Shown here: positions 1 through 64,000 of the stretch, in pieces | Layout: every line of letters begins with the position of its first letter | How positions within the stretch are numbered: position 1 is the stretch's first letter | Origin: Bacillota bacterium | Lineage (GTDB): Bacteria; Bacillota; Clostridia; Peptostreptococcales; Anaerovoracaceae | Direction of reading: 5' to 3' | NCBI GenBank assembly: GCA_017431785.1 | Contig: JAFRKJ010000032.1 | Coordinates: 1-64,000, forward strand | Length of the DNA: 64,000 bases | The notes under the pieces: model-generated | The model's database searches: none | What the model was told of the DNA's origin: nothing | The model's input: only the letters and a program-made list of their open reading frames with translations | Made by a program: the position numbers and the translations under genes

Positions 1-117
1 GAGCAGCTGCTCAACAATATGCAAAACGCCGTCGAGGGATTTGTGAAAGATGCAGAGCAGATCGATGATCTGACGATGCTCTGTCTGGAATATAAGGGAC
101 AGCAAAGAAAAACGTAA
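1..117 (+). CDS. C-terminal end of a SpoIIE/PP2C-type serine phosphatase (partial)
   Basis: The first 38 codons of the window are open and end at TAA 115-117. The visible tail contains DDLTMLCLEYKG, which matches the last conserved strand of SpoIIE/RsbU-type PP2C phosphatases (usually DD-[IL]-T-x-L). Proteins of this family dephosphorylate anti-sigma-factor antagonists or act as sensor outputs. The N-terminal part, and any sensor domain, lies outside the window. The call rests on one short motif, so it is moderate at best. Confidence 0.55.
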   Translation, partial: EQLLNNMQNAVEGFVKDAEQIDDLTMLCLEYKGQQRKT

Positions 118-125
118 TACCGCAC

Positions 126-1022
126 TTGCTTTTGCTGTTTTTGATCTGGGGATTCAACTGGGTCGTCATGCGCGTGGCGAATGAATATTTTCCGCCGGCG
201 TTCTTCGTGGCGATTCGGTTTTCTATTGGCGCCGTCGCGCTGCTGATCGTCTGCGCGGTGCGCGGCAAACTGATTCCGCCGCGTCAGTACTGGCCGTGGA
301 TCGCCGTCACAGGGGTTCTGATGATGTCCATCAACAATACGGTCGTACAGATCTGCACCAAGTTCATCGGGGCGGGACTGACCGCGCTGCTGGATTACAT
401 GCAGTCCATCTTCGTCTGCATTCTCGCTGTCATTTTCCTGCAGGAACGGTTCACCCTAAGAAAACTCCTGGGCATCGTATTCAGTGTGATCGGACTGTTC
501 ATTCTAATGAATGTGGATATGACGGAACACATCTGGGCCGTCTTTCTGGCCCTTGGAGCCGCTGTCATCTGGGCGGTGTCCAACATCATTGTCAAATTGA
601 AACTGACAGACTGCGATATGCTGCAGTACACTGCGTGGCAGATGGCCTGCGGATCCTTCGTGCTGCTTTTGTATCTCTTTGTCGGTGCACCGGAGGCGCT
701 GGCAGGGGGCACTGCGCTTCTCTCGGAAACTGCGAAAACAGCAGCACTTGGCATCGTTACGCTGCTCTACAACGGCCTCATTGCGTCGGCCTTCGCGTTT
801 CTCCTGTGGAATTACATTCTGACTCATATGGAGGCAGGGCAGGCATCGATTGCTGTCATGGGCGTGCCTGCCGTAGGTGTCCTGTCTGGCGTCGTCGTGC
901 TGCATGAGCCCATGAGCTGGTCCATCGCCTTCGGCATGGCGCTGATCTTCGTCGGCATCTTCATCGTGCTGGGGCTCGGCGTCGGGAGGCAGCGCGCTGC
1001 GGATCAGAAGCCGACGCCGTAG
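126..1022 (+). CDS. EamA/DMT-family permease
   Basis: This 298-aa protein is almost entirely hydrophobic and has the two tandem EamA (drug/metabolite transporter) repeats with about ten membrane segments. An early IWGFNWVVMR motif is typical of the first helix. The family exports or imports amino acids, nucleotide sugars or metabolites across the inner membrane, and the substrate cannot be told from sequence. The start is uncertain: an in-frame stop lies at 93-95 and the first usable codon is TTG 126, with no clear ribosome site. The gene starts 8 bases after the upstream phosphatase. A second EamA protein lies at 56817-57749. Confidence 0.85.
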   Translation: MLLLFLIWGFNWVVMRVANEYFPPAFFVAIRFSIGAVALLIVCAVRGKLIPPRQYWPWIAVTGVLMMSINNTVVQICTKFIGAGLTALLDYMQSIFVCILAVIFLQERFTLRKLLGIVFSVIGLFILMNVDMTEHIWAVFLALGAAVIWAVSNIIVKLKLTDCDMLQYTAWQMACGSFVLLLYLFVGAPEALAGGTALLSETAKTAALGIVTLLYNGLIASAFAFLLWNYILTHMEAGQASIAVMGVPAVGVLSGVVVLHEPMSWSIAFGMALIFVGIFIVLGLGVGRQRAADQKPTP

Positions 1023-1059
1023 TAATGGGCGATCGGCTGGCGCCGCAGCTTTTGGGCGA

Positions 1060-1935
1060 TTAGCCGAAGTTGTAGCTTTTGCAGAAGGCGACGAAGGTCC
1101 GGACTAGAAGGGTGGTTTCTTTGAGCGGCGGCGTGGCAAGTCCGATCGTGCGGTGCTGGGGCGGATCCAGCGGAATGGCGGCCAGGTCAAAAGCGCAGGT
1201 CTCGATCATCATCTTCGGCACCAGGGCGATGCCTTCATCCTGAGCGACCATTCCCATCACAGAAATATCATCATCCAGAATATACTTTGTCTTCGGGCGG
1301 ATCTTCGCTTTTTTGATGACCTGCTGCATATCGTGATTAGAACCCTGGAACTGAGAAATAAAAGCATACTTCTTCAAGTCATGCAAAGGGATAGATTCTG
1401 CTTTTGCGAGAGCATGCTTTGGCGACAGGATTACCATCATGGGGTCATCGAACAGAGGTGTGAAGTCCAGAGGATCGTTTTCGACGGAGCTCAGAAAGCC
1501 GCAGTCCAGTCTGCCTTCTGCAATACCGTTCTCGATATCCCGATAAACTCCATTGGTCAGTTCGATTTGCACCTCTGGAAACTGTCTGTTGAAATCCTGA
1601 ATCAGTTTTGCGATCCACAGCGCTGTGAAACTGGTAAAACTGCCGATGCGAAGGGTGCCGGCGACGCGGTTGGAAAGAGCGTCCATTGCCTGGTCCAGAG
1701 AGTGCTGTTTGTTGACGAGCTCCTGCACCAGAGGGAGCAATTGTCTGCCGTTTTCCGTTAATGTCACACCGGTTTTGCTCCGGTGGAACAGTGTGCAGCC
1801 GGCCTCCTGTTCCATAGCGGCGATGGCGTGGCTGACGCCGGACTGCGTGTAGCTGAGCGCATCCGCAGCGAGGGTGATATTGCCCATCTCCGCGACCTTC
1901 AGGAATATCTCATATCTGATCTGTGAATTGTTCAT
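1060..1935 (-). CDS. LysR-family transcriptional regulator
   Basis: The protein (291 aa, usual LysR length) starts with a winged helix-turn-helix at about residues 15-45 (ITLAADALSYTQSGVSHAIA region), followed by a periplasmic-binding-like effector domain. ATG 1933-1935 is preceded by AAGGAG. It converges on the EamA gene and is divergent from the YgjV/DUF554 pair. A perfect 15-bp palindrome sits in the divergent gap. By the usual LysR pattern it probably controls the divergent membrane genes and itself. The effector is unknown. Confidence 0.88.
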   Translation of the reverse strand: MNNSQIRYEIFLKVAEMGNITLAADALSYTQSGVSHAIAAMEQEAGCTLFHRSKTGVTLTENGRQLLPLVQELVNKQHSLDQAMDALSNRVAGTLRIGSFTSFTALWIAKLIQDFNRQFPEVQIELTNGVYRDIENGIAEGRLDCGFLSSVENDPLDFTPLFDDPMMVILSPKHALAKAESIPLHDLKKYAFISQFQGSNHDMQQVIKKAKIRPKTKYILDDDISVMGMVAQDEGIALVPKMMIETCAFDLAAIPLDPPQHRTIGLATPPLKETTLLVRTFVAFCKSYNFG

Positions 1936-2023
1936 TTCGGACTCCTTGCTTTTGCATCATGTGGCTTGTAATGTGACTGGATGATGCAGCCTGTCATACG
2001 GTTGAATTATACATGAGAAGTTG

Positions 2024-2038
2024 TAATGTTTAACATTA
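2024..2038. promoter_or_regulatory. Palindromic operator candidate between lysR and ygjV-like gene
   Basis: TAATGTT-T-AACATTA is a perfect 7-bp dyad around one base. It lies 86 bases upstream of the LysR start and about 35 bases upstream of the -10 box of the divergent gene. Position and symmetry fit a LysR recognition site. That is an inference from layout; nothing else in the gap is as symmetric. Confidence 0.5.
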
Positions 2039-2071
2039 ATATCATTCGCTTTTCAAATGTTTCAACATCAG

Positions 2072-2077
2072 TATAAT
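2072..2077 (+). promoter_or_regulatory. -10 box (TATAAT) of the YgjV/DUF554 operon
   Basis: A perfect TATAAT lies 43 bases before ATG 2120. The -35 region is poor (TTTCAA at 2051-2056, spacer 15), as expected for an activator-dependent promoter. The LysR palindrome is just upstream. Confidence 0.5.
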
Positions 2078-2119
2078 CATAATTGAAATATGAATCAACT
2101 ACGAAATCAGGAGTCAACC

Positions 2120-2677
2120 ATGATCCACATCATCGCGAACGGATTCGGAGTACTGTCCACACTGTGCTTCATCGCATCCTTCCAGGTAAAATCGAATAAA
2201 GGACTGTACGTCATCCAGTCTGTCGCAAACGTCTTCTACGGCATCCAGTTCTATCTGCTGGGTGCCTACGGCGGGCTCTTCAATATGGGAATGCAGATCG
2301 TGCGGAATTTGCTGCTCTGCAAGATCGACGACTGGAAATGGCTGAGATGGAAGGGCATGGCACCGCTTCTGTGCGTACCATCCCTGATCTACATGATCGC
2401 AACCTGGTCAGGTCCGCTGGACATCCTTCCGTTCATCGCGATGACTGTTGGAACTCTGGGTTATTGGACGAACAGCGCCAAGAAGCTCCGTCTGGCAGAA
2501 CTCTTCTGCGTTTCACCGGCGTGGATGACATACGACTTCATCGAAGGAGCTTACGGCGGTGTACTGAACGAATTAGTAATACTTGCTTCCATCGTCTTCT
2601 CCATCATCCGTTTCGGTTGGAAAGGACTGGACGATCCAAGCTTTGCAGGGAAAGGAGAATCAGAATGCCAGGCGTAG
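2120..2677 (+). CDS. YgjV-family inner-membrane protein
   Basis: A 185-aa multi-pass membrane protein resembling the YgjV family of uncharacterised bacterial inner-membrane proteins (FGVLSTLCFIASFQ near the N terminus, about five to six helices). I use ATG 2120 because AGGAG at 2109-2113 is correctly spaced; an upstream ATG at 2090 lacks a ribosome site. Its 3' end overlaps the next gene by 13 bases, so the two are co-translated. Function is unknown. Control by the divergent LysR protein is likely. Confidence 0.75.
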   Translation: MIHIIANGFGVLSTLCFIASFQVKSNKGLYVIQSVANVFYGIQFYLLGAYGGLFNMGMQIVRNLLLCKIDDWKWLRWKGMAPLLCVPSLIYMIATWSGPLDILPFIAMTVGTLGYWTNSAKKLRLAELFCVSPAWMTYDFIEGAYGGVLNELVILASIVFSIIRFGWKGLDDPSFAGKGESECQA

Positions 2678-3387
2678 GAACACTCATAGATATGTCGGGA
2701 ATCATCGCAGGCGGCGCAACAGCGCTGGCTTTTGGCAGACTGTTCTCCGACCAGATGAAAAACATGATGATGACAGTCTGCGGCATCTCCGTATTCGTCA
2801 TCGGCATCACAGGAATCATGCAGGGCATGCTGACCGTATCAGGCGGGACCGTATCCGTGCAGGGGTCCATTCCGCTTCTCATCAGTCTGGTAGCAGGCGC
2901 GGCCATCGGCGAAGCCCTCGGCATCGAGAAGGGAATCAATCGGTTTGGAATGCTTTTGCAAAAGCAGGTCAAACAGGATGACGGCGAAGGGTTTGCCAAT
3001 GGTTTTGTGAAGGCGACTATGGTCGTCGGCATCGGTGCGATGGCCGTCATGGGTCCGATCACAGAGGGACTCTACGGCGACCACTCCATGCTCATTGCCA
3101 AAGCCGCTATTGATTTTGTATTTATCATGGTACTGACGATTCCGTACGGCAAAGGCTGCATCTTCGCATCTGTCCCGGTGGGCATTCTGCAAGGCGGCCT
3201 GACGCTGGTGGCATGTCAGACGAAGGCGCTGCTGACAGATGCGGCGCTGGCATCACTGACCACCACAGGATCCATCATGATCATGTGCCTCGGAATCAAC
3301 CTGATCTGGAATAAAGAAATCCGTGTGGCAAATATGTTGCCGATGGTCATAATCGGTGTAGCGTTATCATATATCCCTGGGTTATAA
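2665..3387 (+). CDS. DUF554 family membrane protein
   Basis: The protein has 240 aa and about seven hydrophobic segments with many glycines, matching the DUF554 (YdfK/YqgA) family of predicted transporters. ATG 2665 follows AAAGGAGA. An open frame extends upstream to 2338 but only as a shadow of the ygjV-like gene. It overlaps the upstream gene by 13 bases and forms a two-gene operon with it. The substrate is unknown. Confidence 0.78.
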   Translation: MPGVGTLIDMSGIIAGGATALAFGRLFSDQMKNMMMTVCGISVFVIGITGIMQGMLTVSGGTVSVQGSIPLLISLVAGAAIGEALGIEKGINRFGMLLQKQVKQDDGEGFANGFVKATMVVGIGAMAVMGPITEGLYGDHSMLIAKAAIDFVFIMVLTIPYGKGCIFASVPVGILQGGLTLVACQTKALLTDAALASLTTTGSIMIMCLGINLIWNKEIRVANMLPMVIIGVALSYIPGL

Positions 3388-3413
3388 TTGGGAGAGAACA
3401 GGAGGGAATAAAC

Positions 3414-3899
3414 ATGTTCAGGAAAATGAGAAGATTCAAGCAGCAGATCACAGACGCAGAATGCGTTGAAGTATTGAAAGGTGCGAAGCGCGGCGTACTT
3501 AGTGTCTTTGGAGAAGACGGCTATCCATACGGACTTCCGGTCAGCCACTGGTACAACGAAGAGGACGGCAAGCTCTATTTCCACGGTGCCAAGGTCGGCC
3601 ACAAGGTTGACGCAATCAACGCCAACAACAAGGTGTCATTCTGCGCCATGGATGAAGGATATACAGAAGGCGACGACTGGGCGCTGAACATCAAAAGCGT
3701 CATCATCTTCGGAACCATCCGCAGCTTCCTGTATGAAGAGGAACCGGAAAAAGTCCGCGAGATCTGCATCGGTCTGAGCGCCAAGTTCACCGACGACCCG
3801 AACTACGCAGATGACGAAATCGCCAAAGTCGGCAAGAATGTCCGCTGCTTTGAGATCACCATCGACCACATGACAGGCAAGCTCGTCAACGAAGCATAA
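3414..3899 (+). CDS. Nim-like pyridoxamine 5'-phosphate oxidase-fold flavoprotein
   Basis: 161 aa, a split beta-barrel FMN-binding protein. It opens with a basic N terminus, then a GVLSVFGEDGYPYGLPV strand pair typical of NimA-like proteins, and ends with a strand carrying ITIDHMTGK. Relatives bind FMN, heme or F420 and some reduce nitroimidazoles. GGAGGGA precedes ATG 3414. Two further members of this fold lie at 27916 and 58627. The exact substrate is not deducible. Confidence 0.8.
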   Translation: MFRKMRRFKQQITDAECVEVLKGAKRGVLSVFGEDGYPYGLPVSHWYNEEDGKLYFHGAKVGHKVDAINANNKVSFCAMDEGYTEGDDWALNIKSVIIFGTIRSFLYEEEPEKVREICIGLSAKFTDDPNYADDEIAKVGKNVRCFEITIDHMTGKLVNEA

Positions 3900-3920
3900 G
3901 CGCAAAAGCAGCAAACAGTT

Positions 3921-4382
3921 ATGACAGATTATGATTTGATCATAAAACAGATGGAAGCATTAGCAGATGATTCATCGGACCATATTCCTATTATGGCCAA
4001 TGTTTCATCTTTGCTTTTCTATGCCATGGAGGATATCAATTGGGCAGGGTTCTATCTCGTGAAGGAGGATGCGAAAAATGATGCTCTCATCCTCGGACCA
4101 TTCCAGGGGAAAGTCGCTTGTGTACGCATTGAAAAAGGCAAGGGCGTGTGCGGCACTGCGTGGGCAGAGAACCGTGTGCAGCTGGTCCCCGATGTACACG
4201 CCTTCCCGGGACATATCGCCTGTGACAGCGTATCAAGATCCGAAATCGTTGTGCCGCTCCACCGTGGCGGCGAAGTGTTCGCAGTGCTGGATATCGACAG
4301 CCCAATTCCTGCGCGGTTCAAAGAGGAAGACAAAGACGGCCTCGTGAAGCTGGCCGAAGCGTTGGAAGGGATTATTAAATAG
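3921..4382 (+). CDS. msrC: Free methionine-(R)-sulfoxide reductase (GAF domain)
   Basis: A 153-aa single GAF domain. The three cysteines used by the fRMsr family are present at residues 67, 77 and 101 (motifs GKVAC, GKGVCGTA and GHIACD). Their spacing of 10 and 24 is that of the yeast and E. coli enzymes. It reduces free Met-R-sulfoxide in the cytoplasm using thioredoxin. It lies 21 bases after the Nim-like gene, probably in the same transcript, which suggests a small redox operon. Confidence 0.92.
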   Translation: MTDYDLIIKQMEALADDSSDHIPIMANVSSLLFYAMEDINWAGFYLVKEDAKNDALILGPFQGKVACVRIEKGKGVCGTAWAENRVQLVPDVHAFPGHIACDSVSRSEIVVPLHRGGEVFAVLDIDSPIPARFKEEDKDGLVKLAEALEGIIK

Positions 4383-4398
4383 AGCTATTGTGAGTCAG

Positions 4399-4649
4399 AC
4401 TATGCTTTTTTTGCCGAAAAAGAATGAAAGAGCATAGTTCACAAGGAAAAGGCTATGCTTTTTTTGTTAAAATAGAACGAAAAGACATAGTTTACAAAGA
4501 AATAACTATGCTCCTTTTGCCGGAAAAGTGTAAAAGAGCATAGTCAACAGAGAAAAAACTATGCTTTTCCGGTGAAAATAGCGTAAAACGGCATAGTCCA
4601 AAGGGGAAAAATTATGCTCTTTTTGCCTAAAAGTGTAAAGCAGCATAGT
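4399..4649. repeat. 53-bp-period palindromic repeat array 1 (five units)
   Basis: Five units start at 4399, 4452, 4505, 4558 and 4611, exactly 53 bp apart. Each unit opens with (A/G)(C/T)TATGCT and closes about 40 bases later with (G/A)CATAGT. These arms pair with each other, and also across the 13-14-base linker (consensus CAAAGGAAAA) to the next unit. The inner parts are A/T-rich and related between units (TTTTTGCCGAAAA), so they are not CRISPR-like unique spacers. The array fills the whole gap between msrC and the next small gene. A second array of the same period and design lies at 31690-31992. Confidence 0.9.
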
Positions 4650-4690
4650 GGGTGGATGAATCAATTCAATGAGGGTATCGAATCAAGACT

Positions 4691-4960
4691 ATGACATCAG
4701 ATCACAGCGCACAACTGTATGAATTCATGGTTCGCAAAGGCTATCCAGCCGAGTTTTCTGCGGTGGTGGCCAATGAACTCCATACGGAGTTCACGGTGAA
4801 GCGGATGATGGGGTATCTGTCCAAGAGTGATGTGCTGCCTTTGGAAGAGGTGGCAGATGAGATGCTGGCTATATTAAGTGACCGGGATCGGATCATGCAA
4901 AAGCATCAGACCGAGTATGCCCAGGCGAAGATCAACGAGATGTATCGAAAGCAGGAGTAG
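4691..4960 (+). CDS. Small conserved-looking protein of unknown function
   Basis: 89 aa, charged and predicted mostly helical, with no signal peptide or membrane segment. I recognise no family. ATG 4691 has GAGGG about 13 bases upstream, a loose ribosome site. It follows repeat array 1 directly and precedes the Nif11-like gene by 33 bases, so the two are probably co-transcribed. Confidence 0.6.
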   Translation: MTSDHSAQLYEFMVRKGYPAEFSAVVANELHTEFTVKRMMGYLSKSDVLPLEEVADEMLAILSDRDRIMQKHQTEYAQAKINEMYRKQE

Positions 4961-4993
4961 AGAAAGCAGGAGTAAGTATCATCAGGAGTAGTA

Positions 4994-5278
4994 ATGAACG
5001 TATTGGATGAGCTGGAGCGCTTTCAGGAGGCGGCGCTGAATGACAAGTCGCTCCGCGAGGAGATCAGAAATACAAAGACAGCAGCAGAACCGCTGTCTGC
5101 TTTTTGTAGGCTTGCGCGTGAGAAGGGCTTTGAGATCTATGAGATGGATCTAGTGTATGCCGGAGAGGAAGCTTACGCAGGCATGCGCAGGGCGACCAAT
5201 GGCGGTGGCGAAAACTCTCCGATGCTGGAGAACGAAGACGACTACTACAGCCTGTTCATGGCAGCAATTGAGGGCTAG
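4994..5278 (+). CDS. Nif11-like leader/small protein
   Basis: 94 aa. Residues 1-50 resemble the Nif11 domain found in leader peptides of ribosomally made natural products: LERFQEAALNDKSLREEI, then AFCRLAREKGFEIYEMDL. After about residue 66 comes a Gly-rich ATNGGGENSP stretch and an acidic tail without cysteines. No modification enzyme is adjacent, so it may be a stand-alone Nif11 protein rather than a peptide precursor. AGGAG lies 8 bases before the ATG. Its last bases overlap the end of the convergent AraC gene. Confidence 0.5.
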   Translation: MNVLDELERFQEAALNDKSLREEIRNTKTAAEPLSAFCRLAREKGFEIYEMDLVYAGEEAYAGMRRATNGGGENSPMLENEDDYYSLFMAAIEG

Positions 5279-6231
5279 ATCAATAAATCAGAAAAAACGC
5301 TGGCGGCGTAGGACTGAATGAAGTTCTGCGCCGTTTTTTCGTTTAAATAAGCGATTCGGTCAGGGGTTTTCACGTACTCGGAGAACCACTGGCGGTATTC
5401 TTTTGGTGTCATCTTCCACCAGTAGCGGAAGCTTTTGTACATGTATTTCACATCGGAGAAACCGCAGCGCTGGGAGATGTCGATAACAGGCATTTCGGTA
5501 GTGAGCAGCAGTTCCTGACTATAAAAGCAACGGACGTATCCGAGCAGCAGGCTGAAGCTTCCGTATGGGCAGTGTTTGAAGAACTGCGAGAAGTAGTTTT
5601 CGCTGATGTGGACGGACTTGGCCAGACTGGAGATGGTCAGCTTCTCCATGTAGTGGGATTCACAGTAGTCGATCACCTGAAGCATGCGTTCGTAGAGTTC
5701 GGGTTTGTTGCCCGGGTAATTATCTCGCAGGTTGAACCAGTTAAAGTAATCGAGCAGAATGCGCGCAATTTTGTTGGTGGCGCTGATGGCAGTCTCACTG
5801 TCGAGTTCACCGAAAGATTGTTTGTAAATGAGCGCCAGGAGCATGGCTTTGACTTGACGGATGTATTCTGTTTGGAACGGCTGGCAGGTAATATCTTCGC
5901 AGGCGATATAAGAACTCTCAAGGCCTCTGACCGTGAGGTGTCTGCTGCTTGTATCAATGTGGATGAATGCCACAATGTTGTCCGTATCCGACCAGAAACA
6001 GTGGATGTCACGTGCAACGATAGTGTAGATTTCTCCTTCAGAGAGTGTGAGCCATTCGTGGTTGCAGCAGATGTTTACTTCGCCTTTCAGACAAAGCGCC
6101 ATTTCTAAAGAAGCATCATGACAGTGCACCGGGGAATGGGTGATCCGGCAGAGATCGATTGCAAGAGGGCTGTCATTCTCATATGAGATTTCCTCATGCA
6201 TTAAATCCAGTATCTTGTGTACCTTTCTCAT
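5275..6231 (-). CDS. AraC-family transcriptional regulator
   Basis: 318 aa. The N-terminal cupin-like effector domain (residues about 20-110, PVHCHDASLEM motif) is followed by a C-terminal double helix-turn-helix (about 195-300; LAKSVHISENYFSQFF and FSDVKYMYKSFRYW, ending TPKEYRQW). ATG 6229-6231 is preceded by AGGAGGTG. It is divergent from the GPH transporter-amidohydrolase operon and is the likely activator of it, sensing the transported compound. Confidence 0.9.
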   Translation of the reverse strand: MRKVHKILDLMHEEISYENDSPLAIDLCRITHSPVHCHDASLEMALCLKGEVNICCNHEWLTLSEGEIYTIVARDIHCFWSDTDNIVAFIHIDTSSRHLTVRGLESSYIACEDITCQPFQTEYIRQVKAMLLALIYKQSFGELDSETAISATNKIARILLDYFNWFNLRDNYPGNKPELYERMLQVIDYCESHYMEKLTISSLAKSVHISENYFSQFFKHCPYGSFSLLLGYVRCFYSQELLLTTEMPVIDISQRCGFSDVKYMYKSFRYWWKMTPKEYRQWFSEYVKTPDRIAYLNEKTAQNFIQSYAASVFSDLLI

Positions 6232-6360
6232 AGTTGCCGCACCTCCTGTGTCTGCATATCGGAACTTCCAGCTTTTGCAATACTAACTATCCTGCTTTTG
6301 CATATTCTATTATATGACAAATATTCGTTAATTACGACAAAAACATGTGGAAAAAGTCAG

Positions 6361-6389
6361 TTGTTATGGCTTTTTTACAGTACTAAGAT
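6361..6389 (+). promoter_or_regulatory. Promoter candidate of the GPH/amidohydrolase operon
   Basis: TTGTTA (6361-6366) and TAAGAT (6384-6389) are separated by 17 bases and lie about 44 bases before ATG 6433. The boxes are imperfect, consistent with AraC activation. Confidence 0.4.
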
Positions 6390-6432
6390 AAAGTCGGGAA
6401 TTATATAAGTACTATCTCGAAAGGAGCACATT

Positions 6433-7851
6433 ATGGATACCAAGAAACCAGGTGTCGGGAAGTATATCGCTTATGGCGTTGGACAGGCGGGAGACACGAT
6501 CCCGTATTGCATGTTCTATACGTTCTTCGTTTACTTTCTGACTGATACAGTCGGACTTCCTCCGATTGTTGCAGGCGCTGTATCGCTGATTGCGGTATGC
6601 TGGGACGGCATCACCGACCCAATCGTAGGATTCCTCTCCGACCATACGAAGAATCCGGAAGGCAGAAGAAGACCGTGGATGATCAAGAGTATCGTTCCGC
6701 TGGCACTCGTCATCTTCCTGCTGTTCGCACCGTTCCACTTCCCTGGAACAGTTATCGCGACAATTTACTACGTCATTATTGCAGCACTGTTCTGGACTCT
6801 GTACACGACCTACGTTATTCCGTACATGGGCCTCGGCGGTGAGATCACAACAGACTATAACGGCAGAATCTGGATCAGAATGTCGAACATGATCTTCGGC
6901 GGACTGTTCATGCTGCTGTGCACGTCAGGACCTACGGTAGTCGCAGGATGGGGCGCAGAACATGGTCTGTCCGACAGCGCATCCTGGGGTATCTCAGGTG
7001 CTGTATTCGGAGCGATTGCACTGATCTTCGGCGTCATCAGCTGGGCAGCCACAAAGGGTACAGAAACACCTTTGGCAGATCTGGAAGAGACAGCAAGACC
7101 AGAAAACAGGGAAAGCATCATTCAGACTCTGAAGGAGACGTTCCATATCAAGTCCTACAGACAGCTCTGTATTGCGACATTCTTCTTCTTTATCGGACAG
7201 ATTGCTTCCGGCGTAGCGCTCGTATATCTGTTGATCTACAACTGCGCTATGGATGATACGCAGCAGGCGCTGTTCTGGGTTATCTACGCCATTGCATATA
7301 CAGCGATGGTACCGGTTGGAAGCGTCCTCGCGGCGAAACTGGGCAAGAAAAAAGCATTCATTCTTGGTCAGGCTGTTACTGTTATACTGACGATTCTGTT
7401 CTTCATTATCAGGATCGACAGCTTCGCGGATTCCATTATATACGTAACAATATTCCAGTTCGGAAGCACGCTGTACTGGACGACCTATCTTGCCTTTGCA
7501 TATGACTGCGTTGAAATCGACGACTATGTAAACGGCAAGAGACGTGAAGGATCCATGTGTGCGATTGTATCCTTCGCACAGAAGTTCGGTTCCGCCATCG
7601 GTACTTATACAGTTGGTGCAATGCTGACTGCAGTCGGATATGACGCTATGGCAGAGGTGCAGACACATTCTGCAGAAACAGGCATTCTCGGTCTTTGCAC
7701 GCTGCTTCCTGCAGCAAGCGCTGTCATCGCAATTCTCCTCATGTCCAGATATCCGGTCAATCCGAAGGAGTACAACCTGATCCTTCAGGCGATCGAAGAT
7801 AAGAAGGCAGGAAGACCAGTTGACGAGAGCGGATTCAAGCACTGCCTGTAA
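6433..7851 (+). CDS. GPH-family cation symporter (MelB-like MFS)
   Basis: 472 aa, twelve predicted membrane helices. The N terminus (GKYIAYGVGQAGDTIPY) and the DxxTDPIVGFLSDHTKNPEGRRRPW-type loop identify the glycoside-pentoside-hexuronide:cation symporter family. Such proteins import sugars or, in many anaerobes, other small polar compounds with Na+ or H+. AAAGGAG precedes the ATG. It is followed by two amidohydrolases, so its substrate may be an amide, cyclic amide or dipeptide-like compound; that link is an inference. Confidence 0.88.
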   Translation: MDTKKPGVGKYIAYGVGQAGDTIPYCMFYTFFVYFLTDTVGLPPIVAGAVSLIAVCWDGITDPIVGFLSDHTKNPEGRRRPWMIKSIVPLALVIFLLFAPFHFPGTVIATIYYVIIAALFWTLYTTYVIPYMGLGGEITTDYNGRIWIRMSNMIFGGLFMLLCTSGPTVVAGWGAEHGLSDSASWGISGAVFGAIALIFGVISWAATKGTETPLADLEETARPENRESIIQTLKETFHIKSYRQLCIATFFFFIGQIASGVALVYLLIYNCAMDDTQQALFWVIYAIAYTAMVPVGSVLAAKLGKKKAFILGQAVTVILTILFFIIRIDSFADSIIYVTIFQFGSTLYWTTYLAFAYDCVEIDDYVNGKRREGSMCAIVSFAQKFGSAIGTYTVGAMLTAVGYDAMAEVQTHSAETGILGLCTLLPAASAVIAILLMSRYPVNPKEYNLILQAIEDKKAGRPVDESGFKHCL

Positions 7852-7864
7852 GCGAGGCGATAAT

Positions 7865-9184
7865 ATGTTTTTTGAAGAAACCTATGTGTTAACAAATATC
7901 ACGATCATAGATGGCATTGACAATGACCCGCAGAGCAACATGTTCCTGCGGGTCAAAGGCAGAAACATCGAAGAGATCGGAAGCATGGATGCATATGCTG
8001 CAGACGGACGGCAGGAAATCGATCTTGCCGGACACTACATCATGCCGGGGCTCATCGATGCTCATATTCATATGGCCGGCGGACGCGGCACCGGGGAGTG
8101 GGGAGATACAGAAATTCTCTGTGAGCCGAAGGAAGTCCGCGCCATGCGTTCCATATACGAAGCGCAAAAGATGCTGAAAGCAGGGTTCACGACCGTTCGC
8201 GACATCTCCTGGAACAGCCTTTACATGAAGCGCATCTTCTTTGACAATACGCTTCCGGGACCGAAGGTCATCGCCTGTGGACCGGGTTTGGCGAGAGCGG
8301 GCGGGCACTGTGACAGTCCGCAGTTTCCGCTGGACTTTGTGAAGCAGAATCACTTCTGGGCGATCATCGCTGATGGGGAAGATGAATGCCGCAGAGCGGT
8401 TCGTCAGGTGCTGCGTGAAGGCGCTGATCAGATCAAATTCTGGGCAACAGGCGGCGGCAACTGGGGAACGGACCGGATCACGGATACGCATTATTCCCAG
8501 GAAGAGATGAACATAATCTGCAAAGAGGCGCACATGATAAAAGGTACAATGGTCTGTGCGCACTGCGAGACGGAAGAAACCATCCGCATGGCGATAGAAG
8601 CCGGCGTGGATACCATTGAGCATGGAGAAGAACTGACTCCTGAGCTTTGCGATCTGATGGTGGAGCGGGATATCATTCTCGTGCCAACGTTATTCCTGCT
8701 GGCGAACTGGTATGATCTTCTCCCGATCGGAGATATCGATGAGACCAGACTCGTCCGTCCGGACGCATTTCTGTACCGTGATTATTATCATCCGATTCCG
8801 CGCGCAGAGCAGGAAGCGTATATGAAGCAGGTCATCGACAGCTTCGAGCTGGCTCTGAAAAAAGGTGTGAAGATCGCACTCGGCTCCGATACGGTTTATG
8901 AGCCATCCTGCGAATACGGCGAACAGAGCCTGGTTGAATTCGCAGAGCTCGTAAAGCACGGTATGACAGTCAAACAGGCCATCCGTGCGGCAACGTATAC
9001 TGCAGCGGAAGCTTGTGGTATGCAGCGGGATATCGGCAGTATCGAAGCAGGTAAACTTGCAGATCTCCTGATTTTGAGAGATGACCCGACAAGAGACGTG
9101 GAAGTGCTTTGCAACACGGAGAATATCCGATGCATTGTAACGGATGGCAGACTGACAGTGGAAGAAGGCAGATTCGCATGGTAA
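7865..9184 (+). CDS. Metal-dependent amidohydrolase (imidazolonepropionase/prolidase-like)
   Basis: 439 aa from ATG 7865, 13 bases after the transporter. The TIM-barrel metal site is visible: DAHIHMAGG (HxH), a lysine in GADQIKFWATGG, HCE and the IEHGEE histidine, and the late aspartate in ALGSDT. It is closest to the broad imidazolonepropionase-like/Xaa-Pro-dipeptidase-like amidohydrolases, which cleave C-N bonds. The exact substrate is unknown. An in-frame TTG at 7820 lies inside the transporter gene and is not used here. Confidence 0.85.
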   Translation: MFFEETYVLTNITIIDGIDNDPQSNMFLRVKGRNIEEIGSMDAYAADGRQEIDLAGHYIMPGLIDAHIHMAGGRGTGEWGDTEILCEPKEVRAMRSIYEAQKMLKAGFTTVRDISWNSLYMKRIFFDNTLPGPKVIACGPGLARAGGHCDSPQFPLDFVKQNHFWAIIADGEDECRRAVRQVLREGADQIKFWATGGGNWGTDRITDTHYSQEEMNIICKEAHMIKGTMVCAHCETEETIRMAIEAGVDTIEHGEELTPELCDLMVERDIILVPTLFLLANWYDLLPIGDIDETRLVRPDAFLYRDYYHPIPRAEQEAYMKQVIDSFELALKKGVKIALGSDTVYEPSCEYGEQSLVEFAELVKHGMTVKQAIRAATYTAAEACGMQRDIGSIEAGKLADLLILRDDPTRDVEVLCNTENIRCIVTDGRLTVEEGRFAW

Positions 9185-10920
9185 ACGATAATCGCATGGT
9201 AAAGGCAGACACAATATTAATCAATGGAAAAATCCTCTCGATTTCCGCAGACGGGACGAGAGCAGAAGGAGAGGCTGTCGCAGTTGCGGACGGCCTCATA
9301 CTTGCTATAGGAGACAACGAATCAATACAGCAGTACGCAGGCGAGAGGACGGAAATCGTCGACTGCAAAGGCGGGACCATTCTGCCTGGATTTGTAGACG
9401 GACATCTTCATTCTGCGCTTGCTGCAAGTGTGTTCGGCAACTGCAGTCTCTTCGAGGTTTCCTGCACACAGGAAGAAACCTCAGATGACGCCATCAACAA
9501 ATACGTGGCTGAAATGGAGAAGTTCATTGCGGAGCATCCGGAGCAGACGGTTTATCGCGGAACAGGATGGGACCGTGCCTACTTCACGGGAGGTTACAAA
9601 AACACCCGGTGGCCTTCGCGAAAGGATCTGGACCGGATCTGCTCGGACAAACCGGTGATCATGGAATCCTACTGTCAGCATGCTCTTTGGACAAATACAA
9701 AGGCAATCGAGCTGGCAGGTCTCGATGCGTCCACACCGGATCCTGTCAACGGATCCTTCACCAGAGACGAGAACGGCTATCCCGATGGGACATTCCTCGA
9801 GATGGAGAGCAAGGCGCTCATCATCGATAACATGCCCGGGTACGACTACACCGTCGAAGAGTACAAGTCATCCTTCCTGCGCTTTCAGGATGAAATCGCG
9901 CTGCCGTCAGGCGTGACCTTCGTCAACGACTGCATGAGCACAGAGAACTATATCGAAGCCATGAAACAGCTTGCGGCAGAAGGAAAGCTGAAACTCAGGG
10001 TACGCGGCGTCTACCTGCTGGACAACATCAATGATACAGCCCGTATCGCCGAGATCAATGCACGCAAAGGCACCGACAACGTGGATGACCTATTTGGCAT
10101 TGAGACCATCAAGTTGTTCTTCGACGGCGAATTCGCGACGATCGAACCCTACGAGCAGGGCGCCATCGAAGCCAACGGATTCCCGGAAGGTTATTGCGGT
10201 GAGTGCTTCTACACGGACGAGGAAGTCAATGAAGGACTTGCAAAAGCAATGGCAACGGGCCTGCAGATCCACATCCATGCCTGCGGGGACAGAGTCACCA
10301 GACAGGCAGCGAGAGGGCTCGCCTATGGGCAGGAGAAGACAGGTCAGCATCGGCGGAACGTAATCGCGCACCTGATGTTGGTGCAGGATGACGACAAAAG
10401 AATCATGGGAGAAAACGGCATCATCTGCAACGTCCAGCCGCGTTGGATGGTCTACGATCTGGATTCCACCGGAAATTCTGAAGTCATGTTCGGCAAGAAA
10501 CGTGCTATGGAATTCTATCCATATAAGAGCCTTCTGGAAGCGGGGTGTCATGTTGCATGCGGAACAGATTTCCCGGTCATTCCTTCCATGAACCCATTTG
10601 AAGGAATTGAAACTGCAATCACAAGGTGCATTTACGAAGGCGCAGCGCTTTATGCGCCGCAGTTCAAAGGCGTACCGCTGGGACCACTCGACGATCCGAC
10701 CAAAGAATGCGTTGGGCTTGAAGATGTCATCCGAAGCTACACCTATGAAGGAGCCTATCAGAATTTTATGGAAGACGTCACCGGCAGCATTGAACCCGGA
10801 AAATCGGCCGAACTGGTTGTGCTCGGCTGCGATCTGGAAGCAACTCCAGCCGATGAAATCCACTTCATCCAGCCGGAGATGACCTTCTTCAAAGGCAAGC
10901 TCGTGTATCAGAAGAGATAA
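9178..10920 (+). CDS. YtcJ-like amidohydrolase family protein
   Basis: 580 aa if ATG 9178 is used; ATG 9196 is an alternative (574 aa). ATG 9178 overlaps the upstream TAA, implying translational coupling. The protein has the amidohydrolase_3/YtcJ layout: N-terminal beta-sandwich, DGHLHSA (HxH), a long insert, IHACGD, IAHLM and GTDFPV (metal aspartate). It is the second hydrolase behind the GPH transporter and may act on the same imported compound or on its product. A terminator follows at 10951. Confidence 0.85.
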   Translation: MVNDNRMVKADTILINGKILSISADGTRAEGEAVAVADGLILAIGDNESIQQYAGERTEIVDCKGGTILPGFVDGHLHSALAASVFGNCSLFEVSCTQEETSDDAINKYVAEMEKFIAEHPEQTVYRGTGWDRAYFTGGYKNTRWPSRKDLDRICSDKPVIMESYCQHALWTNTKAIELAGLDASTPDPVNGSFTRDENGYPDGTFLEMESKALIIDNMPGYDYTVEEYKSSFLRFQDEIALPSGVTFVNDCMSTENYIEAMKQLAAEGKLKLRVRGVYLLDNINDTARIAEINARKGTDNVDDLFGIETIKLFFDGEFATIEPYEQGAIEANGFPEGYCGECFYTDEEVNEGLAKAMATGLQIHIHACGDRVTRQAARGLAYGQEKTGQHRRNVIAHLMLVQDDDKRIMGENGIICNVQPRWMVYDLDSTGNSEVMFGKKRAMEFYPYKSLLEAGCHVACGTDFPVIPSMNPFEGIETAITRCIYEGAALYAPQFKGVPLGPLDDPTKECVGLEDVIRSYTYEGAYQNFMEDVTGSIEPGKSAELVVLGCDLEATPADEIHFIQPEMTFFKGKLVYQKR

Positions 10921-10950
10921 GCACATTCTGATATGATCAATCGTAATAAT

Positions 10951-10984
10951 ACAGAGACCCGGAAGGGTCTCTGTTTATCTTTTC
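10951..10984. terminator. Bidirectional terminator
   Basis: CAGAGACCC-ggaa-GGGTCTCTG followed by TTTATCTTTT. It separates the convergent YtcJ-like and methyltransferase genes and overlaps the end of the latter. Confidence 0.85.
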
Positions 10985-11799
10985 ACGGCGTGTACGAGGA
11001 ACATCGGAGTGGATGCGTAGGCGACTTTATCTTCCTCGGACCAGACGGTCTTCCAGATATCTTTGTAGGAAGTGGCGTCGAAACCGATGCCTTTGAGAAA
11101 GTCAATGTCCCAGTCAGGGCGCAGAATCGAGGAGAGAGGGATTCTGGCAGCGATTTCCTCCATGATTCCATAATCCACATCAGGGTTTTCGTTGTAACGA
11201 CCTATGGCGTCTGCATTGACGCGGTCCTCGTCATAGGAAGCACGGGCATTATCGTCAAAGAGATACCGATACCAGTTGGCGTCGAAGTTAAGCAGCAATC
11301 CGCCGGGTGCCAGAATCCGGTGCCACTCGGTGTATGCGGTCTTAGGGTGCGGCAGATCCCAGGTCAGATTCCTTGTCACGATTACGTCGAAAGAAGCCTC
11401 TGCAAAGGCAAGATCCTCGGCGTTCATCTCCAGAAACTCAATGGAACCTGTGGAGGAATCAGCAGCAGCGTCGACCAATGGGCCGGCGTTTTTTCTTGCC
11501 TCCAAGAGCATGGAAGGGGTCAGATCTATACCGGTAACCTGATAGCCGGCTTCTGCCAAAATGATGGAAAAGAAACCGGGACCGGTGCCGATGTCCAACA
11601 CATGGATCCGGGAGGGATCTTTATCCGGGAAACGCTCGGTGATAAATCCATTCAACGTATCGAACCAGATGCGATGAAACTCATTGGTGAGCTCATCATC
11701 CCGAATACTTTCTGAGTACGTCCGCGCCCGTTTCGACCAGTAGGCTCGGTTTGCGCTTATGATATCGTCTGCTGTCTTAACTCTGTCATCTGCCATCAT
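10975..11799 (-). CDS. Class I SAM-dependent methyltransferase (copy A)
   Basis: 274 aa from ATG 11799, which has AAGGAGA upstream; an ATG further out has none. Motif I is VLDIGTGPGFFSIIL (about residues 65-80), with NAEDLAF and a VTRNLTWDL segment following. It is a paralogue of the methyltransferase at 17526: both share LDIGxGPGFFSIIL, SRNVTxxL/TRNLTWDL, a YDANW/FDANW motif and a STPMF/TTPMF end. The two copies flank nikABCDE. A role tied to metal uptake (for example modifying a metallophore or detoxifying a metalloid) is possible but unproven. Confidence 0.85.
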   Translation of the reverse strand: MMADDRVKTADDIISANRAYWSKRARTYSESIRDDELTNEFHRIWFDTLNGFITERFPDKDPSRIHVLDIGTGPGFFSIILAEAGYQVTGIDLTPSMLLEARKNAGPLVDAAADSSTGSIEFLEMNAEDLAFAEASFDVIVTRNLTWDLPHPKTAYTEWHRILAPGGLLLNFDANWYRYLFDDNARASYDEDRVNADAIGRYNENPDVDYGIMEEIAARIPLSSILRPDWDIDFLKGIGFDATSYKDIWKTVWSEEDKVAYASTPMFLVHAVKR

Positions 11800-11916
11800 T
11801 TTTTCTCCTTTATGGTGTGATTGTATCACTCGATTGGGCGTCGCGTAACCCTATGCGGGGGATACAAACAAGCAGAAAAAAACGCAGAATCAGCAAAAAC
11901 CATCCCCTAGGGGGGC

Positions 11917-11945
11917 TTGTGAGAGGGGGAATGAAAAAATATACT
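11917..11945 (+). promoter_or_regulatory. nikA promoter
   Basis: TTGTGA (11917-11922) and TATACT (11940-11945) with a 17-base spacer. The predicted start is near 11952, about 41 bases before ATG 11993. A palindrome lies just downstream of the start. Confidence 0.6.
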
Positions 11946-11961
11946 TTTTACATAAGGTAAA

Positions 11962-11977
11962 CTTTAGCTAGTTAAAG
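11962..11977. promoter_or_regulatory. Operator candidate for the nik operon
   Basis: CTTTAGCTAGTTAAAG matches its own reverse complement at 14 of 16 positions. It lies about ten bases after the predicted nikA transcription start, where a repressor would block transcription. A metal-responsive repressor is an inference; the sequence does not match a NikR box that I know. Confidence 0.45.
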
Positions 11978-11992
11978 AGAAGGAGCTAAAAA

Positions 11993-13606
11993 ATGAAATC
12001 AATCAAGTATATTATCGCAGTCCTGGTTGTTGCCTTTGCGATGGTCGCATTCGTTGGATGCGGTTCATCTGAAGAGGGCGATTCCGGGGAGCACGTTTTT
12101 ACGGTAGCATCCTCGACAGATACGGGCAGCGAACTCAACCCGCATCTGTATCACTCAGGAGCATCGCTATATGCGCTGAATCTGGTTTATGATCCGCTGG
12201 TCATGTATGAAGATGGCGAGATCGTACCGGCATTGGCCGATGAATGGAATGTATCAGAAGACGGACTTACTTATACCTTCCACATCCGTGACAACGCCAA
12301 GTTCTCAGACGGAACCGTCTGTGATGCGAACAGCATCGTCAAGAACTTCGACGCAATTATGAAAAATGATAAAGCTGTCGAAGACTACGCCTGGATGGGG
12401 GTCTGTGCAAATATGGACTCCTACAAAGCTGTTGACGACAGCACCTTTGAGTTCGTTCTCAAGCAGCCGTACTATCCGGCACTGCAGGAACTGGCTTCCG
12501 TCCGCCCTTGGAGAATGCTTGGTGATGCAGGATTCGCGGAAGACGGCACAAGCTATTCAGGAATCACCGAACCGATTGGAACCGGTCCGTTCGTTCTTTC
12601 CGATTACAAGGCGAATGAATACGCTGAATTCGTAAGAAACGAATACTACTGGGGCGAAGCACCGAAGCTCGACAAGTTCAGAGTGCAGATTATCACAGAC
12701 AGTGAAACTGCTGTCAGCGCATTTGAGTCCGGACAGGTCGATATGCTCTACGATAACTATGAGAGTTCACTGATGGGCATCGACACATTCAATTCCCTGA
12801 AGGATGAAGGATATGAATCAGCTGTGTCTGGTCCGGTTCTCACCCGTGTAATCACACTCAACTCCAGCCAGGAGCCGCTCGGCGACTTCAACGTACGTAA
12901 GGCGATTATCCTTGGCCTTGACAGAGAGACCATGGTTGACAGCATCTTCGGCGGATTGGAGGAAATGGCACAGTCCTACTATGCACCAAGCGTCATGTAC
13001 TGTGATGTAGGTCTCAAGGGCTATGAATACAATCCGGAAGAATCCGCGAGACTGCTTGATGAAGCAGGCTGGAAGCTGGAAGACGGGGCAGAGTATAGAA
13101 CCAAGGACGGGCAGGAACTGGCGCTGGATTACTACTATGATGCTTCCCACGAAGTACAGACCAGCTTCGCACAGATTTTCCAGGCAGATATGAAGAAAAT
13201 CGGTATCAAAGTCAACATCACCGGTGAAGAATCCGAAGCAAACAGCAACCGTATCTACGGCGGCGACTTCCAGGTTGGCTACTCCGTCAGCTGGGGTGAT
13301 CCGCAGGATCCATACTCCACACTGAATGCTATGAGTCTGGAGGGCTACACGGATGAACAGTTCGCACTTGCACCATGCGAGGGATATGATGACTTCGCAG
13401 CACTGGTTCAGAGCACATTCAGCGAAACTGATCCGGAAGTCATTCAGAAGAATCATGAAACACTACTTCACTATATTGAAGATCAGTATTGCATCATTCC
13501 GATTTCCTATCAGACGAACAGAGCCATCGCGCAGCAGGGCGTAAGCGGTATCTCATTCGGATATTCCAACGTTATGCCGATGAACACAGTTACGGTAGGA
13601 GAATAA
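11993..13606 (+). CDS. nikA: Nickel-type ABC transporter substrate-binding lipoprotein
   Basis: 537 aa. The signal peptide ends in a lipobox (VAFVGC, Cys22), so it is a membrane-anchored extracytoplasmic protein. It is a family-5 solute-binding protein and is unusually close to NikA in several places: LNPHLY, YYPALQELASVRPWRM, IGTGPFVLSDYKANEY, VRNEYYWGE and ITGEESEAN. NikA proteins bind nickel-ligand complexes. GAGAAGGAG precedes the ATG. The gene ends before a strong terminator, so it can be expressed above the permease genes. Confidence 0.85.
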   Translation: MKSIKYIIAVLVVAFAMVAFVGCGSSEEGDSGEHVFTVASSTDTGSELNPHLYHSGASLYALNLVYDPLVMYEDGEIVPALADEWNVSEDGLTYTFHIRDNAKFSDGTVCDANSIVKNFDAIMKNDKAVEDYAWMGVCANMDSYKAVDDSTFEFVLKQPYYPALQELASVRPWRMLGDAGFAEDGTSYSGITEPIGTGPFVLSDYKANEYAEFVRNEYYWGEAPKLDKFRVQIITDSETAVSAFESGQVDMLYDNYESSLMGIDTFNSLKDEGYESAVSGPVLTRVITLNSSQEPLGDFNVRKAIILGLDRETMVDSIFGGLEEMAQSYYAPSVMYCDVGLKGYEYNPEESARLLDEAGWKLEDGAEYRTKDGQELALDYYYDASHEVQTSFAQIFQADMKKIGIKVNITGEESEANSNRIYGGDFQVGYSVSWGDPQDPYSTLNAMSLEGYTDEQFALAPCEGYDDFAALVQSTFSETDPEVIQKNHETLLHYIEDQYCIIPISYQTNRAIAQQGVSGISFGYSNVMPMNTVTVGE

Positions 13607-13651
13607 TCAACAGACATAAGAGAGTATTAACGTGCCTAATGAATATACTCT

Positions 13652-13693
13652 GACGGGCGGTATCCGGTGTCAGAACCGGATGCCGTCTTTTGC
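13652..13693 (+). terminator. Terminator/attenuator between nikA and nikB
   Basis: GGTATCCGG-tgtcagaa-CCGGATGCC extends to a stem of about 12 pairs (with G-T pairs) and is followed by TTTTG. It should end most nikA transcripts and keep the binding protein in excess over the permease. Confidence 0.75.
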
Positions 13694-13702
13694 ATAAGTT
13701 CA

Positions 13703-13711
13703 TGCTATAAT
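13703..13711 (+). promoter_or_regulatory. Extended -10 promoter before nikB
   Basis: TGC-TATAAT ends 8 bases before ATG 13720. Transcription would start at or within two bases of the start codon, giving a leaderless or nearly leaderless nikBCDE mRNA. GGAGCG just upstream would serve read-through transcripts. Confidence 0.5.
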
Positions 13712-13719
13712 GGAGCGTA

Positions 13720-14664
13720 ATGAGACGGTATTTCATCAAACAACTGATTATGATAATCCCGACGCTGCTTCTGGTTACGATCATCTCTTTTTCGCTAATC
13801 AGAATGATGCCGGCAGATGCGGTCGATACATATCTGATCACGCATCATATGGCGAAGAATCCGCAGAACATCGAGCTGGCCGAGGAGAGACTCGGGCTCG
13901 ATGAGCCGGTGGTGAGCCAGTACATCCACTGGATGGGCGGTGTGCTGAAACTCGATTTTGGAGTGTCCTATTCCAATGGCCAGGAAGTAACGCCGCAGCT
14001 GTGGCAGGCCTTTGTCAAAACCCTGCAGCTGGCGCTGGCATCGATGATATGGATCGTCATTGTAACGCCGCTGCTCGGCATCGGGGCAGCTGCGCGGCCG
14101 CGAGGGCTGGTGGATAAACTCACACGGATTTATTGCCTTTGCGGTACGGCGATTCCAACCTTCGTGCTGGGATTTATTCTGATACGCCTCTTTTCTGTGA
14201 AGTGGGGCGTTTTTCCTGCTGTCTCGGATGGCACATTGAAGTGTCTGATTCTGCCGTCTTTCACTTTGTCTCTGTCTCACATCGCCTATTTCGTGCAGAT
14301 GCTACGGAACGAGGTTCTGCAGAACAGGGAGGAAGTGTATATTCTTTATGCCAGGGCACGGGGCATCCCGGAGCGTCTGGTCTTCTGGACACACCTGCTT
14401 AAGAACTCAATTCAGCCGTTGGTGAACACAGTCGGCATTTCCATCGGCGGTCTCATTGCAGGCACAGTCATCGTTGAGAACGTCTTCTCATGGCCGGGTC
14501 TTGGTCGGCTTATTACAAAAGCAATATTGGCGAGGGATTACCCGATCATTCAAGGATACATCCTGATCATCGCAGCAACATACATCATCGCTACATTGAT
14601 TTCAGATATCATGAGCGCCATTGTGGATCCCCGCATCCGGCTCGGAAAGGGGGACGTATCATGA
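13720..14664 (+). CDS. nikB: Nickel/peptide ABC transporter permease
   Basis: 314 aa inner-membrane permease of the Opp/Dpp/Nik B type. It has an N-terminal helix (IIPTLLLVTIISFSLIRMMP), six helices in all, and the EAA loop ILYARARGIPERLVFWTHLL that contacts the ATPases. It overlaps nikC by 4 bases (ATGA). With the NikA-like protein upstream it forms a nickel-type importer. Confidence 0.85.
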   Translation: MRRYFIKQLIMIIPTLLLVTIISFSLIRMMPADAVDTYLITHHMAKNPQNIELAEERLGLDEPVVSQYIHWMGGVLKLDFGVSYSNGQEVTPQLWQAFVKTLQLALASMIWIVIVTPLLGIGAAARPRGLVDKLTRIYCLCGTAIPTFVLGFILIRLFSVKWGVFPAVSDGTLKCLILPSFTLSLSHIAYFVQMLRNEVLQNREEVYILYARARGIPERLVFWTHLLKNSIQPLVNTVGISIGGLIAGTVIVENVFSWPGLGRLITKAILARDYPIIQGYILIIAATYIIATLISDIMSAIVDPRIRLGKGDVS

Positions 14665-15524
14665 CAGAAGCAAGACTTGCAGCGAGACGTACCCCGGGAA
14701 AGAGAATCGCGGCAGAGCTGGGGAGGATGCGCATTTCCGCATGGCTTTGTGCCTTGTTCCTGGTTGCGCTAATTACGGTCATCCTGTTTGCGGATCCGCT
14801 GACGGCACACAATCCGACGGAGGTAGATCTAAGTCTGAAGTTTCATGACGCAAGCGCCGATTATCCATTCGGCTGTGATGACTACGGACGGTGCGTCTTT
14901 TGCAGATGTATCTTCGCAGTGAGAACTTCCGTTGGCATCGCCTTTACCATTGAGCTAGCATCTGTGATTATCGGCCTGTTCCTGGGCATGATGGCTGCCT
15001 ACTTCGGCAGACTTGCCGACCAGTTTTTCACCACGGTCAGCAACGCGCTCATGTCCTTCCCGAACATCATTCTGGTAATGCTCATCATCGCATTCCTGGG
15101 ACCGAGCACGAAGAATATCATCGTAGCCATGCTGCTTGTGGACTGGATCTGGTACGCCAGAATCACACGCAGCCTGACGCTGAGCCTCAAAGAGCGCAAG
15201 TACGTACAGGCGGCCAGGATGAACGGTGCATCGCCGCTGATCATTCTGCGGCGGCACATTGCACCGGGAATCATCCCACAGCTCATCGGGCAGTTCACCC
15301 TGGCATTGGGCAATGTCATACTGGGTCTGGCAGGGCTGTCCTTTCTGGGCCTGGGCGTCCAGCGACCGACACCGGAGCTGGGCATCATGATCAGCGACGG
15401 ATGCAACATGATCCGGACGGATTTCTCCGAGCTTATGTGGCCGGGACTGATCCTGTTTGTTATCGTATTGGGATTCAATGTGATTGGGGAACTTGTCAGC
15501 GAGCGCCTACGCGGACAGAGGTAG
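14661..15524 (+). CDS. nikC: Nickel/peptide ABC transporter permease
   Basis: 287 aa from ATG 14661 (AAAGGGGG upstream), overlapping nikB by 4 bases. It is an Opp/Dpp/Nik C-type permease with the family's SADYPFGCDDYGR segment and the EAA loop YVQAARMNGASPLIILRRHI. It pairs with NikB to form the membrane channel. An upstream in-frame extension lies inside nikB and is ignored. Confidence 0.85.
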   Translation: MTEARLAARRTPGKRIAAELGRMRISAWLCALFLVALITVILFADPLTAHNPTEVDLSLKFHDASADYPFGCDDYGRCVFCRCIFAVRTSVGIAFTIELASVIIGLFLGMMAAYFGRLADQFFTTVSNALMSFPNIILVMLIIAFLGPSTKNIIVAMLLVDWIWYARITRSLTLSLKERKYVQAARMNGASPLIILRRHIAPGIIPQLIGQFTLALGNVILGLAGLSFLGLGVQRPTPELGIMISDGCNMIRTDFSELMWPGLILFVIVLGFNVIGELVSERLRGQR

Positions 15525-15527
15525 AAT

Positions 15528-16523
15528 ATGTCAGATATACTTACCGTCAAAAACTATTCGCTGAAACTGAAACGGGATAAAAGAACATACAGCGTCATCC
15601 AGTCAGCGAGTATGCATATCGGCAAAGGCGAGATCGTCGGTTTGATCGGCGAGAGCGGAAGCGGCAAGAGCATGCTCTGGAAGAGTATGCTTGGACTTGC
15701 TGACCCTGCACGCTGGTCATGCAGCGGGGATATCGAGTTGAACGGCAAGCGCATCAGTGATCCCGGAGCAGGAGATACTGCGGAGATGCGCGGCAAGGAT
15801 GCAGCTGTTATCCTGCAGGATCCGATGAACGCATTTGATCAGGTGTTCACAATTCAGCATCACTTTTTGGAGACCGCGAAAGTCCACAAGGATTGGAGCG
15901 ACGGGGAGACACGCGCAAAGGCAATAGAGCTTTTGCGCAGGATGAACATCCGGGAGCCGGAGAAGGTACTCAGGATGTACCCGTTCCAATGCAGCGGCGG
16001 CATGCTGCAGAGAATCATGATTGCCATGGCGGTCATGCTGGACACACCGCTGATTATCGCAGATGAACCGACCACTTCCGTAGACGTGACCGTGCAGCGG
16101 GAAATCGTGTCTATACTGAAGGAAATCAACCGGGAGAAGGGGACAAGCATCCTCTACATCTCCCATGATCTTAAAATCATAGAATCGATTGCAGACCGGA
16201 TCTACGTCATGTATGCAGGCTATCTGGTGGAATCATTTCCTGCCGGCAGACTACAGGAAGGCAGGGTGCATCATCCATATACGAAAAAGCTTTTACAGTC
16301 ACGCCCGTCCTATACGAGGGCGGACCTGCCTGTCATGGAAGGCAATCCGCCAACTCTGGCCGAGCGCCAGCAGGGGTGTCCTTTCACGCCGCGGTGCGAG
16401 TACGCTCAGGAAGGATGCCTCAGTTTTGATATGGCAGAGACAAGAATCGGAAACCATACAGTGCGGTGCTGCCGCGCAGAAAGTTTATCAGAGGAACTGG
16501 CAGGCGACGGAGAAACAAGATGA
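15528..16523 (+). CDS. nikD: Nickel/peptide ABC transporter ATP-binding protein
   Basis: 331 aa. Walker A is GESGSGKSM, the signature is CSGGMLQR, Walker B is LIIADEPTTSVD and the switch histidine is in YISHDL. The C-terminal oligopeptide-transporter domain has the CPFTPRCEYAQEGC cysteine cluster. It starts 3 bases after nikC and its stop overlaps the nikE start. Confidence 0.87.
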   Translation: MSDILTVKNYSLKLKRDKRTYSVIQSASMHIGKGEIVGLIGESGSGKSMLWKSMLGLADPARWSCSGDIELNGKRISDPGAGDTAEMRGKDAAVILQDPMNAFDQVFTIQHHFLETAKVHKDWSDGETRAKAIELLRRMNIREPEKVLRMYPFQCSGGMLQRIMIAMAVMLDTPLIIADEPTTSVDVTVQREIVSILKEINREKGTSILYISHDLKIIESIADRIYVMYAGYLVESFPAGRLQEGRVHHPYTKKLLQSRPSYTRADLPVMEGNPPTLAERQQGCPFTPRCEYAQEGCLSFDMAETRIGNHTVRCCRAESLSEELAGDGETR

Positions 16524-17503
16524 GGCTGATTGAATTGCAACACATCACAATGACATATCAGAGCGGCGGACGACTACACCAAAGCGAAGTGAGGGCAGTC
16601 AGGGATGTCACATTGCACATCGAGCAGGGGGAATGCCTTGCCCTCGTCGGTGAGAGTGGCAGTGGCAAAAGCACCCTGGGGCGCATCGCAGTCGGTTTGG
16701 AGAAACCGACGGAAGGGCGCGTCCTGTTCAAAGGTCACATCCTCGACGCGCGCAAAGTCGACCGGCAAGATCGGCAGGCTTTGCAGATGGTTTATCAGAA
16801 TTCTTTTGAAGCGGCCAATCCGCGGTTTACCGCCAGTCAGGTGGTTGAAGAGCCGATCCGGTATTTCAGACTGGCTCCGAAGAACGAGTGGAATCAGAGG
16901 ATACTGGAACTGCTTGGGAGAGTTGGTATACCGAAGGATGAAGCGGAGAAAAAAACAACCGAGTTCAGCGGCGGGCAGCTGCAACGGATCTGCATTGCCA
17001 GAGCCCTTGCTGCAAGGCCGGAGCTGATTCTGCTGGATGAACCGCTGAGCAGTCTGGATGTCTCTGTCCAGGCGCAGATTCTCAACCTCCTGCGACATCT
17101 GAAAGAGGAATTCGGACTGACATACCTGCTGATCAGTCACGATTTGGAAACTGTGTATAACATCGCCGACCGTCTGGCCGTCATGTACGCCGGTCGCATC
17201 GTTGAAGAAATCGACGACATAGAATTGTTCGATAGTCTTCGGCATCCGTATACAGCGCTGCTTTTGGGAAAAGATACTGATGTAGAACAAAAGCCGGCAG
17301 CAGAGGATAAAGCGGTTGCAGGAGAAAGCGATGCAGCGGCAGATGATGAAACAGGAGAGATCGATGCAACGGCAGATGACAGAACAGAGGGCTGCGTCTA
17401 TGCAAACCGCTGCCCGTATGCAGAGAAACGATGCTTCGAACTAGTGCCGGAACTGACAGAGTTCGAACAAGGGCACAGGATTGCATGCCATCACTGCAGA
17501 TGA
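16520..17503 (+). CDS. nikE: Nickel/peptide ABC transporter ATP-binding protein
   Basis: 327 aa from ATG 16520, overlapping the nikD stop. Walker A GESGSGKST, signature FSGGQLQR and Walker B LILLDEPLSSLD are intact. Before the C-terminal CVYANRCPYAEKRC cluster there is an acidic low-complexity insert (about residues 255-290, repeated D/A/E/T) that is not usual in the family. NikD and NikE together power the importer. Confidence 0.87.
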   Translation: MRLIELQHITMTYQSGGRLHQSEVRAVRDVTLHIEQGECLALVGESGSGKSTLGRIAVGLEKPTEGRVLFKGHILDARKVDRQDRQALQMVYQNSFEAANPRFTASQVVEEPIRYFRLAPKNEWNQRILELLGRVGIPKDEAEKKTTEFSGGQLQRICIARALAARPELILLDEPLSSLDVSVQAQILNLLRHLKEEFGLTYLLISHDLETVYNIADRLAVMYAGRIVEEIDDIELFDSLRHPYTALLLGKDTDVEQKPAAEDKAVAGESDAAADDETGEIDATADDRTEGCVYANRCPYAEKRCFELVPELTEFEQGHRIACHHCR

Positions 17504-17525
17504 ATAGCAACGAAAGGATAAGAAT

Positions 17526-18290
17526 ATGAATCAGGAACAGATTCAGGAACAAATCAACAAAGAATGGTCGGAGAGCTCCGATAACTATGACAGCATCATC
17601 TTCGATGAACTGAACAGCTTTCGTCCGGCCGCATGGCAGAAACAGATTCTGTCCCACTTCCCGGAAGGAAAGACATTGGACATCCTCGATATCGGCTGCG
17701 GCCCGGGGTTCTTTTCGATTATCCTCTCAAAAGAGGGGCATCATGTGATAGGAATCGACGCTGCGGAAGGCATGCTGGAGAAAGCGCGCAAAAACATCAC
17801 ATACGCCGGTGTAGAGGCTTCTATTCTGCAGATGGACGCTAATGATCTGGATTTTGCAGACAATACCTTTGATTTGATCGTAAGCAGAAATGTGACCCAT
17901 ACATTGCATGATCATACGGTCGCCTATCAGGAATGGAAACGCGTGCTGAAGGATGATGGTTTACTTCTGATTTACGACGCCAACTGGCATCACCTGGGGA
18001 CGGTACCAGAGGTGCAGGCTCAGTACATCGAAGACTGGAAAGAATGTGTCAGAACCCATGGCTCCGATTTCAACGGCAACACAGACCCTGAGGGTTCGCC
18101 GCATGTAGGTGAGGACAGCAATCATCCGCTCAGAGATTACATGCGGCCGGATTATGATATCGGCATCCTGAAATCTATTGGTTTCGGCGAAATCAATGTC
18201 GACCGGGACATTACCGGACCCCTTTGGGATGAGAAGGAGAAACTGCTCTATAGGACGACGCCGATGTTTGAAATCTGCGCGATGAAGTAG
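17526..18290 (+). CDS. Class I SAM-dependent methyltransferase (copy B)
   Basis: 254 aa, 22 bases after nikE and likely in the nikBCDE transcript. Motif I is ILDIGCGPGFFSII (about residues 52-65); SRNVTHTL and YDANWHH follow. It is a clear paralogue of the minus-strand gene at 10975-11799 but lacks that protein's longer middle. Its place in the nik operon suggests its product or substrate relates to the imported metal complex. The substrate is unknown. Confidence 0.86.
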   Translation: MNQEQIQEQINKEWSESSDNYDSIIFDELNSFRPAAWQKQILSHFPEGKTLDILDIGCGPGFFSIILSKEGHHVIGIDAAEGMLEKARKNITYAGVEASILQMDANDLDFADNTFDLIVSRNVTHTLHDHTVAYQEWKRVLKDDGLLLIYDANWHHLGTVPEVQAQYIEDWKECVRTHGSDFNGNTDPEGSPHVGEDSNHPLRDYMRPDYDIGILKSIGFGEINVDRDITGPLWDEKEKLLYRTTPMFEICAMK

Positions 18291-18318
18291 AGTTTCCGGA
18301 AACAGAGTGTGTAAGGAA

Positions 18319-18349
18319 GGCGCATTCAGACATGCTGGGTGCGCTTTTG
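18319..18349 (+). terminator. Terminator after the nik operon
   Basis: GCGCAttCAG-acatg-CTGggTGCGC followed by TTTTGATTGTTTTTG. Confidence 0.7.
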
Positions 18350-18464
18350 ATTGTTTTTGTTCGTATTGTGTAGATTTCCACACGGATTGTTCACTTGTCA
18401 TTCTAAGCGGGTTGAATTAGAATATTTTCAGCAGCAACTGCTGCGCAGCATCAGGAGGAGACAG

Positions 18465-19520
18465 ATGAACGAGGAATTGAAGAAACTCAGCAAGGAACAG
18501 CTCATTGAGCTGGCGGAAATATATTCAAAGGACTGGCTCGCATGCGACGGGCTCTGGTTTCAGGCGGTTGAGAAACGGCAGGGAATGGACGGCGCCATGG
18601 ACTGCGACAAGGAAATCTGGCGGTCCTTCACCGTGATCGAGGCGAAGCGGATCAAGGAGTTTTTGAAACTGCCGGAAAGGGCGGGACTCGAAGGTCTTGA
18701 GAAGGCCATGCGCTTCCGTCTCTACGCCAATCTCAATGATGAGGAATACATTCAGCTTCGCGGTGAGACCGACAGCAGTGAGGCCAGCAGCAGTGAGACC
18801 AGCAGCAAGATGATCTACAGGACGCTCAACTGCAGGGTGCAGCGGGCGCGCAGCCGCAAAGGCATGGAGTGGCATCCTTGCAAGGCCATCGGAGAAATAG
18901 AGTACGCGGATTTTGCAAAGGTCATCGACGACAGAATCTCCTGCAAATGCATCAGCTGCTATCCAGACATCACAGAGAGTGAGCGGGAAGGCTGCTGCGC
19001 GTGGGAGTTCACGCTGGAGGAAACCGCAAGCAAAGAGGAAATCACATACAGGCAGGTGCAGCCGTCTGATAATCCAACGCTGAAGTTTCTGGTCCAGAAC
19101 GGACTGAAGAGCAACGGCCTGGCCATTCCGGGCACGGCATACTTCGATCCGAATCTGGATGATCTCTGCGGATATTATATGGCTATGCCAGAGAAGCGGA
19201 ACTACTTCGTGGCGGTCAATCCGGAAGGCAGAGTCGTCGGCGGATGCGGCGTGGATGTCTTTGAAGGACTGGAAGACTGCGCGGAGCTGCAGAAACTCTA
19301 TGTAGCAGAAGACTGCCATGGACACGGCATCGCCACCAGACTGGTCAAAATGGTTGAAGAAGAGGCGAAGAGACTGGGCTACGGCAAAATCTATATTGAG
19401 ACCCACTCCAACTTGCAGGCAGCCCTGAAATTATACGAGAAAGAAGGGTATACGCTGATAGACCGGCCGCCTTATGCAGTGCATGAGACCATGGACTGTT
19501 TTCTGATCAAGGAGCTGTAA
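18465..19520 (+). CDS. DUF6125-like domain fused to a GNAT acetyltransferase
   Basis: 351 aa from ATG 18465, with AGGAGGAG just upstream. Residues 1-190 resemble the DUF6125 family (LKKLSKEQLIELAEIYSKDWLACDGLWF, then a cysteine-rich CKCISCYPD region). Residues 205-350 are a GNAT domain (LQKLYVAEDCHGHGIATRLV acetyl-CoA loop). A short Ser/Glu repeat (SSEASSSETSS) lies near residue 105. The fusion suggests a sensor or binding module joined to an acetyl-transferring enzyme; the substrate is unknown. Confidence 0.75.
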   Translation: MNEELKKLSKEQLIELAEIYSKDWLACDGLWFQAVEKRQGMDGAMDCDKEIWRSFTVIEAKRIKEFLKLPERAGLEGLEKAMRFRLYANLNDEEYIQLRGETDSSEASSSETSSKMIYRTLNCRVQRARSRKGMEWHPCKAIGEIEYADFAKVIDDRISCKCISCYPDITESEREGCCAWEFTLEETASKEEITYRQVQPSDNPTLKFLVQNGLKSNGLAIPGTAYFDPNLDDLCGYYMAMPEKRNYFVAVNPEGRVVGGCGVDVFEGLEDCAELQKLYVAEDCHGHGIATRLVKMVEEEAKRLGYGKIYIETHSNLQAALKLYEKEGYTLIDRPPYAVHETMDCFLIKEL

Positions 19521-19559
19521 CAGGGTCGGAAACAGACAACAGCGGAACAGAGGAATCAC

Positions 19560-19982
19560 ATGAAGACAATCAAGTTCGAAGTAAGGACATCAAAACATAC
19601 ACAAATGCTGGACATCACTCGTGAGGTGCAGCGGGCTGTCACGGAGAGCGGCGTGCGGGATGGTATCTGCACGGTGTTCATTCCGCATACGACTGCGGCC
19701 GTGACGATCAACGAGAACGCGGATCCGGATGTGGTCAGGGACTTTACCATGGAACTGGGTAAAATCGTGCCATGGGAAGACGGATATCATCACATGGAAG
19801 GCAACTCGGCGGCGCACCTGAAATCCAGCATGATCGGATTCTCCGAACAGATCATCATCGAGGATGGGAGGCTTTTGCTCGGCACATGGCAGGGCATTTA
19901 CTTCTGCGAGTTTGACGGACCGCGCAGCCGGAAATGCTTCGTGAAGATCATGGAAGGACAGGATGGAGTCAGATTGCTATGA
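19560..19982 (+). CDS. yjbQ: YjbQ-family protein (UPF0047)
   Basis: 140 aa, the usual length of the YjbQ/UPF0047 fold. The conserved blocks FIPHTTAAVTINENADPDV, NSAAHLKSS and GTWQGIYFCEFDGPR are present. Members have been annotated as secondary thiamine-phosphate synthase because some rescue thiE mutants; the natural role remains unclear. AGGAATCAC precedes the ATG. Confidence 0.9.
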   Translation: MKTIKFEVRTSKHTQMLDITREVQRAVTESGVRDGICTVFIPHTTAAVTINENADPDVVRDFTMELGKIVPWEDGYHHMEGNSAAHLKSSMIGFSEQIIIEDGRLLLGTWQGIYFCEFDGPRSRKCFVKIMEGQDGVRLL

Positions 19983-20136
19983 CAGAAGTTTTTTGATAAT
20001 CGGGAAATGTCAGGAATCTGCAACATAAGACTTGATATGATAGACCTGGATTAATACTAGATTATCGTTTGGGTCTATTATTGTAGCAGACCAATGTGGC
20101 AGACCAAGTGGAAGGGACAAAAGAGCGGAGCAAAGG

Positions 20137-20697
20137 ATGAAGGAAGTACTTCTTGACGCGGACATCAGAGAACCGCTGTTCCTCTATCTGGAGGAGCGGT
20201 ACGGCAAAGTCAGATTCATCGAGGAGAAGGTGACGGGCAAAGCCCGCGCCGACGTTGTGATGGTTTTGCCTGATAAACTCTGCGGCATTGAAATCAAGAG
20301 CGACGCCGACACCTATGTCCGACTTGCAGATCAGGTGAAGTACTACGACAAATACTACGACGAAAACTATATTGTTGCCGGTTCAAGGCACGCCATGCAC
20401 GTGGCGAAACATGTGCCGGACTATTGGGGCATCATCACAGTGGAACTAATCAAAGACAGAGTGGACTTCTACCGCGTGCGGGAAGCCCAGCCGAATCCCA
20501 AGGCGAAGCTGAAACAGAAACTCAGTCTGCTCTGGAAGTCGGAACTGGCGCACATCCAGGCGAAGAACGGCATGCCGAAATACACGAACAAAAACAAGAA
20601 ATTCATAGGAGAGAAGCTGATTGAAAAAGTGCCTGCGGAGGTTTTGCATGAGGCGATCAGCGAAGAGCTTTTTGAGAGAGACTATACACTTTTATAA
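20137..20697 (+). CDS. Sce7726-family nuclease-like protein
   Basis: 186 aa. The N-terminal half has a PD-(D/E)xK-like core: ADVVMVLPDKLCGIEIKSDADT, then a LADQVKYYDKYYDENYIV helix and strand. This matches the sce7726 family of restriction-endonuclease-fold proteins. The C-terminal half is basic and helical, suggesting nucleic-acid binding. It stands alone between YjbQ and a membrane-anchored protein. The 154-base gap upstream shows no clear promoter. Confidence 0.65.
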   Translation: MKEVLLDADIREPLFLYLEERYGKVRFIEEKVTGKARADVVMVLPDKLCGIEIKSDADTYVRLADQVKYYDKYYDENYIVAGSRHAMHVAKHVPDYWGIITVELIKDRVDFYRVREAQPNPKAKLKQKLSLLWKSELAHIQAKNGMPKYTNKNKKFIGEKLIEKVPAEVLHEAISEELFERDYTLL

Positions 20698-20712
20698 CAG
20701 GGGTAGGATAGA

Positions 20713-21321
20713 ATGAAAAAACTGATCATCTTTATTTTAATAGTACTGGCGTGCGGGTATGTTTTCCTGCACGGTTTCCCGGACTTCATTGTGAATCTGG
20801 TCAACGACCACCAGACCGGCGTAGCGGAGGAACAGCAGGATTCTCCAAGAGGTTCGATCCTGTCATCCACGGAGGATATTGATCTGCACGATGTGGATGG
20901 CGCCGGGGTGAACTATGCCTTCACGTACAACGGTCAGGAGTTCAGAGCTTTGTATCAGTACGATTGCTGGACGATCTACGATTCGTACAAAATCACCAAT
21001 AAGGATGATCTGGAAATCATCTGTCAGGCTCTGATCGACGTTCATCCGGTGCACGGCAAAGATATGGTTTCATACCGTACAGCGGAAGACATGGCCTACG
21101 AATGGGAACAGCATAATCTGGCATTCAAGTATCTGCCGGAGGACAATTCCTACCGGGAGAGCGCAGCGAATGTCGACCTGGATCCGTATGATCAGGGCAG
21201 ATCCTTCGAAGAAATCTATGAAGACCGGACAGGACAGGAGTTCAGCATCAAGGAAGAAATCAAGGAGAGCCTGGCGGATGGCACATTCTTCGATAAGGTG
21301 AAGAAAGTCATCTTCCATTGA
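20713..21321 (+). CDS. Membrane-anchored hypothetical protein
   Basis: 202 aa. Residues 4-28 form one membrane segment (IIFILIVLACGYVFLHGF) and no lipobox follows, so the rest is probably outside the membrane. The outer part is acidic with many aromatic residues. No family is recognised. AGGGGTAGGAT precedes the ATG. It is 15 bases after the sce7726 gene and may be co-transcribed. Confidence 0.65.
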   Translation: MKKLIIFILIVLACGYVFLHGFPDFIVNLVNDHQTGVAEEQQDSPRGSILSSTEDIDLHDVDGAGVNYAFTYNGQEFRALYQYDCWTIYDSYKITNKDDLEIICQALIDVHPVHGKDMVSYRTAEDMAYEWEQHNLAFKYLPEDNSYRESAANVDLDPYDQGRSFEEIYEDRTGQEFSIKEEIKESLADGTFFDKVKKVIFH

Positions 21322-21402
21322 TCGGCATTATCTGAGGGGTAGCATTTTAGCGGACAGGATCCACTACTCGCTGAATGATTTCCAGAAGAAATAGTAGTTA
21401 CC

Positions 21403-21430
21403 AAAGGACCTCATGTGAGGTCCTTTTTTA
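21403..21430. terminator. Bidirectional terminator
   Basis: AAAGGACCTCA-tg-TGAGGTCCTTTTTT between the convergent 20713 gene and the MMPL gene, overlapping the MMPL stop. Confidence 0.9.
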
Positions 21431-24400
21431 TGCTTTGCGTTTTACGACGAACCGGTCCAGGCAGGCCAGTATAGCCGGCAGCACGAAGATGACGAGAATG
21501 GTCGCGATCAGGCAGCCGATTGCCAGAATGCGGCAGATCTGCCGGATCGAAGGATCATAGAAGGCGAAACTGAGCACGCCGACTGCCGCAGTCAAAATCG
21601 TGGCGGAAGTCAGGATCGTCTGCAAGGAGCCCTTGTAGGCAGCCTGAATCGCCTCGCGCGGACTCAGCGGCGCTTGGCCGTCAGGCAACGCATCGGAGTC
21701 ACCTACCGACAGGGTTCGGTTCTCAACATAATAGGTGGTGTAGATAATGGCGTAGTCGATGGTTGCACCCATCATGATGCTCTGTACGACCAGAAGCGCC
21801 ATGTACTGCATATCCACATGCAGCAAGTTCAGAACAGCCATCGTCAGGAATACCGCGCACTGGATCAGCAGCACAAGGATGATGGAAGTTGCCGCACGCC
21901 GGAAGGTAAGCAGCACGATGAACAGGATGAACAGAGCCGTAATCAGTGTGATCTTGTTCAGCTCATGGTGGAAGGTCTTGGACATCTCATAGGCCATCGG
22001 GGTGTTGCCGATCAGATACATATCGTTGTCAAAATGGCTGCCCGTCCAGCCGGTCAGATCGTCCATAAACGCCCGTGTCTCATCGGAGTCTTCCTCCATC
22101 ACAGCGGTGATCATCATGCGCCCATAGTGTTTTCCGCGCAAAAGCTCCGCAGCTTCATCCATATCGCTGCGCATTTCATGCACGTCTTCGATATCCTCCG
22201 CGTCCATGTTCTTCGCAAAGGCAGGTCTGCTGATCATGTTTTCATCCAAATGGGTCACCAGCTGCATGATATCCATAGTCCACGTATCATCATAGAAATG
22301 GCGGGAACCGTAGAGCGTATAGAGCAGGGAAATGTCATCCGGACTAAAGTCAGAAGCGCCGCCTGAAGTTCCGTTGTAATCATCGAAGAAGTCAGCCAGC
22401 GCAGAGTGGGTGAATCCCGTGCCGGCGACAACACTGTTGATGAGTTTTTTTGCGAGTTTCAGATCTGAAGCGTTTCCTCCGATCCTGGATCTCATGGACT
22501 TGTCTGAAAGCACTTTGTCCACAAGGAAGTTGATGAACTGCTGCGGCGTCAGCTTCCAGGAACCGGTCCTGCCGCTCTTGTACTGGTGCAGCAGGTAGAT
22601 CTTGTTCACATCGGAGGATTTCATTCCGAGAATGGATCCCATTGTCTTCGCGGAGAGTTTCTTCCCGGAGACGGACGCGTCAATGATCTGCTTCAGCGTG
22701 CCGAGCTGCTTTTTCTGTTCTGCCGACAGTGAGCTGCTGGTGTCCTTGTCGTTCAGTATGTAAGAGATGAGATCCTGTACGGAAATCATGTGAACCGACG
22801 GGTCGGCGGACAGATCTCCATAAGCATAGGCAAAGGCAATACTGCCTGCGTCAAGCGGCATGCCGTATCCCTCCAGAGCCTTTGCCATCCCGCTGACATC
22901 ATAAGGTGACGGATCCATCTGTCCGATCTGATTCAGTCCGCCGATGAGCTGCGCCGTTTCCGGACCGCCGAACTGGTCAGCGAGGGCAGGGTCTGCCGCC
23001 ATATCGCTGAAGACAGCGGCGAGATCAGAGATGGACCGCTGGGAGGACACGCCTGCCTTTGCATAGTGATTGACGTAGATCAGGCGCATCTGGGTCTCGT
23101 CCATGCCGAGAATCTGCGCCGTCTGGGAGTACGGCAGCGGGGCAGTCATAGCGTCTTTGTCAGTGAACGTCTGCATCTGCTTGAGCTGGTTCAGCTGGGA
23201 TTTGCTGATCATACTGCCGTATTCGGAATCCTTTGCCACATCGTTGATGAGGAAGTCGACGAAATTCGGCAGGGTCATCGACTCGCCGGACTTGCCGTTC
23301 TTGATCTGGTAATAAAGCAAAAGCTGCGCAGCCTGAGACTTCTTCATGCCGAAGAAATTCGCCAGGCCGGCGGCTGTTTTTTTCGTAGTGAGTGCATTGC
23401 GGTCCGTGAACTTGACCATGTCGTCAATCTGGTCCTTCGTCTCCTGGTCGATGCTGTCGGCGAAATCCGGATCTTGGAAGACATCGCCGCGCAGGAAGGC
23501 GACGAACTCCGGAATCGTCAGGGTGAAGTCCGGGTCGCCCGCGTGGTAATCGTAGTAGATCAGCTTCAGCATAGAATCGCTCAGTTCCATATCGCTAGAG
23601 GAATCGCTGCTGCTGCCGGAGTCGCTGCTGCTGCCGGAGTCGCTGCTGCTTTCGTCCCGCATTTCATCGATGAAATCGTGCATATCAGACACAAGCCGCT
23701 GTTTGCCGAGGGTGCTCTCGTAGCAGACTGCGTTGCGGACCTTCGAATCATCTTCGAGGGAGTCAGCTAGCTCGCCGGCTTTTTCCCCATCGTCTTCATC
23801 ATAGACCATGACGATGGTATTGGTGTGCCCGAAGACTTTGTCGATTTCCGTCAGCCAGCTCTGGGCATAGGAAAAATCCACGCCGTTTCTCAGACCGAAG
23901 GAACCGATGAGCATGGTTGCGAACAGCACTGTGAGCGGGATGCGCAGCTTGTGCTGGAATCGTGAGAGCCGCGGCAGATCGAAGGGCGGCGTGCGCTTGA
24001 CGGTGCGGAGCATGAGATTGTCGAAGCCCAGAATGAGGGCAGGCAATGCGGTGAAGATGCAGAGCATGCTGATGATGACACCCTTCGCCAGGGACAGACC
24101 GATGTCCGCGCCAATGGTAAAGCTCATGAACACCAGAGCCAGCAGGCCTGCGAAGGTCGTCAGGGAGCTGCCGGTGATGGCGCCGAAAGAACGGGAAAGA
24201 GCTTCCCGCATGGCTGCGTGCTTGTCTTCCGTCAGCCGACGTTCCTGACGGTAGCGGTTCAAAAGCATGATGGAATAGTCCATGCTGAGGCCCAGTTGGA
24301 GAATGGCGACGATTCCGAAGGTCGTCTTGGAAATACTCGGGAAGAATATGTAAGTGCCCATGTTGATGAGCACGGCAATGCCGATGGTGATCATGAAGGC

Positions 24401-24988
24401 AAGGGGCTCGATCCAGGAACTGGCCATGATCAGCAGAATGACCACGACAAGAGAGACCGCGATTACGAGAATCCAGAGAGGGAGCTCGTTTTTGTTGGCG
24501 GAGTTGATCGTGCCGCCGAGAACCACATTGCGCTCTTCATCAGCGTCAGGTCCATTGACGTAAGTATCCATGACATCATTCCAAAGAGCCGAGGCTTCTT
24601 TGGAATACTGGTCGTACTCGCAGTTGATGATGAAGCGGGTGTACTTGCCTTTGTTGTAGAAGTGATCCTCGTCGTCACCGGCGGCATCATAATCCACCGA
24701 GTCCGCGTACCTCATGGACTCCAGCTTTTGGAGCACATCCTGTTTCTGCGCGTCCGTCCTGAGATCATCGAACATGACCTCAAGGTCGCTGGAATTCTCA
24801 TCACCGAACTCGGTCTTCATCAGGTCCAGCCCGTGGCGCATGGCGGAATCCTTCGGCAGGTACTTGGTCATATCTTTGTTGACGTTCACGAAAGGAATCA
24901 GTGCGCCGCATCCCAAAGCCAGGACGATGAATATGATTAAAATTGTCTTGCTGTGCGCAACGATGAACTGCGCAAACCGCTGTTTCAT
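21428..24988 (-). CDS. MMPL/RND-family exporter with a very long outer loop
   Basis: 1186 aa from ATG 24988 (TTG 25003 would add five residues; neither has a ribosome site). Two MMPL halves of about six helices each, with the LGLSMDYSIMLLNRYR and MGATIDYAIIYTTYY motifs, surround a roughly 500-residue extracytoplasmic segment. MMPL proteins export lipids, glycolipids or other hydrophobic compounds using the proton gradient. The outer segment contains repeated similar modules of about 80-100 residues (LLYYQIKNGKS, IYVNHYAKAG, IYLLHQYKSGRTG lines, each tied to an F-ineffective-looking LxxF[IV]xFL stretch) and a Ser/Asp tract. Confidence 0.85.
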   Translation of the reverse strand: MKQRFAQFIVAHSKTILIIFIVLALGCGALIPFVNVNKDMTKYLPKDSAMRHGLDLMKTEFGDENSSDLEVMFDDLRTDAQKQDVLQKLESMRYADSVDYDAAGDDEDHFYNKGKYTRFIINCEYDQYSKEASALWNDVMDTYVNGPDADEERNVVLGGTINSANKNELPLWILVIAVSLVVVILLIMASSWIEPLAFMITIGIAVLINMGTYIFFPSISKTTFGIVAILQLGLSMDYSIMLLNRYRQERRLTEDKHAAMREALSRSFGAITGSSLTTFAGLLALVFMSFTIGADIGLSLAKGVIISMLCIFTALPALILGFDNLMLRTVKRTPPFDLPRLSRFQHKLRIPLTVLFATMLIGSFGLRNGVDFSYAQSWLTEIDKVFGHTNTIVMVYDEDDGEKAGELADSLEDDSKVRNAVCYESTLGKQRLVSDMHDFIDEMRDESSSDSGSSSDSGSSSDSSSDMELSDSMLKLIYYDYHAGDPDFTLTIPEFVAFLRGDVFQDPDFADSIDQETKDQIDDMVKFTDRNALTTKKTAAGLANFFGMKKSQAAQLLLYYQIKNGKSGESMTLPNFVDFLINDVAKDSEYGSMISKSQLNQLKQMQTFTDKDAMTAPLPYSQTAQILGMDETQMRLIYVNHYAKAGVSSQRSISDLAAVFSDMAADPALADQFGGPETAQLIGGLNQIGQMDPSPYDVSGMAKALEGYGMPLDAGSIAFAYAYGDLSADPSVHMISVQDLISYILNDKDTSSSLSAEQKKQLGTLKQIIDASVSGKKLSAKTMGSILGMKSSDVNKIYLLHQYKSGRTGSWKLTPQQFINFLVDKVLSDKSMRSRIGGNASDLKLAKKLINSVVAGTGFTHSALADFFDDYNGTSGGASDFSPDDISLLYTLYGSRHFYDDTWTMDIMQLVTHLDENMISRPAFAKNMDAEDIEDVHEMRSDMDEAAELLRGKHYGRMMITAVMEEDSDETRAFMDDLTGWTGSHFDNDMYLIGNTPMAYEMSKTFHHELNKITLITALFILFIVLLTFRRAATSIILVLLIQCAVFLTMAVLNLLHVDMQYMALLVVQSIMMGATIDYAIIYTTYYVENRTLSVGDSDALPDGQAPLSPREAIQAAYKGSLQTILTSATILTAAVGVLSFAFYDPSIRQICRILAIGCLIATILVIFVLPAILACLDRFVVKRKA
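23601..23654. repeat. Three 18-bp tandem repeats inside the MMPL gene
   Basis: Three copies of GA(A/G)TCGCTGCTGCTGCCG, the last one diverged at two bases. On the minus strand they encode the (SSSDSG)-like tract in the outer loop. Copy number could vary without breaking the frame. Confidence 0.85.
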
Positions 24989-25129
24989 GTCTGTATTGCT
25001 CAAATTATCTGAAAGTATGGTACGGTGCTATTATACGGCTGTGCCTCTTAAGCGGTCAATAAAATGAATTTATAGTTTTATATGGTGCTCTCAGGCACAA
25101 TATATGGTATGATTACTATATATTCAAGG

Positions 25130-25228
25130 ATGATCAAGGTCATGCAGAACGTACAGCCTGACTGCGTCGTTCTGATCGATTCACTGAAGGTCATCAGCCC
25201 TGCGCAGTGGGAAGAATGGGAACTGTAA
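25130..25228 (+). pseudogene. Decayed 3' end of a second L,D-transpeptidase gene
   Basis: An open stretch of 32 codons ends at TAA 25226-25228 and reads MIKVMQNVQPDCVVLIDSL. It matches the C terminus of the intact L,D-transpeptidase just downstream, MVKVLQNVHSDCVVVIDYM. No upstream catalytic part remains, so this is the leftover of a tandem duplication rather than a gene. The two sequence copies near 25220 and 25240 (GGAACTGTAAA) may mark the junction. Confidence 0.75.
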
Positions 25229-25264
25229 AAGAAAAACCGGAACTGTAAAGGAAGTGGGAATGAG

Positions 25265-26173
25265 ATGAAGAGACTATGGTTTAGGAAGTTCATTTTCATA
25301 CCAATGCTGCTGGCTTGCCTTTGTTTCATGATGGGCGGCGGGTTTTCGTATGCTTTGGAAGAACCGCAGGAGTCAGAAGCAGTAACGGATGAGGCAGCAG
25401 CGACGGAAGAGACAGCGACGGAAGAGGCAGCAACGGAAGAGGCAGCATCGGAAGCAATGAAGCCGGCCTTCGACATTGAAGCGGCAGAGGATTCACCGGC
25501 ATGGGTCGTTGACCTGGCTGCGACGAAGGAAGCAGAAGCGTCTGCAGAGGCGGAAGAAGCACAGGATGTTACGCAGCTCTTCGTGGTTGCCGTTACCGGC
25601 GGGACGGTTGCAGATGTTTCGATGCACCAGAAGGATGCAGAAGGGAACTGGAAACAGATCCTAGAGACAACCGGTTACATCGGCAGAAACGGTTTAGGGA
25701 AAACCAAAGAGGGCGACGGAAGGACACCGATCGGAACATACCGGTTCACACAGGCCTTCGGCATTGCGGAAGACCCGGGCTGCATGGCGGGATACTATCA
25801 GGTCACCAAGGATGATTACTGGTCCGGCGATCAGCGGAAGGGTTACCGTTACAACGAGATGATCAGCATCAAAGACTATCCGGATCTGAACAAAAGTGCC
25901 AGCGAGCACCTCATCGATTACAACCCGCACTATCAGTACTGCCTGAACATCAGCTGGAATGAGGACTGCACACCAGGCAAAGGCTCCGCAATCTTCCTGC
26001 ACTGCCTCGGTTACAATCCGTACACGGCCGGATGTGTTGCGATTCCGGAGAAGGAGATGGTGAAGGTTTTGCAGAATGTGCATTCGGATTGTGTTGTTGT
26101 CATCGACTATATGGAAATGATCAATCAGGAAGAAACCAATCAGGAAAAGAGCGATCAGGGAAACGGAGAATAG
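25265..26173 (+). CDS. L,D-transpeptidase (YkuD-type) with Glu/Ala-rich stalk
   Basis: 302 aa. A signal peptide or anchor (residues 8-32) is followed by an acidic TEEAATEEAA stalk made of 15-bp DNA repeats, then the YkuD domain from about residue 110. The active site is HCLGYNPYTAGCVAIP with Cys257. Such enzymes cross-link peptidoglycan with 3-3 bonds or attach proteins to it. It lies next to a D-Ala-D-Ala dipeptidase, which removes precursors for classic cross-links; the pair suggests a cell-wall remodelling unit. Confidence 0.85.
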   Translation: MKRLWFRKFIFIPMLLACLCFMMGGGFSYALEEPQESEAVTDEAAATEETATEEAATEEAASEAMKPAFDIEAAEDSPAWVVDLAATKEAEASAEAEEAQDVTQLFVVAVTGGTVADVSMHQKDAEGNWKQILETTGYIGRNGLGKTKEGDGRTPIGTYRFTQAFGIAEDPGCMAGYYQVTKDDYWSGDQRKGYRYNEMISIKDYPDLNKSASEHLIDYNPHYQYCLNISWNEDCTPGKGSAIFLHCLGYNPYTAGCVAIPEKEMVKVLQNVHSDCVVVIDYMEMINQEETNQEKSDQGNGE

Positions 26174-26185
26174 CAGAACAGTAAT

Positions 26186-26830
26186 ATGAAACAGCTTGCA
26201 ACGGATTCCTCCGGATTTGTGCTGCTGTCGGACTATGTTCCGGGAGTGGTTCAGGAGATCCGGTACTTTTCGACATACAATTTTGTAGGTGATAAGATCG
26301 ACGGTTACGAGGAACCGGTGGCGCTGATCACCGTGGAAGCGGCGCGGGCGCTCAAAGCTGTCGCCAACGAGATGAACGTGCAGGGCTACCGGCTCAAGGT
26401 TTTTGATGCCTACCGTCCGGTCTGCGCCGTCAAGCACTTCGTGTTATGGGGTATCGAGGATACGGATATCCGCATGAAGCCGTACTTCTACCCTCAGCTC
26501 CAGAAGCAGGAGCTCTTTTCCAAAGGCTACGTCGCCAGTAAGTCCAGCCACAGTCGCGGCAGCACAGTTGACCTGACGCTGCTCGATATGGCGACCGGCA
26601 AGGAACTCGATATGGGAAGCCCTTTTGATTTGTTCAGTGAGGTCTCACATCCGGACTGCCGGACCATCACAGAGGAGCAGTACGCCAACCGCATGATCTT
26701 ACGGAGCAGCATGCTGCGCAACGGATTCGAGCCCATCGACTGCGAGTGGTGGCACTTTACCCTGAAGGATGAGCCATATCCGGATACATACTTCGAATTT
26801 CCGGTTTCCGTGAGCGTTTTGAAGCGGTAG
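26186..26830 (+). CDS. D-alanyl-D-alanine dipeptidase (VanX/DdpX-like, M15)
   Basis: 214 aa. The zinc site of the M15D family is visible as SSHSRGSTVDLTL (His and Asp) and EWWHF (Glu and His). The FDAYRP motif is also typical. The enzyme cleaves D-Ala-D-Ala. Without vanH and vanA genes nearby, a vancomycin-resistance role is not supported; turnover of wall precursors is more likely. It starts 12 bases after the L,D-transpeptidase. Confidence 0.85.
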   Translation: MKQLATDSSGFVLLSDYVPGVVQEIRYFSTYNFVGDKIDGYEEPVALITVEAARALKAVANEMNVQGYRLKVFDAYRPVCAVKHFVLWGIEDTDIRMKPYFYPQLQKQELFSKGYVASKSSHSRGSTVDLTLLDMATGKELDMGSPFDLFSEVSHPDCRTITEEQYANRMILRSSMLRNGFEPIDCEWWHFTLKDEPYPDTYFEFPVSVSVLKR

Positions 26831-26857
26831 CTTTTGCGGCTGGTCCGCAAACAATCT

Positions 26858-27565
26858 ATGAAATTAAAAATCACAAAGAAAGAAATATCCTCGGCGCTTA
26901 AGACATCTTCCCCGATTATGGTGACCTTCATCGTGCTCGGCATCGGGTTCGGACTCCTCATGCAAAAGCACGGGTTCGGACCGCTTTGGTCTCTCGCATC
27001 GGGGATCATTATTTTTAGCGGTACGGTCCAGTTTGTCAGCATCGCGCTGATGAGCACCGGATCTGTCTTGATGTCCGGATTGACCGCATTGATGGTCTCG
27101 GCCAGGCACATCTTCTTCAGCATTTCCATGATTGGACGCTACAGCAGGGAAGGTGCCCGGAAGTGGTATCTTTTTTATGCGTTGTGCGATGAAACCTACG
27201 CCATGCTGAGCAAGGACGATGTGCCCGAAGGGGTCAATGTCAGCGGCTACCGGCTGCTGGTTACCTTATTTGACCAGCTGTCCTGGCTGCTGGGGTGCGT
27301 CCTGGGAGGATGCGTCGGAACGCTGCTCGACTTCAACTCCACAGGCATAGACTTCGCCATGACAGCGCTGTTTACGACGGTCTTCCTGCAGCAGTGGATC
27401 GACACCAAAAATCACATTCCGGCGCTGACCGGGCTATTCGCTACGCTTTTGTGCAGACTGGTCTTCGGACCGGACATCTTCCTGATTCCGGCCATGATCA
27501 TCATCGTTCTGACCATGACGGTGATGCGGAAACGGATCGAGACGGGAGGTGATGGGAATGCCTGA
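26858..27565 (+). CDS. azlC: AzlC-family branched-chain amino-acid exporter, large subunit
   Basis: 235 aa from ATG 26858 (an upstream TTG at 26834 would add eight residues; ribosome site weak for both). The AzlC signature is present: GFGLLMQKHGFGPLWSL, FSGTVQFVS and SARHIFFSIS. It forms a two-part exporter with AzlD, moving branched-chain amino acids or analogues. It overlaps azlD by 8 bases. Confidence 0.85.
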   Translation: MKLKITKKEISSALKTSSPIMVTFIVLGIGFGLLMQKHGFGPLWSLASGIIIFSGTVQFVSIALMSTGSVLMSGLTALMVSARHIFFSISMIGRYSREGARKWYLFYALCDETYAMLSKDDVPEGVNVSGYRLLVTLFDQLSWLLGCVLGGCVGTLLDFNSTGIDFAMTALFTTVFLQQWIDTKNHIPALTGLFATLLCRLVFGPDIFLIPAMIIIVLTMTVMRKRIETGGDGNA

Positions 27566-27890
27566 TTACGGACATGCTTTGATCATCCTGCTCGTCATGG
27601 GCGCAGCCACCTTCGCCACACGTATTGTGCCAGTCATCATCTTCGGCCGCAGCGCCAAGGTGCCTGACTTCATCCTCTACCTGGGCAAGGTGATTCCATA
27701 CACGGCTATGGGGCTTTTGATCGTATACTGCCTGCGGGATGTTTCGATCCTCGGCGGCACCCACGGTATCCCGGAACTCATCGCCATGGCGGTCGTCGTC
27801 GCGTCCTACCTGTGGAAACGCAACACTATCGTGAGCGTCGTACTTGGGACCGCCGTGTATATGCTGCTTTTGCAGATGGTGTTTGTGTAG
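27558..27890 (+). CDS. azlD: AzlD-family small subunit
   Basis: 110 aa from ATG 27558, placed 8 bases after GGGAGG; GTG 27549 and ATG 27552 are closer to it. Three to four membrane helices with FATRIVPVIIF and KVIPYTAMGLL match AzlD. It partners AzlC. Confidence 0.85.
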   Translation: MPDYGHALIILLVMGAATFATRIVPVIIFGRSAKVPDFILYLGKVIPYTAMGLLIVYCLRDVSILGGTHGIPELIAMAVVVASYLWKRNTIVSVVLGTAVYMLLLQMVFV

Positions 27891-27915
27891 TAATATATTC
27901 AGTGGAGGTGTAGGC

Positions 27916-28392
27916 ATGAGAAAAAGCGAACGAGAAATCAAAGATTTTCAAGATATCGTCACCGTCATGGAAAAGTGCGACGTCTGCAGGCTCGCCCTTA
28001 ACGACGATGGATTTCCATACATCCTGCCGCTGAACTTCGGTATGACATACGAGGATGGTGTGATTGAGCTTTTCTTTCACAGCGCAACAGAAGGCTATAA
28101 ATTAGACCTTATCCGCAAAGACAACAGGGCTTCTTTTGAGATGGATTGCGGGCATCAGCTCCAGTATTTCGAGGACAGAGGTTACTGCACATTTGCCTAT
28201 GAGAGCGTTATCGGCCGCGGACACATCACGATTCTGGAAGATGATGAGAAGGTTGCCGTACTGGACCAGCTGATGCGCCACTATCACGGCGGGGAAGTCG
28301 CCCATTATAATCATGCGGCGCTGCCGCGCACCGTCGTGTACAAGCTGACCGTGGAAGAAGTCACCGGGAAGCGGAAAGAATTGAAAAAATAG
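27916..28392 (+). CDS. Nim-like pyridoxamine 5'-phosphate oxidase-fold protein
   Basis: 158 aa from ATG 27916 with GGAGGTG upstream. It starts with a basic helix, then CRLALNDDGFPYILPLNFG, the FMN-contact strand of NimA-like proteins, and FHSATEGYKLDLI. A histidine-rich stretch (MRHYHGGEVAHYNH) lies near residue 120. A flavin- or heme-linked reductase role is likely; the substrate is unknown. Confidence 0.8.
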   Translation: MRKSEREIKDFQDIVTVMEKCDVCRLALNDDGFPYILPLNFGMTYEDGVIELFFHSATEGYKLDLIRKDNRASFEMDCGHQLQYFEDRGYCTFAYESVIGRGHITILEDDEKVAVLDQLMRHYHGGEVAHYNHAALPRTVVYKLTVEEVTGKRKELKK

Positions 28393-28433
28393 AAGGGAAA
28401 TAACAAAGGAAGACAACAAGAGGGAGACAATTC

Positions 28434-29258
28434 ATGACGTACATAGTAATACTGGCAGTGAGCCTGCTGCTCTGCGCGGTGGGTTTCTGGAGATATGTCT
28501 ATTTCTTTTCGGTAGGCTACGGGTTCGCGGTGGCCGGCATCGGCATCGCGCTGCTGATCATGTTCCACGGGATCATGACACCGGTGACTTGGATCGCCTG
28601 CATCCTGTTCATTGTATACGGGGTGCGGCTCGGCGGATATCTGATGATCCGTGAGATGAAGAGCGCGGCCTACAACAAGATCTTAAAACCTGAGAACGAC
28701 AGGAGCAAAAGCATCGCACCCGGCGTAAAAATCGCCATCTGGGTGTCCTGCGCGATTCTGTATTTCCTGCAGACGAGCCCGTTCACATTCCGACTGGAGA
28801 ATACAGCGAACCTGGTGGAAGAGGGTGCAGCGATGATTGCGCCGGATGTGGCACTTGCATGGATCGGCCTGATTATGATGATTCTGGGCGTTTTGTTGGA
28901 GATTGCAGCAGATATGCAGAAGAATGCAGCCAAGAAAAAGAACCCAAACAGGTTTGTAGACACGGGCCTGTACCGAATCGTCAGATGTCCGAACTATCTG
29001 GGGGAACTGCTGCTCTGGGCAGGGGTGTTCATCGCAGGCATTCCATATCTGCAGGGAGCGATTCAATGGATTATTGCGATTTTGGGACTGGTTGGCATAA
29101 CCTACGTTATGTTTAGCGGTGCACGGAGGCTGGAAATGCGTCAGGATCGCAACTACGGCGACGATCCGGTCTACCAGAAGTACGTCAAAACCGTGCCAAT
29201 TATGATACCACTCATTCCGCTGTACAGCGTGAAGAACTGGAAAGCATTTGTCGCATAA
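28434..29258 (+). CDS. DUF1295 membrane protein (steroid-reductase-like)
   Basis: 274 aa with about six membrane helices. The C-terminal half has RFVDTGLYRIVRCPNYLGELLLWAGVF, the conserved block of DUF1295/isoprenylcysteine methyltransferase-like and 5-alpha-reductase-like proteins. These use SAM or NADPH at the membrane. The natural substrate is unknown. GAGGGAGA precedes the ATG. Confidence 0.8.
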   Translation: MTYIVILAVSLLLCAVGFWRYVYFFSVGYGFAVAGIGIALLIMFHGIMTPVTWIACILFIVYGVRLGGYLMIREMKSAAYNKILKPENDRSKSIAPGVKIAIWVSCAILYFLQTSPFTFRLENTANLVEEGAAMIAPDVALAWIGLIMMILGVLLEIAADMQKNAAKKKNPNRFVDTGLYRIVRCPNYLGELLLWAGVFIAGIPYLQGAIQWIIAILGLVGITYVMFSGARRLEMRQDRNYGDDPVYQKYVKTVPIMIPLIPLYSVKNWKAFVA

Positions 29259-29305
29259 GCGGCGGTGCTGGAATAGGGAACAGACAGAAAGAAGAGGAGC
29301 AAAAA

Positions 29306-30214
29306 ATGAAAACACTGACACAATTCACATACAAATTTTCAAAAGACAACACACCGATTGATTACGCGGACCCGGGTGAGACGGTCAAGTTCGTCACCAA
29401 GGACTGCTTCGAGGGTTTTGTGACCGAAGACAGCGATGTGCCGTATCATGCAGACTACAGCCATTCCAATCCGACGACAGGGCCTTTGTACATCAACGGG
29501 GCAGAGCCTGGGGACGTATTGGCTGTGGATATTCTGGATGTAGAGGTGGCGGATCACGGTGCAGTCATCATCTGCGAGGACTGCGGGCCGCTCTGGAAGA
29601 ACAGCGAGCCGCGCACGAGGATTCTGCAGATCGAGGACGGTCAGGCCATCTACAAAGACGTGAAGATCCCAATCAATCCGATGGTCGGTACCATCGGGGT
29701 AGCGCCGAACGGCGAGGACATTCCTTCGGCCCACGCATCCAACTGCGGCGGCAACATGGACAGCAACATCATCACAAAGGGTGTGACTGTGTGGCTGCCG
29801 GTTCGTGTTCCGGGCGCACTGCTGGCCATGGGCGACATCCACGCCTGCATGGCGGACGGGGAAGTGGTCGGAACGGGACTGGAAGTTGACGGTGAAATCA
29901 CTGTTCGCGTACGTCTTTTGAAGAACTTCGAGCTGAATTGGGCTATGACGGAGACAGAGGACGCTTGGTATGTGAACACCAACGCGCCGACCTGCGACGA
30001 GGCCATCACCCTCGGCTACCTTGAGATGCAGAGACTGATCGCCCAGGCCTACGACTGGGATATGAGCGATGCGTCCATGTACATGACGCTCACGGGAGAC
30101 CTCAGCGCCAACCAGGCTTGCATCGAACCGACAGCAGGCGGAAACACGTTCCGCGTCGGAACGCCGAAACAGCCAAATAAGAAGGGACTGCTCTTTGGGG
30201 AGATTCTTGGATAG
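29306..30214 (+). CDS. Acetamidase/formamidase family protein
   Basis: 302 aa, the typical length of the FmdA/AmdA family. Visible family blocks are GPLYINGAEPGDVLAV, the MVGTIGVAP region, SNCGGNMDSN and ALLAMGDIHACMADGEVVGTG. These enzymes hydrolyse short amides to acid and ammonia. GAGGAGC precedes the ATG. No amide transporter is adjacent. Confidence 0.88.
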   Translation: MKTLTQFTYKFSKDNTPIDYADPGETVKFVTKDCFEGFVTEDSDVPYHADYSHSNPTTGPLYINGAEPGDVLAVDILDVEVADHGAVIICEDCGPLWKNSEPRTRILQIEDGQAIYKDVKIPINPMVGTIGVAPNGEDIPSAHASNCGGNMDSNIITKGVTVWLPVRVPGALLAMGDIHACMADGEVVGTGLEVDGEITVRVRLLKNFELNWAMTETEDAWYVNTNAPTCDEAITLGYLEMQRLIAQAYDWDMSDASMYMTLTGDLSANQACIEPTAGGNTFRVGTPKQPNKKGLLFGEILG

Positions 30215-30250
30215 CTACTGCGACGGGCAGTGCAACTACTGGCAACCCAG

Positions 30251-31621
30251 CTACTGCGCACGCCACTCCTTGTGGATAACACGCACCAGAAGCGTCACAG
30301 ATGCGGCCATCATGATGACTTCCGTTATCGGCTGGGCCCAGATCATGCCATCAAATCCGAAGGCGTGATTGAGGAGCAAAAGCAGCGGAATATACAGAAT
30401 CAGCTGCCGCACCAGTGTAATGCCGAAGGCGTACTGAGGTTTGCCCATCGCCTGGAATGACATGCGGCTCATGGACACAGCGCCGACGAATGGCAGAATG
30501 CACATGATCGCCCGGAGAACTTTGCTCCCTGTGGCAATGACCTCAGGCGAATTCGTAAAGATATCGATAAGAAACGGGGCGAAGACCCCATAGATCAGCA
30601 TCACAAAAAGCTCAATACCACTTACCACCAGAACGCCTGCTTTCAGAACCTGCAGCATCCGGTGGTAATTTTTTGCGCCGTAATTGTAGCCCATGATTGG
30701 CTGGGAACCGGCTGCAAACCCCTGGTAGATATAGTTGCCCAGAGACATGATTTTCTGGGCGATACCCATTGCCGCAACGGTCAGCTCCCCGTAGGCGACG
30801 GCCAGGTTGTTGTTTACGATAAAAGCGACGGACGTGAGCAACGTCTCCAGCGCCGCAGGCACGCCGACCCAGAAGATCTCTTTCAGAATCTCGCCAGTTG
30901 GGCGGATGTACTGCACCGCTGGTCTCAGCAGCGTCTTATTCGCGGCGTAGTACCATACGGAAATGCCCATGCCGATGGCATTGCCGAGCACCGTGGCGAT
31001 GGCGGCACCTTTGATTTCCAGACCCATACCGAAGATAAACAGAGGATCCAGAGCGATGTTCGCCACCGTTCCCGCAATCATCCCCGCGATGGAATACTTT
31101 ACAGAACCCTCGCTGCGCAAAAGCTGCCCGAAGGTGTAATTGCCCATGACGAAGACGCTTCCAATCAGAATGATCATCACATATTGGGACGTGAAACCGA
31201 AGGTGTTGCTTTTGGCCCCTAATCCATCGACGATGGCAGGCAAAAACAACAAGCCCAGCGAAGCCACGACGGCGCTGTTGATCACCGTCAGCAGAAAGCC
31301 TGCCGTCAGCGTGTGGGATGCCTTCCCGAAATTCCCGGCACCCATGCTCCTGGAAATCAGCGACGACGCGCCGGCGCCGACCATATTGGAAATGGCGATC
31401 ATGATCATCATGACCGGATAGGCCAGATTGACCGCCGCCATCTGGTAATCATCGTGCAGCAGCCCAATAAAAAAGGTGTCCACCAGATTGTAGAGAACCA
31501 TAATGGACATACCCAAAACCAGAGGAACGCCCAGGCTCACGATTGCCTTTGCCGGCCGCTCCTCACTGAGAATAAATATACGTTTGTCGTCTTTGTTGCT
31601 GTTGCCTTTGCTGTCCTGCAT
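30251..31621 (-). CDS. MATE-family efflux transporter
   Basis: 456 aa from ATG 31621, which follows AGGAGG. Twelve helices in two similar halves, with SLGVPLVLGMSIMVLYNLVDTFFIG at the start and NYGAKNYHRMLQ in the middle, identify a MATE exporter (DinF/NorM group). It uses Na+ or H+ to expel cationic drugs or metabolites. The gene is on its own, convergent with the acetamidase gene. Confidence 0.88.
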   Translation of the reverse strand: MQDSKGNSNKDDKRIFILSEERPAKAIVSLGVPLVLGMSIMVLYNLVDTFFIGLLHDDYQMAAVNLAYPVMMIMIAISNMVGAGASSLISRSMGAGNFGKASHTLTAGFLLTVINSAVVASLGLLFLPAIVDGLGAKSNTFGFTSQYVMIILIGSVFVMGNYTFGQLLRSEGSVKYSIAGMIAGTVANIALDPLFIFGMGLEIKGAAIATVLGNAIGMGISVWYYAANKTLLRPAVQYIRPTGEILKEIFWVGVPAALETLLTSVAFIVNNNLAVAYGELTVAAMGIAQKIMSLGNYIYQGFAAGSQPIMGYNYGAKNYHRMLQVLKAGVLVVSGIELFVMLIYGVFAPFLIDIFTNSPEVIATGSKVLRAIMCILPFVGAVSMSRMSFQAMGKPQYAFGITLVRQLILYIPLLLLLNHAFGFDGMIWAQPITEVIMMAASVTLLVRVIHKEWRAQ

Positions 31622-31689
31622 GTGTGTCGTTCCTCCTGAGCCACGAGAAGTGTAACAAAATGAAGGGGAAAGTGCAATACGGCGGCACA

Positions 31690-31992
31690 ACTATGCCGAA
31701 ATGGACGGTACGGGGAGAGAAAGTATAGTTTTCAGATGATTGACTATACCGAAACAGATGTTTTAGAGAAAAACAGCATAGTTTTCAAGGGCACAGCTAT
31801 ACCAAAATGGTCGTTTCAGAAAAAACGGTATAGTTTTCAAGGGTACAACTATACCAAAATGGTCGTTTTAGAAAAAGCGGTATAGTTTTCAAGGGTACAA
31901 CTATGCCGAAACGATCATTTAAGAAGGAAACGGTATAGTAATCAAAGGAAAAATAATACCGAAATGACAGTTTTAGATGAAAACAGCATAGT
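31690..31992. repeat. 53-bp-period palindromic repeat array 2 (six units)
   Basis: Six units start at 31690, 31743, 31796, 31848, 31900 and 31953, spaced 52-53 bp. Each opens with a form of ACTAT(G/A)CC and closes with CAGCATAGT or GGTATAGT. Linkers read TTTCAAGGGTACA or similar. Where the left arm is ACTATACC the right arm is usually GGTATAGT, so the arms change together. Design, period and linker match array 1 at 4399. It fills the space between the MATE gene and a lysine-rich mini-protein. Confidence 0.9.
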
Positions 31993-32012
31993 TCTAAAGA
32001 GGAATGCACATG

Positions 32013-32021
32013 TGGTATAAT
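32013..32021 (+). promoter_or_regulatory. Extended -10 promoter after array 2
   Basis: TGG-TATAAT, 30 bases before ATG 32052. It immediately follows the last repeat unit, so the array lies upstream of, or over, the promoter region. Confidence 0.55.
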
Positions 32022-32051
32022 ATACAAAACTATGAATTGGAGAGGCATGAG

Positions 32052-32210
32052 ATGAGTATTCTGAAAAAGCAAACATCTAAAAATACAAAGGCCCCTGCAA
32101 AGGCAACAAAGGTCAAGCCTGCGAAGGCGGAACCGCGCAAGGCAGCGAAACAGTCCAAGCTGAAGAAGGCGAAGAAGACCGTCGGCACAGGCGGATTCTG
32201 GGTGCTGTAA
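32052..32210 (+). CDS. Lysine/alanine-rich 52-aa protein
   Basis: 52 aa from ATG 32052 with GGAGAGG upstream. It is very basic (KAPAKATKVKPAKAEPRK), like the tails of histone H1-type proteins. The block KAEPRKAAKQSKLKKAKK is shared with the C terminus of the protein at 36284-36589. A role in nucleic-acid binding is an inference from charge. No known family. Confidence 0.6.
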   Translation: MSILKKQTSKNTKAPAKATKVKPAKAEPRKAAKQSKLKKAKKTVGTGGFWVL

Positions 32211-32278
32211 CAGACGGCGGGTGGTCGAGGATGCGACTGCCGAGATTGTGATTCGATTAAGGGAAAGAAGGGATTGTA

Positions 32279-32578
32279 ATGAACAAGAACATCAAACTGT
32301 TTTCAGTGATCAGCTATATCACGTGGATTGGCTGGATCATCGCCTTTGTTTTTGGCGACAGGAATGACCGCATTCTGAAACAGCACCTGAATCAGGCGCT
32401 GGCGCTGAACATCGTCGGCATTCTGGTGTCCACTGGCAACCGCATTGGCGGCATCATCGGGTATGCAGCGGGAATCATCGCCATGTTTGCGTTTGCCTTT
32501 ACCATCTGGGGCATTGTCCGCGCTGTGAAGATGAGCGATGAACCACTGCCGTTTGTCGGAAATTTCAGGGTGTTTTAA
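32279..32578 (+). CDS. Small DUF4870-like membrane protein
   Basis: 99 aa with three hydrophobic segments. The pattern ISYITWIGWIIAFVFGDRND, LKQHLNQALALNIVGIL and a final FTIWGIVRAV helix matches DUF4870-type small membrane proteins (Tic20-like fold). Function unknown. GGGAAAGAAGGGATTGTA precedes the ATG. Confidence 0.7.
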   Translation: MNKNIKLFSVISYITWIGWIIAFVFGDRNDRILKQHLNQALALNIVGILVSTGNRIGGIIGYAAGIIAMFAFAFTIWGIVRAVKMSDEPLPFVGNFRVF

Positions 32579-32592
32579 CGAGGAGTGGTAGA

Positions 32593-32619
32593 AAACTCCG
32601 GAGATACGGCTCCGGAGTT
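32593..32619 (-). terminator. Terminator of the toxin mRNA
   Basis: On the minus strand a stem CTCCGGAG-ccgtat-CTCCGGAG is followed by TTTTCT, 14 bases after the peptide stop. The 24 bases 32596-32619 recur exactly at 32877-32900, the terminator of the antisense RNA. Confidence 0.7.
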
Positions 32620-32632
32620 AATGGACTGGTTG

Positions 32633-32722
32633 CTACTTTAGAAATCGCTCCAGCCACTTGCAAATGCAGAAGGCAACTACACTTGCTGCGAGCGAAATCA
32701 GAAAAGCGGTTGACATATTCAT
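32633..32722 (-). CDS. 29-aa hydrophobic peptide, candidate type I toxin
   Basis: A minus-strand ORF reads MNMSTAFLISLAASVVAF, then CICKWLERFLK. One membrane helix is followed by a short basic tail, the layout of type I toxins such as Fst and the small Clostridium toxins. AAAGGAGGTGAGACT ends directly before the ATG, a very strong ribosome site. A promoter (32769-32797) and terminator (32593-32619) bracket it. The antisense RNA at 32839 would pair with its start region. These features together, more than the peptide alone, support the call. Confidence 0.7.
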   Translation of the reverse strand: MNMSTAFLISLAASVVAFCICKWLERFLK

Positions 32723-32768
32723 AGTCTCACCTCCTTTCTGTTGCCAGTCTGGATGTAGCAACAAGAAT

Positions 32769-32797
32769 ATATTACCTTAAATGGAAATTGTTTACAA
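32769..32797 (-). promoter_or_regulatory. Promoter of the toxin mRNA
   Basis: On the minus strand TTGTAA (32797-32792) and TAATAT (32774-32769) with a 17-base spacer. The start would be near 32762, giving a leader of about 40 bases. Confidence 0.55.
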
Positions 32798-32804
32798 CAT
32801 ATAG

Positions 32805-32832
32805 TTGACTTTTTTTCTTGCTTTGATATAAT
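32805..32832 (+). promoter_or_regulatory. Promoter of the antisense RNA
   Basis: TTGACT and TATAAT with a 16-base spacer, the best housekeeping-type promoter in the window. It is back to back with the toxin promoter; only 7 bases separate the two -35 boxes. Confidence 0.75.
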
Positions 32833-32838
32833 ACAAAT

Positions 32839-32908
32839 AGGCGAAAAGCGGTTGAGATCATAGTCTCACGAAACTTCTCCGGAGATACGGCTCCGGAGTT
32901 GTTTTTTT
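32839..32908 (+). ncRNA. Candidate antitoxin RNA (about 70 nt)
   Basis: The RNA would start near 32839 and end at a CTCCGGAG stem plus TTGTTTTTTT. It has no ORF. Bases 32843-32855 (GAAAAGCGGTTGA) and 32859-32869 (CATAGTCTCAC) are exact copies of plus-strand 32701-32713 and 32720-32730, which cover the start codon and part of the ribosome site of the minus-strand peptide. The RNA is therefore complementary to the toxin mRNA in two blocks of 13 and 11 bases and again across the terminator. Confidence 0.7.
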
Positions 32909-33072
32909 GGCATCCATGTAGAACGACCCATCAACACAGCAAATCAATACAAAATGACAGCAACCTTGTGTTTGAATTCAGACACTTTCATGGATTACAT
33001 TAGTAACGAAAGGGGAATCGCTTAAAAGCGACATTTGCCGCATAGAATCATTACAGATTTCACAGAGATAGT

Positions 33073-34164
33073 ATGGAAACAAACACTGAACCAACAGACA
33101 TTACCAACCCAACTGACATCACCAATCAAACCGATCTCAAAGACAAAAAACTCAAAACGGAAAAGAAGATTCTGAACTTATCCCTGGCAGGGAGCATTAT
33201 GTTCCTGCTGGCTGAGATCTTCTTCGCCATCTATACGGGTTCAAAGGCCGTTCTGATGGACTGTGTCTACGACATTGCCGACCTGGTCATGATCGGCCCA
33301 TTCATCGTGTTGGTGCCTTTGCTCTATAAGCCGATGACTGAGCGGAAACCGTACGGATTTGCACAGGTGGAGTCGCTCTTTGTGCTGATCAAGTACTGCA
33401 TCCTCCTGGGCGTCGACGTAGTACTCGTGCTCAATTGTGTGAAGGCGATTCTCTCCGGCGGTAACGAAGTAGACGCGAATGTGCTGGCTGTTTTTGAGCT
33501 GGCCGTATCCGCAGGGTGCGTCATCATGTACCTGGTGCTCACACGCTTTCAGAAAAAGTACTCCTCACCGTCCATCAAGGCGGAGCTGTTCATCTGGAAA
33601 CTGGACGCACTGAGTACTTTGGGCGTGGGATGCGCCTTCCTGGTGAACCTGATCCTCATGCGTACGTCGCTGTCCTTTATTTGTCCGTACGTGGACCCGG
33701 GCATCGCGATCATTCTGGCCATCGTTCTGATCAAGGAGCCACTTGAGATGATCTTTGATTCTCTGCGCAGTCTGGTGCTCTTTGCTCCGGATAAAGAAAT
33801 CAGAGACAAGGTCGAAGAGCTCTGCAAAGACACGCTTACGGCAGAAGGCTACGAGATTACAGCTATCGATGTCATCAAGACCGGTCGCAAAGTCTGGGCG
33901 GAGATCTACTTCCTCCCGGCTGGCAACACCGTCGATCTGGTCCGTCTGAAGGAGCTGCATAAGCAGATCAACGACAATGCAAAGACCCACTTCGACAGTG
34001 TTTACATCGACCTGCTGCCGGACATGGAAGAATACCGCGTCGTGCCGACAGATGAAGTCATGGCGCGCCGTTACGAACTCATCCGCTACATGGAAGAGGA
34101 AGAGGAGAGAAAGGCCCTCAAAGAAGAGCGGAAACAGCAGAAGAGAGAGAAGAAAAAGCAATAA
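33073..34164 (+). CDS. Cation diffusion facilitator (CDF) transporter
   Basis: 363 aa. A Thr/Asp-rich N-terminal repeat (TDITNPTDITNQTDL) precedes six helices with GSKAVLMDCVYDIADLV and KLDALSTLGVG, the metal-site helices of CDF proteins, and a cytoplasmic ferredoxin-like domain. The second site has an altered, Lys-containing motif (FIWKLDALS instead of HxxxD), so metal specificity is uncertain. A Lys/Glu-rich tail ends the protein. It probably exports divalent metal with proton exchange. The 160 bases upstream of the start show no clear feature. Confidence 0.8.
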   Translation: METNTEPTDITNPTDITNQTDLKDKKLKTEKKILNLSLAGSIMFLLAEIFFAIYTGSKAVLMDCVYDIADLVMIGPFIVLVPLLYKPMTERKPYGFAQVESLFVLIKYCILLGVDVVLVLNCVKAILSGGNEVDANVLAVFELAVSAGCVIMYLVLTRFQKKYSSPSIKAELFIWKLDALSTLGVGCAFLVNLILMRTSLSFICPYVDPGIAIILAIVLIKEPLEMIFDSLRSLVLFAPDKEIRDKVEELCKDTLTAEGYEITAIDVIKTGRKVWAEIYFLPAGNTVDLVRLKELHKQINDNAKTHFDSVYIDLLPDMEEYRVVPTDEVMARRYELIRYMEEEEERKALKEERKQQKREKKKQ

Positions 34165-34173
34165 TATACACAG

Positions 34174-34210
34174 ACGCCGGAACAATCACCAGTTCCGGCG
34201 TTTTCTCTTT
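34174..34210 (+). terminator. Terminator of the CDF gene
   Basis: CGCCGGAAC-aatcacca-GTTCCGGCG followed by TTTTCTCTTT. Confidence 0.9.
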
Positions 34211-34265
34211 ACAACGGGTGTATAATGTTTTTGTAAGAAAAATCAGAAAAAGGAGGTTCAGTAAA

Positions 34266-35114
34266 ATGAATAACAGAACAAAGCTTTTGGCTGTTATCGC
34301 ATGCCTGATACTGGCGTTTAGTTTCTGCCTCTATGGTTGCGGCGCATCTGAGTCCGACTCTGAATCCGCAGCCACATCTGCTCCAGAAAAACACCTGTTA
34401 GGGTATCCTGATGGTTATGACACTACATCCGGCGGCGGTTCCAGCTACGATGGATGGTGCGACAATCCTGACACACCATACTTCAAAATCAACGACTACT
34501 ACAACATGGAAAGCGATGGAACGCTGCACATTCTCACGAACTTCGCATCTTATCAGCAGTCCACAGAATACTCCTGCGGACCGGCCTGCGGCGTGATGGT
34601 TCTGAACTGGTTCGGCGGTGATGTCAATAAGTACGACGAACTCACCATCTGCAAGTTCAGCGGCACCACAGAAGATGCTGGCACGGACGCGGAAGGCATG
34701 AACGGTTTCTTCCAGGATGAGCTCGGCTGGTACACGGAGTTCAACTTCTCAACGACAGAAAAGTTCAACTGGGACGACAGCGAAGATCCGCTGCAGGACT
34801 TTGAAGACTACTGCGTTAAGATGATCGACAACGGCGTTCCAATTATGGTCGACTGGTCTGACTGGGGCGGCCACTGGCAGTGCATCATCGGCATCGATAC
34901 CTGCCAGGAAGACAATTCCGCAGACGACGTGCTGATCCTGGCTGATCCATATGACACCAGTGACCAGTATCAGGACGGCTACTACACCTACAGCGCTGAA
35001 CGGTTCTTCTATCAGTGGCATGAAGGGGAGGCCTCAACACTCGACGGCCCTGCACAGCAGCCATATCTCGTCGCCATGCCGATGGACAAGGCAGAGGAGC
35101 TTGGACTGAAATAA
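34266..35114 (+). CDS. C39-like cysteine-peptidase-fold lipoprotein
   Basis: 282 aa from ATG 34266 (AAGGAGG upstream). Signal peptide with lipobox (CLYGC, Cys25). A papain-like C39 fold follows: YSCGPACGVMVLNWFG carries the catalytic Cys and GGHWQCIIGID the His. It would act outside the membrane, as a peptidase or a peptide-binding relative. No ABC transporter or peptide precursor is adjacent, so it is not an ordinary bacteriocin exporter. Next comes a terminator. Confidence 0.75.
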   Translation: MNNRTKLLAVIACLILAFSFCLYGCGASESDSESAATSAPEKHLLGYPDGYDTTSGGGSSYDGWCDNPDTPYFKINDYYNMESDGTLHILTNFASYQQSTEYSCGPACGVMVLNWFGGDVNKYDELTICKFSGTTEDAGTDAEGMNGFFQDELGWYTEFNFSTTEKFNWDDSEDPLQDFEDYCVKMIDNGVPIMVDWSDWGGHWQCIIGIDTCQEDNSADDVLILADPYDTSDQYQDGYYTYSAERFFYQWHEGEASTLDGPAQQPYLVAMPMDKAEELGLK

Positions 35115-35159
35115 TACAATCACACTGCAAAAGCTACAACTGCAAATGCAATCAAACCT

Positions 35160-35189
35160 GAAACGGTCAGCGAAAGCTGGCCGTTTTCT
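35160..35189 (+). terminator. Terminator of the C39-like gene
   Basis: AACGGTCAGC-gaaa-GCTGGCCGTT followed by TTCT, one G-T pair. Confidence 0.75.
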
Positions 35190-35205
35190 AATGCCAATGG
35201 AGTCC

Positions 35206-35249
35206 GTTTTTTGGGACATGTTCTATGTGATAATGCTATCAAGAGGGGA
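35206..35249 (+). promoter_or_regulatory. Shared upstream module, copy 1
   Basis: GGACAT, then 18 bases, then ATCAAGAGGGGA. The same two blocks at the same 18-base distance occur at 36101-36143 and 59176-59218. A GATAAT lies inside the gap. It ends 30 bases before ATG 35280, so the G-rich block is not the ribosome site (AGGAGG at 35269-35274 is). Confidence 0.6.
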
Positions 35250-35279
35250 AGATATATATTATTACATAGGAGGCAGGCA

Positions 35280-35633
35280 ATGGTTTACACATTTGAAAAC
35301 ACCAAGGGGCGCAGACCCGTCGACACAGATAAGATTGCAAAATGCTTTGCCGCCGGTGGGCAGAATTACGTGCATCCAGCCACAGAAGAGGATCGGGTGA
35401 AACTCATCGAATATCTTGAATCAGAAGGTTTCTCCTGTGTGGAGAATCAATCATACTCCAGGCAGGATACGATTGAATCACGGCTTCCTCTGGTCATTGA
35501 GCTTGAACAAAAGAAAATCTACCGCATGGGGAATGTGACATCTGCAGCAGTGGCCGCCGGCACGGGCATTATCATGACCGACCGGGATTTCTATTTGCTC
35601 TATTCACTGTGTTCACTTTTTGGATCATTTTGA
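35280..35633 (+). CDS. Hypothetical protein, 117 aa
   Basis: 117 aa from ATG 35280 with AGGAGG 6 bases upstream. It looks cytoplasmic and mixed alpha/beta; the C terminus is hydrophobic (YLLYSLCSLFGSF). I recognise no family. It is the first gene behind shared upstream module copy 1. Confidence 0.6.
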   Translation: MVYTFENTKGRRPVDTDKIAKCFAAGGQNYVHPATEEDRVKLIEYLESEGFSCVENQSYSRQDTIESRLPLVIELEQKKIYRMGNVTSAAVAAGTGIIMTDRDFYLLYSLCSLFGSF

Positions 35634-35665
35634 TAAAGAACTACCGTAATGTCCAGATGCAGTTG

Positions 35666-35674
35666 TGCTATAAT
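35666..35674 (+). promoter_or_regulatory. Extended -10 promoter, leaderless layout
   Basis: TGC-TATAAT ends 6 bases before ATG 35681 and there is no ribosome site in between. The transcript would begin at the ATG itself. Confidence 0.6.
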
Positions 35675-35680
35675 TACTAT

Positions 35681-36094
35681 ATGAAAACGAAGAAAGAATA
35701 CTCCGAACGAAAACTGAAGAAGTTCCTGGACGAGAACAAGGAAAAGGCCAAAGCTTTTCTGGCTGATGACGAAAAGATGGAAAAACTGTTTAGAGACTTT
35801 GAGAAAAAGCTGAAGCTGATTCCGAAGATCGGCAAACGCGCCAGCGACGTTGCCGTACTGCTTTCCATGCTCCGGGCATATATCAAAAAGCAGTACACCG
35901 ACGTTTCCATTGCTACGATCATAGCCGCCGTTGCAGGACTCATTTACGTGGTCAATCCCATGGATGTGGTTCCTGAGTATGTCCTGGGCGTCGGCATCCT
36001 GGACGACGCAGCCATCCTCGGAATCATCCTGCAGGCAATGCACATGGATCTGAACAAGTATAAGAAGTGGCAGAAAGCCAACGGGAAGAGATAA
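35681..36094 (+). CDS. DUF1232 (YkvA) protein, copy A
   Basis: 137 aa with a Lys/Glu-rich N-terminal helix and one C-terminal DUF1232 segment holding the conserved VVNPMDVVPEYVLGVGILDD loop. It is a paralogue (same length, same end) of the protein at 50521. Function is unknown; YkvA-like proteins are small membrane-associated factors. It seems to be translated from a leaderless mRNA, unlike copy B, which has a ribosome site. Confidence 0.8.
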   Translation: MKTKKEYSERKLKKFLDENKEKAKAFLADDEKMEKLFRDFEKKLKLIPKIGKRASDVAVLLSMLRAYIKKQYTDVSIATIIAAVAGLIYVVNPMDVVPEYVLGVGILDDAAILGIILQAMHMDLNKYKKWQKANGKR

Positions 36095-36100
36095 AGGGAA

Positions 36101-36143
36101 GTTTTTTGGACACATCTTTTGCGATACTAGCATCAAGAGGGGA
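36101..36143 (+). promoter_or_regulatory. Shared upstream module, copy 2
   Basis: GTTTTTTGGACAC, 18 bases (with GATACT), then ATCAAGAGGGGA. It lies 22 bases before the ATG of the 40-aa protein, which has its own AGGAGG. Confidence 0.6.
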
Positions 36144-36164
36144 GCAAATAAGGAGGTAGCAAAG

Positions 36165-36287
36165 ATGTTGTTTGGATTAATGATAGTGGCATTTATCGTG
36201 GCACACCCGATTATAACGATATTGGGTGTTGTTGCCGTAAGCGCTTTAATGAACATCGGCGATATCTATAGGGAACTTATAAGTTGA
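36165..36287 (+). CDS. 40-aa membrane peptide
   Basis: MLFGLMIVAFIVAHPIITIL and a second hydrophobic stretch, ending DIYRELIS. A perfect AGGAGG is 10 bases before the ATG. Its TGA overlaps the TTG start of the next gene (TTGA), so the two are coupled. No family recognised. Confidence 0.65.
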   Translation: MLFGLMIVAFIVAHPIITILGVVAVSALMNIGDIYRELIS

Positions 36288-36589
36288 GCAGAGCATTCGT
36301 TACAGATAAAGAAGACTGGGTATATTGTGCAAAGGCAGGAGAGCGATGCATGCACGCGGAAGAAGGAAAAGTGTGCAGCGAGACCGACTGCGAGTTTTTT
36401 GATCGGGAGATTAAGACTCCGGTTCGCAGCACCAGCTCTGTTAAGGTTGTCAAGCGCAAGCCAAAGAATGCAAAAGCAACATTAGAGGCAAAAGCCGAAC
36501 CGCGAAGAGCGACGAAGAAATCCACTTTGAAGAAACCGAAGAAGTGGGGAGGACGGAGTGGAAGCAACTGCTATGGCAAATATAACTGA
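36284..36589 (+). CDS. Cys-containing, Lys-rich small protein
   Basis: 101 aa from TTG 36284. The first 45 residues hold four cysteines (YCAKAGERCMHAEEGKVCSE, TDCEF), a possible metal knuckle. The second half is very basic and shares KAEPRRATKKSTLKKPKK with the mini-protein at 32052. A nucleic-acid-binding role is possible. It is the last chromosomal-type gene before the A+T-rich defence island. Confidence 0.6.
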   Translation: MSRAFVTDKEDWVYCAKAGERCMHAEEGKVCSETDCEFFDREIKTPVRSTSSVKVVKRKPKNAKATLEAKAEPRRATKKSTLKKPKKWGGRSGSNCYGKYN

Positions 36590-36639
36590 TGGTCTTTAGG
36601 GGTCTATTTCCATAGTTAATAGAGTAATTGATATAATAC

Positions 36640-36680
36640 AAAGGGGTAATCATTTTTTTCTGGTTACCCCTTTGCACTAA
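36640..36680. terminator. Terminator at the left edge of the defence island
   Basis: AAAGGGGTAA, 14 bases, TTACCCCTTT. A TATAAT (36632-36637) lies directly upstream on the plus strand, so a very short plus-strand RNA could also be made here. Confidence 0.65.
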
Positions 36681-36689
36681 GATGATATT

Positions 36690-38540
36690 CTATTTCCAAA
36701 TTTTAACTGCTATTTTTGCAAGTCGTTCTGCACGTTTCTCGACCTCCGTATGATTAAATTTCTTAGGGTGGTTACTAGTCAAATCTTTAATTAGCTCAAA
36801 AGTAGATTCCGGAATACTTTTATCACCACTTTGAGTTCCTTTTTTGTAGACTTTGAGCTTTTCCTTGTAATTGTTGTTGCTTGCAGACGAGTTTTCTGGA
36901 GTAAAGAGTAGGGCCTTGTTCCCAATCCTCTCGACAACTATCTCCTTGAAATCTGTTTTAATTTCGTCAGGTACAGATACTTTTCCATACCAAGATTGTA
37001 AGTCTGGCAAATCCTGAGGGATGATATGTTCAACAGAGAGACCTACTGGTACAGGATTGTTGTCTCCCGAGTTTGTCTTCCGCATATAGGTTTCCAGCTT
37101 CCTTAAATAATACTCGGACACTGTATTGTTTGAAGGTGCAAACTCAATAAAAGCGCTTTCAAATTCATTATTACTAACTAGTCGTTTTTTTTCATCAGCA
37201 ATCATTCTAGTGATTGTTTTTAATGGAGCCTTACCAGTCTTCATCTTTTCGATACATTTTTCAAAAATAGTATCAAGTCGATTAAAACTCTTATCACACA
37301 CCTGCATTCTAATGACAAGAGAAGTTAATGTGTCAAGAAATTCTTCAAAGTCTTTTCTTTCGTTTTGATTTGGATTTTTCTTATTAAGAATGCGTACTGT
37401 ATCATTCGGATATCGCTTACATACAGCAAAGATTAGCACAAAGACTTGATCCAAACTAAGACGACGTAAATCTTCAAGCCTTTTCTGTATAGGGTGTTTT
37501 GATTGTTCAACATTTTTCCTAAGTAAACCATATGTTTCTCCGTCTGCTTTTAGACTTTTGTAGAAGGAGGAAAAATCATCATGCGCACCATCATAATAGT
37601 ATTCTCTGAACTTGTTAGGTATTTCGGCCTTTGAGATACGTCCTTCGCCACCATCATAGAAGAAAAGAGATACAAAGAAATTCGTGAGATGCTTGTCGCC
37701 TACACCAGAAATAAACGAATCCCATTGTTGCTTTCCTTTTCCTCTTTCACTCCAATGCATGAAAATGTTTTTTATTCTATCGGCAGCAGTTAAATCGATA
37801 CCCTTTCCATTTAGCGAATCAAATACTTGGAAAGCGTCCATGGAAGAGGTACACTGTATTTCAACCAGTCGAACTTTATCGGTGAGAGTGCTTACTAATC
37901 TATTGTAGAAATCCAATTCGTTTAATGAGGGATTGTCTTCACAAAAGTCATCTTTCCGCTTTGCAATTTGAGATTCAAAAAACTGATAAGCAGCTTTTAT
38001 TCTTTTTGCTCCAACATATCTTTCATCACCCGTTTCTCCTTCGGGATCAATCTCTAAAATACTATTTGTATAATATTCACCAGTATTCTCATTGAGTATT
38101 AGTCGAGGTGCAGCAGCACCGGTCTTGAGGTGGATTTCACTATAACTACGCAGGACAGCATTCAATCTTCCACTCAAATTCTTTTGCATGTTTATATCTT
38201 TTGTTGAGGAATAGGTTTCTTCTTTGACTAAATCATCTAATGCACAGAAAAGAATTGAAAGTGAAGTGAGTCTCTGCTGCCCATCAACAACATGTTTGAC
38301 CTTCGCAGTATTTATTTGATAATCATCAAAGTCGATGACTTTTCCGGTTCCATTGTCTTCTTCGTAAGTTGTAGTTACAATTGCACCTATAAAATGTTCC
38401 TTACTATGGCCTTCCATTAGATTAAAAACATCATCTAACAGTACTCCATTTTCCTGATTTCGCCATGCATAATCACGTTGATAGTCTGGTATAGCATAAT
38501 AATAATTGCTAAATAAATCACTAATTCCTTTGAATTCCAT
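36690..38540 (-). CDS. DUF262/DUF1524 (GmrSD-like) nuclease
   Basis: 616 aa. The N-terminal DUF262 domain has IPDYQRDYAW and the VVDGQQRLTSLS motif (about residues 87-98). The C-terminal DUF1524 domain has SVEHIIPQDLP and GNKALLFTPENSSASNN (about 525-585), an HNH-like site. This is the single-chain arrangement of GmrSD-type modification-dependent defence nucleases. Its A+T-rich composition matches the rest of the island. It follows the vsr gene on the same strand by 54 bases, so the two are probably one transcript. Confidence 0.85.
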   Translation of the reverse strand: MEFKGISDLFSNYYYAIPDYQRDYAWRNQENGVLLDDVFNLMEGHSKEHFIGAIVTTTYEEDNGTGKVIDFDDYQINTAKVKHVVDGQQRLTSLSILFCALDDLVKEETYSSTKDINMQKNLSGRLNAVLRSYSEIHLKTGAAAPRLILNENTGEYYTNSILEIDPEGETGDERYVGAKRIKAAYQFFESQIAKRKDDFCEDNPSLNELDFYNRLVSTLTDKVRLVEIQCTSSMDAFQVFDSLNGKGIDLTAADRIKNIFMHWSERGKGKQQWDSFISGVGDKHLTNFFVSLFFYDGGEGRISKAEIPNKFREYYYDGAHDDFSSFYKSLKADGETYGLLRKNVEQSKHPIQKRLEDLRRLSLDQVFVLIFAVCKRYPNDTVRILNKKNPNQNERKDFEEFLDTLTSLVIRMQVCDKSFNRLDTIFEKCIEKMKTGKAPLKTITRMIADEKKRLVSNNEFESAFIEFAPSNNTVSEYYLRKLETYMRKTNSGDNNPVPVGLSVEHIIPQDLPDLQSWYGKVSVPDEIKTDFKEIVVERIGNKALLFTPENSSASNNNYKEKLKVYKKGTQSGDKSIPESTFELIKDLTSNHPKKFNHTEVEKRAERLAKIAVKIWK

Positions 38541-38594
38541 TACTAACTCCTTTTCATTGTATTAAATGTGTATATAGGCCATTACACTTAATAA

Positions 38595-39041
38595 TTACAG
38601 TAAATCAATACTACGTGCATACTCTGTCTGTATTACATTAACTATTGAGTCAGCACATCGGCTGACATCTTTTTTTATTTCTTTTTCCCAGAAATGTACT
38701 GGTGTCCAGCCCAACTCTACAAGGAGCGCATCGTTACGTTTATCACGCGATATGTTCTCTTCAATTTTTTCAATCCAATAATCACGATTGGACTTAAGCT
38801 TTTGCTTCCGTTCTGACCAGTTTTCGCCGTGCCAAAATTCACCATCAACAAATACTGCAACCCTGTATTTCGTGATAGCAATATCGGGAGAACCAGGGAG
38901 TGTTCGCATGTTTTTTCTATAACGAATACCCCTATGCCATAATTCCTTGGCTAAGGCAGTTTCTGCTTTACTGCCTTTCAAACTAACATTGGACATCCTT
39001 TTTGAGATTTCAGGGGTAGTTTTTAGTACTTGGTGTTTCAT
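38595..39041 (-). CDS. vsr: Very-short-patch repair endonuclease (Vsr)
   Basis: 148 aa from ATG 39041. Vsr landmarks are present: SKRMSNVSLKGSKAE, PGSPDIAI, VDGEFWHGENW and LGWTPVHFWEKEI. Vsr nicks next to T in T:G mismatches that arise when 5-methylcytosine deaminates. It sits back to back with a cytosine-5 methyltransferase, the expected partner. A TATAAC on the minus strand ends 8 bases before the ATG and there is no ribosome site, suggesting a leaderless mRNA (TTG 39047 is an alternative start). Confidence 0.9.
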   Translation of the reverse strand: MKHQVLKTTPEISKRMSNVSLKGSKAETALAKELWHRGIRYRKNMRTLPGSPDIAITKYRVAVFVDGEFWHGENWSERKQKLKSNRDYWIEKIEENISRDKRNDALLVELGWTPVHFWEKEIKKDVSRCADSIVNVIQTEYARSIDLL

Positions 39042-39138
39042 TTTCAATCGTTATACTGGGGTGTTTTTGACTCTGCTTTTATTATACAATTACTACTACT
39101 AAAACAAAATGGCTTTTTGTTTAGCCTATGAAATACTG

Positions 39139-39147
39139 TGTTATAAT
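39139..39147 (+). promoter_or_regulatory. Extended -10 promoter of the methyltransferase operon
   Basis: TGT-TATAAT, about 93 bases before ATG 39240. Confidence 0.55.
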
Positions 39148-39167
39148 AATACTGCCTATATGTCGAA

Positions 39168-39181
39168 CTGCCACTTGGCAG
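39168..39181. promoter_or_regulatory. Dyad in the methyltransferase leader
   Basis: CTGCCA-CT-TGGCAG, 14-20 bases after the predicted transcription start. It could be an operator for autoregulation. A second small hairpin, GGCTTGTAAGCC (39216-39227), touches the AAGGAGG ribosome site and could hide it. Confidence 0.45.
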
Positions 39182-39239
39182 CGCTAACACTTTACATATA
39201 GGGAATAAGTGTGAAGGCTTGTAAGCCAAGGAGGACTTT

Positions 39240-40541
39240 ATGAAAAAAACAATGGTTGAATTATTTGCTGGTGTTGGCGGATTTCGCCTTGGATTAGACC
39301 GTTTGGAGAGCGGATGGGAAACTACGTGGTTTTCACAGTGGGAACCAGGCAAAAAGAAACAATGGGCACATGATTGTTACGTGTATCATTTTGGCGATAG
39401 CGTAGATTTATCAGGGAAGGTCACAACAGGAATCGACATTTCAGAAGTTGACAAGAACGATGTTCCAGACCACACACTTCTTACAGGGGGATTCCCTTGT
39501 CAAGATTATAGCGTGGCACATTCATTGACTTCATCAAAGGGAATCGAAGGGAAAAAAGGTGTTCTTTGGTGGCAGATAAGAGATGTCTTGATTGCTAAGA
39601 GACCTCCTTTTGTTTTGCTTGAAAATGTTGATCGCTTGCTTAAATCACCGGCGTCACAACGCGGAAGGGATTTTGGAATTATTCTGACATCGTTTGCACA
39701 GTTGGGTTATCGTGTTGAGTGGCGTGTCGTCAACGCGTCAGAATATGGAGCACATCAGCGGCGCAGAAGAACGTTCATATTTGCATATGAAAAAAACACA
39801 AAATACGCTGAGAGAATGGATGTCTTAGATGAAAAAGATATCATTACACAGAAGGGGTTCATGGCAAAGTCTTTCCCGATAGCTAGCATACGAGAAGAAA
39901 GATACGGGGAAGTACGACACACCGATATTTCCAAAGAAGATATTCAAACACTTTTGGAAATAGGAACTGTTGAAAGTGATAATGACCTTATTGATATGAC
40001 TAAATATTTCAAATTTGAATTTGGTAATGCAGGATATATGAAAGATGGGTCAGTAATAACTGCAAATGTTGAAGCAGATTCCATAGAACCTGGACTTCTT
40101 AAAGAAGTTACTGAAGCAGGGGTTGATGAACAGTATTACATCAAGCAGGAAGATTTGTCTAATTGGACATATATGAAAGGGGCAAAAAAAATCCCAAGAA
40201 AGTCTTCGAATGGTCATGAATATATCTTTTCTGAAGGTCCAATAGCATTTCCTGATCCACTCGATAAACCTTCAAGAACAATGCTGACTAGTGAGAGTAC
40301 TAAGAATAGGAGCACACATGTTATTGCCGACCCTGGCACCGGAAGACTGAGATTAATAACTGAGATAGAAGCTGAAAGATTACAAGGATTTGATGATGAC
40401 TGGACAAAAAACTGCCTTTTAGATGGTGACATCGTAGAAATGCCAAAAAGGATGAGATACTTTTGCATGGGGAATGCACTGGTTGTTCCTATGATTACTA
40501 GAATGGGAAGAGTCATCGATTCTATCATCGAGAACGAATGA
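39240..40541 (+). CDS. dcm: DNA cytosine-5 methyltransferase (M.Sau3AI-like)
   Basis: 433 aa. Motif I VELFAGVGGFRLGLD, motif IV GFPCQDYSV with the nucleophile Cys87, motif VI ENVDRLL, motif VIII AHQRRRRTF and motif X GNALVVPMI are in order. The variable region between VIII and IX sets the target. The neighbours are a Sau3AI-like and a BglII/BstYI-like nuclease, so the likely target is GATC. Excellent AAGGAGG site. Confidence 0.92.
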   Translation: MKKTMVELFAGVGGFRLGLDRLESGWETTWFSQWEPGKKKQWAHDCYVYHFGDSVDLSGKVTTGIDISEVDKNDVPDHTLLTGGFPCQDYSVAHSLTSSKGIEGKKGVLWWQIRDVLIAKRPPFVLLENVDRLLKSPASQRGRDFGIILTSFAQLGYRVEWRVVNASEYGAHQRRRRTFIFAYEKNTKYAERMDVLDEKDIITQKGFMAKSFPIASIREERYGEVRHTDISKEDIQTLLEIGTVESDNDLIDMTKYFKFEFGNAGYMKDGSVITANVEADSIEPGLLKEVTEAGVDEQYYIKQEDLSNWTYMKGAKKIPRKSSNGHEYIFSEGPIAFPDPLDKPSRTMLTSESTKNRSTHVIADPGTGRLRLITEIEAERLQGFDDDWTKNCLLDGDIVEMPKRMRYFCMGNALVVPMITRMGRVIDSIIENE

Positions 40542-40557
40542 TAGACAATACACATCT

Positions 40558-41913
40558 ATGGATACCAGAAAATATAAAACAAAGGAAGCCGTATTAAAAA
40601 GGGCGCAGGAAGCGATAGGTGTCCCGTTGGGCTCAATTGACCGGACAGGAAGACTACGTACAGGCAAAGGTGCAATTGGAACAGTGCTTGAAGAGAGTTG
40701 GTTCGGATATTCACCAAACAGTGAGTCTGAACCTGATTTTCCTGATGCGAGGGTTGAATTAAAAGTTACACCATATTTACACACTCGTTCTGGTATTCGT
40801 GCAAAGGAGCGCTTAGTCTGTAATATCATCAATTATATGACTGAGTATCAAAAATCTTTTGAAACAAGTGACTTTTGGCACAAATGCGAAACGTTATTAA
40901 TAATGTCATATGAGCACAAACCGGACAAACCAAAGAGTGAGTTCACTATTGACAAGGCCATTCTGTTTAGTTTCCCAGAAGAAGATCTTCGTATCATTAA
41001 ACAAGATTGGGAGAAGATTATCTCTAAAATCAGAAATGGAGAAGCCCATTCGATTACGGAGGGGGACACACTATATCTTGCAGCTTGTACAAAAGGCGTT
41101 AATGCTTCTTCCGTGAGGAAACAGCCGTTTAGTAGTACACCCGCAAAACAGCGAGCCTATTCATTGAAGTCGTCATATATGACAAGAATTCTTAACAAAT
41201 ACATCTTCGGGGCAGAAGAAGATGAGCATATTATTACGGATTGGAGGATTCTTTCTAATAACACTTTCGAAGATATTATTATCGAAAGACTGAGTCCCTT
41301 CTATGGACAAACAGTAGATAGACTTGCAGCTTATTTTGAAGTTTTGGGTCATGCGAAAAACAAAAACGAGTTGCTTCTTTCAAGAATGATGGGTGTCAAA
41401 GGACGAGTATCACAAACTGCCGAATTTCAAAACGCGAATATCGTACCAAAGACTGTCAGAATACAGAAAAATGGAAAGATAAAGGAAAGCATGTCATTTC
41501 CGACATTCAAATTTAATGAAATAATCAATGAGGATTGGGAAACATCTTCCTTGAAGGAAATGATTGAACCAACAAAATTCATGTTTGCTATTTTTGAAGA
41601 AAATGTTGACGGCGATTATGTATTTAAGAGAATAAAATTCTGGAATATGCCAGCCCAAGACATCGATGAGGTTCATCGAGTATGGGAACGTACTGTTAGA
41701 ATAATAAAAGACGGTGTAAAACTGTCTTTTGATGGGCGAGTAACAAGAAACAATTTGCCAAAACAATCTGAAAGTTATGTCGCACATGTACGACCACATG
41801 CAAGAGATAGTAACGATGTTTATCCTTTGCCAGATGGTAGGGTAATGTCTAAACAATGCTTCTGGTTAAATAGGGAATATATTGAAAAAATTATTAGTGA
41901 AGAGTACAGGTAA
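40558..41913 (+). CDS. Sau3AI-family restriction endonuclease
   Basis: 451 aa, close to Sau3AI in length, with a MutH-like catalytic half and a second MutH-like allosteric half. The start has GAIGTVLEESWFG, then SEPDFPDARVELKV. Asp60, Glu67 and Lys69 have the 7-and-2 spacing of the MutH/Sau3AI active site. The family cuts GATC. It follows the methyltransferase by 16 bases without an evident ribosome site. Confidence 0.9.
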   Translation: MDTRKYKTKEAVLKRAQEAIGVPLGSIDRTGRLRTGKGAIGTVLEESWFGYSPNSESEPDFPDARVELKVTPYLHTRSGIRAKERLVCNIINYMTEYQKSFETSDFWHKCETLLIMSYEHKPDKPKSEFTIDKAILFSFPEEDLRIIKQDWEKIISKIRNGEAHSITEGDTLYLAACTKGVNASSVRKQPFSSTPAKQRAYSLKSSYMTRILNKYIFGAEEDEHIITDWRILSNNTFEDIIIERLSPFYGQTVDRLAAYFEVLGHAKNKNELLLSRMMGVKGRVSQTAEFQNANIVPKTVRIQKNGKIKESMSFPTFKFNEIINEDWETSSLKEMIEPTKFMFAIFEENVDGDYVFKRIKFWNMPAQDIDEVHRVWERTVRIIKDGVKLSFDGRVTRNNLPKQSESYVAHVRPHARDSNDVYPLPDGRVMSKQCFWLNREYIEKIISEEYR

Positions 41914-41939
41914 GAAGGTCTTGATGAAAGGGTGTTCAT

Positions 41940-42725
41940 ATGAATACTACTCGAGATGGACAAAAGTGGGGTCGTGACGAGACGGTATTAGCATTTGATT
42001 TGTATTGGAGAATTCCATTTACCAAAATTGATAAACGTAACCCTGAAATCATTGAGCTCGCAGCAATACTTGGTCGAACACCAGGAGCTGTTACCTATAA
42101 AATTCTTAATTTAGCACATCATGATCCTGAGTTAAGAAGGCGCAATATTACTGCGATGTCTCATGGGAGCAAATTGGATGAAGAAATATTTCATGAGTTT
42201 TATGAAAACATAGGTGGATTGTCGTATGAAGCCCATCTTATTAAATCCAACATTATGAGCGAAAATGATTCAAGTACCCTGAAAACATTTGAATTGGAAG
42301 AAATGCCCCCAGGAGAATATCGTGAAAGAATGGTGAAAGAAAGAATTGGACATTACTATTTTAGATTAGCTATAGTTAATTCATATTCTAACAGATGTTG
42401 CATTACTGGATTAAGCATCCCCACCTTATTAGTGGCAAGCCATATTAAACCATGGAAGGACAGTGACGTAAAGACAGAACGGACAAATCCATGTAATGGG
42501 CTGTGCCTAAATTCTTTCCATGATAGAGCATTTGATCGAGGACTAATTACTATAGATAACCAGTATAGTGTTATTATTTCGAGTAAAGTAAAAAAAGCTG
42601 AAATGGATGATGCAACGAAGTCTTGGTTACTTGGATATGAGAAACAACAGATTCATCTCCCGGATAAGTTTGTACCAAGAAAAGATTTCATTGAATATCA
42701 TAATGATGTGATATTTCAAAAGTGA
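41940..42725 (+). CDS. HNH endonuclease
   Basis: 261 aa. An N-terminal region (RDETVLAFDLYWRIPF ... ELAAILGRTPGAVTYKI) resembles a small DNA-binding helix-turn-helix. The C-terminal half is an HNH_2 domain: CCITGLSIPTLLVASHIKPW, then NPCNGLCLNSFHDRAFDRGLIT. Such proteins accompany restriction systems as extra nucleases. It lies 26 bases after the Sau3AI-like gene. Confidence 0.85.
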   Translation: MNTTRDGQKWGRDETVLAFDLYWRIPFTKIDKRNPEIIELAAILGRTPGAVTYKILNLAHHDPELRRRNITAMSHGSKLDEEIFHEFYENIGGLSYEAHLIKSNIMSENDSSTLKTFELEEMPPGEYRERMVKERIGHYYFRLAIVNSYSNRCCITGLSIPTLLVASHIKPWKDSDVKTERTNPCNGLCLNSFHDRAFDRGLITIDNQYSVIISSKVKKAEMDDATKSWLLGYEKQQIHLPDKFVPRKDFIEYHNDVIFQK

Positions 42726-42770
42726 GAATTTGAGAATTAATGATAATCTGATACAAGAAAGGTGGGGCAT

Positions 42771-43502
42771 ATGAAGGTTCAATTTAAGATAAGTAATGAA
42801 CGTTTTTTTAACAATGGAAAGATTGTTTTAAATGCAATTCCTGATGTTAGAGACAGCATTCGAAAAGCACTATCACAAGAGGAAGTAATATCAACAATAC
42901 GACGGACACCGAAGGGCAGACCGGAGTACGATGGAATTAATGCTGCAAGTCTAAATAAAGCATTGCGTCGTTGTTTAAGCGCAGAATCCATCAAAGGGGA
43001 GACACATGTTGAAAACGGTGTGTTCTTTCACACAACAAAGAGTGGATTTGATTTCTCATTTTATGATGAGAAGTATAATATAGCTCGCTTATACAACTAT
43101 TATCAAGGGACTGTTGGTGTATTGAACGGTGATAAGAAAATCATAGATGTATATAAAAAACTGGGTTATAAGAAAAAAGAGTGGAAGGGGATGATTGCCA
43201 CTATTAGTTCAAAAGTGGAAGAAAACGCTGACTTTATTGTTGACAAAGAAAAGCTTATAGTTGCTGGGGAATTGCAATTTGGGAACTGGGCACTCATCTA
43301 TAGAGATCTTTTTCGCCTACTTGATGCTGATAGCAATCCAGGAGTCGATTTTTATATATATGTAACTGCAGATGACGAGCTGAGCGGATTTCTTAGCAGT
43401 AATACAGTTTCATTTAGATCGGCAAGTGAGGTTATTAGCGAATATCTTTCTATCATAAAGACACCGGTCTGGTTGATTGGATTAGGCATTAACAAGTTAT
43501 GA
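42771..43502 (+). CDS. BglII/BstYI-like restriction endonuclease
   Basis: 243 aa from ATG 42771 with AAAGGTGG upstream. The C-terminal half has FIVDKEKLIVAGELQFGNW. Asp158, Glu167 and Gln169 have the D-9-E-2-Q spacing of BglII and BstYI, an unusual active-site signature. BglII cuts AGATCT and BstYI RGATCY, both with a GATC core. It therefore fits the same methyltransferase as the Sau3AI-like enzyme. Confidence 0.78.
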   Translation: MKVQFKISNERFFNNGKIVLNAIPDVRDSIRKALSQEEVISTIRRTPKGRPEYDGINAASLNKALRRCLSAESIKGETHVENGVFFHTTKSGFDFSFYDEKYNIARLYNYYQGTVGVLNGDKKIIDVYKKLGYKKKEWKGMIATISSKVEENADFIVDKEKLIVAGELQFGNWALIYRDLFRLLDADSNPGVDFYIYVTADDELSGFLSSNTVSFRSASEVISEYLSIIKTPVWLIGLGINKL

Positions 43503-43549
43503 GATAATGGGCAAATGACGATAGCGAAGTCAAGACTAGAGTGATTTTA

Positions 43550-45124
43550 ATGGGTAATCAATACAAGGAAAAACAAGACAATTTTATTATTGGACGAAAA
43601 GAGATAGTGGCTTTGGATTTAGAATTAAAAGCCACTTTAAATAATGGGATTAGTACAGAAAACAATCCTCAATTGGCAACACTAGACTCAGAACTTGAGC
43701 GTGTCAATATGGAATTGAATCGTTACACCAGCCATGCTGATAAAGTGGATTATGCGCTTGCCGTCGCTAGTGGAATCATAGCAGGCATTGTTGATGCGGT
43801 CTATGTTAGTGAATTGCATATTGAAGAAGCACATGAGTGGGGAAGTGAAAAGACAGAGGATTTCATTGTAAAAGTTGCACGATGGCAGGGATACAAGGGT
43901 TATGATGTAAAAGGAGCAATCAAATATCTCGCTGATGAGAAAGTTCATAATCATTCAGATATGAAGAAAGGATTCCATCTAGCTTCAGACCCTAATATGA
44001 TGGAGTTTGGTGGACCGTTACAGCACCATATGAGAGATTTTTCTCATCATGCATCTATTACAGGGCTTGCGTTTTCGGTACTCACACAGTTTACAGGAAA
44101 ATGCTTTGGAACAAACACGACAGGAGAGTTTATTATCCGTGATGTGAAAAATAAAGAATTAATTGGAAAAGATGTACCTCAAAAGCTATTATTTGGAGTT
44201 GTATATTGGTTTTTTCATATGGTGAGTGATATTGCGGGATCAGGGTCATTATCCGAAGGAACAGGGGTTCCTGGACCACTATTGTCGATTGCAAAGACTC
44301 TTTCTTCAACACCATTATTCAAGAATAATTTGAATGAAAAAGGTCACCGCGAATTATCCGTTTTTCTATCTAAACTTTTTAATGGAACTTTGTTAGGAAA
44401 GCGTGACGAGTTTGGAAAACTGCACCCATTAAAAGTGGATTTGAGAACAGAAGTCGGTATTGGACATCACCTTCAGAAGCAAGCCTTTCCAGTATTGGTT
44501 AATGAAATAATTGTTCGTGCACTGTTCTTCATCCGAAGACTCTCATGGGAGATTATGAAACAGGAAATCAATTCATTTTCTGATATAAAAGCGATTAACT
44601 GGGAAAACGTAAAACCATCAGGGAACAGAACAATTGATAGAATGTTAACTGTCTCAACTATGACATTCTCGTTGGCTGATACCACAGACGCAGCTGTACA
44701 TGCAGCAATTGAGTCGGGTGGTAATTGGGTGTTGTTTGCAGGCCGGTTTGTTACCAGATTTAATTATGTTGGTGCGGGCAGGGCTACTGTTGCGATAGTC
44801 AAAGAGTTTTCAAATGAACGAAAAGAAGAACAACTTATTCATGAAAAGCGCTTGTTAACAGAAGCGAAAACGGAAATCGTTTTGGAACAGTTGCAAGAAT
44901 ACAAACAGCAGCTGGAGGAAAGAGTAAGCGAGTACCTTGCAGAAGATATAAGCGCATTCCTGGAAGGCTTTGATTATATCAACGAAGGAATAATGACGGG
45001 TGATTCAGACATAGTTATTCATGGTAATGTTGTAATCCAAAGGGTGCTTGGAAGAGAACCACAATTTACCAATCAAAGAGAATTCGATGAATTAATGGAT
45101 TCGAATGATGCATTGATACTATAA
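43550..45124 (+). CDS. Unknown His-rich protein, first gene of the TerB/DUF4230 cassette
   Basis: 524 aa from ATG 43550 (GTG 43541 is an alternative). No family recognised. A coiled-coil-like N terminus is followed by a conserved-looking core with many His and Asp residues: HNHSDMKKGFHLASDP, LQHHMRDFSHHASITGLAF, YWFFHMVSDIAGSG and EVGIGHHLQKQAF. Helices around the histidines are hydrophobic, suggesting a membrane-linked metal enzyme or scaffold. The C terminus is a charged helix. No earlier recognised family is claimed. Confidence 0.6.
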   Translation: MGNQYKEKQDNFIIGRKEIVALDLELKATLNNGISTENNPQLATLDSELERVNMELNRYTSHADKVDYALAVASGIIAGIVDAVYVSELHIEEAHEWGSEKTEDFIVKVARWQGYKGYDVKGAIKYLADEKVHNHSDMKKGFHLASDPNMMEFGGPLQHHMRDFSHHASITGLAFSVLTQFTGKCFGTNTTGEFIIRDVKNKELIGKDVPQKLLFGVVYWFFHMVSDIAGSGSLSEGTGVPGPLLSIAKTLSSTPLFKNNLNEKGHRELSVFLSKLFNGTLLGKRDEFGKLHPLKVDLRTEVGIGHHLQKQAFPVLVNEIIVRALFFIRRLSWEIMKQEINSFSDIKAINWENVKPSGNRTIDRMLTVSTMTFSLADTTDAAVHAAIESGGNWVLFAGRFVTRFNYVGAGRATVAIVKEFSNERKEEQLIHEKRLLTEAKTEIVLEQLQEYKQQLEERVSEYLAEDISAFLEGFDYINEGIMTGDSDIVIHGNVVIQRVLGREPQFTNQREFDELMDSNDALIL

Positions 45125-45142
45125 AGTGCGGAGGAATTGGAA

Positions 45143-45925
45143 ATGGTAAAAGAAAAGAAGCTAGCAGGCAGTAAGATTGATGCTGCAGGTGATGTTGATC
45201 TTTATGATGTCAATAAGAAAAAAACAATTCAAAAGGTGGCAAGTAATATAGACAAGGGTGTCAAAAATACAGTTTTTAGCGCTATAGGTAATATACATGA
45301 CGCAACTGATGCAGTTAGAGATTTAATAGATAAAGACGATTTAGATGCAATTCCGGAAGAAATTGATGGAACTACAGTTTTATCTACAACCGCTGCTCTG
45401 AGAATCATATACTATCTAATGGCTGTAAATGGTGAAATCTATCATACAGAAGAAGAAAAGTACAATTTAATAGGGGAGGAGCTGGATCCTTATTTCAAAG
45501 ATAACCGTGAGAAAATCATTAAAAGATGTCAAACACAAATGGAAAAAGCAAAGAAACAGGATGACTATTATTCTGTTATCAAAAGAGGCGTTACTACAGC
45601 TATCTCATTGTCGAAACCTACCAAGGATTCATTTATTACTCCAAAACTATTGATATGGGATCTGCTTTCTGTAGCTTACAGTGATGATCAGTATGATGAT
45701 GCAGAGAAAAAGCTGATAAGATTTATTGTCAAAAAACTGAATGTCAATGAAGCTGAGTTTTTGGAAATGGAAAGTAGTTTTCTTACACTAATAGACATAC
45801 AAAGAGAAAGTGATTGGATTAAGACAACAGATCGACAGTACAAGGAGATAGAAAAAGTTGTTAATGAACTTGCTGATAGAAAAGCAGTTATCTTAGAAAG
45901 TGTACATGATTTAATTACATTATAG
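45143..45925 (+). CDS. TerB-like domain protein
   Basis: 260 aa from ATG 45143 (GCGGAGG upstream). Residues about 85-215 look like a TerB fold: LRIIYYLMAVNGEIYHTEEEKYNLIG and LLIWDLLSVAYSDDQYDDAEKKLI, with acidic metal-binding loops. TerB domains occur in membrane-linked stress and anti-phage gene clusters. Central gene of a five-gene run. Confidence 0.72.
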   Translation: MVKEKKLAGSKIDAAGDVDLYDVNKKKTIQKVASNIDKGVKNTVFSAIGNIHDATDAVRDLIDKDDLDAIPEEIDGTTVLSTTAALRIIYYLMAVNGEIYHTEEEKYNLIGEELDPYFKDNREKIIKRCQTQMEKAKKQDDYYSVIKRGVTTAISLSKPTKDSFITPKLLIWDLLSVAYSDDQYDDAEKKLIRFIVKKLNVNEAEFLEMESSFLTLIDIQRESDWIKTTDRQYKEIEKVVNELADRKAVILESVHDLITL

Positions 45926-45936
45926 GAGAACAGATT

Positions 45937-46935
45937 ATGGCATTACCATTATTATTTATTGGCATAGCTGCAGCAACTGGTGGGCTTGGTATAGGCAAAA
46001 GCATCAAAGCGGGCGTTGATGCATCACAAGCAAAAAAGATAAACAAGAATGCAAATGAGCTTGTAGAAGAATCCACAGAACTGCTTAACAAACAGAGAAC
46101 TGCTTGCGGAAATTCACTTAGTCATCTTGGAGAGGAGAAACTGTTTGTTTTAAACAACAGCATGACACAGTTTCTGGATACATTTACGCAAATAAAAAAT
46201 GTTGACTTCAACGAGTCTGAAGGTCTGGAAGAATTGAATAAGCTGCATATCGATGAAACAGAGTTTGAGGAACTTCGTGAGATGGTCAATTTTGCGGGAT
46301 CATTTGCTGGGGGAGCAGCTGCCGGAACTGCTGGTGGAGCTTTGGTTGCATTTGGCGCATATGGAGCTGCGCAGACGTTAGCGGTTGCGTCAACAGGAAC
46401 TGCTATTTCTGCATTAAGTGGAGCGGCAGCCACTAACGCGACACTGGCGTTCTTTGGTGGAGGCTCACTTGCTACTGGTGGGCTGGGAATGGCTGGAGGT
46501 GCGGCTGTTCTTGGAGGATTGGTTGCCGGTCCAGCGCTCATGGTGATGGGATTTGTTGCTGGTGCTGCAGCCAAAAAAGGATTAGAAAAGGCACAGACTA
46601 ATCAGGCTGAAGCCATGCAGATAGCAGCAGAATTAGATGCGGGATCACTTCAGTGTGAATCAATTCGCCGCAGGACATATATCTTTTATAATTTATTGGC
46701 AAGGTTGGATGCCTACTTCCTCCCGTTAGTTTATAAAATGGAAGACATACTTAAGACAGAAGGGGATGACTATAAAGATTATAGTTTGGACTCGAAAAAG
46801 GCAATCGCATCATGTGCAAGCCTGGCTGTTACTATTAAATCTGTGCTTGATACACCGTTACTTACTGATGATGGGATGCTGACAGACGAATCTGAAGAAA
46901 CGGTAAAACGGATTGAAAACGTAATTGATAACTAA
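45937..46935 (+). CDS. Gly/Ala-rich membrane-inserting protein
   Basis: 332 aa. An N-terminal hydrophobic stretch (MALPLLFIGIAAATGGLGIG) and a long central Gly/Ala-rich segment (about residues 115-215, AGGAAAGTAGGALVAFGAYGA and on) flank helical, charged regions. This hairpin-like glycine pattern is typical of membrane-inserting or pore-forming helices. No family recognised. AGGAG precedes the ATG. It is a plausible membrane effector of the cassette; inference only. Confidence 0.6.
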   Translation: MALPLLFIGIAAATGGLGIGKSIKAGVDASQAKKINKNANELVEESTELLNKQRTACGNSLSHLGEEKLFVLNNSMTQFLDTFTQIKNVDFNESEGLEELNKLHIDETEFEELREMVNFAGSFAGGAAAGTAGGALVAFGAYGAAQTLAVASTGTAISALSGAAATNATLAFFGGGSLATGGLGMAGGAAVLGGLVAGPALMVMGFVAGAAAKKGLEKAQTNQAEAMQIAAELDAGSLQCESIRRRTYIFYNLLARLDAYFLPLVYKMEDILKTEGDDYKDYSLDSKKAIASCASLAVTIKSVLDTPLLTDDGMLTDESEETVKRIENVIDN

Positions 46936-47015
46936 CTTAGTGAGGCAACTATCAAGTTTTTTGATGTATAATTAATTATAAAAAACTACATGTAAGGTAT
47001 TAAAGAGGGAACAGT

Positions 47016-47615
47016 ATGTTTGATGAAGACAGAGACATTATTGAAGAAGTGCGTAGCGTGAAACGAAGGCTTAAAGTACTAATAGTGGTACTTGTAATTG
47101 CTGCACTAATCTTTTGTATCTTATTCACACTTTTTAAGTTACTTCCAAATCGTGAGGGACCAATTGATGTTGTATCAGAACATAATGTAATGGAAACGAT
47201 ACAGAAAAGCGATTTAACAACCGTGGAATATACATACAATTCTGTTGTTACGCAGAAAGATAAAAAAGGAAAAGATGATGCATATTATGTAGCATATAAA
47301 GGAACAATAGAGGCGGGTATCGACCTAGATAAAGTTGACGTAAAAGTTGATAAAGAAAACAAGAAGATAATGATCACCCTACCAGACATTAAGGTTGATC
47401 CGCATGTCGAAGCGAGCTCTTTAGATTATATTTTCAAGAAGAAAAAGTATGAGACAGAAAAGATTTTCTCTGAAGCACTTAAATCTTGCGAGAAGGACTT
47501 AAATAAAGAGTCGAAAAGAAAAGATATATTGGAAAAAGCTACAGAAGAATCGGAAGAAAGTATTAGGGCGATGATAGAACCTTGGGCTGAGGGATATACA
47601 GTCGATTTCAATTAG
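47016..47615 (+). CDS. DUF4230 protein, membrane-anchored
   Basis: 199 aa. One membrane helix (residues 20-45, VLIVVLVIAALIFCILFTLF) anchors an outer DUF4230 domain with the strand pattern TVEYTYNSVV, VAYKGTIEAGIDLDKVDVKVD and ITLPDIKV. It is followed directly by a second, lipoprotein-type DUF4230 gene. The family is of unknown function. Confidence 0.75.
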   Translation: MFDEDRDIIEEVRSVKRRLKVLIVVLVIAALIFCILFTLFKLLPNREGPIDVVSEHNVMETIQKSDLTTVEYTYNSVVTQKDKKGKDDAYYVAYKGTIEAGIDLDKVDVKVDKENKKIMITLPDIKVDPHVEASSLDYIFKKKKYETEKIFSEALKSCEKDLNKESKRKDILEKATEESEESIRAMIEPWAEGYTVDFN

Positions 47616-47631
47616 AGAGGCTAGTGATAAT

Positions 47632-48213
47632 ATGTTAAAACGGATATGCACGATAATAATGGTAGTAGTAATTGCTATAGGTATTACCGCTTGCACGAAC
47701 CCTTTCAGTTTTGAAAGGCCGCAATTAAATACGATAAAAAAAATCTGTGAGTTGGAAACACTTACAGTTAAATGTAATGATGTAATTAAGGCAGAGAAAA
47801 AAGCAGGTGAAGGATGGCCGCATATTTTAGAGACAGATCGAGAATATTGGGTCGAATATACTGGGATTGTTGAAATGGGTGTGGATGCGGAAGAAACTGA
47901 TATTAAAGTGAAAAACAATAAAGTGTATATAGATTTGCCTGAAGCAAAGGTCTTAGGTGTACACGTTGACAGTGATTCTATTAATGAAGACTCTATTTAT
48001 GCTAGCAACGATAGATTTATTAATCCCAATAAAATCAGTGCTGAGGATCAAACAGAAATAATGCAGAAAGCAGAAGAACAACTAGAAGCTGCATTTGAAA
48101 AAAATGAAGAGATAAAGGAAGAAACGACAGAAGCTACAAAAATAGCGATAGAGAATTACATCGATAAACTTGGAGAAAGTTTCGATGTTAATTATGAGAT
48201 CATCTGGGAATAG
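47632..48213 (+). CDS. DUF4230 lipoprotein
   Basis: 193 aa. The signal peptide ends in a lipobox (AIGITAC, Cys21). The outer part repeats the DUF4230 pattern: LTVKCNDVI, VEYTGIVEMGVDAEETDIKV and YIDLPEAKVLGV. It parallels the upstream membrane-anchored member. Last gene of the island before a clear terminator. Confidence 0.75.
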   Translation: MLKRICTIIMVVVIAIGITACTNPFSFERPQLNTIKKICELETLTVKCNDVIKAEKKAGEGWPHILETDREYWVEYTGIVEMGVDAEETDIKVKNNKVYIDLPEAKVLGVHVDSDSINEDSIYASNDRFINPNKISAEDQTEIMQKAEEQLEAAFEKNEEIKEETTEATKIAIENYIDKLGESFDVNYEIIWE

Positions 48214-48241
48214 AGAATAGAACAAGAGTTGAAACAACAGA

Positions 48242-48270
48242 GCCGCAGATTACACATCTGCGGTTTTTTC
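48242..48270 (+). terminator. Terminator at the right edge of the defence island
   Basis: CCGCAGAT-tacac-ATCTGCGG followed by TTTTTT. Confidence 0.92.
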
Positions 48271-48341
48271 ATGCACCTAAACAAATCCTATGCTCGCGAA
48301 ATTTTCAACTCCTATAGTGAGGAGCAACGCACAATTAAGTG

Positions 48342-48372
48342 TTGACCTCGTCGTTACAACGAGATGTAGAGT
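48342..48372 (+). promoter_or_regulatory. MerR-type promoter and operator
   Basis: TTGACC (48342-48347) and TAGAGT (48367-48372) are 19 bases apart, the long spacer typical of MerR-controlled promoters. The spacer holds a dyad CTCGTcGTtACaACGAG (48347-48363, 14 of 17 positions symmetric). It lies in front of the MerR gene, so it is probably autoregulated. Confidence 0.75.
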
Positions 48373-48390
48373 AAGGAAGAGAGGTTTGCG

Positions 48391-48819
48391 ATGTCACTAT
48401 GGAGTATGAAAGAGGTAACTCGAATAACAGGAGCGACAGAAAGTGCTTTGCGTTACTACAATGCAAAGGGCGTACTTTCACCGACGGTAAGAGAGAATAC
48501 AGGCAGGCGTCAATGGCTTTATGACGATGAGACCGTTGGGAAACTGAAAAAGTTGTTTCTGTTGAAATACATCGGCGTTTCAATTGAAGAAGCCGGAATA
48601 GCCATCTGCGAAGAAAAAGAATTTCGGAGAACAATCATGAAAAGTCTAGAAGAACTGAAAAAGGAACGTGACAAACTGGAACTGCAGATATTCATTGCTC
48701 AGACGTTGGCACTGTCTGATGGTATGGATTTGTTAACAGCAGATGACGAAATGGATGAAGACAAGAAGCTGCTGCTAAATAGTGTAATAAGGGAATGTAT
48801 CAAGGAAGGAGCAAAATAA
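48391..48819 (+). CDS. MerR-family regulator
   Basis: 142 aa. N-terminal winged helix ([22 protein letters not shown]) with a [12 protein letters not shown] wing, then a long coiled-coil dimerisation helix. No cysteine pattern for metals is seen, so the ligand is unknown. Preceded by AGAGAGG and a MerR-type promoter. Confidence 0.85.
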
Positions 48820-48848
48820 TGAAAAAGAGACTGCTTGCTATTATATAA
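48819..48848 (+). other. 9-codon mini-ORF after MerR (signal-peptide-like fragment)
   Basis: ATG overlaps the MerR stop and reads MKKRLLAII, then TAA. It looks like the first residues of a signal peptide. It may be a remnant of a lost lipoprotein gene, or chance. AAGGAAGGAG just upstream makes translation plausible. Confidence 0.25.
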
Positions 48849-48865
48849 GGAACAAGGAGTTTTGC

Positions 48866-49156
48866 ATGAATAATAGATTCCACCCCGGCGACATCGTCCA
48901 GCACTTCAAGCGTGAAACATTGGATGAAGAAGCCTTTGCACAGAACAAATATCTGTATAAGATCATAGGAATCGCTACACACAGCGAAACCGGCGAGCCG
49001 ATGATGGTATATCAGCCTTTGTACGAGGATAAAGGAATGTACGTAAGGCCGCTTGAGATGTTTTTGAGCGAGGTGGATCACGAGAAGTATCCGGACATCA
49101 AGCAGAAGTACAGGTTTGAGAAGGTATCAGAGGCGTTTATGATACCGAGGAAATGA
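48866..49156 (+). CDS. DUF1653 domain protein
   Basis: 96 aa. It shows the DUF1653 pattern: VQHFKRE near the N terminus, [34 protein letters not shown] and [15 protein letters not shown] at the C terminus. A small beta-rich protein of unknown function. Its stop overlaps the next gene's start (ATGATGA). A damaged copy of its 3' end lies at 49930. Confidence 0.85.
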
Positions 49157-49908
49157 TGAAAGCAAGAATAGCACTCATATTATTAATAGTGATGACGATA
49201 GCATTGACTGGGTGTGCAGGTTCCTCAAATATAGATTCAGGCTACACTCAGATCACGCAGGAAGAAGCGCAGGAAATGATGCAGCTTGAGGACATGCATA
49301 AGATCATTGATGTGCGCACGCAGGAAGAATTCAATAGTGGGCATATTCCTGGTGCGATCTGTATCCCGAACGAGACGATAGGAACAGATCCGCCGAGCGA
49401 GCTTCCGGATAAGGAGCAGGTTCTCCTGATATACTGCCGCAGCGGCAATCGCAGTAAAGATGCATCCCAGAAACTTGCTGACATGGGATATACCAATGTG
49501 TATGAATTCGGCGGGATCAACACCTGGACGGGTGAAATTGTAACAGACCAGACGGAGGGTGACATGAAACTACTGATTGGAAATACAGAAGTCCCGGTCA
49601 GTTGGGAGAAGAACACTTCTGTTTCTGAGCTGAAATCTTTGGCGGAGAACGAACCGATCACGATCCAGATGAGTATGTACAGTGATTTCGAACAGGTTGG
49701 ATCAATCGGACAGAGCATTACCAGCGATAATAAGCAGATAACTGCAAAGGCAGGCGATATCGTTTTGTATTCCGGAGATCAGATCGTCATATTCTATGGC
49801 TCTAATTCCTGGGACTATACGATGCTGGGACATGTGAATCTGACAGAGGATGAACTGACGGAACTACTGGGCAATGGAGATGTGAAGATAACGATTTATT
49901 CAAATTAG
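49153..49908 (+). CDS. Rhodanese-cyclophilin-like fusion lipoprotein
   Basis: 251 aa. Lipobox (LTGC, Cys17). Residues 30-130 are a rhodanese domain with the active Cys in IYCRSGNRS. Residues 140-251 look like a cyclophilin-like domain ([18 protein letters not shown] ... [18 protein letters not shown]). The fusion would act outside the membrane, perhaps in sulfur or persulfide chemistry. Flanked by intact and remnant DUF1653 sequences, which suggests insertion between duplicated ends. Confidence 0.8.
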
Positions 49909-49929
49909 ATGGATGAATGATGGGGATAT

Positions 49930-49985
49930 GAGAAGTACCCGGATATCAAGCAGAATATAGATTCGAGAAGGTCAAGGGTAAATGA
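49930..49985 (+). pseudogene. Remnant of a DUF1653 gene 3' end
   Basis: The sequence still encodes EKYPDIKQ, then, after a one-base deletion, YRFEKVKGK and a TGA. It matches the end of the intact gene at 48866-49156 ([15 protein letters not shown]). The TGA overlaps the ATG of the acetyltransferase gene, as the intact DUF1653 stop does with the rhodanese gene. Confidence 0.75.
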
Positions 49986-50398
49986 TCACCTACAAACACG
50001 ACATTTCGGCAACTGAATACAACAACCTGCGCGTTGGTGCAGGCTGGCGCAGTCTCTCTCTTGAGCAGGCTGAGGAAGGTTTGAGCAATTCTGCCTTCCT
50101 GATTTCCGCATGGGATGAGGATAGGCCAGTCGGCATCGCCAGAGTGATCAGCGACCGGGGATACATCTACCTGATCGTGGATGTAATCGTAAACCCTGAT
50201 TATCAGGGACAGGGAATCGGACGGCATATGGTTGAAGAGATAGATGCATGGCTTTTGCAGGAGAAGGAAGGCAAACCGACGATGATGGTTTACCTGATGG
50301 CTGCAGAAGGCAAAGAAGAGTTCTACGAAAAGTTCGGATTCAAGAGGCGTCCCGGCGAAGGCCATATGGGCGCCGGCATGACAAAGTGGATGGAGTGA
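49982..50398 (+). CDS. GNAT-family acetyltransferase
   Basis: 138 aa. The acetyl-CoA loop is VNPDYQGQGIGRHMVEEI, with a YLIVDVIV strand before and KFGFKRRPGE near the end. Its start overlaps the DUF1653 remnant. Substrate unknown. Confidence 0.83.
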   Translation: MITYKHDISATEYNNLRVGAGWRSLSLEQAEEGLSNSAFLISAWDEDRPVGIARVISDRGYIYLIVDVIVNPDYQGQGIGRHMVEEIDAWLLQEKEGKPTMMVYLMAAEGKEEFYEKFGFKRRPGEGHMGAGMTKWME

Positions 50399-50520
50399 TT
50401 CTTGATATATAGACGGCAGATTAGTAGTGTTGCCACAAAGATAACAAATTCTATGTTACAATAAAGCATCAAAATGTCATACCATATATCTTTCATCATA
50501 GAGAGGGGAAAGGTTACGAA

Positions 50521-50934
50521 ATGAAATCAAAAAGTGAATATTCAAACAGAAAACTGCTCGATTCGCTGAAGGACAATATGGAAAATGCGAAGGCATACTT
50601 AGACGATGACGCGAAGATGGAATCATTGTTCCAGGATTTTGAGAAGAAGCTGGGGCAGATTCCGAAGATCGGCGGTAAGGCAGCCGACATCGCCGTGCTG
50701 TGCTCCATGATCAGGGCATATGCGAAGAAGCAGTATACGGACGTTTCCGTTGCGACGATTCTGTTATCCATCGCCGCGCTGATTTATGTGGTCAATCCGA
50801 TGGACATTGTTCCGGACTTCATGATCGGTATCGGACAGCTGGATGACGCCGCAGCCATCGTGCTTGTCCTGCAGATGATTCAGATGGATCTGAACAAGTA
50901 CAAGAAGTGGCAGGAAGAGAACGGAAAGAGATAG
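50521..50934 (+). CDS. DUF1232 (YkvA) protein, copy B
   Basis: 137 aa, same length as copy A at 35681 and near-identical in its C-terminal end (VVNPMDIVPDFMIGIGQLDD, QMDLNKYKKWQEENGKR). It has a normal ribosome site (GAGAGGGGAAAGG). A weaker version of the shared upstream module may lie at 50473-50510. A WYL regulator follows by 28 bases. Confidence 0.82.
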   Translation: MKSKSEYSNRKLLDSLKDNMENAKAYLDDDAKMESLFQDFEKKLGQIPKIGGKAADIAVLCSMIRAYAKKQYTDVSVATILLSIAALIYVVNPMDIVPDFMIGIGQLDDAAAIVLVLQMIQMDLNKYKKWQEENGKR

Positions 50935-50962
50935 GCATAACCGAAACCAAGGAGAATGACCC

Positions 50963-51955
50963 ATGGCAAAGGGACCCAACCAGAAACTGAAGCTTTTGTA
51001 CCTGATGAAGATCTTCATGGAGGAAACGGACGAGCAGCACGGGCTGACCATGCCCCAACTGATTGACAAGCTGAATGCCTACGGCGTCAATGCGGACCGT
51101 AAGACCCTCTACATGGACATGGAGGAGCTTCGGACTTTTGGGCTGGACATCATCAGTGAGCAGGAAGGGCGCAAGTGGTACTACTATGTGGGAGCACGGG
51201 ATTTTGAGCTGCCGGAGCTCAAGCTTCTGGTCGATTCCGTCCAGTCATCCAAGTTCATCACAGACCGTAAATCCAACGAACTGATCCACAAAATCGAATC
51301 GCTGGCAAGCAGACACGATGCAAAGAAGCTGCAAAGGCAGGTCTTCATCGCCGGTCGCGTCAAGACTATGAACGAGAGCATTTACTACAACGTGGACAGA
51401 CTCCATGAGGCCATTGCGACGGACAGCCAGATCCGGTTCAAGTACTATCAGTGGAACGTGAACAAGGAGATGGAACTGCGCCGGGACGGCCAATGGTATC
51501 AGACGAGCCCATGGGGGCTCATGTGGGACGATGAGAACTACTATCTCGTCGCCTACAACTCTGCAGACGGAACAATCCGCCATTACCGTGTGGATAAGAT
51601 GCTGAATATAGAAACCGTTGACGAACGGCGCGAAGGCAAGCAGGAATTCAAGGAATTTGACTTGCCGCACTACACGAAGAGCCTCTTCGGCATGTTCGGC
51701 GGCGAGGAAAAGAAAGTGACCATCAAAGCGACCAATGATATGGTCGGCGTCATGATCGACCGTTTCGGCAAAGACATCATCATCGTTCCGGAGGACGAAG
51801 ACCATTTCAGCATTACCGTCAACGTCGCCGTCAGCGAGCAGTTCATCGGCTGGATCATCGCTTTGGGAGAGAATGTGAAGATCACAGGGCCGGATGATGT
51901 CGTCAAGCAGATGCAGCAGGCGGCGAAGCGGCTGACAGAGCAATATCTGGTCTAA
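50963..51955 (+). CDS. WYL-domain transcriptional regulator
   Basis: 330 aa. N-terminal winged helix-turn-helix (LTMPQLIDKLNAYGVNADRKTLYMDMEEL), then a WYL domain (QIRFKYYQWNVN ... SPWGLMWDDENYYLVAYNSADG) with the usual C-terminal extension. WYL domains sense nucleic acids or nucleotides in many defence systems, but here the neighbour is a DUF1232 gene. Confidence 0.88.
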   Translation: MAKGPNQKLKLLYLMKIFMEETDEQHGLTMPQLIDKLNAYGVNADRKTLYMDMEELRTFGLDIISEQEGRKWYYYVGARDFELPELKLLVDSVQSSKFITDRKSNELIHKIESLASRHDAKKLQRQVFIAGRVKTMNESIYYNVDRLHEAIATDSQIRFKYYQWNVNKEMELRRDGQWYQTSPWGLMWDDENYYLVAYNSADGTIRHYRVDKMLNIETVDERREGKQEFKEFDLPHYTKSLFGMFGGEEKKVTIKATNDMVGVMIDRFGKDIIIVPEDEDHFSITVNVAVSEQFIGWIIALGENVKITGPDDVVKQMQQAAKRLTEQYLV

Positions 51956-52030
51956 TAAGAGGATAAAAGAGAGGAATTAGAAAGGTGCGCCTACGGGGTG
52001 GTAGCAGGCAGCACCTTGCAATAAACGAAA

Positions 52031-53050
52031 CTATTTCACTTTATCTTTGATCAGTCGATAGATGGCCAGACCTTGCTTCTGGCCATTTTCTTTGATGATG
52101 CCTCGGTAGATCTTCTGCTTGTATCCTTCCTTTCCGATGTTCTTGGAAACAAAGGATGCAGTGGAGTTGACCACTTCTTCCGGGAATCCTTTCTTGCTGA
52201 GGATCTTCTGGATTTCGTTGTTGGCTTCGGCGCGGGCGTCAGAAGCCTTCTGCTTCGCAGTCGTTTTTTTCTTTGACTCGGCTTTCTTCTCGGTAGCCTT
52301 CTTATTCGGTTCAGCTTTTTTCGCCGCATCCTTCTTCTTCGACGGAGTCTTCTGCTTGGACTCGGCTTTTTTCTTCTGCTCTGCCTCGTTTCTGGCTTTC
52401 TTTGCTTCTACGACAGCCTTGGCGATGGCAGCAGCTTCTGCAAAAGCATTCGGCTTCGGAGCTTCTGCTGGTTTTGGATCTTCCGGCTTTGAAGCTTCAG
52501 CTGGTTCTGCTGGCTTCGGAGCATCTACTGGTTCTGCTGGTTTTGGTTCTTCCGGTTTCGGTTCCTCCGGCTTTGGCTCATCTGCAGACTTTGCTGCCTT
52601 TGCATTGGATGTCTTTGTGGCAGTGGATTTCCGCCCGCCTCTGGAGCGGGATCTGGAAGCCGGTTTCTTTTCTTCGGCCGGTTCGTCGATGATCTCGCTG
52701 TCGGAATTGAGGTTTCTGCAGAGGACGATGTGGCGCTCAGGCCAGAAACTCTGGACGTTACGGTAGCCTTTGTCCTTGCTGATGATGTAGTACTCCGTGT
52801 CATCCGGCTTCGTTCCGATCAGATAGCCGAGATAAGAGGCGAGCTGGATGTCCAGTGCCTGCTTGCCGTGATGGACCTCAATAATCGACAGCTCAGCTTT
52901 CATGTCGCGGAGCAAATTGACCATTCCCAGGTCGATTTTGCTGGAATTCTTCGTATAAAACAGGATGATCCGGCTGTCTGCACCGAGGTCACGGACGCCG
53001 TCCAATCCATTCGAGTTAACGTTTTCATAATCGAGAAGATAGTATTTCAT
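52031..53050 (-). CDS. PIN-like nuclease with Pro/Lys-rich linker
   Basis: 339 aa from ATG 53050 (AGG upstream). Residues 1-115 look like a PIN/NYN-type nuclease: YYLLDYENVNSNGLDGV, LDIQLASYLGYLIG and YIISKDKGYRNVQSFW, with acidic residues in the expected places. Then comes a long linker of PKPEEPKPAEP repeats and a Lys/Ala-rich stretch, ending with a helical C-terminal domain (EIQKILSKKGFPEEVVNSTASFVSKN). RNA cleavage is likely; the target is unknown. Confidence 0.75.
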   Translation of the reverse strand: MKYYLLDYENVNSNGLDGVRDLGADSRIILFYTKNSSKIDLGMVNLLRDMKAELSIIEVHHGKQALDIQLASYLGYLIGTKPDDTEYYIISKDKGYRNVQSFWPERHIVLCRNLNSDSEIIDEPAEEKKPASRSRSRGGRKSTATKTSNAKAAKSADEPKPEEPKPEEPKPAEPVDAPKPAEPAEASKPEDPKPAEAPKPNAFAEAAAIAKAVVEAKKARNEAEQKKKAESKQKTPSKKKDAAKKAEPNKKATEKKAESKKKTTAKQKASDARAEANNEIQKILSKKGFPEEVVNSTASFVSKNIGKEGYKQKIYRGIIKENGQKQGLAIYRLIKDKVK

Positions 53051-53190
53051 ATTATTACCTGCTTTTTCTAAAATATTACTGTCTATACCATCATACACCA
53101 AAAAGAGGAAGGAATAAACAAACTCTGACAGGTTTTACTTTTGCTTGATAGAGTTGTGATATAATGCAGGCAGAGGAAAGAAGGGCTGTT

Positions 53191-53877
53191 ATGACCATCG
53201 ATGATATCTACATCACTTCATATGATGAGTTGAAAGAAGCAGTGCAGGAACTCGGGTTTCTGCCATTCTTTCCGTGCTGTGTGCCGGGATTTTCCATTGA
53301 GGAGCATGTGGATCCCGAGCTTTGGTATTCCGCAGACGGCGACTGGAAAATCTGGGACTGGAAAGGGCCCCTCATCAATGATATGCAATGCGCCTACGGC
53401 AAGTTCTTCGGAAAAAAGGCCGTGTATATCAGCAAAGAATGGTTTCCGGACTTCGCGAACTACCGGCGGGATGGATATGATTTCGATGCCCGGTATGAAG
53501 ATGGTCTGGCGAGCTTCCGGGACAAGGCGTTATATGAGCTGGTCGATGGGCACGGACCAGTGCTCTCAAAGCGTCTGAAGGCCCTCGGCAACTACAGAAA
53601 AGGCGGAAACAAGGGCTTCGATACGAGTATCACCCGGCTGCAGGCCCAGGGGTATGTGATCATCAGCGACTTCGCTTATATGATCGATAAGAACGGTAAT
53701 GAATACGGCTGGGGCGTGGCGGAGTACGCGACCCCGGAGCAGTTTCTGGGAGCCGCCTTCACAGAAGAAGTATACGCGCGGACACCGGAGGAATCCTATG
53801 AGCGGTTGCTCGACCACTTGAGGAAGATCTTACCGGGCGCGGATGAGAAGGATATCAGGAAGTTATTGAAACGTTGA
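53191..53877 (+). CDS. AlkZ-related protein
   Basis: 228 aa from ATG 53191 (GGAAAGAAGGG upstream). An ATG at 53164 overlaps the TATAAT (53161-53165 region) and cannot be used. The FLPFF start, the YGKFFGKKAVYISKEWFPDFANYRRDGYDFDARY-type block and the C-terminal PEESYERLLDHL match proteins annotated as AlkZ-related (winged-helix glycosylase-like). DNA repair activity is not proven. Family recalled by pattern. Confidence 0.6.
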   Translation: MTIDDIYITSYDELKEAVQELGFLPFFPCCVPGFSIEEHVDPELWYSADGDWKIWDWKGPLINDMQCAYGKFFGKKAVYISKEWFPDFANYRRDGYDFDARYEDGLASFRDKALYELVDGHGPVLSKRLKALGNYRKGGNKGFDTSITRLQAQGYVIISDFAYMIDKNGNEYGWGVAEYATPEQFLGAAFTEEVYARTPEESYERLLDHLRKILPGADEKDIRKLLKR

Positions 53878-53888
53878 GGAGGAAGGAA

Positions 53889-54551
53889 ATGAAGAGTTTG
53901 AACAAGATTATCGCAGCAATGGCGGTCATGATCATGTGCGTTGCCTTTGCAGGATGCGGTGGCGGTTCAGGCTATTCCGAGGGAGAGCAGTTTCAGCTTG
54001 GGGAGGACACATATGCTCTCGAAAAAGTAGTAAGGGCGATAGATGAGGATACTAGTTCAACAGAATGCTACGGAGTAAGCCTGCTGCATGTCGGTAATTC
54101 AGCACCGGTTATTATCAGCGGTTTGGGAACTAGCGGAGCCTTGAGCACGCAAAGCGCCATTGATTTGACGCTAACGGATGGAGATACGACCTATTCGCCG
54201 AGATCCATATCCTTTGCAGCCACCGACGAGGTGGAAGGCTATGGAAGTAGGGTAGTGTTCTATTTCGACATCCCAACAGGAACGGCGCTTCCAACGAGCG
54301 GGACGCTCAAAGGCACCAGCGACGAGGAGACTGTAGAACTGAATCTTTCCGGCATGACACCGGAAACAGAGACAACGACCACCACGACAACATCATCAGG
54401 ATTACCGGAGGGTGTTCCGATTGCGCCTGATGCAGGCAACGAAAACTACGATGGTATCGGCAACACAGATGTGTATGAAGGAATCGGAGATACAGATATC
54501 TTCAATGCGGATGACACGATACAGGACGATATCGTGCAGCCGGGATTCTAG
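53889..54551 (+). CDS. Hypothetical lipoprotein with immunoglobulin-like domain
   Basis: 220 aa from ATG 53889 (GGAGGAAGGA upstream). Lipobox VAFAGC (Cys23). A beta-rich domain follows (residues 35-155), then a Thr-rich linker (TTTTTTTSS) and a tail with two similar GIGNTDVYE/GIGDTDIF repeats. Exported, function unknown. Confidence 0.7.
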   Translation: MKSLNKIIAAMAVMIMCVAFAGCGGGSGYSEGEQFQLGEDTYALEKVVRAIDEDTSSTECYGVSLLHVGNSAPVIISGLGTSGALSTQSAIDLTLTDGDTTYSPRSISFAATDEVEGYGSRVVFYFDIPTGTALPTSGTLKGTSDEETVELNLSGMTPETETTTTTTTSSGLPEGVPIAPDAGNENYDGIGNTDVYEGIGDTDIFNADDTIQDDIVQPGF

Positions 54552-54560
54552 GAGGCAGAT

Positions 54561-55256
54561 ATGAGAAAGCTGTTGATTGTGACGCTGATGGTTGTGGTAT
54601 GCGTTGCCTTTGCAGGATGCGGAGGAGATGCGGCTGTGCTCAATCCAGACGCGGATAAAGAGGGGGTAACAGATGACAGCTGGTCAAAGGACGTCTGGGA
54701 CAGTGCTGTTCAGGACATGTTTGACAAAGGCTATGCAGAGAAAGATCCGGACGAGGGTGTGATTTTCAAATGCCAGGCGAACGGGGAGCTCTTCCTTTCG
54801 GAAGAAGGGAAAGCTGCACTGACGGCAGATGACTTCCGGCTGGAAGAAGGTAAGGTGATTTGGGGCAGTGAGTACGCGACTCAGTCGGAGACTGAAGCAC
54901 CGCGCGTTGATCCATGCGTCAGGCCGAAGGAAGGGCAGGAAGAGGAGCTTCCGCATTATGTTTCAGAGAATGCAGTAGCACCGACGAAGCCAGAAGCTTT
55001 TGCAGATACAAGAGGGCAGTGCAAGTACTTGATTCTGATGACGGCCCTCTGCTTCAATGTGGCTCATGATTATTATGTGGGGCCGCTTGACAGATTGGAT
55101 ATCGTGACTTATGTATTCGTGATTGACGCGGTAAACAAGGAAGTCGTGCATATACACTACATCAACTACAGCGTTCCAGGAGCGGTCGCGCATAGCTATA
55201 TGGGTGAAATCTATGAAGAAACGGCGTATCATTATATGAATTCGCTTTGCCAGTAA
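54561..55256 (+). CDS. Hypothetical lipoprotein
   Basis: 231 aa. Lipobox VAFAGC (Cys20). Acidic, with several aromatic stretches (MTALCFNVAHDYYVGPLDRL). Starts 9 bases after the previous lipoprotein gene, so the two are one operon. No family recognised. Confidence 0.68.
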   Translation: MRKLLIVTLMVVVCVAFAGCGGDAAVLNPDADKEGVTDDSWSKDVWDSAVQDMFDKGYAEKDPDEGVIFKCQANGELFLSEEGKAALTADDFRLEEGKVIWGSEYATQSETEAPRVDPCVRPKEGQEEELPHYVSENAVAPTKPEAFADTRGQCKYLILMTALCFNVAHDYYVGPLDRLDIVTYVFVIDAVNKEVVHIHYINYSVPGAVAHSYMGEIYEETAYHYMNSLCQ

Positions 55257-55268
55257 GGAGGTTGTGAT

Positions 55269-55622
55269 ATGTTATTTGTATGTTACCCGAAGTGCTCCAC
55301 ATGCAAAAAAGCCCGCAAGTGGCTGGAGGAGAACGGGATTGCCTTTGACGAAAGAGATATCAAAGAGGAGAACCCGACGAGGAAGGAACTCGTGAAGTGG
55401 CACAAGCAGAGCGGGTTGCCTTTGCGCAGATTCTTCAATACGAGCGGTATGCTGTACCGCGAGCTGCAGCTGAAGGATAAGCTGCCGAAGATGACAGAAG
55501 ATGAGATGTATGACCTGCTGGCCAGCGACGGCATGCTGGTGAAGCGGCCGCTGCTGATCAAGGACGACGCAGTGCTGGTCGGCTTCAAGCAGGGAGAGTG
55601 GGAAGAAAAAGCAGGAGAGTAA
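55269..55622 (+). CDS. ArsC/Spx-family thioredoxin-fold protein
   Basis: 117 aa. CSTCKKARKWLEENGI (Cys10 and Cys13) and RRFFNTSG, PLLIKDDAVLVGF match ArsC-like/Spx-like proteins of the YusI/MgsR kind. The arsenate-reductase triple-cysteine set is not complete, so Spx-like redox regulation or an unknown reductase is as likely. AGGAGG precedes the ATG. Confidence 0.82.
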   Translation: MLFVCYPKCSTCKKARKWLEENGIAFDERDIKEENPTRKELVKWHKQSGLPLRRFFNTSGMLYRELQLKDKLPKMTEDEMYDLLASDGMLVKRPLLIKDDAVLVGFKQGEWEEKAGE

Positions 55623-55629
55623 AGATTCA

Positions 55630-55929
55630 ATGATTACAGGCAAACAGAGAAGTTATTTGAGAAAACTGGGTCAGGAACTGGACCCTGTAGTATTTATTGG
55701 CAAGAATGATGTGACGGAAACAGTCATCAAGGAGCTGGATAAGAATCTGACGGCACAGGAGCTGGTCAAGGTAAAGATTCAGGAAGGCAGTATTCTGGAG
55801 GCAAAACCGGTTGCCAATGAACTGGCGGAGATGCTTGATGCGGAGTTCGTACAGGCCATCGGACGGAAGTTCGTGCTGTACAGACAGGCACCGGAAAAGG
55901 AGAACAGGAAGATCGTACTGCCGAGATAA
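55630..55929 (+). CDS. yhbY: YhbY-family ribosome-assembly RNA-binding protein
   Basis: 99 aa. The CRM-domain blocks RSYLRKLGQELDPVVFIGKN, ELDKNLTAQELVKVKI and GRKFVLYRQ are intact. YhbY binds pre-50S particles. It lies 7 bases after the ArsC-like gene. Confidence 0.9.
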   Translation: MITGKQRSYLRKLGQELDPVVFIGKNDVTETVIKELDKNLTAQELVKVKIQEGSILEAKPVANELAEMLDAEFVQAIGRKFVLYRQAPEKENRKIVLPR

Positions 55930-55945
55930 GGGCAGGAGGATAATA

Positions 55946-56779
55946 ATGAACAAAAAACTCACGATCGTGATTCCTCAGTGGCAGGGTGGCGGACAGGATC
56001 TGTGCACCTATGAGGGAGCTTTTGCATTCAATGAGAACTACCTGCACGGCGCAGCGGATGCGACGGTGGAAGTCAGTACGGCAGATATCGGGCCGGTGAA
56101 GGACGGAATCCTCGGGTATGAGGACATCCTGGAGACCATGAAGCGTGTGAATCAGACGTTGGAAGCAGCTGCACCGGAGAAGATATTTACAGTCGGCGGC
56201 GGATGTGATGCAGATACGCCTTGTGCGGCGTGGCTGAATCAGGTTTACGGCGGCGATATGGCTGTGGTTTACATCGACTCCCACGGGGACCTCAATACCC
56301 CGCAGTCTTCAGAGAGCCATCTGTACTACGGCATGTCACTGCGCGCCTTAGCAGGGGACTGCGTACCGGAGTATCTGGAGAACCTGACGTCTGCGATTGC
56401 GCCTGCGCAGCTGATTACCTGCGCTGCACGGAATCTGGATCCAGAGGAGCTGCAGTACAAAGCCGACCATAACGTCACGGATTTCACCGTGCAGGAGCTC
56501 GAAACCGACCCTGGACTTGCTGCAAAGGCAATCCAGCGCAAAGGCTACCACAATGTGTACATCCACATTGATTTTGACGCTCTGGATCCTTCCGAATTCC
56601 AGCTGACGCCTTTGGAAGAGCCAGATGGCATGACGAAGGAGACGCTGCGTAAGGTTCTGGCGCAGATCAAAGAAGTCGCGAATGTGGTGGGATTCGGCTT
56701 GCTGGAGTACAGCGGGACGATGGAAGACAAAGATGATCCATTCCTGCAGGCGCTGGCAGCGTACGGAATGGAGATATAG
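55946..56779 (+). CDS. Arginase-family protein with altered first metal motif
   Basis: 277 aa from ATG 55946 (GGAGGA upstream). The second and third metal motifs of the arginase fold are present: IDSHGDLN and HIDFDALDPS. The first, usually GGDHS, reads VGGGCDAD here, so one metal-binding His is replaced. The protein may use one metal or have a different substrate from arginine; ureohydrolase activity is possible but unproven. Confidence 0.78.
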   Translation: MNKKLTIVIPQWQGGGQDLCTYEGAFAFNENYLHGAADATVEVSTADIGPVKDGILGYEDILETMKRVNQTLEAAAPEKIFTVGGGCDADTPCAAWLNQVYGGDMAVVYIDSHGDLNTPQSSESHLYYGMSLRALAGDCVPEYLENLTSAIAPAQLITCAARNLDPEELQYKADHNVTDFTVQELETDPGLAAKAIQRKGYHNVYIHIDFDALDPSEFQLTPLEEPDGMTKETLRKVLAQIKEVANVVGFGLLEYSGTMEDKDDPFLQALAAYGMEI

Positions 56780-56816
56780 ATGACTGACGTTTTGCATAGA
56801 TGACTGAAGTTTTGAA

Positions 56817-57749
56817 ATGACGAGATTTGCGTATTTTTTACCGCTCATCGCCGGGGCCTGCTGGGGCAGTGCGGGTGTGTTTGTCCGCACCCTGGATGAT
56901 GCGGGATTTGACAATATAACGATTACTTTTTCGAGAGTGGTGGTGATGGCGCTGATTTTGGTGATCGCCACCTTGGTATATGACAAAAGGCTCTTTCGTG
57001 TGAGCAAACGCGATCTGGGGCTGCTTGCGGTCATCGGTATCGACGGCTATGTGCTGATGAACATCTGCTACAACATTTCCATCACCACATTGAGCATGTC
57101 TCTGGCGTCGATTTTGCTGTGCACAGCGCCGGTGTTCGTCATCATCTTCGGCAGGATTCTGTATGGAGAGAAGATCACGCTGGTACGACTGGCGTGCATG
57201 GTTGGCGCACTGATGGGATGCGTGCTGCTCAGCGGCGTTGTGGAATCAGGCGCCCTGAAATGGAGTGTGCTCGGTTTGGCCATGGGCGTTGCGTCATCTA
57301 TGACCAATGCGCTCTTTGCCATCGTACTCAAAGAGGTTACAGATGTGCGGAAAGTTCATCCGCTGACCATTCAGGTGTACACGGCACTGATTGGCTTGAT
57401 CGTCATGGCGCCGTTTACAGACTACGGAGTGATGGCGGACTTTGTGGCAGAGCGGCCATTGTGGAGTTCGTTGTTTTTGCTGGCCCATGCGGTGGTTGTT
57501 TCACTGATGCCGAATCTGCTGTTTACGATTGCTTTTGTATTTGTGGATTCCGGTGTGGCGTCGATTCTGGCGTCCGGTGCCGAACCGACGGCGGCTTTGA
57601 TTCTGGGGCTGCTCGTGTACCGGGAAGTGCCGACCGTGCTCGGTGTCATCGGCATGGCAATCGTCGTCGCAGCGATGATCGTGCTGAGCCGGACCGATGT
57701 GAAGACCGAGGTGTCGGAGCCTTTGGCAGAGGAGGATGTGAAATTATGA
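56817..57749 (+). CDS. EamA-family permease
   Basis: 310 aa with ten membrane helices in two EamA repeats (LPLIAGACWGSAGVFVRTL at the start). Substrate unknown. Upstream is a short imperfect tandem repeat (TAGATGACTGA(C/A)GTTTTG, 56777-56812). It overlaps the next small gene by 4 bases. Confidence 0.85.
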   Translation: MTRFAYFLPLIAGACWGSAGVFVRTLDDAGFDNITITFSRVVVMALILVIATLVYDKRLFRVSKRDLGLLAVIGIDGYVLMNICYNISITTLSMSLASILLCTAPVFVIIFGRILYGEKITLVRLACMVGALMGCVLLSGVVESGALKWSVLGLAMGVASSMTNALFAIVLKEVTDVRKVHPLTIQVYTALIGLIVMAPFTDYGVMADFVAERPLWSSLFLLAHAVVVSLMPNLLFTIAFVFVDSGVASILASGAEPTAALILGLLVYREVPTVLGVIGMAIVVAAMIVLSRTDVKTEVSEPLAEEDVKL

Positions 57750-57928
57750 TCATTGATGTAGATAAACTGCGTGAAGATATGCGGAACGAGGATTTGGCCG
57801 CGTTCTTCGGCGGCGGGTTCGGCGGTGCGCTGGTGGAAGCCATCGACATCGAACGAGCTTCGGACGAAGAACTGGTCGATATGGCCCTGAAGCAGGGAAT
57901 CGACCTGCGGAAGTATGAGATTGAGTAG
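57746..57928 (+). CDS. 60-aa hypothetical protein
   Basis: 60 aa; start overlaps the EamA stop. Acidic and helical with a Gly-rich FFGGGFGGA core (residues 20-28), then SDEELVDMALKQGIDLRKY. No family recognised. Translationally coupled to the transporter. Confidence 0.6.
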   Translation: MIIDVDKLREDMRNEDLAAFFGGGFGGALVEAIDIERASDEELVDMALKQGIDLRKYEIE

Positions 57929-57943
57929 GCGTGAGGATGCGTG

Positions 57944-58630
57944 ATGGCAGATAGAGGCAGAGACAGAGATAGAGACAAAGACCTGGCGTGGGAAGAGATC
58001 AGCGTGGAGCACGTGGTGCAGGACCAGTGAATCGACTTCCGGAAATCAGCATATCGGTATCCTGACGGACGGGTGTTTGAGCCTTTTTACAGCTACAGCC
58101 GCAAAGACTACGTCGTCATTGTGGCGTCTGACGTGGATGGTCAGTATCTTTGCGTGCGGCAGTTCCGGCAAGGTATCAAGGAAGTGACCACAGAATTCCC
58201 GGCAGGCGGCGTAGAACGCTTTGACGGGAAAGAGTACAGGGGTGCAGGCGCTGTGGGCGCGGGCGCTACCAGCGTTGCGGGCTCGGTTGGAGAGGAGACA
58301 TCGGCTGGCGCAGAGACCTCAGCAGCAGAAGCGCTGCTGGATACCGCCAAACGGGAACTGATGGAAGAGACGGGCTATGAATCCGATGAATGGGAACATC
58401 TGCTGACCGTGCCGTCTAATGCGACCATCGCAGACAACTATGCGACCGTGTTCCGTGCGAAGAACTGCCGCCTGGTGGCAGGACAGGATCTGGATGAGAC
58501 CGAGGTACTGAATATTCAAAAGTACTCTGCGGATGAAATAGAGAACATGATTTATAACGGACAGTTTCAGCAGTCTGTGCACGTCATGGCTTGGCTGCTG
58601 GCAAAAGAGAAAGAGAGGAATACAAAATGA
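57944..58630 (+). pseudogene. NUDIX hydrolase interrupted by an in-frame TGA
   Basis: One reading frame from ATG 57944 gives MADRG...LAWEEISVEHVVQDQ, then TGA (58028-58030), then IDFRKSAYRYPDGRVFEPF and a complete NUDIX domain. The TGA falls where relatives have a Trp. Without read-through, translation could restart at GTG 58073 (185 aa), which still has the NUDIX box (AKRELMEETGYESDEW). A Gly/Ala-rich insert (about residues 62-84 of that form) precedes the box. I mark it as interrupted, possibly still partly active. Confidence 0.7.
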
Positions 58631-59022
58631 GTAAGGTAAATGATTTCTTAACAGAAGCTGGCGTATTTTTCCTGGCAACCGTTGACGGCGACCAGCCGAA
58701 GGTAAGACCGCTGGGCGCACATCTTGAGATGGATGACAAGGTCCTCTTCGGCGTAGGCGACTTCAAGGATGTGTATAAGCAGCTCGTGGCAAATCCAAAG
58801 GTCGAGATCGTTGCCTGCAAGCAGGATGGTCATTGGATGCGTTATACCGGCAAGGCAGTATTCGAAGAGGATCCGAAGTACGCAGAGGCGATTCTGGATA
58901 TGATCCCTGATCTGCGGAACATCTACAACGAGCAGACCGGCAACAAGATGATGACATTTCACCTGGAAGACGCAACCGCAGTAGACATCGCTATGATGGG
59001 CGAAGGAGAGAACCTGCTGTAA
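58627..59022 (+). CDS. Nim-like FMN-binding split-barrel protein
   Basis: 131 aa, starts on the NUDIX stop. GVFFLATVDGDQPKVRPLG and a FGVGDFKDVYKQL helix match pyridoxamine-oxidase-like proteins. The third protein of this fold in the window. Terminator follows. Confidence 0.82.
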   Translation: MSKVNDFLTEAGVFFLATVDGDQPKVRPLGAHLEMDDKVLFGVGDFKDVYKQLVANPKVEIVACKQDGHWMRYTGKAVFEEDPKYAEAILDMIPDLRNIYNEQTGNKMMTFHLEDATAVDIAMMGEGENLL

Positions 59023-59040
59023 GAGGCTAGACAGTAAATG

Positions 59041-59066
59041 CCCCCATCCCTGTGATGGGGGTTTTG
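59041..59066 (+). terminator. Terminator
   Basis: CCCCCATC-cctgt-GATGGGGG followed by TTTTG. Confidence 0.85.
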
Positions 59067-59175
59067 TTGTGAAATTGTCGCCCGCGAAGCGACCACACGT
59101 GCTCTATGATATGGCATAATGATAATAGAAGGAGGGACATTAGAGAAAATAAAAGAGGTATTGGGATTGAGGGAA

Positions 59176-59218
59176 GAAAAACGGACACCTTATCATGTAG
59201 TATATCATCAAGAGGGGA
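59176..59218 (+). promoter_or_regulatory. Shared upstream module, copy 3
   Basis: GGACAC, 18 bases, ATCAAGAGGGGA, 31 bases before ATG 59249. Same design as at 35206 and 36101. Confidence 0.6.
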
Positions 59219-59248
59219 TGAAATGAGACAAAGCAGAGGGGGGATATT

Positions 59249-60046
59249 ATGTTAGGAGCAATTATAGGAGATATCATCGGAAGTCCATACGAATGGCACA
59301 ATATCAAGACCAAAGAATTCGAGCTATTTCGCCACAGATGTAGGTTTACAGACGACAGTGTTATGACAATCGCTGTGGGAGAGGCATTGATGGAGGCGAA
59401 ACGCCGGGAGGTGCTGGACGATGAGGAGGCTGTGAAGAAACTGTTGATTTCGTCACTGAAAAAATGGGGACTGAAGTACCCGGATGCTGGCTATGGCAGA
59501 GCTTTTTTCGGCTGGCTGATCAGTGAAGACAGTGCGCCGTACAACAGCTGGGGCAATGGGTCCGCGATGCGTGTCTCACCAGCTGGCTGGATGGCGGACA
59601 ACATCATCAACACCAGAAAACTGGCCCGTTGGACGGCGGAAGTCACCCACAATCATCCGGAAGGCGTGAAGGGTGCAGAAGCCGTCGCCTCGGCGATTTT
59701 CCTGGCACGCAAAGGCGCCATCAAAGAGGAGATTCACGACTATATCACACAGGAGTTCGGCTACAATCTGGACAGAACCTGTGATGGAATCAGACCGGGC
59801 TATGAGTTTGATGTTTCCTGCCAGGGCAGTGTTCCGGAGGCGATCATCGCATTCCTGGAAGGTACAGACTTTGAAGACGTCATCAGAAACGCTGTATCAC
59901 TGGGCGGTGACAGCGACACGATTGCTGCGATGGCAGGCTCTATCGCAGAGGCATTCTACGTAATTCCGAACAGAATCGCCAGAGAAGCTCTGAAACGGTT
60001 GCCGGACGAGATGCGGGAAGTCCTTGCAGAGTGGAAGAGCAGATAA
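59249..60046 (+). CDS. ADP-ribosylglycohydrolase family protein
   Basis: 265 aa. Metal-site motifs of the DraG/ARH family: FTDDSVMT near residue 30, and GGDSDTIAAMAGS near residue 215. Such enzymes remove ADP-ribose from proteins, DNA or small molecules. GAGGGGGGATATT precedes the ATG. Expressed behind shared module copy 3. Confidence 0.88.
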   Translation: MLGAIIGDIIGSPYEWHNIKTKEFELFRHRCRFTDDSVMTIAVGEALMEAKRREVLDDEEAVKKLLISSLKKWGLKYPDAGYGRAFFGWLISEDSAPYNSWGNGSAMRVSPAGWMADNIINTRKLARWTAEVTHNHPEGVKGAEAVASAIFLARKGAIKEEIHDYITQEFGYNLDRTCDGIRPGYEFDVSCQGSVPEAIIAFLEGTDFEDVIRNAVSLGGDSDTIAAMAGSIAEAFYVIPNRIAREALKRLPDEMREVLAEWKSR

Positions 60047-60079
60047 CGACAGCAGATAATAACAGCAGATCATGTGAAA

Positions 60080-60117
60080 TGAGTCTCGGAGATGCGACTC
60101 CGGGACTTTTCTTTTTG
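60080..60117 (+). terminator. Terminator
   Basis: GTCTCGGAG-atgcga-CTCCGGGAC with TTTTCTTTTTG. Confidence 0.8.
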
Positions 60118-60179
60118 TTTCCATGACCCTGCGTCATTGTTGTAGTATAATAACAGCATAAATCCAGGAGGAATTACAA

Positions 60180-60326
60180 ATGGGTACAAACTTAGGCAAA
60201 GACAATCGACTGAACTATGACGAGCGCAAAGAACACAACAAAGCCCGGGCACGCAGGATGGTTCTGGTTATGGGCATCGCCTGCGTTGTCTTCATCCTGG
60301 CTATGATCGTTGAAGTGTATCTGTAA
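60180..60326 (+). CDS. 48-aa single-pass membrane protein
   Basis: Basic N terminus (RKEHNKARARRM) and one helix (VLVMGIACVVFILAMIVEVYL). AGGAGG lies 8 bases before ATG 60180. A typical small membrane protein; no family recognised. Confidence 0.65.
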   Translation: MGTNLGKDNRLNYDERKEHNKARARRMVLVMGIACVVFILAMIVEVYL

Positions 60327-60340
60327 CAGGGGGACAAGCC

Positions 60341-60688
60341 ATGAAAATGTTGCATGTCACGATTCAGACGAATCGGTTTGAGGAAGAAATCAAGTTTTAT
60401 GAGAAGGAAGTCGGATTGACTTTGCAGAGGGATATGCGGCCCCATAAGGATCTTGTATTTCTCGCAAACGCAGCGGGAGAGACCTGTGTAGAGGTTTTGC
60501 ACAATTCTGAGGCAGATGATGCCGGCAACAAGAACCTGTCCATAGGATTCAAGACAGATGATGTGGAGAAGAAACGTGAAGAGATGGTCGCTGCAGGATA
60601 TGAGGCCACACCGATGATTTCGCCGATGCCGGAAGTGAAGTTCTTCTTCGTGAAGGATCCGGCAGGTGTAACAGTGCAGTTTATGTAG
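60341..60688 (+). CDS. VOC/glyoxalase-family protein
   Basis: 115 aa. Two beta-alpha-beta-beta-beta modules, with NRFEEEIKFYEKEVGLTLQRD and a C-terminal FFFVKDPAGVTVQF. Metal or substrate cannot be told. 14 bases after the small membrane protein gene. Confidence 0.85.
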   Translation: MKMLHVTIQTNRFEEEIKFYEKEVGLTLQRDMRPHKDLVFLANAAGETCVEVLHNSEADDAGNKNLSIGFKTDDVEKKREEMVAAGYEATPMISPMPEVKFFFVKDPAGVTVQFM

Positions 60689-60719
60689 CGACAATAAGTG
60701 GGAGTGACAGCGAGAGAAG

Positions 60720-61265
60720 ATGCGATACGAATACTGCCCGAAATGCGGGAAGAAGTTAATACAAAAGCAGGCCGGCGATGATGGGCTCGTGCCATACTGC
60801 GAAGACTGCGAAAAGTACTGGTTTGACACCTTCGGGAGCTGTGTGATCATTATGGTCGTACGCGGCGGAGGCAAAGGCAACGCTGACAGCGGCCAGAACC
60901 CTGAAGTGCTCTTGCTGCGCCAGAAGTACATGTCCGACGAGTACATGAATTTCGTTTCAGGCTATATCACTGTCGGTGAAAATGCGGAGGAATCCGCATA
61001 CCGTGAGGTGCTGGAGGAAACCGGCATCAAGTTGGACGATCTGGAGTACTCGGGAACCTGGTTCTTTGAACTGCAGGAGTTGCTCATGCACGGCTTCATC
61101 GGCTACACCAGCCAGAGCGAGTTCACCTTGTCATCTGAGGTGGACGGAGCCCAGTGGGTTCCGCTGGAAAAGCTGGAGGACTACATGTATCCTGATTCGC
61201 CGGGCAATGCGCAGTTCGGGACGTACCAGGTATATTTGAAGCGTTACGGGAAGCAAAAGCAATAG
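60720..61265 (+). CDS. NUDIX hydrolase with N-terminal zinc ribbon
   Basis: 181 aa. Four cysteines (YCPKCGK, YCEDCEK) form a ribbon like that of NAD pyrophosphatases (NudC). The NUDIX box is GENAEESAYREVLEETGIKLDDL. It probably hydrolyses a nucleotide-linked pyrophosphate. Confidence 0.85.
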   Translation: MRYEYCPKCGKKLIQKQAGDDGLVPYCEDCEKYWFDTFGSCVIIMVVRGGGKGNADSGQNPEVLLLRQKYMSDEYMNFVSGYITVGENAEESAYREVLEETGIKLDDLEYSGTWFFELQELLMHGFIGYTSQSEFTLSSEVDGAQWVPLEKLEDYMYPDSPGNAQFGTYQVYLKRYGKQKQ

Positions 61266-61300
61266 GATTAGTTGTTATTGATTTGAGAGGAAAAGTCAAA

Positions 61301-61645
61301 ATGGAAAAGACAAAAACAGGGCAGACCTGGGTCATGCACGAAGATGTGCTGGCTGAAAAGATGCCGACATGGACGAACCGGCGCATTGTCGCCCACGGTC
61401 CGGAAATGATGATGGTAGAAAATGAGTTTTCCGTGGGAGATACCGCACCGGAACATGAACACTATCACAGCCAGATCACCTATGTGATCAGAGGCGCACT
61501 GCAGTTTACCCTGGAAGGGGAGACCAAGGTGCTCAGAGACGGTGATTCCGTTTACATCGCTCCGCATCAGGTACACAGCGCCATTGCAGTGGAAGACTCA
61601 CTCCTGATCGACATGTTCGCACCGATGCGTGAGGATTTTCTATGA
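61301..61645 (+). CDS. Cupin-domain protein
   Basis: 114 aa from ATG 61301 (GAGAGG upstream). Cupin motif 1 is PEHEHYHSQITYVIRG and motif 2 DGDSVYIAPHQVHS, with the metal His residues. Substrate unknown. Overlaps the next gene by 4 bases. Confidence 0.85.
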   Translation: MEKTKTGQTWVMHEDVLAEKMPTWTNRRIVAHGPEMMMVENEFSVGDTAPEHEHYHSQITYVIRGALQFTLEGETKVLRDGDSVYIAPHQVHSAIAVEDSLLIDMFAPMREDFL

Positions 61646-62196
61646 GTAACGTGATCATTCGGAAAGCGACGGCAGAAGACATTCCTGCAATCGCAGCAAT
61701 TTATGATGAAATACACAACCGCGAAGAAGCCGGCGAAGTGACGACTGGTTGGCTTCGCGATGTTTATCCTGTTCAGAAGACCGCTGAAGACGCCGTCGCA
61801 CGCGGCGATATGTACGTGCAAGTGGTCAGCGGGGACGACCCGGATGCGGCGGGTCAAGTCGTCGGCACGGCCATCCTCAATCAGCTGCAGGTCGACGTAT
61901 ACGCAGACGGAGAGTGGCAGTATCCGGCCGAGGACAGCGAAGTCATGGTCATCCACACCTTGATTATCTCGCGCAAAACTGACCTGAAGGGACTCGGCAG
62001 TGATTTTCTGGCGTACTATGAAGCTTTTGCATTAGAACACGGCTGCAAGTATTTGCGCCTGGATACGAACGCCCGGAACGCCGCAGCCAGGGCTTTCTAC
62101 AAAAGGCACGGATACACGGAAATCGGCATCGTGCCGACTGTGTTCAACGGGATACCGGGCGTGGATTTAGTCCTGATTGAGAAGAAACTCGGATAA
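61642..62196 (+). CDS. GNAT-family acetyltransferase
   Basis: 184 aa. IIRKATAEDIPAIAAIYDEI at the start; LDTNARNAAARAFYKRHGY near the end. The usual Q/RxxGxG loop is modified (KTDLKGLGSDFL). Substrate unknown. Coupled to the cupin gene. Confidence 0.82.
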   Translation: MSNVIIRKATAEDIPAIAAIYDEIHNREEAGEVTTGWLRDVYPVQKTAEDAVARGDMYVQVVSGDDPDAAGQVVGTAILNQLQVDVYADGEWQYPAEDSEVMVIHTLIISRKTDLKGLGSDFLAYYEAFALEHGCKYLRLDTNARNAAARAFYKRHGYTEIGIVPTVFNGIPGVDLVLIEKKLG

Positions 62197-62215
62197 CAAC
62201 GATAAAAACGGATAA

Positions 62216-62353
62216 TCAAAGTTTAGTGGGGTTTACCAAAGTTTAATGGGGTCAATCAATAGGGTCAGACGTTCTTCCGTGGGGTCTGTCAGTAGGGAAT
62301 ACCGATAGGGTCAGTCCATGGGGTCATTCCGTGGGGTCTGCCAATGGGGTCTG
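62216..62353. repeat. Degenerate G-rich short repeats
   Basis: (A/G)T(G/A)GGGTC(T/A) recurs nine times in about 135 bases, mostly 13-20 bases apart. It starts with two near-identical 20-bp copies (AAAGTTTA(G/A)TGGGGT). No ORF crosses it. It may belong to the end of the insertion sequence or be an independent simple repeat. Confidence 0.7.
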
Positions 62354-62365
62354 ATCCGAACAAGT

Positions 62366-62406
62366 GAATAAAACGAGAGCGGAGGACAGTTTCGGCTGCC
62401 TCCGCT
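62366..62406 (-). terminator. Terminator of the transposase transcript
   Basis: On the minus strand AGCGGAGG-(13)-CCTCCGCT followed by CTCGTTTTATT. Confidence 0.65.
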
Positions 62407-62450
62407 TTAACGTGCAACGATTATGGAAATAATTTATATAGAATCGTGGA

Positions 62451-62642
62451 TCAGAGGACATAACGGGGGAAGGGCTCGTCCTCATCCTGCTCGAGATGAG
62501 CATTCATCCTGAAGCAGATAAAGTCGTTCCACAGATCCCTCCAAGTGAGAAAATCTTTCATATACTGCAGTTCTTTCGTGTTGCGGTCGATCTCCTCCTG
62601 AAGAGCGAGGGTGTGCTGGTACAGTTCATCATAATACGTCAT
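62451..62642 (-). CDS. 63-aa protein coupled to the transposase
   Basis: 63 aa, start overlaps the transposase stop (ATGA). Charged, helical, aromatic-rich (FLTWRDLWNDFICFRM). Probably an accessory ORF of the insertion sequence. No family recognised. Confidence 0.55.
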   Translation of the reverse strand: MTYYDELYQHTLALQEEIDRNTKELQYMKDFLTWRDLWNDFICFRMNAHLEQDEDEPFPRYVL

Positions 62643-64000
62643 TCAGGCTCACCTCCCATGCGGTCGATCTCATTAAATGCTTCGTCCAGGATCCTGCTTG
62701 CGGCGATGAAATCGCAGGTGAGGCCGGCTTCGTTGTAGAGACCGTCGGGATTGTCGTAAGGACTGTTGCCCTCTGCCACCCAATGGCGCAGGGCCAGGAG
62801 TTCTTCTTTCGAGCAGTCATATTTCTCAAGGATCGATTCGAGCTCCGCATTCAGGACACGCTGCCTGCTTTTGAGAACGGTGTTGTGATATCTCAGAGCA
62901 TGAGGAGCATCCTCTTTTACCTGTTCACGTCCGTTCAGTTCTGGATCCAGACGCGTGGCAAAGAGAAAACGGTTTCTCAGATGATCGAAGTTGCGATATC
63001 CGCGGCCCAGCCGTTTCAGATCCTTGGCCTTTCTGTTCATGGCCTCTATGGGTCCGTTGGACAATCTGGAAACGATAGAGTTGCCGTTCCTGTCAAGACG
63101 TTCGATTAGAACGAATGAATTGATGATGGCTTCACGATGGCGCTTCAGAAGACCGGAGAAACGAACGAAGATGTCCTGTCCACAGTGGGAATAGCGGTCG
63201 ATCAGCTGATCCAGTTCGGATGCCGCCTTCTGTGGCTTGCCGGCATTGACCGTATTGAAACGCACGTAGGATTCCTTCAGTTCACGGAGTTCCTTCAGCG
63301 AAGGATCGATGTTGAAGAATCTCTCCTCATAATCCGTGGTCCGCATCAGATATCTGAAGTGTCGATCCATATGGGGGTCTTCATGATACCTGATGGAATC
63401 CGTGCTGGAGAGTAGAAAGAACCTGTAATTCTTCAGAAGGTACACCTCGTCGGACATTGGAAGATGGACCTGCCTGCCGGCTTCTCTGGATTTCTCCTCC
63501 TCATTTCTGGTGTCACGCTCTGCAAAGGATTTCTGCATGGTCCGTAGGAATCTATCCAGTTCCATATTGATCCATTGGATCACATGGAATGAGTCAACGA
63601 CGGATTCTGCGTTAGGAAAATATCTTTCCACATAGCGGAGGTACTCATTGTTCATGTCACTGATGAGGTACTTCACAGCGAAGCGTTCCTCTTTGGGAAT
63701 GGCAGCGAAATACGGCTCTGTAACGTTTTGTCTCCTGCTTTTGAGGAGGTCGATGGGCTCGCCTGTGAGAAAATCCTGAATGACCAGCACATATCTGCAG
63801 TCCTGGTCCATGTTGAGATACACTTCATCGATGCTGATCACATCACTCAGAGGCAGCCTTTTCATGTCGACAAAACGGTCGAAGACGTCAAGAACATGAC
63901 TGTCTGATGTGTGGAGTGCTCTGGCAATATCTGCAGCAGATCTCGTCAGATCCCTGAACGCATTTACGATAAGGAAGTCGGATGCGTTCGTATTGCGGCG
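62639..64000 (-). CDS. ISL3-family transposase (N terminus beyond the window)
   Basis: 453 codons are visible and the frame stays open to the window edge. A helix-turn-helix (SAADIARALHTSDSHVLDVF) precedes the DDE domain: SIDEVYLNMDQDCRYVLVIQDF, VKYLISDMNNEYLRY and VVDSFHVIQWINMEL, then a late RLSNGPIEAMNRKAKDLKRLGRGYRNF block typical of ISL3 elements. No frameshift is seen, so it may be active. Confidence 0.88.
   Translation of the reverse strand, partial: RRNTNASDFLIVNAFRDLTRSAADIARALHTSDSHVLDVFDRFVDMKRLPLSDVISIDEVYLNMDQDCRYVLVIQDFLTGEPIDLLKSRRQNVTEPYFAAIPKEERFAVKYLISDMNNEYLRYVERYFPNAESVVDSFHVIQWINMELDRFLRTMQKSFAERDTRNEEEKSREAGRQVHLPMSDEVYLLKNYRFFLLSSTDSIRYHEDPHMDRHFRYLMRTTDYEERFFNIDPSLKELRELKESYVRFNTVNAGKPQKAASELDQLIDRYSHCGQDIFVRFSGLLKRHREAIINSFVLIERLDRNGNSIVSRLSNGPIEAMNRKAKDLKRLGRGYRNFDHLRNRFLFATRLDPELNGREQVKEDAPHALRYHNTVLKSRQRVLNAELESILEKYDCSKEELLALRHWVAEGNSPYDNPDGLYNEAGLTCDFIAASRILDEAFNEIDRMGGEPE

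What the first reader, a model, noticed from the sequence alone, without database searches (positions are those of the whole stretch)
32593..32908. Candidate type I toxin-antitoxin locus with a divergent antisense RNA
A 29-aa hydrophobic peptide (minus strand, 32633-32722) and a roughly 70-nt RNA (plus strand, 32839-32908) have back-to-back promoters 7 bases apart. The RNA repeats, as 13- and 11-base exact blocks, the plus-strand sequence over the peptide's start codon and the edge of its ribosome site; it also shares an identical 24-base terminator stem. It is therefore complementary to both ends of the toxin mRNA, as in the Fst/par system, but here in divergent orientation and acting in trans. 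I know of no described system with this exact layout.
Basis: partly seen in the sequence, partly recalled or inferred. Interest (0 to 1): 0.88.

Follow-up and report, generated by a model that had tools for sequence, protein, structure and literature searches.

The report
Rearranged Fst-type toxin–antisense RNA locus
A Clostridia genome carries a tiny membrane-peptide gene next to a small RNA that probably silences it; in related loci the two RNAs usually come from overlapping DNA, but here they come from separate DNA and stay matched through short repeats and a hairpin loop.

Summary
The locus is best read as a type I toxin-antitoxin module that works like Fst/par, with the antitoxin RNA unit moved from downstream (convergent, shared terminator) to upstream (divergent, own terminator). 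The peptide belongs to a wide Clostridia family that no curated model captured. Of 243 distinct relatives with both flanks, 172 score for the par-like convergent layout only, 20 for the divergent layout seen here, 4 for both and 47 for neither; two of the divergent ones are named isolate genomes. Repeat blocks differ between loci but match within them. Terminators were not used to pick the divergent loci: in the 17 of 20 where both hairpins were found, loops are identical (107 of 107 bases) while stems are 68% alike. So the loop is what is kept, as expected for loop-loop pairing in trans. A near relative has an empty site (2 bases against 333). Divergent type I modules are known in E. coli but pair in the 5' UTR; my searches found no divergent par-type module in print. 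Transcription and toxicity are untested. New variant of a known kind.

The parts
32633..32722 (-). toxin-like ORF, 29 aa, Fst-like hydrophobic peptide with ICKWLER motif
   Evidence: pN/pS-like ratio 0.37-0.39 over the family
32730..32735 (-). Shine-Dalgarno AGGAGG
   Evidence: sequence; seen in the alignment of divergent relatives
32594..32762 (-). predicted toxin mRNA (RNA I-like)
   Evidence: promoter and hairpin positions; fold z -5.0; ends are predictions
32769..32774 (-). toxin promoter -10 (TAATAT)
   Evidence: as aligned to relatives; the scan preferred a register 3 bases on
32792..32797 (-). toxin promoter -35 (TTGTAA)
32805..32810 (+). antitoxin promoter -35 (TTGACT)
32827..32832 (+). 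antitoxin promoter -10 (TATAAT, TG upstream)
32839..32908 (+). predicted antitoxin RNA (RNA II-like, about 70 nt)
   Evidence: like unit upstream in 20 divergent loci
32701..32713 (-). toxin copy of 13-nt repeat (DRb-like, codons 4-8)
32843..32855 (+). antitoxin copy of the 13-nt repeat
32719..32730 (-). toxin copy of 12-nt repeat (DRa-like, start codon and SD edge)
32858..32869 (+). antitoxin copy of the 12-nt repeat
32594..32619 (-). toxin mRNA terminator-like hairpin, loop CCGUAU
   Evidence: not called by the scan
32877..32900 (+). antitoxin RNA terminator hairpin, loop AUACGG (complement of the toxin loop)
32755..32765 (-). 5' arm of predicted long-range 5'-3' pairing of the toxin mRNA
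   Evidence: family test
32626..32636 (-). 3' arm of the same pairing
   Evidence: family test

Best explanation
A type I toxin-antitoxin cassette of about 330 bp that works like Fst/par but is permuted. Promoter P1 makes an mRNA for a 29-aa membrane peptide; back-to-back promoter P2 makes a roughly 70-nt RNA from separate DNA. That RNA finds the toxin mRNA in trans: complementary terminator loops meet first, then two repeat blocks pair over the Shine-Dalgarno edge, start codon and codons 4-8 and block ribosome binding. The toxin mRNA is also held closed by 5'-3' pairing. Shown here: the parts, their recurrence in relatives, matching within each locus, and loops kept while stems drift. Inferred: transcription, order of pairing, translational block, toxicity. 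The layout probably arose from the commoner convergent locus by head-to-tail duplication and loss of the outer toxin and outer antitoxin; this step is weaker.
For: Of 243 distinct instances with both flanks, 172 score 10 or more downstream only, 20 upstream only, 4 both, 47 neither; control 6 of 985. In 19 of the 20 divergent loci the copy lies 139-155 bases upstream of its toxin block, L236 at 130, within a search range of 116-175. Antitoxin promoters score 11-12 of 12 in 14 of 20, 7-9 in six. Loops are identical within the locus in 17 of 17 (107/107 nt), stems 150/222; between loci loops are 56% alike and identical in 14 of 272 comparisons. Cognate duplexes of the repeat part average -40.3 kcal/mol against -23.4 for other pairs; the cognate is best in 15 of 20, and in three of the other five (L086, L031, L257) the better or equal target is a locus with the same repeat. 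pN/pS-like ratio 0.37 over 3607 non-independent pairs, 0.39 over 29 divergent pairs. 5'-3' complement of 7 or more in 66 of 240 loci (12 of 20 divergent) against 29 of 720 (other locus) and 31 of 720 (shuffled). Origin: array of convergent units 328-339 bp apart (L159); L288 keeps an upstream unit reduced to 3' UTR, terminator and antitoxin-like part, by reading.
Against: No RNA or toxicity data. Weak toxin promoter and toxin-side T run. L094 and L236 lack a toxin-side terminator and L038's is mismatched. 47 of 243 instances score in neither place: 31 of these reach 8-9 downstream, 16 less (my count). One divergent locus (L158) also scores 9 downstream. The par YUNR U-turn is absent in the window. 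Cognate is not the best predicted target in 5 of 20, and L009 and L152 prefer other loci. In the L159 array the antitoxin would lie 173-186 bases before the next toxin, farther than in the divergent loci. The number of origins is open: parsimony gave 6 changes, but one clade is not rejected (p-AU 0.93).
Confidence: 0.82

Rival explanations
1. The peptide is not a toxin but a small membrane regulator, and the divergent RNA simply tunes its translation.
For: Toxicity is untested; no Pfam or NCBIfam model passes its cut-off for the proteins whose cut-offs were shown (weak matches); the window copy is beside a cation-efflux gene, and the five neighbours scanned show no mobile-element gene.
Against: Fst-like anatomy, par-like antisense in 172 of 243 relatives, tandem copies with private repeats, plasmid and viral-contig members, presence/absence at one site.
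Confidence: 0.12
2. Decayed or accidental remnant: the upstream unit is a leftover of a tandem duplication without present function.
For: L288 shows an upstream antitoxin-like remnant whose loop does not match the adjacent toxin; L094 and L236 lack the toxin-side terminator; L038 has a further orphan-like unit with no target found in a 67% complete genome.
Against: Loops, which played no part in picking the loci, are identical in 17 of 17 while stems drift, and promoters are kept.
Confidence: 0.05
3. The repeats are the ends of an inserting DNA element and the RNA similarity is a by-product.
For: Empty site of 2 bp against a 333-bp insert; 24-nt palindromes at both ends of the window cassette.
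Against: Ends are not shared between loci: stems and loops differ from locus to locus; blocks sit at the start codon; most relatives are convergent.
Confidence: 0.03

Closest known systems
par of pAD1 (Fst, RNA I / RNA II) and the Fst/Ldr superfamily
   Same: Small TM peptide with W before a charged tail; small antisense RNA; two repeat blocks over SD/start; complementary terminator loops; structured toxin mRNA (PMC7472228, its sections 2 and 4 and figure legends read).
   Different: par is convergent with one shared bidirectional terminator. Here the RNAs are divergent, share no DNA, and each has its own terminator. YUNR motif absent in the window. Fst model: no match for the window peptide, best relative 19.0 of 26 bits.
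Divergent E. coli type I modules: tisB/istR-1, shoB/ohsC, zor/orz, dinQ/agrB
   Same: Divergent, separately encoded antitoxin RNA (PMC4147584, passages).
   Different: Those pair with the long 5' UTR, not the translation start or coding sequence. Unrelated peptides (recalled).
C. difficile convergent type I modules (NCBIfam NF047374)
   Same: Clostridial small hydrophobic toxins with antisense RNA; 21 of 48 family peptides match the model weakly (best 6e-4).
   Different: Best 20.1 of 60 bits; 34-59 aa; the modules characterised in detail are described as convergent and overlapping in the sections read (PMC6563280).
Fst-like sequences reported in Clostridium bolteae and C. asparagiforme
   Same: Named in PMC6563280 (section read) as in-silico Ldr/Fst-like hits in Clostridia; may be members of this peptide family.
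   Different: Sequences and layouts not seen here, so not compared.

Membership tests
Fst/Ldr toxin superfamily | Conserved tryptophan between TM helix and charged C-terminus | tested here: met
   W in 48 of 48 aligned peptides, a set chosen by similarity; the window's tail ERFLK is short; TM helix judged from the sequence, not predicted by a tool
Fst/Ldr toxin superfamily | P/D/S/T-XXX-G(C) motif in the TM segment | tested here: inconclusive
   S or T at the first position in 42 of 48; G at the last in 14, S in 21; full motif in 13 of 48; window has SLAAS
Fst/Ldr toxin superfamily | Curated model NF033608 over its cut-off | tested here: not met
   No match for the window peptide; 3 of 48 members match at all, best E 9e-4, 19.0 of 26 bits; Pfam Ldr_toxin weakly in 5 of 48, best 0.026
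par (RNA I/RNA II) regulation | Two direct repeats giving antisense pairing over SD/start codon | tested here: met
   (sequence only; pairing not measured)
par (RNA I/RNA II) regulation | Convergent genes with one shared bidirectional terminator | tested here: not met
   Window and 19 relatives divergent; 172 of 243 relatives have the repeat in the convergent place
par (RNA I/RNA II) regulation | Complementary terminator loops | tested here: met
   17 of 17 divergent loci with both hairpins found, window included; 3 of 20 lacked one or both
par (RNA I/RNA II) regulation | YUNR U-turn in the RNA I loop | tested here: not met
   Absent in the window; RNA I loop 4 of 17, RNA II loop 1 of 17
Type I toxin-antitoxin | Toxicity relieved by an antisense RNA | not testable with these tools
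   needs expression tests
E. coli-type divergent modules (tisB/istR-1) | Pairing in the 5' UTR, away from the start codon | tested here: not met
   Blocks cover the start codon and codons 4-8, plus the terminator loop

The most novel reading that the evidence does not exclude
Par-type antisense control has been freed from overlap: in a permuted class of Clostridia loci, terminator loops and two short blocks alone keep a separately encoded antitoxin matched to its toxin mRNA, and the 330-bp cassette comes and goes as a unit, so that tandem arrays can spin off new, mutually blind toxin-antitoxin pairs.
Probability: 0.45. Interest if true: 0.72.

Novelty: new variant of a known kind. Interest (0 to 1): 0.6.

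Why it matters
In convergent par loci loop complementarity is automatic because both RNAs are read from the same terminator, so its conservation says nothing about need. The divergent loci break that tie: stems drift, loops do not. This is natural evidence that the loop-loop contact matters, and it points to loci in named isolates of gut bacteria (Eubacterium ramulus, Fusicatenibacter saccharivorans) in which the contacts can be tested one at a time. It also brings out a wide family of Fst-like peptides in Clostridia that no curated model captured in these scans.

Tried and rejected
Tried without result: Rfam (no match in the window), Pfam and NCBIfam for the window peptide, solved structures (two weak photosystem I hits, E 1.3 and 3), Fst model in the own genome (no match; the same search rang in 9 of 14 control genomes, over the cut-off in 1). 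The single peptide against phages gave 4 records, all E 0.5 or worse.

Rejected: an orphan antitoxin in G263 (96% copy), because the match ends where the fetched stretch ends, apparently at a contig end. A target for the extra antitoxin-like unit upstream of L038 was sought with one 16-base pattern (2 mismatches) and not found, in a genome 67% complete. Multiple independent origins of the divergent layout: suggested by the quick tree, not upheld, since one clade is not rejected and the tree with them held together scored 113 log units better. L049, L222 and L298 (score 10 or more on both sides) look like chance second matches on reading; L013 has an upstream copy of part of its 3' region only.

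Limits: the loci are not a random sample (best-scoring hits first, window genus oversampled), so 20 of 243 is not a prevalence. Alignment A1 holds 48 peptides chosen from the 70 loci then in hand; fragments, broken frames and repeats were left out. From 327 loci, 344 instances scored 35 bits or more, 259 were distinct, 243 had both flanks. Several of the 17 loop cases are close relatives (L001/L086; L152, L153, L158 and L257 share one loop); by my count 13 different loops are present. Of the 34 viral and plasmid loci (35 instances, some plainly the same sequence), 29 instances are convergent, 0 divergent, 6 undecided; the 27 viral loci were also part. Seven of 14 plasmid records were opened; PLSDB gene tables are incomplete.

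Full report
1. Observation. The peptide is MNMSTAFLISLAASVVAFCICKWLERFLK at 32633-32722 on the minus strand. The exact repeats are 13, 12 (not 11) and 24 bases long and stand in the same order in the toxin region and in the plus-strand RNA. The two -35 hexamers are 7 bases apart. The plus-strand promoter is close to consensus; the minus-strand one is weaker; the toxin-side hairpin has a short T run and was not called by the scan, and the scans as such are not significant. Both predicted RNAs fold better than every one of 200 shuffles.

2. Family. The window's genome is an 81% complete assembly in which the peptide occurs once. The peptide matches in 57 of 296 genomes of the family at E 0.1 or better (weak hits included), in 16 of 49 of the genus with a profile at E 0.1 (13 at 1e-4 by my count), in 27 of 297 of the order at E 1e-4 (22 of the 27 in the window's own family) and in 56 of 299 of the family of the E. 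ramulus genome at E 1e-12. Record titles include Lachnospiraceae, Oscillospiraceae, Erysipelotrichaceae and, by recalled taxonomy, Negativicutes (Phascolarctobacterium, Veillonella, Anaerovibrio). There are 27 viral contigs and 14 plasmid records at E 10 or better, seven of them Ligilactobacillus salivarius. In the seven plasmid stretches opened, no listed feature lies over the match, and all seven score 52 bits or more with the family profile.

3. Layout. For each peptide I compared the start-codon region with 60-base-wide offset ranges downstream (convergent place), upstream (divergent place) and elsewhere (control). Among 243 distinct instances with both flanks, 172 score 10 or more downstream only, 20 upstream only, 4 both, 47 neither; the control reaches 10 in 6 of 985. 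Of the 47, 31 reach 8-9 downstream. Most of the family sampled is therefore arranged like par. Window-like loci are L001 (window), L002, L006, L009, L018, L031, L032, L033, L038, L072, L076, L086, L094, L108, L152, L153, L158, L236, L257 and L295. Eleven lie in the window's genus, two in one other genome of its family (G101), seven elsewhere; L152 and L236 share a genome. By record title L153 is Eubacterium ramulus strain 21 and L158 Fusicatenibacter saccharivorans D41t1, which argues against an assembly artefact. Both layouts occur in the window's genus (L007 of G224 and L070 of G127 are convergent).

4. What is conserved. The blocks differ between loci but match within each; since loci were picked by that match, it is no separate test. 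Antitoxin promoters score 11-12 of 12 in 14 of 20 loci and 7-9 in six (the Lachnospiraceae-type group); toxin promoters score 8-12. The independent result concerns the terminators. Choosing the best hairpin on each side separately, in fixed ranges, both were found in 17 of 20 divergent loci. Loops are identical in all 17 (107 of 107 bases, best overlap within two positions), stems in 150 of 222 positions; between loci, by the same procedure, loops are 56% and stems 51% alike, and 14 of 272 loop pairs are identical. In the other three, L038 shows the same loop bases by eye with a mismatched toxin-side stem, and L094 and L236 lack the toxin-side terminator. Several of the 17 are related, so they are not 17 independent cases; 13 different loops are present by my count. 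The window itself, with its identical 24-base hairpin, is one of the least diverged.

5. Mechanism. In par, pairing starts at the terminator loops and spreads to DRa and DRb, blocking ribosome binding (PMC7472228, sections and legends read). By analogy the plus-strand RNA should meet the toxin mRNA loop to loop and then cover the start. Cognate duplexes of the repeat part average -40.3 kcal/mol against -23.4 for other pairs; the cognate is the best target in 15 of 20; L086, L031 and L257 prefer or tie with a locus bearing the same repeat, L152 a related locus, L009 one of another clade. The toxin mRNA is predicted to be closed by 5'-3' pairing; complements of 7 or more occur in 66 of 240 loci against 29 of 720 (other locus) and 31 of 720 (shuffled). 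The par U-turn motif is absent in the window and found in 5 of 17 loci. The ORF looks constrained (ratio 0.37 over 3607 non-independent pairs, 0.39 over 29 divergent pairs; uncorrected). Transcription, order of pairing and toxicity are inferred.

6. Origin and mobility. A MAG (L159) has four scored convergent units head to tail, 328-339 bp apart, which puts one unit's antitoxin block 173-186 bases before the next toxin's, somewhat farther than the 130-155 of the divergent loci. L288 keeps an upstream unit reduced, on reading, to 3' UTR, terminator and antitoxin-like part. Losing the outer halves of such an array would give the divergent cassette with its doubled terminator. How often this happened is open: 6 changes by parsimony on a quick tree, but one clade is not rejected (p-AU 0.93) and that tree scored better. 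At the window's site, G299 has the cassette and G268 has 2 bases instead of 333 between the same flanks, both with a 99% identical neighbour protein; the window shares the toxin-side flank, not the other. In viral and plasmid loci 29 of 35 instances are convergent, none divergent, 6 undecided.

7. Known systems. The peptides have the Fst/Ldr tryptophan (48 of 48) and a partial SXXXG motif (13 of 48); the Fst model reaches 19.0 of 26 bits in the best relative and misses the window peptide. I therefore say it works like Fst/par and leave formal membership open. Fst-like hits in Clostridium bolteae and C. asparagiforme are mentioned in PMC6563280 (section read), so parts of the peptide family may have been seen before. 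Divergent type I modules are known in E. coli, pairing in the 5' UTR (PMC4147584, passages), and in Salmonella (TimP/TimR; PMC8167048, passage). The latter review says that most Gram-positive type I modules overlap at their 3' ends. Searches of the open library for a divergent par-type module gave none that I recognised in the listings or in the passages and sections named here; PMC8309996 was searched for five words and the two passages returned held nothing on it. Subscription papers are not held, so this is no proof of absence; the older surveys of Fst-like loci were not read.

8. Verdict. A real, recurring and probably working type I module; new variant of a known kind. Its chief value is that separate terminators make the loop-loop contact visible in natural sequence.

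Noticed in passing
window 4399-4649 and 31760-31993: Two arrays of 52-53-bp repeats, about 4 copies each, whose units hold inverted halves by eye (such as ACTATGC...GCATAGT).
   Followed up: no
window 36690-38540 (-): GmrSD-type modification-dependent restriction enzyme (Pfam GmrSD_N and GmrSD_C) about 4 kb from the TA locus.
   Followed up: no
window 32004-32210 and 36284-36589 (+): Two ORFs with alike Lys/Ala-rich tails (KAEPRKAAKQSKLKKAKK and KAEPRRATKKSTLKKPKK); whether they are genes was not tested.
   Followed up: no
L288 (oriented, about -290 to -100 from the toxin start): Upstream antitoxin-like unit with a terminator loop that does not match the adjacent toxin: perhaps an antitoxin left without its toxin.
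   Followed up: partly
L038, upstream of the divergent antitoxin: A second antitoxin-like unit in the same direction; no other match to its block in the 67% complete genome.
   Followed up: partly
L330, 1160-1500: The empty site in G268 holds repeats around AGTGCTAG/CTAGCACT next to where the TA cassette sits in G299.
   Followed up: no
L159 (G512 contig 94): Head-to-tail array of convergent units, four scored, each with its own repeat sequence.
   Followed up: partly
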